Below are positions 1 through 11,191 of a stretch of 11,191 nucleotides of DNA, piece after piece. The stretch lies in the NCBI GenBank assembly GCA_947629395.1, contig CANRDQ010000039.1:1-11191 (forward strand), in the 5' to 3' direction. Below the pieces are notes generated by a model that was not told the origin of the DNA, searched no databases, and saw only the letters and a program-made list of their open reading frames with translations. The position numbers were made by a program, and so were the translations under genes. The stretch's first letter is position 1; the number at the start of each line of letters is the position of its first letter. Source of the stretch: an uncultured Bacilli bacterium (lineage in GTDB: Bacteria > Bacillota_I > Bacilli_A > RF39 > UBA660).

Positions 1-324
1 TATGATTCTGAAAATAAGTTTATTATAAGTAATAATATTCTTCCTATTTCTATTGGTTTTAAAAACTTAAAAGAAACAGTTACAACTAGAAAGATTTATA
101 ATAAGAAAAATATTTCATCTAAAGCTATTTCTATAGCATCTGATAAACTTTTGAAAAAAATCGGAAAGTATGATACTATTATTTCCAAAAAAGTTTTGAA
201 AAAGACTGAAAAAAATAGTAAAATATTAGTAGATGTTTTTTTCAAAGTGTCTGAAGATATAACTGATTCTGTTAGCATAAAAGATAAAGAAATACCGAAT
301 AGTGAAAAAGAAAAGGAGGAATAG
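1..324 (+). CDS. yqfD: Sporulation protein YqfD, C-terminal fragment (5' end outside window)
   Basis: This frame is open from the first base to a TAG at 322-324, giving 107 residues with no start in view; the gene is cut by the window edge. The fragment reads as the extracytoplasmic C-terminus of YqfD, a mother-cell sporulation protein of about 400 residues. It has a helix rich in Ala/Lys/Ile (around codons 41-56), then the family's closing pattern of a Lys-rich strand followed by 'VFFKVSEDI', like the 'FEVIE(D/N)I' ending of Bacillus and Clostridium YqfD. Its position ahead of ybeY, dgkA, cdd and era is the usual yqfD position. A Lys/Glu-rich tail follows. The stop lies beside the SD of the next gene, so the two are probably cotranscribed. 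Calling only a third of a protein from memory leaves some doubt. Confidence 0.8.
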   Translation, partial: YDSENKFIISNNILPISIGFKNLKETVTTRKIYNKKNISSKAISIASDKLLKKIGKYDTIISKKVLKKTEKNSKILVDVFFKVSEDITDSVSIKDKEIPNSEKEKEE

Positions 325-325
325 T

Positions 326-925
326 ATGTTTTTGTCAATGAAACAAACAATACATGGTGTCATAAATTTTACTTGGCCTATGGTTGTAATTTCCTCTGTA
401 ATTATTATTTCTCTTCGTATTGCATATTTAATGCATAACAGGGAAAAGTTTGTTTTATATAAAGAACTATTCACTTTGTCATTTATAATCTATATTTTAT
501 GTCTATTCCAAGTTGTAACGTATCAGGATGTTCCGAGTTGGACAACGAATAATTTTATTCCCTTTAAAGAAATATTAAGATATAAATTGGGAAGCCAATT
601 ATTTATTAGGAATGTTGTTGGTAATGTGTTATTGTTTTTACCATATGGACTTTTTATTAGTTTAATACTTAGACCTAAAAAGAGTCATTTAATAATGGCT
701 TTAATAATAATAGCTAGTGTATCTATTGAATTTGTACAAATGTCAATAGGAAGAGTATTTGATGTTGATGATATTTTATTAAATTTTATAGGTGGAAGTC
801 TCGGTTATTTATTATACGTTTTACTGATGAAATTTGCAGAGCATATACCAGAGTTCTTAAAATCAGATTTAGTACTTAATATCATAGCGATATTTTTACT
901 TATGTGTTGTTTAACATTAATATAG
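326..925 (+). CDS. VanZ-like integral membrane protein
   Basis: A 199-residue protein of the VanZ-like family, whose biochemical role is not established; VanZ itself gives low-level teicoplanin resistance. About six hydrophobic segments are visible (near 17-35, 49-66, 99-117, 121-138, 150-169 and 182-198). Family landmarks are present: 'NFIPFKEI' at 76-83, 'GNVLLFLPYG' at 99-108, the E135-x-x-Q138 pair, and 'R-x-x-D-x-D-D' at 143-149 followed by N153 and G156. The start is the ATG at 326, because AGGAGG at 314-319 is spaced correctly for it; the in-frame GTG at 302 lies inside yqfD and has no ribosome site. It sits between yqfD and ybeY, where phoH and/or yqfF are common in relatives, and seems to be transcribed with them. 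Confidence 0.85.
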   Translation: MFLSMKQTIHGVINFTWPMVVISSVIIISLRIAYLMHNREKFVLYKELFTLSFIIYILCLFQVVTYQDVPSWTTNNFIPFKEILRYKLGSQLFIRNVVGNVLLFLPYGLFISLILRPKKSHLIMALIIIASVSIEFVQMSIGRVFDVDDILLNFIGGSLGYLLYVLLMKFAEHIPEFLKSDLVLNIIAIFLLMCCLTLI

Positions 926-937
926 AAGGAGAAATGT

Positions 938-1780
938 ATGAATAAAATAGAAGTTTTTAATCAAACTGATGAAGAAATTGCAGAAATAGAACAAATAAAA
1001 GAAGTAATTAAAGTGGCTCTTAGTGTTGAAAAATTAGATCATATTGAAATGAATGTTATTTTAGTTGATGATGAGACTATTCATTCTATAAATAAGCAAT
1101 ATCGAAATATAGATAGACCTACTGATGTTATTAGTTTTGCTTTAGAAGATGATGAAACTTCCAAAATAGATATTTATGAGTATAGAGTATTGGGAGATAT
1201 TTATATTTCTGTAGATACAGCTAGACGTCAAGCTAAAGATTATGGACATTCATTTTTAAGAGAAATCACTTTTTTAACGGTTCATGGTTTTTATCATTTA
1301 TTAGGATATGATCATCAAACACCAAAAGAAGAAGAGGAAATGCTTGCTAAACAAAAAGTAGTAATGAACAAGTTTGAAAGAAGAAAGACTTTTAATAAAA
1401 CTCTAGATAAGAAAAGGTTAGTAAATAGTTTTTCACATGCTTTTGATGGTCTTTTAGATGCTTATGCTAGTGAACAAAATTTATGTGTTCATACTATTGT
1501 AGCTATTTTGGTTATTGCCTGTGGTCTTATAGTAGGATTAACTAATTATGAATGGATTATTTGTTTAATGTTATTTGGACTAGTTATTACTGCTGAACTT
1601 TTAAATACTACTTTTGAACACATGGTAGATTTAGCTTGTCCAGAAATTAATCCTTTAGCTAAAAAAGTAAAAGATACAGCAGCGGCAGCAGTGTTAGTAT
1701 TTGCTTTTATTTCAGCTATTATTGGTTTAATGATATTCGTTCCCAAAATTATTATATGGTTAAAAATATTATATCGATAG
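938..1780 (+). CDS. ybeY-dgkA: Fused endoribonuclease YbeY and undecaprenol/diacylglycerol kinase DgkA
   Basis: One 280-residue frame carries two proteins usually encoded by adjacent genes. Residues 1-148 are YbeY, the zinc endoribonuclease of 16S rRNA 3'-end maturation and ribosome quality control; 'TVHGFYHLLGYDH' at 114-126 supplies the three zinc histidines H116, H120 and H126, and 'DRPTDVISF' at 59-67 is also typical. Residues 149-160 are a short charged linker. Residues 161-280 are DgkA, the small membrane kinase that in Gram-positives phosphorylates undecaprenol for wall-lipid recycling. Its 'SFSHAFDGL', 'EQN...H' and the catalytic pattern E220-LLNTTFE227-HMVD are all present, with three hydrophobic segments (185-200, 206-224, 250-269). 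No internal stop or frameshift is visible. SD AGAAGGAGAA (924-933) overlaps the vanZ stop. The fusion would tether YbeY to the membrane, which is an inference. Confidence 0.93.
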   Translation: MNKIEVFNQTDEEIAEIEQIKEVIKVALSVEKLDHIEMNVILVDDETIHSINKQYRNIDRPTDVISFALEDDETSKIDIYEYRVLGDIYISVDTARRQAKDYGHSFLREITFLTVHGFYHLLGYDHQTPKEEEEMLAKQKVVMNKFERRKTFNKTLDKKRLVNSFSHAFDGLLDAYASEQNLCVHTIVAILVIACGLIVGLTNYEWIICLMLFGLVITAELLNTTFEHMVDLACPEINPLAKKVKDTAAAAVLVFAFISAIIGLMIFVPKIIIWLKILYR

Positions 1781-1790
1781 GAGTATAAAT

Positions 1791-2171
1791 ATGAGAGAAA
1801 AGTTAGTAGAGTTATTAAAAAATAGTCATAGTCCATATTCAAACTTTGCTGTTAGTGCAATTTTAGTATGTAAAGATGGAACTGAATTTAAAGGTGTAAA
1901 TGTCGAAAATGCTAGTTTTGGTGCAACAATATGTGCTGAACGTAGTGCTATAGTTAGTGCAGTAAGTTCTGGCTATAAAAAAGGTGATTTTAAAGAATTA
2001 CATATTAAAGCTAGTAGTGGACAAGTAGTAACCCCATGTTTTTTATGTCGTCAAGTTTTAGAAGAATTTTTTGATGATGATATTGTTGTATATTGTTATT
2101 CAGATGATGATGTAGAAAAATTTACAAAAGCTGAATTATGTCCACATCCATTTGGAAGTGAAGATCTATGA
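1791..2171 (+). CDS. cdd: Cytidine deaminase
   Basis: A 126-residue zinc enzyme of pyrimidine salvage that deaminates cytidine and deoxycytidine to uridine and deoxyuridine, of the short homotetrameric type. 'SPYSNFAVSA' at 14-23 forms part of the nucleoside pocket. C48-A-E50 gives the first zinc cysteine and the catalytic glutamate, and C83 and C86 in 'TPCFLCRQ' supply the other two zinc ligands. The usual PCGxCRQ is here PCFLCRQ, an unusual substitution between the ligands that leaves their spacing intact. The 'ELCPHPFGSEDL' tail matches the usual 'ELLPxxFxxxDL' end. SD ATAGGAG (1777-1783) includes the stop of the preceding gene. Its TGA stop overlaps the era start as ATGA, pointing to translational coupling and showing that TGA is a stop codon in this genome. 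Confidence 0.96.
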   Translation: MREKLVELLKNSHSPYSNFAVSAILVCKDGTEFKGVNVENASFGATICAERSAIVSAVSSGYKKGDFKELHIKASSGQVVTPCFLCRQVLEEFFDDDIVVYCYSDDDVEKFTKAELCPHPFGSEDL

Positions 2172-3058
2172 AAAAATGTGGTCTTGTAAGTTTAGTGGGT
2201 AGACCTAATGTAGGTAAGAGTACACTTTTAAACAGTATTTTAAATATAAAATTAGCTATTACTAGTGATAAAGCAGGAACAACTAGAAATATTATTCATG
2301 GTATTTATAACGATGAAGATTCGCAAATTGTATTCGTAGATACACCTGGTATTGCTAAACCTTTACATAAATTAAATCAAGTTTTAAATAAGAAAGCTTA
2401 TAACAATACAGAAGGGGTAGAATTAATTTTATTTTTAGTAGATATTTCTAGTGGTTTTGGTAGAGGGGATGAATATATCTTAAATCAAATAAAAGATAAA
2501 GATATTCCTATTTTTTTACTGCTTAATAAAATAGATAAAATAAAAAAAGAAGAATTAATTAAGAGAATAACTACTATTCAAGAAAAATATGATTTTGCAG
2601 AAATCATTCCAATATCTGCTATGAAAAAAGATAATATAGGTACTTTATTAAAATGTATTAAAAGTTATTTGCACGATGGAGAACCTTATTATGATGAAGA
2701 AGAACTTACTAATATTTCAGTTAAATTCATGATGGCTGAACTTGTTCGTGAACAAGTATTAAGACTTACTAAAGAAGAAGTTCCTCATACGGTAACTTGT
2801 TATACAGAAGAGTATCATGAAACAGAAGATAGAGTAGATGTTTCTGTTTTAGTAGTTGTTGATCGTGAAAATATTAAGAAAATGATTATTGGTAAACAAG
2901 CTTCAATGATTAAACAAATTGGAACTAGAGCTAGACATGAAATGGAAGCTTTTTTAGGGAAAAAAGTATTTTTACAAACTTATGTTAAAACTATGAAAAA
3001 TTGGCGAGATAGAGAAAAATATTTATTAGAACTTGGACTTAAAGAAATAGATGAATAA
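2168..3058 (+). CDS. era: GTPase Era, ribosome assembly
   Basis: Era is a GTPase that binds the 3' end of 16S rRNA during 30S assembly. At 296 residues it is of usual length. GTPase motifs appear in order: G1 'GRPNVGKS' at 11-18, the switch I threonines of 'AGTTR' at 36-40, G3 'DTPG' at 58-61, G4 'NKID' at 120-123 and G5 'SA' at 150-151. The C-terminal type II KH domain carries 'MIIGKQASMIKQIG' (239-252) and ends in the conserved 'FLQTYVKTMKNWR' (268-280). The start overlaps the cdd stop by four bases, with GGAAGTGA upstream in cdd as a likely ribosome site. Being beside ybeY is sensible functionally, since both act on the 16S rRNA 3' end. Confidence 0.98.
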   Translation: MKKCGLVSLVGRPNVGKSTLLNSILNIKLAITSDKAGTTRNIIHGIYNDEDSQIVFVDTPGIAKPLHKLNQVLNKKAYNNTEGVELILFLVDISSGFGRGDEYILNQIKDKDIPIFLLLNKIDKIKKEELIKRITTIQEKYDFAEIIPISAMKKDNIGTLLKCIKSYLHDGEPYYDEEELTNISVKFMMAELVREQVLRLTKEEVPHTVTCYTEEYHETEDRVDVSVLVVVDRENIKKMIIGKQASMIKQIGTRARHEMEAFLGKKVFLQTYVKTMKNWRDREKYLLELGLKEIDE

Positions 3059-3063
3059 AAAAA

Positions 3064-3089
3064 TCTATTTTTTCCACTATAAAAATAGA
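3064..3089 (+). repeat. 9-bp AT-rich inverted repeat between era and yqzL
   Basis: TCTATTTTT at 3064-3072 pairs perfectly with AAAAATAGA at 3081-3089 across an 8-base loop. The 3' arm overlaps the first bases of the yqzL ribosome site (AGAGGTGG, 3087-3094). No T run follows, so it is not a factor-independent terminator; it might weakly mask the site, or be chance in AT-rich DNA. Confidence 0.4.
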
Positions 3090-3099
3090 GGTGGATAAA

Positions 3100-3192
3100 A
3101 TGGAAGAAATTTTATGGAATTTATTTAAAAAAACCGGAGATATTAAATACTTTGTATTAATGAATAAAATAAAGACAGAAACAGATGAATAA
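3100..3192 (+). CDS. yqzL: YqzL-like small protein (30 residues)
   Basis: A 30-codon frame, ATG to TAA, fills the era-recO gap. Its peptide 'ILWNLFKKTGDIKYFVLM' (4-21) matches the core pattern W-x-LF-xx-TG-xI-xx-Y of the YqzL-like family, whose genes lie between era and recO in Bacillus and relatives. The Bacillus protein is somewhat longer, and here the region after the core is reduced to a few charged residues. The ribosome site AGAGGTGG (3087-3094) is well placed, five bases from the ATG. Position, SD and motif agree, so I treat it as a real gene despite its size. The function of the family is not known to me. Confidence 0.75.
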   Translation: MEEILWNLFKKTGDIKYFVLMNKIKTETDE

Positions 3193-3208
3193 AGACAAGA
3201 GGTAAGAT

Positions 3209-3949
3209 ATGGAAATAGTTAGTGTAGAAGGAATTTGTTTAAGTGAAAGTAATTATAGTGAATCTAGTAAAATATTAAATGTTTTAACACGTGAATATGG
3301 TATTATTGGAATTATGTCTAAGGGTAGTAGAAAAATAAAAAGTAAACTTCGTGGTGTTTCACGTAAGTTAATGTATGGAAAATATCATATTTATTATAGA
3401 GAAAATGGACTTTCTACCTTAATTGGTGTTGATATAATTAATTCTTTTGATAAGACAGTAATGGACTTAAAAAAAGTTAGTTATGCCTCTTATATAATAG
3501 ATTTAATCAATCAAGTTTCAAAACAAAATGATGATGATGAAATTTTTGATTTATTGAAAAATACTTTATTAAAAATAGAAGAGGACTATGATCCAGAAAT
3601 ATTGACCTGTATCCTCGAACTACAAGCTTTAAAATATTTAGGAGTAGCTCCTGCACTTGATGGTTGTAGTATATGTGGTAGTTCTAAAAATATTATTACT
3701 CTAGATTCAACTGCAGGAGGATATGTTTGTAGTGATTGTTATACACAAGGAGTTATTGTTGATTCTAAAACAATTCAGTTGGTTAGAATGTTTTATTATG
3801 TTGATATAGAAAAGATAACTAAATTAAAAGTTAATGCTGATTTATTAAAAGAAATAAGAACTTTTTTAGATGATTATTATGAACGATATACTGGATTATT
3901 TTTGAAAAGTAAGAATTTTTTAAAAAATATAAATAGATTTCAGGAGTAA
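3209..3949 (+). CDS. recO: DNA repair protein RecO
   Basis: RecO (246 residues, usual for the family) loads RecA onto SSB-coated single-stranded DNA together with RecR and anneals complementary strands. The N-terminal OB fold starts 'VEGICLSESNYSESSKIL' (6-23), like the family's 'GIVLRTRDYGEADKIV'. A basic stretch 'KGSRKIKSKLRG' (38-49) follows. The C-terminal helical part holds the four-cysteine zinc site C153-x-x-C156 ... C174-x-x-C177 and the 'GGYVCSDC' turn. SD AGAGGTAAG lies just before the ATG and 16 bases separate it from the yqzL stop. The era-yqzL-recO order is the standard Bacilli arrangement. Confidence 0.95.
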   Translation: MEIVSVEGICLSESNYSESSKILNVLTREYGIIGIMSKGSRKIKSKLRGVSRKLMYGKYHIYYRENGLSTLIGVDIINSFDKTVMDLKKVSYASYIIDLINQVSKQNDDDEIFDLLKNTLLKIEEDYDPEILTCILELQALKYLGVAPALDGCSICGSSKNIITLDSTAGGYVCSDCYTQGVIVDSKTIQLVRMFYYVDIEKITKLKVNADLLKEIRTFLDDYYERYTGLFLKSKNFLKNINRFQE

Positions 3950-3953
3950 AGTG

Positions 3954-5135
3954 ATGAAAAAAATAATTATAGGGGTTGTTATTATTCTAATATTAACTGG
4001 AGGAATTGGAGCTGGTTTTTATTTTTATAATGAAAGTAAACCCAAAAAAGTGGTAAAGAAAGTAGAAAAGAAACCTACTGTTAAAAAAGAAAAAGAAAAG
4101 AAAAAATCTGATTCTATTTTTGCCGATTATGAAGATGTGGCAATTAAAAGAAGAGAACAGATGACTTTAGATGAAAAAATAGGACAAATATTTTTAGTTA
4201 GATATAATGATGAAAATGTTATAAATATTACTAGTACTTATCATCCTGGTGGTTATTTGTTATTTGCGAAAGATTTTCAATATGAAGATACTAACAGTAT
4301 TAGAAATAAAATAAATAGTTTAAATGGGGCTAGTAACATTCCTTTAGCTATTGCAGTAGATGAAGAAGGTGGAATAGTTAATAGAGTTAGTAAGTTTACA
4401 CAATTTAGGAGAACACCGTTTAAAGCACCTCAAAAAATATATAATGAAGGTGGTATGCAAGCAATTATTAATACCGAAAGAGAAAAAGCGGACCTTTTAT
4501 TGAGTTTAGGAATTAACTTAAATTTAGCTCCAGTAGCAGATGTTTCAACTAATAGTGAAGACTTTATTTATAGTAGAAGTTTAGGAAGAGATGCTAATAC
4601 GACTGCTGAATATATTAGACAGGTTGTCCAGGTAATGAATGAAAAAAATATTTCAGGTTGTCTTAAACATTTTCCTGGTTATGGAAGTAATAAAGATACA
4701 CATACTGACATTGCTGTTGATAATAGAGACTATAATACTTTTGTTACTAATGATTTTAAACCATTTATTGCCGGAATAGAACAAAAAGTACCAGCTATTT
4801 TGTTTTCTCATAATATTATGGCATCTATGGATGGAACTTTACCTTCATCATTATCAGGTAGAGTACATGAAATTTTACGAAAAGAATTGAAATTTACGGG
4901 AATTATTATCACAGATGATTTAGCAATGGGTGCCCTTAAACAATATACAGATAATAATACAGCCGCTATAAAGGCATTAGAGGCAGGAAATGATTTATTG
5001 ATTACATCAGATTTTGTCGCAGATTTTAACTTAGTTAAAGATTATATTTCTAAAAATCCTGATAGTGAAAAAAGGTTAAATGAAGCCGTAGATAAAGTTT
5101 TAGCGTGGAAATATACTTACAAAATTATAAAATAA
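3954..5135 (+). CDS. Membrane-anchored glycoside hydrolase family 3 (NagZ-type beta-N-acetylhexosaminidase)
   Basis: A 393-residue single-pass protein: a hydrophobic anchor at 4-24, a Lys/Glu-rich spacer (27-51) and a GH3 catalytic barrel (about 60-393) placed outside the membrane. GH3 signatures occur in order: 'LAIAVDEEGGIVNRV' (131-145), 'LGINLNLAPVADV' (185-197), 'SRSLGRD' (207-213), 'KHFPGYG' (238-244) and 'ITDDLAMGAL' (319-328). D321 would be the nucleophile. D248-T-H250 supplies the Asp-His dyad that NagZ-type enzymes use as acid/base, so a beta-N-acetylglucosaminidase acting on peptidoglycan or muropeptides is likely. KHFPGYG in place of KHFPGHG is, as I recall it, common in clostridial relatives. 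The ATG at 3954 is seven bases from CAGGAG (3941-3946); the GTG at 3951 is a weaker choice. It follows recO closely and probably shares its transcript. Confidence 0.9.
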   Translation: MKKIIIGVVIILILTGGIGAGFYFYNESKPKKVVKKVEKKPTVKKEKEKKKSDSIFADYEDVAIKRREQMTLDEKIGQIFLVRYNDENVINITSTYHPGGYLLFAKDFQYEDTNSIRNKINSLNGASNIPLAIAVDEEGGIVNRVSKFTQFRRTPFKAPQKIYNEGGMQAIINTEREKADLLLSLGINLNLAPVADVSTNSEDFIYSRSLGRDANTTAEYIRQVVQVMNEKNISGCLKHFPGYGSNKDTHTDIAVDNRDYNTFVTNDFKPFIAGIEQKVPAILFSHNIMASMDGTLPSSLSGRVHEILRKELKFTGIIITDDLAMGALKQYTDNNTAAIKALEAGNDLLITSDFVADFNLVKDYISKNPDSEKRLNEAVDKVLAWKYTYKIIK

Positions 5136-5191
5136 TATAGGAAATATAAGATATTTATGATATTCTATATATAGACGTAGAGGTGAAGGCA

Positions 5192-5881
5192 GTGAAAAAA
5201 TATCTTTTAACCATTTTAATAATTAGTATTAGTATATTAGTTGTTACTAGTGGTTGTAGTATAAAAAGAGAAAAAGAATTAACAGATGAAGAAAAGTTTG
5301 AACAAGAATATGAAATGTTAAATGGAAAAACAAATGATTCTGATGTTGAATATAAAACTATTGATATACCAACTAAAAATAAAGTTGAATATATAAATGC
5401 TAAGGAAGCTATCGAAATATTAGAAGGAAAAACAGGAGTTATTTACTTTGGTTTTCCAGAGTGTCCTTGGTGTCGTAATGCTTTACCAGTTTTAATGGAT
5501 GCTGTTAAAGAAACAGGTATTGATAAAATCTATTATTATAATGCTTTAAATATTCGTGATACAAAACATCTAGATGATGATGGTAAAGTAGTAGTTGATA
5601 AAAAAGGAACTAAAAGTTATAAAAGAATACTAGAACTTTTAGGAGATAAAGCTGATGTTTATGATGGACTTGAAGATGAAAGTATAAAAAGACTTTATTT
5701 TCCAACAGTTGTATTTGTTCGTGAAGGAAAAGTAATATCACTTCATTCATCTACTGTAGAAAGTCAAACAGATCCTAGTAAAAAACTTACTAAAAAACAA
5801 ACTAAAGAGTTAAAAGAAATTTATGTACAAGGCTTAAATGAAGTAAAAGCTAAAATTTGTGAAGAAGAAGGAAAATGTTAA
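5192..5881 (+). CDS. Thioredoxin-fold lipoprotein with CPWC motif
   Basis: A secreted or membrane-tethered thiol-disulfide protein of 229 residues. Residues 2-21 form a signal peptide ending 'VVTSGC', with C22 as the probable lipidated cysteine; Thr at -3 makes this lipobox weak. After a charged linker, the thioredoxin domain has 'GVIYFGFPECPWCRNALP' (82-99) with active-site C91-P-W-C94 and the cis-proline region 'YFPTVVF' (169-175, P171). About 50 residues of extra, partly charged sequence lie between them. Two more cysteines, C223 and C229, sit at the very C-terminus and may form a disulfide. The start is a GTG at 5192, six bases past GAGGTG (5180-5185); an upstream GTG at 5183 lies inside that site. 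The substrate is unknown. Resemblance to bacteriocin-accessory thioredoxins is only at fold level. Confidence 0.8.
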   Translation: MKKYLLTILIISISILVVTSGCSIKREKELTDEEKFEQEYEMLNGKTNDSDVEYKTIDIPTKNKVEYINAKEAIEILEGKTGVIYFGFPECPWCRNALPVLMDAVKETGIDKIYYYNALNIRDTKHLDDDGKVVVDKKGTKSYKRILELLGDKADVYDGLEDESIKRLYFPTVVFVREGKVISLHSSTVESQTDPSKKLTKKQTKELKEIYVQGLNEVKAKICEEEGKC

Positions 5882-5896
5882 ATTTAAATGAATAAT

Positions 5897-5940
5897 AAGT
5901 CTCCTTTTGTATCATAACAGATATGAAAGGAGATTTTTTT
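5897..5940 (+). promoter_or_regulatory. sigG leader hairpin: ribosome-site lock and terminator-like structure
   Basis: Bases 5900-5913 pair with 5920-5933 over 14 positions (two G-T wobbles at 5908/5925 and 5909/5924) around a six-base loop; AAG at 5897-5899 can add three more pairs with T's 5934-5936. The 3' arm contains the only ribosome site of sigG (AAAGGAG, 5926-5932), so it is fully paired when the hairpin forms. Seven T's (5934-5940) follow directly, then the ATG at 5941, so the shape is also that of a factor-independent terminator for the lipoprotein gene. Any sigG message with a usable SD must carry at least the 3' arm. I recall that in Bacillus subtilis a leader hairpin occluding the SD dampens sigG translation; this may be the equivalent. 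Confidence 0.8.
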
Positions 5941-6717
5941 ATGGCACGTCACAAAGTGGAAATTAGTGGCGTGAATACAGCAAATATAAAAGTTTTAAGT
6001 AATAGTGAAATGATTGAATTATTTAAAAAAATGCATGAAGGAGATCCTTTTGCTAGAGAAGATTTAGTTAATGGAAATTTAAAGTTAGTGTTGTCTATAT
6101 TGAAAAAATTTCACACTAGATGTGAAAATATGGATGATCTTTTTCAGGTAGGGTGTATTGGTTTACTAAAAGCAATTGATAATTTTGATTTATCTCATGA
6201 AGTAAAATTTTCTACTTATGCAGTACCAATGATTTTAGGAGAAGTAAGAAGATTTTTAAGAGATGATAATAGTATTAGAGTTAGTCGTTCTTTAAAAGAT
6301 ATTGCTTATAAGACTTTAAAAATTAAAGATGAAGCTTCACTATCGGGTAAGGAAGAACCAACTATAGATGAAATAGCTAAAAAACTTGATATAACTCCTT
6401 ATGAAGTGGTAATGGCAATCGATTCTTTAAAAAGTCCCGTTAGTATGTTTGAACCAATCTATAGTGATGGAGGAGATACAATATATCTTTATGATCAAAT
6501 TGCGGATGATAAAAGTGAGACTAATGATATAGATATAAAACTTTCTTTACAAGAAGCGATAGCAGACTTAAAAACTAGAGAACAAACTATTTTAGATGAA
6601 AGATTTATCGTAGGAAAAACTCAAATGGAAATTGCTGAAGAACTTTCTATTAGTCAAGCTCAAGTATCTAGGTTAGAAAAGTCGGCTATTGATAAAATTA
6701 GAAAAACTCTTAAATAA
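5941..6717 (+). CDS. sigG: Forespore late sigma factor SigG
   Basis: RNA polymerase sigma-G, which drives late forespore genes such as those for SASPs and germinant receptors. The 258-residue product is nearly the same length as the Bacillus protein. Its N-terminus 'HKVEISGVNTANIKVLSN' (4-21) matches the SigG-specific leader 'NKVEICGVDTSKLPVLKN' and separates it from SigF. Region 2 includes 'NGNLKLVLSI' (44-53) and 'DDLFQVGCIGLLKAIDNFD' (65-83), with 'VKFSTYAVPMILGEVRRFLRDD' following. Region 4.2 is 'GKTQMEIAEELSISQAQVSR' (225-244). N44 aligns with Bacillus N45, which I recall as the residue tied to anti-sigma CsfB/Gin recognition. The ATG at 5941 is chosen because AAAGGAG ends eight bases before it; the ATG at 5923 lies in the hairpin with no SD. 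SpoIIGA and SigE genes, upstream in Bacillus, are absent here. Confidence 0.97.
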   Translation: MARHKVEISGVNTANIKVLSNSEMIELFKKMHEGDPFAREDLVNGNLKLVLSILKKFHTRCENMDDLFQVGCIGLLKAIDNFDLSHEVKFSTYAVPMILGEVRRFLRDDNSIRVSRSLKDIAYKTLKIKDEASLSGKEEPTIDEIAKKLDITPYEVVMAIDSLKSPVSMFEPIYSDGGDTIYLYDQIADDKSETNDIDIKLSLQEAIADLKTREQTILDERFIVGKTQMEIAEELSISQAQVSRLEKSAIDKIRKTLK

Positions 6718-6741
6718 ACTGTGTTAAAACACAGTTTTTTT
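6717..6741 (+). terminator. Factor-independent terminator after sigG
   Basis: AACTGTGTT at 6717-6725 pairs with AACACAGTT at 6728-6736; in practice a CTGTGT/ACACAG stem with a four-base loop. A run of seven T's occupies 6735-6741. It begins on the last base of the sigG stop codon. Only 25 bases separate its end from the ylmC start, so ylmC-yunB either depend on read-through or use a promoter overlapping this stem. Confidence 0.9.
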
Positions 6742-6766
6742 GCATATTAGTTTGTAGGTGAGGAGT

Positions 6767-6994
6767 ATGTTTCTTTCAGACTTACAAACAAAAACTATAG
6801 TTAATTTAGTTGATGGTAAGAACATAGGAAGTATTATTGATGTAAAAGTTGATGAAACAGGAAAAGTTTTAGCTCTCATAATAGAAACTAATAAAGGTTT
6901 ATTTAGATCTATGTCTAAAGAAGAAGTAATAGTAAATTGGAGTGATATAGCTAAGATAGGAGAAGATGTTATCTTAGTAAGAACATCACTTTAA
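6767..6994 (+). CDS. ylmC: YlmC/YmxH-family PRC-barrel sporulation protein
   Basis: A 75-residue protein made of a single PRC-barrel-like fold, of the family annotated as YlmC/YmxH sporulation proteins. 'LVDGKNIGSIIDVKVDETGKV' (14-34) corresponds to the family's 'V.dGkklGsI.Dle.D..tGki', and 'EVIVNWSDIAKIGEDVILVR' (53-72) to 'eivIpWe.IvkIG.DvILVr'. Its exact role is unknown. The ATG at 6767 is preferred to the GTG at 6758: AGGTGA (6756-6761) fits the extended anti-SD and is five bases from the ATG, while the GTG overlaps it. A ylmC-type gene close after sigG also occurs in Bacillus subtilis and many clostridia, which supports the name. A single base separates its stop from yunB. Confidence 0.88.
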   Translation: MFLSDLQTKTIVNLVDGKNIGSIIDVKVDETGKVLALIIETNKGLFRSMSKEEVIVNWSDIAKIGEDVILVRTSL

Positions 6995-6995
6995 T

Positions 6996-7745
6996 ATGAG
7001 AAAAATTAAATTAAAAAAGAGAAAAAAACATAAAAAATTAAATATCTTAGTTATAACTATATTTTTGTCTATTATATTATCAATAATGATGGTTATTTTA
7101 ATGGATAAAAAGATAACTCCTATACTTTTACGTTACGCTACTAGTGAAACTAAACGATTTTCGACTATACTTATTAATCAATCTATAGATAAAGATGTAC
7201 TCGAAAAATTAGATAGTGAATTATTTGTAGTGTCTAAAGATAGTAAGAATGAAATACAAATGGTTGATTTTAACACTAAAAAAGTAAATGAAGTATTAGA
7301 GTTTGTAACCCAAAAGATAAGTGATAATTTAAAGAAGTTAGAGTCAGGAGAAATAAAGGATTTAGATTTTGTTGATTCTTTTAAAGGGGTTAGTTATAAA
7401 GATTTAAAAAAAGGAATTGTTTGTGAAGTACCAGCAGGAGTACTTTTTTCTAGTTCACTACTATCTAATATGGGACCAATGATACCAGTAAAGATGTCTT
7501 TTATAGGACAAGTATTAACTAATCTGAAAACTAAAGTTAAAAATTATGGTATTAATAATGTTTATTTAGAACTTAGTATTCATGTTGAAGTAACTCAAAA
7601 AATAACTATGCCAATATCAACTAAAGAAGTACCAGTAATGGTTGATATACCTTTGACTGTGAAAATGATACAAGGACAAGTTCCTACCTATGTAGCGGGA
7701 AATATAGGGAGTTCTAATTTATTTTCTTTACCAATAGAGGAATAG
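6996..7745 (+). CDS. yunB: Sporulation protein YunB
   Basis: A 249-residue mother-cell sporulation protein; in Bacillus yunB belongs to the sigma-E regulon and its molecular role is unclear. A Lys/Arg-rich start (1-14) precedes one membrane segment (about 16-36), with the rest outside. Family landmarks: 'VPAGVLFSSSLLSNMGPMIP' at 145-164 followed by 'VKMSFIGQV', 'YGINNVYLEL' (184-193), 'VTQKITMPIST' (199-209) and 'IPLTVKMIQGQVPTYVAG' (218-235). The length matches the Bacillus protein closely. No SD is visible before the ATG, which lies one base past the ylmC stop, so translation by reinitiation after ylmC is likely. Its coding end contains the promoter of the next gene. Confidence 0.93.
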   Translation: MRKIKLKKRKKHKKLNILVITIFLSIILSIMMVILMDKKITPILLRYATSETKRFSTILINQSIDKDVLEKLDSELFVVSKDSKNEIQMVDFNTKKVNEVLEFVTQKISDNLKKLESGEIKDLDFVDSFKGVSYKDLKKGIVCEVPAGVLFSSSLLSNMGPMIPVKMSFIGQVLTNLKTKVKNYGINNVYLELSIHVEVTQKITMPISTKEVPVMVDIPLTVKMIQGQVPTYVAGNIGSSNLFSLPIEE

Positions 7746-7757
7746 TTGTGATATAAT
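7727..7757 (+). promoter_or_regulatory. Sigma-A-type promoter for yutD, extended -10
   Basis: TATAAT at 7752-7757 is preceded by TG at 7749-7750 (TGaTATAAT, a perfect extended -10). A weak -35, TTTACC (7727-7732), lies 19 bases upstream inside the end of yunB. The predicted start near 7764 leaves a short leader with the ribosome site TAGGTAGGAGA. Confidence 0.7.
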
Positions 7758-7780
7758 TAATTTAGGTAGGAGAATAGAAA

Positions 7781-8068
7781 ATGAAGAAATATGAAATAAA
7801 TGATAAAGAATATGAACTTATAAAAGATAATGGTAATTGTTTTGATTTAGAAGAAGTTAAATCCTTTATGACGGAATATTTTGATAATTTTGATTATATT
7901 TTTGGAGATTATGCATATGATAGATTAAGACTTAAAGGTTTTAATGATAAAGAAAGTAAAAGCTACAATAAGGTTAATGATATAAAAAAATTAGATGATT
8001 ATATAGAAAATTATTGTGCCTATGGAGCTAAATATTTTCTTTTAAAAAAAATAAAAATCGAAAAATAG
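7781..8068 (+). CDS. yutD: YutD-family protein (DUF1027)
   Basis: A 95-residue soluble protein. 'DYIFGDYAYDRLRLKGF' (38-54) and 'LDDYIENYCAYGAKYFLLKK' (71-90) match the two conserved blocks of the YutD-like family ('DYIVGDWGYGQLRLKGF' and 'L.DYL.EYCNFGCAYFVL'). The typical Trp in the first block is Tyr here, and the GxAYF of the second is GAKYF. The function of the family is unknown to me. The ribosome site AGGTAGGAGA is well spaced from the ATG and the gene has its own extended -10 promoter. In Bacillus subtilis yutD lies near yunB, and yutH and yutI are in the same chromosomal region, which supports the assignment. It is probably monocistronic or reads into the next promoter; no terminator is visible after it. 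Confidence 0.85.
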   Translation: MKKYEINDKEYELIKDNGNCFDLEEVKSFMTEYFDNFDYIFGDYAYDRLRLKGFNDKESKSYNKVNDIKKLDDYIENYCAYGAKYFLLKKIKIEK

Positions 8069-8070
8069 TA

Positions 8071-8098
8071 TTGAATTTATTTAAATATATGATAAAAT
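8071..8098 (+). promoter_or_regulatory. Sigma-A-type promoter for the DUF1292 operon
   Basis: TTGAAT (-35, 8071-8076) and TAAAAT (-10, 8093-8098) are 16 bases apart, and TG at 8090-8091 makes an extended -10. It begins two bases after the yutD stop. The strong SD AGGAGG (8116-8121) lies on the expected leader. A short GATAAA/TTTATC dyad spans the -10 region and may be incidental. Confidence 0.75.
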
Positions 8099-8130
8099 AG
8101 ATTTATCATAGTAATAGGAGGATAAGGATA

Positions 8131-8406
8131 ATGGAAACTAAAGATTTGAACAAAAAGATTATGTCAATAGTTAAAGAAGATGGATCTGTTGAAGAAGTAG
8201 AAGTTATCTTGGCTTTTGAGTTTAAGGATAATCAAAAGGAATATGTTGTTTATACAAGAAATGAAACTGATGAAAATGGAAATGTAACTATTTATGTATC
8301 TAATGTTGATCGTACAACAGGAGATGCAAAACTATTAGGAGTTAACGAAGAAAGCGAATGGAATCGTATTAAAGATGTATTACGAGAGCTTTCTAAGTCA
8401 GAATAA
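8131..8406 (+). CDS. yrzB: DUF1292 family protein (YrzB-like)
   Basis: A 91-residue acidic soluble protein. 'EEVEVILAFEFKDNQKEYVVYT' (21-42) matches the DUF1292 core ('v.vLftFe.e..gk.YvvYt'), 'IYVSNVDR' (54-61) the following 'vyasry' strand, and 'ESEWNRIKDVLRELSK' (74-89) the closing helix 'eEwe.Ie.vl..l'. In Bacillus yrzB sits with ruvX and yrzL after alaS; here that context is missing. Its biochemical role is not known to me. Strong ribosome site AGGAGG nine bases before ATG. It is followed after 14 bases by the unrecognised coiled-coil gene, and both share one promoter and one terminator, suggesting linked expression. Confidence 0.88.
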   Translation: METKDLNKKIMSIVKEDGSVEEVEVILAFEFKDNQKEYVVYTRNETDENGNVTIYVSNVDRTTGDAKLLGVNEESEWNRIKDVLRELSKSE

Positions 8407-8420
8407 CGGGAGGGTTTATA

Positions 8421-9359
8421 ATGAGCGTAAATATTTTGTCAAATGTCGAACTTGTTAATAGAGAAAACGATAATTGTAGTTTAATTGATTATAATAGACT
8501 TAAACTTTCAAAAGGTACTTTTAATGCGGTAAAAGGATTTAGTATGAAACATCAACAAGAGGAAAAAGTAGTAAATAATAGTTATGATGTTGTTAATCCA
8601 GTTTCTGTAGCTACACTAGATGAACCTGCGAAAGGATTAAGAGTTAGTCCAGATTTAGTTTCTACATCACAAACTCCTGGATATCAAAGTAAACCAGAAA
8701 ATATTCATAAAGAAGTTGATGATAGAGTAAAAATTACAGGTAGCCATAAAGATTTAAATGGAAAAATGGAATACTTTAGTAAGAATTCAAATGAAATTAA
8801 CGTTGGTAATATCTATGCACAAAATAGTGCTGCACCAGCTGTTAATAATGCATTTGCTGCTTCTAAAGAAAAACCATTACAAGAAGCTACTAAAGACATT
8901 AAACCAGTAGAAACAGTTAAATTAGGTAATAATATAAACGATAATAATTTAATCAAATTTAAAGCTGATGCTGAAGAAGTTAAGGTTGAAACTCCAGCAA
9001 AAGAAGAACCTAAAGATGTATTTAGTGTATTAAAGAAAGTAGAAGAAAGTTCACCAGTTCAACCAGCAGTTAGTTCAATTAATAAATTAAGTGAAGTTGA
9101 AAACTTAAAGAAATTAAGAGATGAACTTGAAGCTGAAAAGAGAAGAAAAGTTCAATTAGAAGCAGAGAAGACTGCTAAAGCTGAACAATTAAGTAAAACT
9201 CAACAAGAAGCTGAAATGTATATGAAGAAACTTCTTAGTGAATTGAAAAATGATAATGCTAGTACAGAAAAAAGTATTCAAGACATTAATCAAGAACAAG
9301 AAGAAGTTGAATCATTTGTTGGTGAATATAAAAGTCAAGAACCATCAAGAACTAGATAA
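8421..9359 (+). CDS. Unrecognised 312-residue protein with C-terminal coiled coil
   Basis: I do not recognise this protein. It has no signal peptide and no hydrophobic segment. Residues 1-50 contain short ordered-looking pieces ('YNRLKLSKGTFNAVKGF', 24-40). Residues 50-220 look disordered: rich in Asn, Ser, Pro, Val, Lys and Glu, with repeated Lys/Glu/Pro/Val segments such as 'IKPVETVKL' and 'VETPAKEEPKDVF'. Residues 224-300 form a long charged helix ('KKLRDELEAEKRRKVQLEAE' at 230-249) typical of a coiled coil, then a short polar tail ending 'PSRTR'. A GGGAGGG ribosome site (8408-8414) six bases from ATG suggests good translation. It is second in an operon with the DUF1292 gene. The shape fits a scaffold, a cytoskeletal adaptor or a lineage-specific structural protein; none of these is shown by the sequence. 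Confidence 0.85.
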   Translation: MSVNILSNVELVNRENDNCSLIDYNRLKLSKGTFNAVKGFSMKHQQEEKVVNNSYDVVNPVSVATLDEPAKGLRVSPDLVSTSQTPGYQSKPENIHKEVDDRVKITGSHKDLNGKMEYFSKNSNEINVGNIYAQNSAAPAVNNAFAASKEKPLQEATKDIKPVETVKLGNNINDNNLIKFKADAEEVKVETPAKEEPKDVFSVLKKVEESSPVQPAVSSINKLSEVENLKKLRDELEAEKRRKVQLEAEKTAKAEQLSKTQQEAEMYMKKLLSELKNDNASTEKSIQDINQEQEEVESFVGEYKSQEPSRTR

Positions 9360-9362
9360 TTT

Positions 9363-9390
9363 AAAAGCATTCAATAAGAATGCTTTTTTT
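9363..9390 (+). terminator. Strong factor-independent terminator
   Basis: AAAAGCATTC (9363-9372) pairs perfectly with GAATGCTTTT (9378-9387) around loop AATAA, and T's run from 9384 to 9390. It lies three bases after the stop of the coiled-coil gene and closes the DUF1292 operon. Confidence 0.95.
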
Positions 9391-9418
9391 CATATAATTA
9401 TTTTTTTAACATAATATA
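9389..9418 (+). promoter_or_regulatory. Possible promoter of the yutH-like gene, mother-cell sigma type
   Basis: CATAATATA at 9410-9418 fits the sigma-E/sigma-K -10 pattern CATAnnnT(A). TTCATATA at 9389-9396 fits six of eight positions of the sigma-E -35 (GKCATATT), with 13 bases between them. That would suit a coat-protein gene and gives a leader of roughly ten bases. TATAAT at 9393-9398 is an alternative vegetative -10, but its -35 would fall in the preceding terminator and is poor (TTCAAT). The DNA is so AT-rich that chance matches are likely. Confidence 0.4.
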
Positions 9419-9434
9419 CAACAAGAGGTGTCTT

Positions 9435-10346
9435 ATGAAAAAAGAATTATATTACTATTATGGTTTAGATAATATTAAAGTACATTACAAAGATAAAAAA
9501 TATCTAATTACTAAAGATAATGAAAAATATTTATTTAAACCTTGTTATAGGAAATATGAAGAATTAGAAGAAATATATCAAGTTTTAGAATATAATAGTA
9601 ATTATTATTTTCATAAGATTATCTTAAATAAGAGTAGGTCAATTATAACAGTTATTAATAATACTCCTTATATTTTACTTAAATTACAAATAGAAGATGA
9701 TAGATTTATAGATTTTTCTGATATTATAGATTTCAATAGAAGAACAATTAATACTAATAATATGAATTTAAAATATATATTTAGAAATAATTGGGTAGCT
9801 CTATGGAGTAGAAAAATAGATTATTTTGAATATCAAATGATTCATTTAAAAGATAAATATAAAATTATAGCCTCAAGTATTAATTTTTTTATTGGTTTAA
9901 GTGAAAATGGAATTAGTTACATAAATCAAGTTTTAGAGGTAAAAGACTTTAAGAGTCCTAATATATCTATTCAACATCAAAGACTTCACTATGAGACTAA
10001 TATAACTGATTTTTATGATCCTAGTAATATAGTTATAGATTATAAAGCTAGGGATGTATGTGAATATTTAAAATCTTTATTTTTAGTAGGAGAGTATGAC
10101 TATAATTATTTAGAGTCTTTTTTAAGAAATTTAAATTTTAAAAAGAGTGATTATGAAATGTTATTTGGAAGATTATTATTTCCAACATTTTATTTTGATA
10201 TTTATGAACAAGTAATTAATCATCAACTTGAAGAAAAAGAAATACTAAAAATAGTGTGTAGTTCTGAAAAGTATGTTACCTTTTTAAAAAATGTTTATAA
10301 GATTATTAATAATATTTATCCCATAAAAAAAGTAGATTGGATTTAA
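9435..10346 (+). CDS. yutH: YutH/CotS-like spore-coat kinase-fold protein
   Basis: A 303-residue protein of the CotS/YutH group, spore-coat proteins with an aminoglycoside phosphotransferase-like fold. Supporting pieces: 'WSRKIDYFEYQ' (124-134), 'FFIGLSENGISYINQ' (151-165) like YutH 'YYiGLaENAIQY', 'ISIQHQRLHY' (177-186) at the catalytic-loop position, and 'DPSNIVIDYKARDVCEYLKS' (195-214) like 'P..vViDhkaRDiaEyIr'. The usual catalytic-loop His-x-Asp is H181-Q-R183 here, so it is probably a pseudokinase with a structural role. Very rich in Tyr, Asn, Ile and Lys. Ribosome site GAGGTG (9425-9430). In Bacillus yutH and yutI are neighbours, as the equivalent genes are here. Identification rests on spaced motifs, so the exact name is less sure than the group. 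Confidence 0.75.
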   Translation: MKKELYYYYGLDNIKVHYKDKKYLITKDNEKYLFKPCYRKYEELEEIYQVLEYNSNYYFHKIILNKSRSIITVINNTPYILLKLQIEDDRFIDFSDIIDFNRRTINTNNMNLKYIFRNNWVALWSRKIDYFEYQMIHLKDKYKIIASSINFFIGLSENGISYINQVLEVKDFKSPNISIQHQRLHYETNITDFYDPSNIVIDYKARDVCEYLKSLFLVGEYDYNYLESFLRNLNFKKSDYEMLFGRLLFPTFYFDIYEQVINHQLEEKEILKIVCSSEKYVTFLKNVYKIINNIYPIKKVDWI

Positions 10347-10355
10347 TCTACTTTT
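10325..10355. terminator. Bidirectional terminator spanning both convergent stop codons
   Basis: AAAAGTAGATT (10328-10338) pairs perfectly with AATCTACTTTT (10345-10355) around a six-base loop. The A run at 10325-10331 becomes seven T's for - strand transcripts, and TTTT (10352-10355) serves the + strand more weakly. Both stop codons lie on the loop and 3' arm (TAA at 10344-10346 on +, 10343-10345 on -). Confidence 0.85.
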
Positions 10356-10579
10356 CTAACTTCTTTAACTTCAGGAATTTCGCTCATAATCATTTGTTCA
10401 ATTCCATCTTTTAAAGTAATATCCATCATACCACAATTTTGACAAGCTCCTAAAAGTCTAACATAGACGATATTATCTTCATATTTAACAAATTCTAAGT
10501 TTCCACCATCACTTATCAAAAAGGGTCTTATTTTATCAATTAACATATGAATCTTTAATTCAGTATTTTCTTCTTCCAT
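10343..10579 (-). CDS. yutI: NifU-like C-terminal domain iron-sulfur protein
   Basis: A 78-residue stand-alone NifU C-terminal-type domain, a carrier or scaffold that delivers iron-sulfur clusters. 'IRPFLISDGGNLEFVKYEDN' (17-36) and 'VYVRLLGACQNCGMMDITLK' (38-57) are the family's 'iRP.L..DGGd.elv...dg' and 'V.v.l.GaC.gCp.s..TLk'; the cluster ligands are C46 and C49. It ends with 'IPEVKEV' as usual. The ATG at 10579 is chosen, with GGTGAT (10584-10589 on this strand) four bases upstream; a TTG at 10591 and a GTG at 10588 in frame lack a site. It is the only - strand gene here, transcribed toward yutH with a four-base stop overlap. Relation to Bacillus yutI is by family and neighbourhood. Confidence 0.93.
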   Translation of the reverse strand: MEEENTELKIHMLIDKIRPFLISDGGNLEFVKYEDNIVYVRLLGACQNCGMMDITLKDGIEQMIMSEIPEVKEVRKVD

Positions 10580-10595
10580 ATCAATCACCAACTAA

Positions 10596-10624
10596 ATTAT
10601 AATCAAAAAAGGAGAAAGTGTAAA
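10596..10624 (-). promoter_or_regulatory. Sigma-A promoter for the NifU-like gene
   Basis: Read on the - strand: TTTACA (10624-10619) and TATAAT (10601-10596) with a 17-base spacer, five of six and six of six to consensus. The predicted start is near 10589, so the leader is only about ten bases and begins at the GGTGAT ribosome site. Confidence 0.85.
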
Positions 10625-10629
10625 GAGTG

Positions 10630-10659
10630 TTGGTATAAATAATTAAATTGTGATACAAT
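10630..10659 (+). promoter_or_regulatory. Sigma-A promoter for the S1-domain gene
   Basis: TTGGTA (10630-10635) and TACAAT (10654-10659) are 18 bases apart, and TG at 10651-10652 makes an extended -10. It diverges from the NifU-like promoter, the two -35 boxes being about five bases apart. SD AGAGGAAG (10671-10678) follows. Confidence 0.75.
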
Positions 10660-10681
10660 ATATAAAGAAAAGAGGAAGTTT

Positions 10682-11056
10682 ATGTCTAAGTATAAAAAAA
10701 ATCAAATTGTATCTGGCTGTGTAACAGGTATTGAGAAGTATGGAGTGTTTGTTAGTTTAGATGAATACTATAGTGGACTTATTCATATTTCGGAAATATC
10801 AGATAATTTTGTACGTAATATAGAAGATTATGTTAAGCAGGGAGAAACAATTAGAGCGAGAGTTATTGATGTTGATGACGATGAATGTCATGTTAAATTA
10901 AGTATTAAAAATCTAGATTATAGTGTTACTAGAAAGAGAAAAAATAAGATAAAAGAGACCGAATTAGGGTTTTCTACATTAGAGTCAAAGCTTGATTCTT
11001 GGATAGAAGAGACCTATAAAGGTATAAAAAGTGCAGAAAAAAACGAAGAAAAATAA
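10682..11056 (+). CDS. yugI: S1-domain RNA-binding protein, YugI/GSP13 family
   Basis: A 124-residue ribosome- or RNA-associated protein with one S1 domain at 4-76: 'KKNQIVSGCVTGIEKYGVFVSL' opens it, 'GLIHISEIS' (32-40) is the hallmark, 'VKQGETIRARVIDVD' (51-65) follows and 'VKLSIK' (71-76) closes. A basic linker (83-92) leads to the C-terminal signature 'GFSTLESKLDSWIEETYK' (96-113), matching the 'GF.tLkdKLeeWIe' tail of Bacillus YugI (general stress protein 13) and streptococcal CvfD. That tail is what separates it from other S1 proteins. The family binds RNA and, in pneumococcus, acts in post-transcriptional regulation. Own extended -10 promoter; no terminator of its own before the tRNA promoter. 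Confidence 0.92.
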   Translation: MSKYKKNQIVSGCVTGIEKYGVFVSLDEYYSGLIHISEISDNFVRNIEDYVKQGETIRARVIDVDDDECHVKLSIKNLDYSVTRKRKNKIKETELGFSTLESKLDSWIEETYKGIKSAEKNEEK

Positions 11057-11061
11057 AAAAA

Positions 11062-11108
11062 GTGTTGACAAATTATTTCTAAACTGGTATAGTTAATTTT
11101 GTCAGCAC
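11062..11108 (+). repeat. Imperfect inverted repeat flanking the tRNA promoter
   Basis: GTGTTGACAAATT (11062-11074) is complementary to AATTTTGTCAGCAC (11095-11108): eleven consecutive pairs including one G-T wobble, then two more past a one-base bulge. The left arm contains the -35 box and the right arm covers the predicted start. It could be an operator-like dyad, or fold in yugI read-through RNA. Confidence 0.5.
11065..11093 (+). promoter_or_regulatory. Near-consensus promoter for tRNA-Val
   Basis: TTGACA (-35, 11065-11070, perfect) and TATAGT (-10, 11088-11093) with a 17-base spacer and TG at 11085-11086 (extended -10). The predicted start near 11100 lies about 20 bases before the tRNA, as expected of a strong stable-RNA promoter. 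Confidence 0.92.
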
Positions 11109-11120
11109 GTGTTAATTTTG
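11092..11120 (+). repeat. 10-bp direct repeat before the tRNA
   Basis: GTTAATTTTG occurs at 11092-11101 and again at 11111-11120, 19 bases apart. The first copy overlaps the -10 box and start, the second ends on the first base of the tRNA. No function is apparent. Confidence 0.5.
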
Positions 11121-11191
11121 GGCGATTAGCTCAGTTGGTTAGAGCACCTGCCTTACAAGCAGGGGGTCACAGGTTCGAGTCCTATATCGCC
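11120..11191 (+). tRNA. tRNA-Val (anticodon UAC), 3' end cut by window
   Basis: A cloverleaf is visible: acceptor GGGCGAT (11120-11126) pairing with ATCGCC at the window end, D arm GCTC/GAGC, anticodon stem CCTGC/GCAGG with loop CTTACAA (anticodon TAC, valine), a five-base variable loop and T loop TTCGAGT. The last acceptor base, discriminator and any CCA lie beyond the window. The T stem ACAGG/CCTAT has one C-A mismatch at its second pair. The layout closely follows Bacillus tRNA-Val(UAC). Confidence 0.95.

What the first reader, a model, noticed from the sequence alone, without database searches (positions are those of the whole stretch)
5897..5943. sigG ribosome site buried in a terminator-shaped hairpin
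A 14- to 17-pair stem holds the whole sigG SD in its 3' arm, and the seven-T run forms the SD-ATG spacer. The same element can end transcription from the lipoprotein gene and block translation of any sigG message that contains it. SigG must be kept silent until late in the forespore, and I recall that Bacillus subtilis sigG is damped by an SD-occluding leader hairpin. A similar design in a distant lineage, here merged with a terminator, suggests a conserved developmental checkpoint or an attenuator that something must open. I found no convincing sigma-F promoter upstream.
Basis: partly seen in the sequence, partly recalled or inferred. Interest (0 to 1): 0.72.

Follow-up and report, generated by a model that had tools for sequence, protein, structure and literature searches.

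The report
Start-site-dependent gate before sigG gene
In uncultured, apparently spore-forming relatives of Bacillus, the promoter of the late spore regulator sigG seems to lie inside an RNA hairpin, so that messages running in from the neighbouring gene are probably cut short or left untranslated while messages started at the gene's own promoter escape.

Summary
The hairpin is real: 17 unbroken pairs (5897-5913 with 5920-5936), whole Shine-Dalgarno in the 3' arm, T7 as spacer. The two blocks recur in 81 sigG leaders, with the same gap in 75. The sigG-trained motif reaches threshold before 28 of 28 spoIIR genes and 0 of 29 rpsD. Its transcript should start in the 3' arm, so sigG's own mRNA cannot form the hairpin; only read-through RNA can. 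The arms covary. The hairpin is strong in 51 of 55 leaders whose upstream gene points at sigG with no other terminator, but in 6 of 25 where that gene is divergent or has its own terminator. So it is most likely a read-through barrier, terminator plus ribosome-site block, bypassed by the promoter inside it. The principle is known for B. subtilis sigG read-through RNA and T4 gene e. New here: the merged promoter/terminator/RBS form, its tracking of read-through exposure, and a sister case at spoIIR. No transcript was mapped.

The parts
5183..5881 (+). upstream codirectional gene: 232-aa lipoprotein-like, thioredoxin-like protein, possible source of read-through
   Evidence: ORF; weak match to TIGR01295, 31.1 bits, far below its cut-off of 120, no Pfam match; stop codon 7 nt before the -35. 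When it is expressed is not known
5889..5894 (+). -35 element TGAATA of a forespore-type (sigma-F/sigma-G) promoter
   Evidence: two-block motif in 81 leaders, gap identical in 75; same motif over threshold before 28 of 28 spoIIR genes and 0 of 29 rpsD
5897..5913 (+). 5' arm of the hairpin, lying in the promoter spacer
   Evidence: spacer-swap control; covariation
5913..5919 (+). -10 element CATAACA; C5913 closes the stem, ATAACA is the loop
5920..5936 (+). 3' arm of the hairpin
5925..5928 (+). predicted transcription start, 6-9 nt after the -10 (inferred from promoter geometry, not mapped)
   Evidence: inference; SD accessibility computed for starts 6-8 nt after the -10
5926..5933 (+). Shine-Dalgarno AAAGGAGA inside the 3' arm
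5934..5940 (+). T7 run: U-tract of the terminator shape and SD-ATG spacer
5941..6717 (+). sigG, 258 aa
   Evidence: NF006071 equivalog over its cut-off
6716..6741 (+). terminator-like site at the end of sigG
   Evidence: terminator scan, letters checked

Best explanation
A read-through gate with the promoter inside it. RNA polymerase running in from the upstream (presumably vegetative) gene transcribes both arms; the hairpin with its U-tract ends such transcripts, and in any that continue the sigG SD is locked in the stem. In the forespore, sigma-F and then sigma-G start transcription at the promoter whose spacer holds the 5' arm and whose -10 is the loop; that RNA begins in the 3' arm, so it can neither terminate there nor hide its SD. 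The element thus filters sigG messages by where they began. Shown by computation: hairpin, promoter motif and its fixed place, covariation, absence of the hairpin where no read-through is expected. Inferred: the start site, that sigma-F/sigma-G use the promoter, that read-through, termination and translation block occur in the cell. The core (read-through barrier bypassed by the promoter inside it) is the surer part; that SD occlusion adds to termination is less sure, so the first rival overlaps with it.
For: Motif gap identical in 75 of 81 leaders, which a hairpin alone does not require. Motif trained on sigG over threshold before 28 of 28 spoIIR, 0 of 29 rpsD, 9 of 252 shuffles. Mean hairpin energy -13.0 against -7.3 when spacers are swapped between species (30 runs, run means -8.1 to -6.7). 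On 54 of 81 leaders, 57 two-sided changes against 32.3 shuffled, 0 of 500, and the score peaks at zero slide. Strong in 51 of 55 exposed loci, 5 of 14 with another terminator, 1 of 11 divergent, p 9e-10; one row per 75% cluster 20 of 21 against 3 of 11, p 1.3e-4. Independent pairs on the tree: 6.2 of 10 agree, 0.0 disagree, median p 0.031. Strong hairpins occur below codirectional genes of 22 different blastp clusters (counted), so the element belongs to sigG.
Against: No 5' end or transcript is known here, and read-through is not demonstrated: sigma-70-type sites at 5000-7000 are no more frequent than in shuffles (11 against 13.0). 9 of 58 strong hairpins lack a T5 run, so the terminator part is not universal. 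The own-transcript SD is only half open in the window (0.43), and in 22 of 58 strong leaders its open probability is below 0.5; in 12 of 58 the read-through value is not below 0.1. The context test could not be repeated in the wider class set, where 'strong' meant dG52 <= -8 with SD >= 60% paired: 68 of 74 loci are codirectional without another terminator (48 strong), 5 have one (3 strong), p 0.63. All 28 spoIIR loci are codirectional, so no divergent contrast. L078 is divergent yet strong; L002, L006, L017, L029 and L074 keep a strong hairpin beside another terminator. The tree-based p ranges up to 0.22.
Confidence: 0.85

Rival explanations
1. Only a terminator of the upstream gene that overlaps the sigG SD because the genome is compact; SD occlusion is a by-product. 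(Shares the read-through barrier and the inner promoter with the best explanation, so the two confidences overlap.)
For: Terminator-shaped by two scans; mostly absent where another terminator exists.
Against: Strong hairpins stay with sigG below codirectional genes of 22 blastp clusters; 9 of 58 strong hairpins have no T5 run; where a separate terminator exists it stands upstream of the promoter, in 11 of 14 ending within 9 nt of the -35, so overlap with the SD is not forced; SD-burying terminator shapes precede only 2 of 791 SD-bearing ORFs.
Confidence: 0.2
2. One reading: an attenuator or checkpoint on the forespore sigG message that something must open.
For: SD buried in a strong stem; a 5-bp leader hairpin damps sigG 2-4 fold in B. 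subtilis (PMC5942855).
Against: Promoter -10 in the loop, start expected in the 3' arm; hairpin mostly absent when no read-through is expected, which a checkpoint on the own message would not predict.
Confidence: 0.06
3. The palindrome is a DNA operator for a forespore regulator overlapping the promoter.
For: Dyad symmetry centred on the -10 region.
Against: Arm letters differ widely outside the SD and covary instead of being conserved; presence follows upstream gene direction.
Confidence: 0.03

Closest known systems
B. subtilis sigG read-through hairpin (Masuda 1988 and Sun 1991, as cited in PMC5942855; the two older papers not seen)
   Same: [quoted passage not shown] cannot form in RNA from PsigG.
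   Different: Here the upstream gene is not sigE, the stem itself contains the SD and ends in a U-tract, and the promoter spacer and -10 supply the 5' arm and loop. I did not fetch the B. subtilis sequence, so its exact geometry was not compared.
Phage T4 gene e and I-TevI late promoters within an SD-hiding hairpin (PMC3014915, PMC2988022; passages seen)
   Same: Long early RNA folds and hides the SD; the late promoter lies so that its RNA lacks the 5' part and is well translated (100-fold difference cited for gene e).
   Different: Phage, late sigma factor gp55; no terminator role in the passages seen; no homology.
B. subtilis 5-bp sigG leader hairpin (PMC5942855)
   Same: Occludes the sigG SD.
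   Different: It forms in the gene's own mRNA, -6.2 kcal/mol, 2-4 fold; the one here should not form there.

Membership tests
sigG read-through hairpin (B. subtilis type) | large hairpin upstream of sigG that can hide the ribosome site of read-through RNA | tested here: met
sigG read-through hairpin (B. subtilis type) | cannot form in RNA started at the forespore promoter | tested here: inconclusive
   promoter position by motif and own-transcript folding say so; the start site is not mapped
sigG read-through hairpin (B. subtilis type) | lies behind spoIIGA-sigE | tested here: not met
   upstream gene in the window is a lipoprotein-like gene; a cluster of five relatives (with L019) has a gene that looks sigE-like by eye. 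Hence called a variant, not a member
T4-type promoter-in-hairpin regulation | dedicated promoter inside the 5' part of an SD-hiding hairpin | tested here: met
   (works like; no common descent claimed)
T4-type promoter-in-hairpin regulation | long RNA poorly, short RNA well translated | not testable with these tools
   needs reporters; only predicted SD openness was computed
Rfam-described RNA element | match to a curated family | tested here: not met
   only a tRNA in the window at gathering threshold

The most novel reading that the evidence does not exclude
In this branch of the Bacilli, forespore regulators lodged behind other genes (sigG, spoIIR, perhaps yqzL) share one design: the forespore promoter is folded into a hairpin that silences any RNA that did not start there. 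Cell fate is protected by a cis filter on transcript origin, which comes and goes as neighbours change.
Probability: 0.55. Interest if true: 0.7.

Novelty: new variant of a known kind. Interest (0 to 1): 0.58.

Why it matters
Sigma-G in vegetative cells is described as toxic in B. subtilis (PMC5942855, passage), and here sigG sits right behind another gene. The element shows how a developmental switch can be left inside a crowded genome: one stretch of about 50 bp serves as promoter, terminator and ribosome-site lock. Because the hairpin is repeatedly missing when the neighbour points away or brings its own terminator, nature supplies the comparison that makes the read-through hypothesis directly testable.

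Tried and rejected
Rejected: own-message checkpoint (promoter in the loop); DNA operator (arms covary); chance (background 14 of 791).

Wrong turns. One search scored spoIIR, gpr and rpsD with loci in contig orientation, wrong for '-' matches; replaced. One search mislocated several sigG starts onto the gene upstream; replaced. The terminator rule was changed while results were visible: simple stem rule, Mann-Whitney p 0.008; search only after the upstream stop: strong/weak 4/15 insulated and 53/8 not, p 1.7e-7; last 100 nt before the -35, because terminators overlapping a stop codon were missed: 6/19 and 51/4, p 9e-10. L024 was left out of that table (no upstream ORF in its contig). The four weak exposed loci (L045, L055, L058, L077) look insulated by eye (5-bp stem with T run; a farther terminator for L058; 518 nt away for L077), but this is post hoc. 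The dG cut-off of -10 was my choice.

Negative or uninformative: gpr has the motif in 1 of 27 (28 matches listed; L136, a second piece of one frame, not scored); one of the 28 spoIIR hits, L087, is out of place (gap 16, no SD behind it), and 9 of 252 shuffles also pass; class-wide context test p 0.63; spoIIR context p 0.32; seven Onthousia-type leaders have a different small hairpin. The motif was fitted on the same 81 leaders, so its scores there are circular; the gap and the spoIIR result are not.

Paper searches: in the rows shown (some lists were cut: 15 of 16, 12 of 25 and 12 of 20 shown) I saw no title or abstract start on a spoIIR read-through hairpin or on the merged form; most subscription papers are not held.

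Full report
What is there. The window's sigG (5941-6717; NF006071 over its cut-off) is preceded by a 17-pair hairpin, 5897-5913 with 5920-5936, that holds the whole SD and is followed by T7 up to the ATG. It is far more stable than shuffles (z -5.7, 0 of 200) and is terminator-shaped. Its upstream neighbour, a lipoprotein-like gene on the same strand, ends 7 nt before the -35.

The overlooked promoter. In 81 sigG leaders (window plus the best 80 of 369 confirmed relatives) a two-block motif, TGNATAAA - 15 nt - YCATAAYAN, stands before sigG; the fit allowed gaps of 12-21 and found 15 in 75, 14 in 4, and 17 and 21 once each. That constancy is a promoter's, not a hairpin's, and agrees with the sigma-G consensus as I recall it (GHATR, about 18 nt, CATNHTA). 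Trained on sigG alone, the motif reaches score 10 before 28 of 28 spoIIR genes found in 30 genomes (one, L087, looks out of place), 1 of 27 gpr, 0 of 29 rpsD and 9 of 252 shuffles. In the window the -10 CATAACA is the loop, and the 5' arm lies in the spacer. Whether sigma-F, sigma-G or both use it cannot be told; in C. difficile the recognition of the two is described as promiscuous (PMC7438776, passages).

Consequence. RNA from this promoter should start 6-9 nt after the -10, in the 3' arm, and cannot form the stem. Folding gives an SD-unpaired probability of 0.0003 for read-through RNA and 0.43 for the own transcript in the window; medians for 58 strong leaders are 0.0033 and 0.58, with 46 of 58 below 0.1 in read-through and 36 of 58 at 0.5 or more in the own transcript. 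The window's own transcript folds a separate hairpin in the coding region that leaves the SD free in the best structure.

Selection on the hairpin. Swapping spacers between species weakens the fold from a mean of -13.0 to -7.3 kcal/mol (30 runs, run means -8.1 to -6.7). On an ungapped alignment of the 54 of 81 leaders that share register (the other 27 dropped for gap or SD offset), the window's stem shows 57 two-sided changes against 32.3 by shuffling (0 of 500) and a covariation score of 0.243 against at most 0.169 for slid registers. Relatedness is not removed by the first control; the slide control keeps it.

Presence follows exposure to read-through. With dG <= -10 as 'strong', 58 of 81 are strong. 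By context: codirectional upstream gene with no other terminator 51 of 55; with another terminator in the 100 nt before the -35, 5 of 14; divergent, 1 of 11; one unknown, strong. One row per SigG cluster at 90, 80 and 75% ungapped identity keeps the result (p 1.5e-7, 2.5e-6, 1.3e-4). The SigG tree needs 14 changes of the trait, at least 10 forced by starred branches, direction not polarised; of 10 independent pairs 6.2 agree and 0.0 disagree on average (median p 0.031, range 0.016-0.22). Strong hairpins stand below codirectional genes of 22 blastp clusters (counted), so the hairpin travels with sigG.

Two locks or one. 49 of 58 strong hairpins have a T5 run after the SD region, 9 do not; by the terminator rule 46 of 81 leaders qualify. 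So most could combine termination with SD occlusion and some can probably only occlude. Among 791 SD-bearing ORFs of two relatives 2 have such an SD-burying terminator shape at dG <= -12.

Reach. Of 296 genomes drawn class-wide 90 had a match at E <= 1e-40; of 82 leaders read from them (8 repeat the first set), 59 fold at dG <= -8 with the SD at least 60% paired, often behind a gene of 230-250 aa that in several looks sigE-like by eye. A context contrast was not possible there (68 against 5 loci, p 0.63). spoIIR shows the same layout, in 26 of 28 loci within 16 nt of or overlapping a codirectional gene, which in L083 is prmC-like: mean -8.3 against -4.4 with swapped spacers (50 runs, -5.1 to -3.3). 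A scan of 1.19 Mb of two relatives (pieces overlap by 500 bases; the contigs with sigG not included) found 39 motif hits at score 13 or more and 7 before an ORF, dG -3.2 to -13.7, so the hairpin is not a general property of the motif.

Known work. B. subtilis has a proposed 20+-pair hairpin in read-through RNA from spoIIGA-sigE that cannot form in PsigG RNA, and separately a 5-bp hairpin in the own mRNA (PMC5942855: abstract, first part of the introduction, sections 10 and 18, and passages). T4 gene e and I-TevI have late promoters within SD-hiding hairpins (PMC3014915, PMC2988022: passages). The principle is therefore known; I saw neither the merged form, its dependence on the neighbour, nor the spoIIR case in the rows listed by my searches.

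Limits. All from DNA of uncultured bacteria; no RNA data. The window's own genome is not held. The terminator rule was revised during the work (see Tried and rejected).

Noticed in passing
window 3052-3099: A second forespore-type promoter motif (score 17.9) whose -35 overlaps the era stop codon, before a 30-aa YqzL-like ORF (3100-3192; PF14006 20.2 bits, below its cut-off of 27). A weak hairpin (-6.3) pairs the -10 region with the SD. The motif also stands before the YqzL-like ORFs of L001 and L002 (3 of 3 found), with weaker folds.
   Followed up: partly
L081-L108: spoIIR, in 26 of 28 loci abutting or overlapping a codirectional gene, has the same promoter motif in 28 of 28 and often a hairpin over its SD.
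   Followed up: partly
L030, L036, L042, L045, L047, L055, L065: These Onthousia-type leaders lack this hairpin and carry a different small one in which the -10 itself pairs with bases around the SD and start.
   Followed up: no
window 938-1780: YbeY endoribonuclease and a DgkA-type diacylglycerol kinase domain in one ORF.
   Followed up: no
window 6758-7745: sigG is followed by YlmC/YmxH and YunB sporulation genes after a terminator-like site at 6716-6741.
   Followed up: no
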